This document shows, piece by piece, positions 1 through 5,873 of a stretch of 5,873 bases of DNA. The stretch covers positions 1 through 5,873 of the forward strand of contig SKYX01000106.1 of assembly GCA_007127655.1 (NCBI GenBank), in the 5' to 3' direction. The notes below the pieces were generated by a model. That model was not told the DNA's origin. It was given only the letters and a program-made list of their open reading frames with translations, and made no database searches. The DNA is from Desulfonatronum sp. Its GTDB lineage: Bacteria; Desulfobacterota; Desulfovibrionia; Desulfovibrionales; Desulfonatronaceae. The position numbers were made by a program, and so were the translations under genes. How positions within the stretch are numbered: the stretch's first letter is position 1; each line of letters starts with the position of its first letter.

Positions 1-341
1 AAGTCACCGTCAAGCTCGGGATAAAGAATTCCGTAACGTCCCTCACAACCAGCTCTTCCAAGCAACAACTGATCTTCCTGCACATAAACGGTGATGTTTT
101 CGGCGATATGCATTAGAGCTTTGGCCCAACGAAGAACCAGAGGCTGACCTTCCGTTTTCTGCATTGACTTGGTGAAGTACAGAGCGCGTTCGATATCAAT
201 GCGTGGTTTTTTCCCGTCAATTTTTTCAAGAAGCGTAAACACCCGGCTGTGCGTTTTTCTGAATTTGTCTTCCTTCCCATCAATCTGGTTGTAAAGCCGC
301 TCTTCCTGAGGCGACATGCATTCACATGTAAAGCGAGTCAT
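1..341 (-). CDS. islA: Glycyl radical enzyme, N-terminal part (probable isethionate sulfite-lyase IslA or close relative); runs off the window
   Basis: The reading frame is open from an ATG at 341 to the window edge and gives 113 residues of a protein that in this family is about 800 long. The start is fixed by an AGGAGT ribosome site 6 bases upstream. Landmarks of the pyruvate formate-lyase-like N-terminal domain are RALYFTKSMQKTEGQPLVLRWAKAL's pieces RALYFTKSM (52-60), TEGQPLVLRWAKAL (63-76) and GRYGILYPELDGD (101-113). The active-site cysteine and the C-terminal glycine loop lie outside the window. Such enzymes use a glycyl radical, installed by a radical-SAM activase, in the anaerobic cytoplasm. 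IslA splits isethionate into acetaldehyde and sulfite, which sulfite-respiring bacteria use as electron acceptor. Membership of the glycyl radical family is near certain. The IslA assignment is from remembered similarity of the GRYGILYPELDGD region and is moderate; a dihydroxypropanesulfonate lyase (HpsG-like) or other PflD-type enzyme is possible. G+C is about 46%, well below the plus-strand operon. A sigma-54 promoter lies about 100 bases upstream. Confidence 0.75.
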   Translation of the reverse strand, partial: MTRFTCECMSPQEERLYNQIDGKEDKFRKTHSRVFTLLEKIDGKKPRIDIERALYFTKSMQKTEGQPLVLRWAKALMHIAENITVYVQEDQLLLGRAGCEGRYGILYPELDGD

Positions 342-448
342 CTTTTTACTCCTGATATTTTTTTAATGAAAAAAATCTTTCATTTCAACATCTTTTTCTA
401 CAAAAGATAATGAAGTCTTGCTTGGCATCAATGTACTCCAACGACACT

Positions 449-466
449 AAGCATACTTTGTGCCAA
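449..466 (-). promoter_or_regulatory. Sigma-54 (RpoN) -24/-12 promoter for the glycyl radical enzyme
   Basis: The minus strand reads TTGGCACAAAGTATGCTT. It has the TGGCAC -24 block and ATGCT -12 block, with GG at 464-463 and GC at 452-451, exactly the GG-N10-GC spacing that sigma-54 requires. This predicts a transcript start near 439 and a leader of about 98 bases before the ATG at 341. Sigma-54 promoters need an ATP-dependent activator bound upstream, and candidate sites are present at 548-755. The activator gene is not in the window. Confidence 0.8.
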
Positions 467-482
467 TTTTCATAACCCAACA

Positions 483-495
483 AAAAAATCTGATT
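483..495 (-). promoter_or_regulatory. Possible IHF bending site
   Basis: The minus strand reads AATCAGATTTTTT, a near match to the IHF consensus WATCARNNNNTTR, missing only the last base. It lies between the sigma-54 promoter and the first upstream motif, which is where IHF normally bends DNA to bring an activator onto the polymerase. The consensus is degenerate and the local sequence AT-rich, so a chance match is quite possible. Confidence 0.35.
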
Positions 496-547
496 ATCCG
501 TAATATGTCATAGCCTTGCGTTGTTTGAAGAAAAGCATCGAAGAAAC

Positions 548-564
548 ATTGTCGCAAATTTGCA
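548..564 (-). promoter_or_regulatory. Upstream motif copy 1, probable activator-binding site
   Basis: The minus strand reads TGCAAATTTGCGACAAT, with the perfect palindrome GCAAATTTGC at 554-563. It is centred about 120 bases upstream of the predicted sigma-54 start. It matches copy 3 at 15 of 17 positions and copy 2 at 14 of 17, including bases outside the palindrome. Together with copy 2, in inverted orientation, it forms 13-bp arms GCAAATTTGCACC/GGTGCAAATTTGC around a 38-base spacer. Confidence 0.6.
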
Positions 565-606
565 CCTGCGGCGAGGTTCGTGAAGCTCCGGCAAGGAGGG
601 GGGTGG

Positions 607-623
607 TGCAAATTTGCAATAAC
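607..623 (+). promoter_or_regulatory. Upstream motif copy 2, probable activator-binding site
   Basis: The plus strand reads TGCAAATTTGCAATAAC, with GCAAATTTGC at 608-617. Its centre is 54 bases from copy 1, about five helical turns, and about 174 bases upstream of the predicted start. It is inverted relative to copies 1 and 3. The purine-rich stretch just before it (GGAGGGGGG at 595-603) resembles a ribosome site, but no gene follows. Confidence 0.6.
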
Positions 624-738
624 AGGCTGCAACACTCTGACCCGAATAGCGCCTTCGGGCTTTCACAAAATACTGGCATGTGAGGAACTTGTGGCTTGTC
701 CCCGTTGAAAAAGACCGCTTGACAAGCTGTCACGTCTA

Positions 739-755
739 ATTGTTGCGAATTTGCA
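739..755 (-). promoter_or_regulatory. Upstream motif copy 3, probable distal activator-binding site
   Basis: The minus strand reads TGCAAATTCGCAACAAT. The core palindrome is imperfect here (GCGAATTTGC on the plus strand, 745-754). Its centre is 137 bases from copy 2, close to 13 helical turns, and about 310 bases upstream of the predicted start. Retention of the ACAAT side sequence shared with copy 1 argues for a real repeat rather than a chance AT palindrome. Confidence 0.55.
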
Positions 756-912
756 GCATGCTCCTCCCGTCAACGCCAAACCTCCATTTTAGCTGCCTAT
801 CGCGAACAACGAAACTTCCGTTTCCATCTTCTGACCAAGATGTTTAACCACGGAGGTACAAGGGATCAAAAGGATGTCGAAGTCATCCATCCACGCCCAT
901 GCCGAAATAATC

Positions 913-1701
913 TCATCTTGCCGAGAAAACGGCATAGAGGCCGGCGACGAAAAGTATGAGCAACACCCATTGTCGGAATGCCGCTTCCGAGATGTGTCGG
1001 GCGAGTGTCCCCCCGGCAAGCGCGCCAAAGAGCACGAACGGCAGCAAACCAGCCGAGATGCCGAGATCTGTTCGGTTGAACGATCCGAAAGCGATGTGTA
1101 GCACTGATGCGCTGGCATAGCTGAAGGTGAAAAGCGCCAGCGACACGGCGCGACTTTGCAGTTTTTCAAGGCGCAGCATGGTCAAATAAAACATGGCCGC
1201 AGGCCCGGGCATGGCGAGAGCCGCGGCCATTGATCCCGAGACGATGCCGACGAGAATGGCTGAAACCGCGGACGGATTTTTCGTATCCGCAGATCCCTCA
1301 TCCGTTGGGCCATCGAACGGCTGGTTCAACGCCGAGCTTGGATGTCCGCGCTCACGCACCAGCAAAAACAGCGCGAACAGCATGATGACGCATCCGACGG
1401 ACAGTTTCAGATCCGCGACACTGGCGCGGGCATGCAACACCAAGCCGAAGGGAAACCCCGCAACGCTGCCGAGACACAGCAGTCCGAGTAATCGCGACGG
1501 AACGGCCCGCCACAAGCCGGCGACTCCGATGGCCGAAGCACCCAGGTTCAGCACCGCGAGCACGGGGACCGCAGACGTGCTGTCCATGGCCACCAAAAAC
1601 AATGGTGCGACCAGAATCGCGAACCCGAACCCGAAAGCGGTTTGAACCGCACTTCCAAGGAATGTGGCCGTGGCAAGCAAGATGAGGGTGAGCCATTCCA
1701 T
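913..1701 (-). CDS. TauE/SafE-family membrane permease (putative sulfite/sulfonate exporter)
   Basis: A 262-residue integral membrane protein, the usual size for the TauE/SafE (DUF81) family. Members move sulfite, sulfoacetate or other small organic anions across the inner membrane; the substrate here cannot be read from sequence. The family's two-repeat layout is visible. The first half starts GSAVQTAFGFGFAILVAP (16-33) and continues through hydrophobic segments to about residue 115. A polar loop with many D, E, S and T follows (about 116-143). The second half opens VGIVSGSMAAALAMPGPAAM (151-170) and ends with helices to about residue 260. The ATG at 1701 is preferred because GGAGGT lies 5 bases upstream and a hydrophobic helix begins at once. 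The in-frame ATG at 1833 has no ribosome site and would add 44 non-membrane residues. It lies on the same strand as the glycyl radical enzyme but 571 bases away with a promoter between them, so a shared operon is unlikely. I found no convincing promoter of its own. A role in handling sulfite or sulfonate is inference from family and neighbour. Confidence 0.88.
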   Translation of the reverse strand: MEWLTLILLATATFLGSAVQTAFGFGFAILVAPLFLVAMDSTSAVPVLAVLNLGASAIGVAGLWRAVPSRLLGLLCLGSVAGFPFGLVLHARASVADLKLSVGCVIMLFALFLLVRERGHPSSALNQPFDGPTDEGSADTKNPSAVSAILVGIVSGSMAAALAMPGPAAMFYLTMLRLEKLQSRAVSLALFTFSYASASVLHIAFGSFNRTDLGISAGLLPFVLFGALAGGTLARHISEAAFRQWVLLILFVAGLYAVFSAR

Positions 1702-2049
1702 GGACGACCTCCGGATCAGCCGAATCGAAAGTATGCTGTGGACAAGAGCCAATAAACGCGCTTCGGAAGGGGAATAAAACGAAGTGTTGAACTCCAGCAA
1801 TCGAAGGTCCATGTCAAGTTTAAAAACATTCACGATCAGGGCAATTTTGTTCTCACTAATTATTTTTGCAAAGGCGGCAGGTTGACCTTGTTTTGAACAG
1901 CTCGAAACGTCATCACCGGCCTCGTCTCATCAAGCCATTGTTATAAAAACAAGAAGTTGTGCTCTTTGGGCTTGGCAAGACCTTGACGAAAGGTTCCTTG
2001 TTCAGTCAGACAACCGATCCGTCCCCAGCAGGTTCAACCAGCCGCAAAT

Positions 2050-2078
2050 TTTACAAATGGTTACGTGTGAGCAAAAAT
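2050..2078 (+). promoter_or_regulatory. Candidate sigma-70-type promoter of the rpsB operon
   Basis: TTTACA (2050-2055) matches the -35 consensus at 5 of 6 positions and is separated by 17 bases from AAAAAT (2073-2078), which matches the -10 consensus at 4 of 6. Transcription would start near 2085 and leave a leader of about 168 bases. An alternative, TTGCCA (2103-2108) with TAATTG (2126-2131), also has 17-base spacing but a poorer -10. The choice is by inspection only. Confidence 0.4.
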
Positions 2079-2110
2079 GTCCTAGGTTGCTTGATTTTTT
2101 GCTTGCCAGT

Positions 2111-2234
2111 TGTCCATTTTTAGCCTAATTGGACACGGTTCGAAATTCGCACATCCTCCGAGAAACCCGAGGGTCTTTCGTCCGTGACGAAAGTGAGCGG
2201 GTTCAAGTGCGGGGGGTGGAGGAAAAACCCACCA
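2111..2234 (+). promoter_or_regulatory. Structured rpsB leader RNA, possible S2 autoregulatory region
   Basis: The leader holds three potential hairpins. TGTCCA (2111-2116) can pair with TGGACA (2130-2135). AACCCG (2164-2169) pairs with CGGGTT (2198-2203) and encloses a perfect 8-bp hairpin CTTTCGTC/GACGAAAG (2175-2182/2186-2193) with a 3-base loop. GGTGG (2215-2219) can pair with CCACC (2229-2233), leaving much of a second Shine-Dalgarno-like GGAGG (2218-2222) in the loop. The true ribosome site AAGGAG (2240-2245) lies just after. In E. coli the rpsB leader binds S2 for feedback control; that this leader does the same is inference from position and structure. Confidence 0.4.
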
Positions 2235-2252
2235 GTTTTAAGGAGTATCGTT

Positions 2253-3050
2253 ATGGCGTACGTGACAATGAAGCAGATGCTGGAGACCGGGGTGCACTTC
2301 GGTCACCAGACCCGTCGTTGGAATCCTAAAATGAGGCCGTACATCTTCGGCGCACGCAACGGCATCCACATCATCGACCTGCAGCAGACCGTGAAGATGT
2401 TCCAGAAGGCCCACGACTTCATCGCCAATACCGTGGCCCAGGGCGGCAAGGTCATGTTTGTGGGCACCAAGCCCCAGGCCCGGGAGATCATCAAGCAGGA
2501 AGCCGCGCGGGTGGGCATGTTTTCCGTGACCCATCGCTGGATGGGCGGCACCTTGACCAACTTCCAGACCATTCGCAGCAGCATTCAGCGCTTGAAAAAG
2601 CTGGAGGCCATGTTCGAGGACGGGACCGTGAGCCGGTTCGTCAAAAAGGAAATCGTGCGCATGCAGCGCGACGTGGAAAAGCTGAATCTGGCCTTGGGTG
2701 GGATCAAGGATATGGAATCTCTGCCCCAGGCGGCTTTTGTCATCGACCCGAACCGGGAAGACATCGCCATTCAAGAGTGCCGCAAGTTGAACATTCCGGT
2801 AGTCGCCGTGGTGGACACCAACTGCGATCCGGATCTGATCGACTTCATCATCCCCGGCAACGACGACGCCATCCGGGCCATCAAGCTGTTCTCCGCGAGT
2901 ATCGCCGACGCCTGCACCGAGGGTGCCGCCAGGATGCGCGACATGGACCAGGCCGCTGAAAAGTCCGCCGAGGCCGCCCTGAATCAGGCCGCTGCGGAGG
3001 ACGAAGGGGCTGAAACGGAAATTGAAAACGACGCTACGGAGGAAAAATAA
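2253..3050 (+). CDS. rpsB: 30S ribosomal protein S2
   Basis: Encodes 265 residues, somewhat longer than the 241 of E. coli S2. S2 is a late-assembling protein of the small subunit, bound at the back of the 30S head. Family landmarks are [20 protein letters not shown] (6-25), FVGTKPQA (69-76), [11 protein letters not shown] (94-104), the FVIDPNRE block (162-169) and the C-terminal signature [20 protein letters not shown] (193-212). The extra length is a C-terminal tail from about residue 233, rich in Ala, Glu and Asp and typical of many non-enteric S2 proteins. The ATG at 2253 is chosen because AAGGAG lies 7 bases upstream and [11 protein letters not shown] is the usual family start. The frame is open further up to a GTG at 2184, but no ribosome site supports it. 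It is the first gene of the operon and its stop codon touches the tsf start. Confidence 0.98.
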
Positions 3051-3650
3051 ATGGCCATTTCCGCAAGTTTGGTAAAGGAGCTGCGCGAGTGTACCGGCGC
3101 AGGCATGATGGACTGCAAAAAAGCGCTGCAGGAGTGCGGCGGGGACCAGGAAAAGTCCAGGCTCTGGCTGCGTGAAAAAGGCCTGGCCAAGGCCCAGAAA
3201 AAGTCCGGCCGGGCCACGTCCCAGGGGTATATCGGGTCCTACATCCACTCCAACGGCAAGATCGGGGTGATGGTCGAACTGAAGTGCGAGACCGACTTCG
3301 TGGCCAAGAATGAGAAATTCCTGGAACTGGCCAAGGATCTGGCCATGCAGGTGGCCGCCACGGCTCCGTTGTGCGTGGCCCCGGAGGACATTCCGGAGGA
3401 CGTTCTGGAGCGGGAGCGCCAATTCGTCACCCAGCAGACCCGGGACGAGGGCAAGCCGGAAAACATCATCCCCAAGATCGTGGACGGTCGGATGAAGAAG
3501 TTCGCCCAGGAAGTCTGCCTCCTGGAGCAGGCCTTCATCAAGGACGACTCCCGCAAGGTTAAGGATCTGGTCACTGAAACCATCGCCGTGCTCGGCGAAA
3601 ACATCCAGGTCGGACGGGTCGTGCGGATGGTCCTGGGCGAAGAAGCGTAA
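3051..3650 (+). CDS. tsf: Translation elongation factor Ts
   Basis: Encodes 199 residues of EF-Ts, the nucleotide exchange factor that releases GDP from EF-Tu. The N-terminal UBA-like domain (about 1-50) contains VKELRECTGAGMMDCKKAL (8-26). The TDFVAKN motif (81-87), whose Asp and Phe reach into EF-Tu to disturb the Mg2+ and nucleotide site, is intact. The C-terminal domain ends NIQVGRVVRMVLG (184-196). At about 200 residues this is the short form, also seen in Thermus and in deltaproteobacteria, lacking part of the doubled core of the 283-residue E. coli protein. The ATG directly follows the rpsB TAA, and its ribosome site (ACGGAGG, 3036-3042) lies inside the last rpsB codons, so translation of the two is probably coupled. 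Confidence 0.98.
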   Translation: MAISASLVKELRECTGAGMMDCKKALQECGGDQEKSRLWLREKGLAKAQKKSGRATSQGYIGSYIHSNGKIGVMVELKCETDFVAKNEKFLELAKDLAMQVAATAPLCVAPEDIPEDVLERERQFVTQQTRDEGKPENIIPKIVDGRMKKFAQEVCLLEQAFIKDDSRKVKDLVTETIAVLGENIQVGRVVRMVLGEEA

Positions 3651-3666
3651 CAAAAGAAAGATGACT

Positions 3667-3694
3667 GTAGGGGCACGGCGCGCCGTGCCCCTAC
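3667..3694. repeat. Perfect 28-bp palindrome in the tsf-pyrH gap, dispersed-repeat type
   Basis: The arms GTAGGGGCACGGCG and CGCCGTGCCCCTAC are exact reverse complements with no spacer, centred between 3680 and 3681. Similar GTAGGGGC...GCCCCTAC units are, from memory, scattered through many deltaproteobacterial and cyanobacterial genomes as REP- or MITE-like intergenic repeats. In RNA it would form a very stable GC hairpin between the tsf stop and pyrH. No U run follows, so it is not a standard intrinsic terminator; it may stabilise or process the transcript. Confidence 0.85.
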
Positions 3695-3712
3695 GGTGAA
3701 CACGTTCAACGG

Positions 3713-3726
3713 GCGGCCTGGGCCGC
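3713..3726 (+). repeat. Short GC hairpin just before the pyrH ribosome site
   Basis: GCGGCC (3713-3718) pairs perfectly with GGCCGC (3721-3726) around a TG. A two-base loop is too tight, so the inner pair would open. It ends one base before the pyrH ribosome site GGAG (3728-3731) and could influence access to it. Such GC palindromes also arise easily by chance in this base composition. Confidence 0.3.
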
Positions 3727-3736
3727 TGGAGCCGAA

Positions 3737-4459
3737 ATGACGAACCTGCATTATCCCAGGATATTGCTGAAAATCAGCGGCGAGGCCTTGGCCGGGCCCA
3801 ACCAGTTCGGGATTGACCCCGAGACCATCGACACGTTCTGTCGGGAAATGGTCGAGGTCGCCGAACTGGGGGTTGAATTGGCCCTGGTGATCGGTGGAGG
3901 GAACATTTTTCGCGGTCTTTCCGCCGCCTCCCGGGGCATGGACCGTGCCGGAGCGGACTACATGGGCATGCTGGCCACGGTGATCAACTCCCTGGCCGTG
4001 CAGGACGGCCTGGAAAAGCTGGGGCTGAACACCCGGGTGATGACCGCCTTCCCCATGCAACAGGTGGCCGAACCCTACATTCGCCGTCGGGCCATCCGGC
4101 ATCTGGAGAAAAAGCGAGTGGTGATCTGCGCCGCGGGCACCGGCAACCCGTTTTTCACAACGGACACCGCCGCGGTCTTGCGCGGGGCCGAACTCAAGGT
4201 TCAGGCCATCCTCAAGGCCACCAAGGTGGACGGAGTTTACGACAAAGATCCGAAAAAAAATCAAGACGCCCGGTTGTTTTCGAACATCTCCTATATCGAC
4301 GTCCTGAAAAAGCGCCTGCAAGTCATGGATTCCACGGCTATTTCCCTGGCCATGGACAATAATTTGCCCATCGTGGTCTTCAATCTGTTCACCGCGGGCA
4401 ACATCAAACGGGTCGCTCTGGGAGAACCAACGGGAACGCTGGTCACAGGAGGAGAGTAA
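3737..4459 (+). CDS. pyrH: UMP kinase (uridylate kinase)
   Basis: Encodes 240 residues, the normal length for the hexameric bacterial UMP kinase of the amino acid kinase fold. It phosphorylates UMP to UDP with ATP in pyrimidine nucleotide synthesis and is unrelated to the eukaryotic enzyme. Visible motifs are [11 protein letters not shown] (10-20) for phosphate binding, [10 protein letters not shown] (51-60), the [15 protein letters not shown] region (70-84) for [18 protein letters not shown] (132-146) and [14 protein letters not shown] (161-174) for ATP. The ATG at 3737 follows GGAG with a 5-base spacer, and [11 protein letters not shown] starts a few residues later, as usual. An 86-base gap with two hairpins separates it from tsf, while frr follows after 2 bases. 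Confidence 0.98.
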
Positions 4460-4461
4460 AC

Positions 4462-5016
4462 ATGGCATCCGTACTGGACGACAACAAGGAACGTATGGAA
4501 AAATCCCTGCAAAGCCTGGACAAGGAGTTCAAGCGGTTGCGTACCGGTCGGGCCTCCTCGGCCTTGCTGGACGGGATTCGGGTGGACTACTACGGCACGT
4601 CGACCCCTTTGGATCAACTGGCTTCCATCTCCATCCCGGACAGCCGGACCATTTCCATCCAGCCCTGGGATCGCGGAGCGTTCAAGGATGTGGAAAAGGC
4701 CATCCTCAAGTCTGATTTGGGCCTGAACCCGGTCAACGACGGCAAAACCCTGCGGATCATCATCCCGTCCCTGACCGAGGAGCGGCGCAAGGAGTTGGTC
4801 AAGATCGCCAAGAAGTTCACCGAGGAGGCCAAGGTCAGCATCCGCAACATTCGGCGCGATGCCAACGACACGCTGAAGAAGCAGGAAAAGGCCAAGGAGA
4901 TCACTGAGGACGAGCTGCACAAGACCCAGGACGACGTCCAAAAGCTGACGGACGAATACATCGTCAAGACTGACGCCGTGTTCGCGGCCAAGGAAAAGGA
5001 AATCATGGAGATCTGA
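4462..5016 (+). CDS. frr: Ribosome recycling factor
   Basis: Encodes 184 residues, the standard size (E. coli 185). With EF-G it splits post-termination ribosomes so they can be reused. The long three-helix bundle domain comes from residues 1-29 and about 105-184, with the signature [23 protein letters not shown] (23-45) at the first helix and turn. The inserted beta domain includes [14 protein letters not shown] (47-60) and [20 protein letters not shown] (93-112). A helix rich in Lys and Glu forms the C-terminal half. The ATG lies 2 bases after the pyrH TAA, with a strong AGGAGGAG site (4448-4455) inside the pyrH end, so coupling with pyrH is likely. Its TGA stop is in frame with uppS. Confidence 0.98.
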
Positions 5017-5022
5017 GCCGAC

Positions 5023-5727
5023 TTGTCCTCCCTTCCCCGGCATATCGCCATCATCATGGACGGCAACGGGCGGTGGGCCGAAAAGCACGGCCTGCCGCGC
5101 ACGGAGGGCCACAAGGCTGGTACCAGCTCCGCCCGCAAGATCGTCACCCAGTGCCGCAAGCTCGGCATCCAGCACGTTACGTTCTATACCTTTTCCAAGG
5201 AGAACTGGTCTCGGCCCCGGGAGGAGGTCTCGTTTTTGTTCGAGATGCTCCAGTCGTATCTCAAGAGCGAGATGGATTCGCTACTGGAGCGGGACATCCG
5301 GTTGCATGTGCTCGGGGACTGGGACGAACTCCCCTTTGCCCTGCGCCAGATCCTGCGGCACGTCTGCTCCAAGAGCAGCCACTGCAAATCCATGGTCGTC
5401 AATCTGGCCCTGAACTACTCCGGCCGCGAAGAGATCCTCCGAGCCTGCCGAAAGCTCATCAGCCAGGGCATACCCGCGGATCGGATCACGGAACAACTCC
5501 TGGCCGACAATCTGGACACGGTCGGCCAGCCGGACCCGGACCTGATCATCCGGACCAGCGGCGAGCAGCGGTTGAGCAATTTTCTCCTGTATCAGGCCGC
5601 GTACAGCGAACTGGTCTTCACGCCGGTGATGTGGCCGGACTTTGACGAAAGTTGCCTGCAAGCGGCCCTGGACGAGTATTCCAGGCGTTCCCGACGGTTC
5701 GGGGGCCTGGAGCAACCCGCGGCCTGA
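5023..5727 (+). CDS. uppS: Undecaprenyl diphosphate synthase (cis-prenyltransferase)
   Basis: Encodes 234 residues. It adds isopentenyl units in cis to farnesyl diphosphate to make the C55 carrier lipid used for peptidoglycan and other envelope polymers. Motifs are HIAIIMDGNGRWA (7-19) with the catalytic Asp13, EGHKAG (28-33), TFYTFSKENWSRP (53-65), NYSGREEI (131-138) and IIRTSGEQRLSNFLLYQ (175-191) near the C-terminal end. The start must be TTG at 5023: the frr TGA at 5014-5016 closes this same frame, no ATG or GTG lies between, and the next ATG (5056) would delete half the catalytic motif. The best ribosome site is a GGAG at 5007-5010, 12 bases upstream, which is long and weak. Expression may depend on ribosomes finishing frr. 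Confidence 0.96.
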   Translation: MSSLPRHIAIIMDGNGRWAEKHGLPRTEGHKAGTSSARKIVTQCRKLGIQHVTFYTFSKENWSRPREEVSFLFEMLQSYLKSEMDSLLERDIRLHVLGDWDELPFALRQILRHVCSKSSHCKSMVVNLALNYSGREEILRACRKLISQGIPADRITEQLLADNLDTVGQPDPDLIIRTSGEQRLSNFLLYQAAYSELVFTPVMWPDFDESCLQAALDEYSRRSRRFGGLEQPAA

Positions 5728-5793
5728 CCCTTCCCGTTGCCTTTCTGATCACCTTTCTTTCACCCATCCTCGTCACGAGCCACCTGCATCATC

Positions 5794-5873
5794 ATGCCCC
5801 TGACCTCGCACCACAAACGCCTGTTGACCGGGCTGCTACCGTTGCCCATCCTGCTCTGGATTCTTTTTTCCGG
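5794..5873 (+). CDS. cdsA: Phosphatidate cytidylyltransferase (CDP-diacylglycerol synthase), N-terminal fragment
   Basis: The first 26 codons of a protein cut by the window end. It begins MPLTSHHKRLLTGLLPLPIL, with a basic KR followed by a hydrophobic helix, the usual opening of CdsA (KRxxTGL...). CdsA makes CDP-diacylglycerol from CTP and phosphatidic acid in the inner membrane for phospholipid synthesis. The identity also rests on the conserved order uppS-cdsA. The start is the only choice: a TGA at 5746 closes the frame upstream and no ATG, GTG or TTG lies between. No clear ribosome site precedes it, and the 66-base gap after uppS is pyrimidine-rich. The catalytic region is outside the window, so the call depends on position and a short N-terminus. 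Confidence 0.8.
   Translation, partial: MPLTSHHKRLLTGLLPLPILLWILFS

Follow-up and report, generated by a model that had tools for sequence, protein, structure and literature searches.

The three palindromic sites upstream of the glycyl radical enzyme gene islA in the analyzed Desulfonatronum stretch (5,873 nucleotides, hereafter the window) are very probably enhancer sites of an activator of the IslR (DVU2827) type, which would switch on islA from a predicted Sigma-54 promoter. This control system has already been proposed in print, and the window apparently holds an acquired member of a known regulon. The system is thus a known one, in a host whose genus mates lack the segment at their rpsB region, and its importer half is absent from the DNA examined. 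The features are the following:

3..341, minus strand: first 113 codons of islA, probably encoding isethionate sulfite-lyase (PF02901; best PDB relative IslA 7kq3); the gene runs off the contig
349..353, minus strand: likely ribosome-binding site AGGAG, read from the sequence
450..466, minus strand: predicted Sigma-54 -24/-12 promoter TTGGCACAAAGTATGCT, with GG at 464-463, GC at 452-451 and the predicted start near 439; aligned with orthologous promoters
470..477, minus strand: GGTTATGA block directly upstream of the -24 element, partly conserved in Desulfomicrobium-type islA promoters (alignment)
551..566, strand not applicable: operator A, GTCGCAAATTTGCACC, centred on 558.5 (-95.5 from the -24 GG), one mismatch to GTYGCAAATTTGCRAC, 24.9 bits
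605..620, strand not applicable: operator B, GGTGCAAATTTGCAAT, centred on 612.5 (-149.5 from the -24 GG), 20.5 bits
742..757, strand not applicable: operator C, GTTGCGAATTTGCAGC, centred on 749.5 (-286.5 from the -24 GG), 17.3 bits
913..1701, minus strand: TauE/SafE-family exporter gene (PF01925), upstream of the control region, probably unrelated cargo
1837..2085, strand not applicable: MITE-like dispersed element of about 250 bp, with short inverted repeats at its ends, at the foreign/host border; the assembly contains 36 stretches that match it, counting fragments and the element itself
2086..5873, plus strand: host chromosome by DNA identity with genus mates, carrying rpsB, tsf, pyrH, frr and uppS (names from translations) and the start of the next gene

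The first-pass annotation had described three copies of a 17-bp motif. All three were recovered at 548-564, 607-623 and 739-755 with an exact fit to TGCAAATTYGCRAYAAY, a pattern that has no further exact match and one further match with a single mismatch in the window's own assembly (2.76 Mb in 439 contigs). The number of copies stands and the unit has to be redrawn: it is not the 17-mer, it is a symmetric 16-bp palindrome, GTYGCAAATTTGCRAC, and therefore the plus and minus orientations assigned to the copies carry little meaning. The centre distances of 54 and 137 bp are as given before. With the palindrome matrix, which was made from relatives only and symmetrised, the three operators obtain the scores listed above and the next place in the 5.9-kb window 5.1 bits. 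The third-best score never exceeded 10.9 in 500 dinucleotide shuffles, and the best single score reached 20.5 once.

The palindrome recurs upstream of orthologous genes. At least one copy with at most three mismatches is present in 47 of 53 distinct, hand-picked islA upstream regions (shuffled mean 1.9), with at most two in 39 (shuffled mean 0.05) and with at most one in 25 (none in 20 shuffle rounds), where the counts are not independent because the regions are related; six of the 53 have no palindrome with three or fewer mismatches. When 80 named islA loci were scanned over their whole length, 41 had a site with at most two mismatches and 39 had none, and a single shuffling of these loci by single letters left no site in any of the 80. 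A few of these sites lie more than 1 kb away from islA. They were found in 18 of the 26 loci with an activator match of at least 57%, in 11 of the 22 with a less similar activator and in 12 of the 32 without an activator in the stretch.

A comparison across 101 genomes, the window's included, gave a similar picture. A glycyl radical enzyme match (E <= 1e-20) occurs in 30 of them and an islA-like one (at least 63%) in 29, and the palindrome with at most one mismatch is found at 48 places in 25 genomes. Thirty of these places precede the start of a glycyl radical enzyme gene by no more than 1 kb, 27 of them before an islA-like gene (site A of the window among them) and three before a paralogue; the other 18 do not precede such a gene. 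Perfect palindromes number 13, of which 12 precede islA and one is located in an hpsG-type locus. Motif and islA occur together in 18 genomes, the motif only in 7, islA only in 11 and neither in 65 (Fisher p 1.7e-7, kinship ignored); of the 25 genomes that have the motif, 18 thus have islA, versus 11 of the 76 that lack it, and 11 of the 29 islA genomes have no site with at most one mismatch. For the main part, the motif is neither missing upstream of orthologous glycyl radical enzyme genes nor spread over the genomes without relation to them. The presence of the palindrome in orthologous promoters supports the earlier proposal of enhancer-type sites ahead of a glycyl radical enzyme gene, predicted to serve a Sigma-54 activator.

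The Sigma-54 promoter that had been placed downstream of the sites is likewise predicted here, at 450-466 on the minus strand before islA. The support comes from the alignment with relatives, because the loose search pattern, which was composed after the site had been read, hits the window no more often than expected by chance (2 matches with at most two mismatches versus 1.8 expected). In the alignment with the Sigma-54 sites of eight relatives, the strings TTGGCAY and TGCT are shared. The candidate IHF site of the first-pass annotation had to be abandoned: matches to the IHF consensus with at most two mismatches are at chance level (33 versus 30.9 expected), one of which, at 483-495, falls between the promoter and the sites, and the promoter stretch holds none with at most one mismatch. 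An IHF-assisted promoter is therefore not supported, as there is no site with at most one mismatch between the -24 element and the enhancer and the looser matches are as frequent as expected by chance.

The arrangement of the sites was compared between orthologous promoters, with positions counted from the second G of the -24 GG, at most four mismatches per site and the window included in the counts for operators A and B. The proximal site lies at -93.5 to -95.5 in 30 of 36 promoters (window -95.5) and the middle site at -147.5 to -149.5 in 31 of 41 (window -149.5). In the 34 promoters that have both, their spacing is 52-54 bp in 31 (window 54) and 41-43 bp in the other three. Nine of ten promoters of the genus Desulfomicrobium have 143-146 bp between the middle and the distal site. 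In 26 other promoters this distance is 121-123 bp in 13 and 73-157 bp in the rest, including 138 bp at locus L117 (window 137 bp). The earlier suggestion that all three sites occupy nearly the same face of the DNA thus holds for the proximal pair, of which the 54-bp spacing is conserved, and fails for the distal site, of which the 137-bp spacing is not; as a conserved feature of operator C it can be discarded, since the middle-distal distance varies between relatives.

In many sulfate reducers islA is preceded by the same palindromes at corresponding distances, so these are likely the docking sites of the predicted activator IslR (DVU2827 type). The activator would respond to isethionate or to a product of isethionate, and its dimers would bind operators A and B, which should lie on one face because they are about five helical turns apart. 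The protein would then assemble into an ATPase ring and loop onto the Sigma-54 RNA polymerase at 450-466. A palindrome of 16 bp would also suit many dimeric repressors, and the sites could in principle belong to a different regulator of islA that does not act through Sigma-54. We regard this as highly improbable. Locations around -95 and -148 are characteristic of enhancers and not of repressors, the distance between the sites and the Sigma-54 element is nearly fixed, and islA-islB usually adjoin a gene for a Sigma-54 activator wherever the available DNA is long enough.

The enhancer reading does not extend to all sites in the same way. Many relatives (Desulfomicrobium, many Desulfovibrio) have a divergent Sigma-54 promoter that faces genes for a TRAP importer or an amidohydrolase, an arrangement that is common and not required for membership of the regulon. 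Among the 24 relatives that have a distal site together with a divergent Sigma-54-like element, the two are 110-115 bp apart in 19 (median 112.5 bp), with a whole range of 44.5-123.5 bp in which the script picked another palindrome in the outlier L067. Four more Desulfomicrobium promoters, just under the cut-off, have the divergent element (score 0.79) at 112.5-113.5 bp. Of ten Desulfomicrobium promoters, nine have the element 111.5-113.5 bp away with a score of 0.79-0.86; for L067, the remaining one, the distance was taken from the other palindrome. As this distance is 110-115 bp in most relatives, the most plausible role of the distal site is that of operator for the divergent promoter. Within the window the best score for such a promoter is 0.58 at 781-930, and 0.51 at 95-130 bp from operator C; the TauE gene occupies the place of the divergent promoter side. 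Operator C looks orphaned because its divergent promoter is missing; it probably served such a promoter in the ancestral locus, and in the window it may be a leftover or a helper.

The first-pass annotation had let operator C work together with A and B for islA. This is possible, though we doubt it. In its favour, the site is still recognisable despite the loss of the divergent promoter, and 137 bp is close to 13 helical turns, with a similar distance in L117. Moreover, over all 24 relatives the distances of the distal site to the islA -24 element and to the divergent element have similar standard deviations (16.7 and 17.5), a similarity that is caused by five outliers. Against it stand the narrow spacing to the divergent -24 element in 19 of the 24 relatives and in the four additional Desulfomicrobium promoters, and the fact that the distance to the islA -24 element varies by group (about -291 in Desulfomicrobium and about -270 in many Desulfovibrio; -286.5 in the window). 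We therefore favour operator C as the former operator of a divergent promoter.

The gene behind the promoter had been called a glycyl radical enzyme gene, in agreement with the PF02901 match of its start. Judged on the N-terminal 113 residues it is probably the isethionate sulfite-lyase IslA: against solved structures these residues score 155 bits to 7kq3, 135 to 5ymr and 114 to 6lon. The entry 5ymr, which we take to be the structure of the D. vulgaris IseG, was deposited under the name formate acetyltransferase, and 6lon is presumably an enzyme of the HpsG (sulfopropanediol dehydratase) type. The remainder of islA was searched for in the window's own assembly and not found. The orthologue in genome G035, a Desulfomicrobium-group protein, is 92% identical over the islA stretch of the window, and at full length it scores 1527 bits to IslA, 1503 to 5ymr and 1227 to 6lon. 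The name that NCBIfam would give, (2S)-3-sulfopropanediol dehydratase, was rejected on the basis of the higher score of this full-length orthologue to IslA. The family concerned, NF048011, does not separate IslA from the HpsG type, as an IslA orthologue (L062:8293-10785, minus strand; 1554 bits) and an HpsG-type paralogue (L220:7672-10146, minus strand; 1499 bits) score about equally, and both far exceed the cut-off of 1000. It may thus give IslA proteins a wrong name.

The activator had been described as unlisted. This does not hold, because the gene for a PAS/AAA+/HTH Sigma-54 activator found next to islA-islB in many relatives fits the published DVU2827 regulon and probably islR. The available extracts of a study from 2015 report DVU2827 sites predicted upstream of DVU2824 of D. 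vulgaris Hildenborough and its orthologues in five Desulfovibrionales genomes, with the DVU2824 enzyme taken for a pyruvate formate-lyase and DVU2827 described as a one-component Sigma-54 activator with the loop GAFSGA (BMC Genomics 2015, PMC4641369). IslA/IseG corresponds to UniProt Q727N1 according to extracts of PMC6453916. In D. alaskensis G20, islR is a predicted regulator gene that is genetically required for isethionate use: its knockout abolishes growth with isethionate, and the pathway is inducible (extracts of PNAS 2019, PMC6386719). A regulator with a PAS domain adjoins islB in Bilophila, according to the accessible part of PMC8667426.

In the locus of Nitratidesulfovibrio liaohensis (L161) the order is amidohydrolase, importer, islA, islB and activator (54%), and GTTGCAGATTTGCAAC precedes the importer-islA operon. 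This gene order fits that of DVU2820 to DVU2827, and the palindrome is alike. We take DVU2824 and UniProt Q727N1 (IslA/IseG) to be one gene. On the basis of locus order, the motif and activator of the window would correspond to the DVU2827 motif and to islR, and islR and DVU2827 would be orthologues. The window differs from the DVU2827 regulon in that the divergent promoter and the importer are missing. In addition, the loop published for DVU2827 is GAFSGA, whereas it is GAFTGA in locus L062, where islA is followed by islB and a PAS/AAA+/HTH activator; both forms occur among relatives (47 GAFTGA and 21 GAFSGA in 69 matches). The likeness to islR of D. alaskensis lies in a predicted regulator gene needed for growth on isethionate, but the extracts of PMC6386719 give neither its protein type nor its binding sites, and its equation with the DVU2827-type activator is thus presumptive.

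The literature searches returned no paper with both isethionate and DVU2827, nor one with isethionate sulfite-lyase, regulator and enhancer binding protein, and islR with isethionate was found in PMC6386719 only. A search for isethionate, sigma54, Desulfovibrio and regulator gave only a proteome study, the extracts of which do not link isethionate and Sigma-54, and extracts of PMC11668362 and PMC6453916 contain nothing on regulation. For the core string of the palindrome, nothing relevant appeared in the titles and abstract beginnings among the matches listed.

In relatives the activator gene lies downstream of islA, on the same strand and within 4.5 kb, in 18 of the 20 loci of one set; among the 80 named islA loci, which have some contigs in common with that set, it is so placed in 37, elsewhere in 9 and absent in 12, and the stretch is too short in 22. 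The contig breaks off within islA, so that no activator gene can be seen beside the operon in the window. The window's own assembly (84% complete) holds no orthologue of the activator, the best Sigma-54 activator reaching about 45% over part of the protein; for islB the comparison covered stretches of the own genome rather than the whole assembly. Both islB and the activator gene may follow past the end of the contig.

Within its genus the segment looks foreign, and the host chromosome begins at 2086, after the dispersed repeat. From there to the end of the window the DNA is 93.5% and 92.0% identical to that of two genus mates, which are alike to each other also upstream of this point, and positions 1-2085 have no match in the rpsB regions of seven genus mates. 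RpsB is 98% identical to that of genus mate G005 and 71-74% to those of the Desulfomicrobium-genus members listed (the genus names of the relative genomes were inferred). In a tree of the 113 IslA residues the window groups with four Desulfomicrobium-genus sequences (support 84), the other parts being poorly resolved. A Desulfomicrobium-like organism was probably the donor of the segment, which presumably was transferred into the present host. The DNA upstream of rpsB in a genus mate has no match in the host assembly, which is uninformative by itself, and RNA families and tRNAs were not found in the window.

It is unlikely that the contig is an assembly chimera, with the islA end stemming from a co-occurring Desulfomicrobium-like organism. 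Such a misjoin would account for the end of the host match precisely at the repeat border (2085/2086) and for the absence of the segment from all seven rpsB regions, and the assembly is fragmented (439 contigs) with 3.75% contamination. On the other hand, the repeat at the border belongs to the host's own family, and alignment with eight other copies showed that the copy of the window is about 16-23% different from the near-full-length ones compared, too much for an easy misjoin. Acquisition thus remains the preferred reading. The TauE gene has no relative at E <= 1e-15 in the 100 other genomes; its nearest matches are at 97% and 73%, followed by 57-58% in Burkholderiales among those with a named organism. 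A role of TauE in a sulfonate system found no support: in the loci compared (L039 onwards), apart from its own contig, only the Desulfosporosinus islA locus L189 has a relative, at 29%.

A more general view of the control region has, in our estimation, an even chance of being right. The region would be compact and have separate operators for two divergent Sigma-54 promoters: for the lyase two sites spaced by about five turns, and for the importer promoter one site at a distance of about 112 bp. The same operator letters would also serve hpsG, so that the activators would form a related family with a common 'sulfonate' operator, and the window would represent a half-deletion in which the lyase half moved to another genus without the importer half. 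The missing divergent half offers a natural experiment for assigning the sites to their promoters, and the sequence and geometry of the operators are now available in a directly testable form. Moreover, a regulon once filed under pyruvate formate-lyase is now tied to isethionate respiration, a source of hydrogen sulfide.

Copies of the palindrome with one mismatch, at L220:10310-10325 and L221:7559-7574, also precede a gene for a paralogous glycyl radical enzyme, at a distance of 186.5 bp. The first of these, an hpsG-type locus from the genus Desulfovibrio, resembles the window in this palindrome and has a perfect copy further on, but differs in its enzyme (61% to IslA and closest to 6lon) and in its activator, which is a different one (47%).
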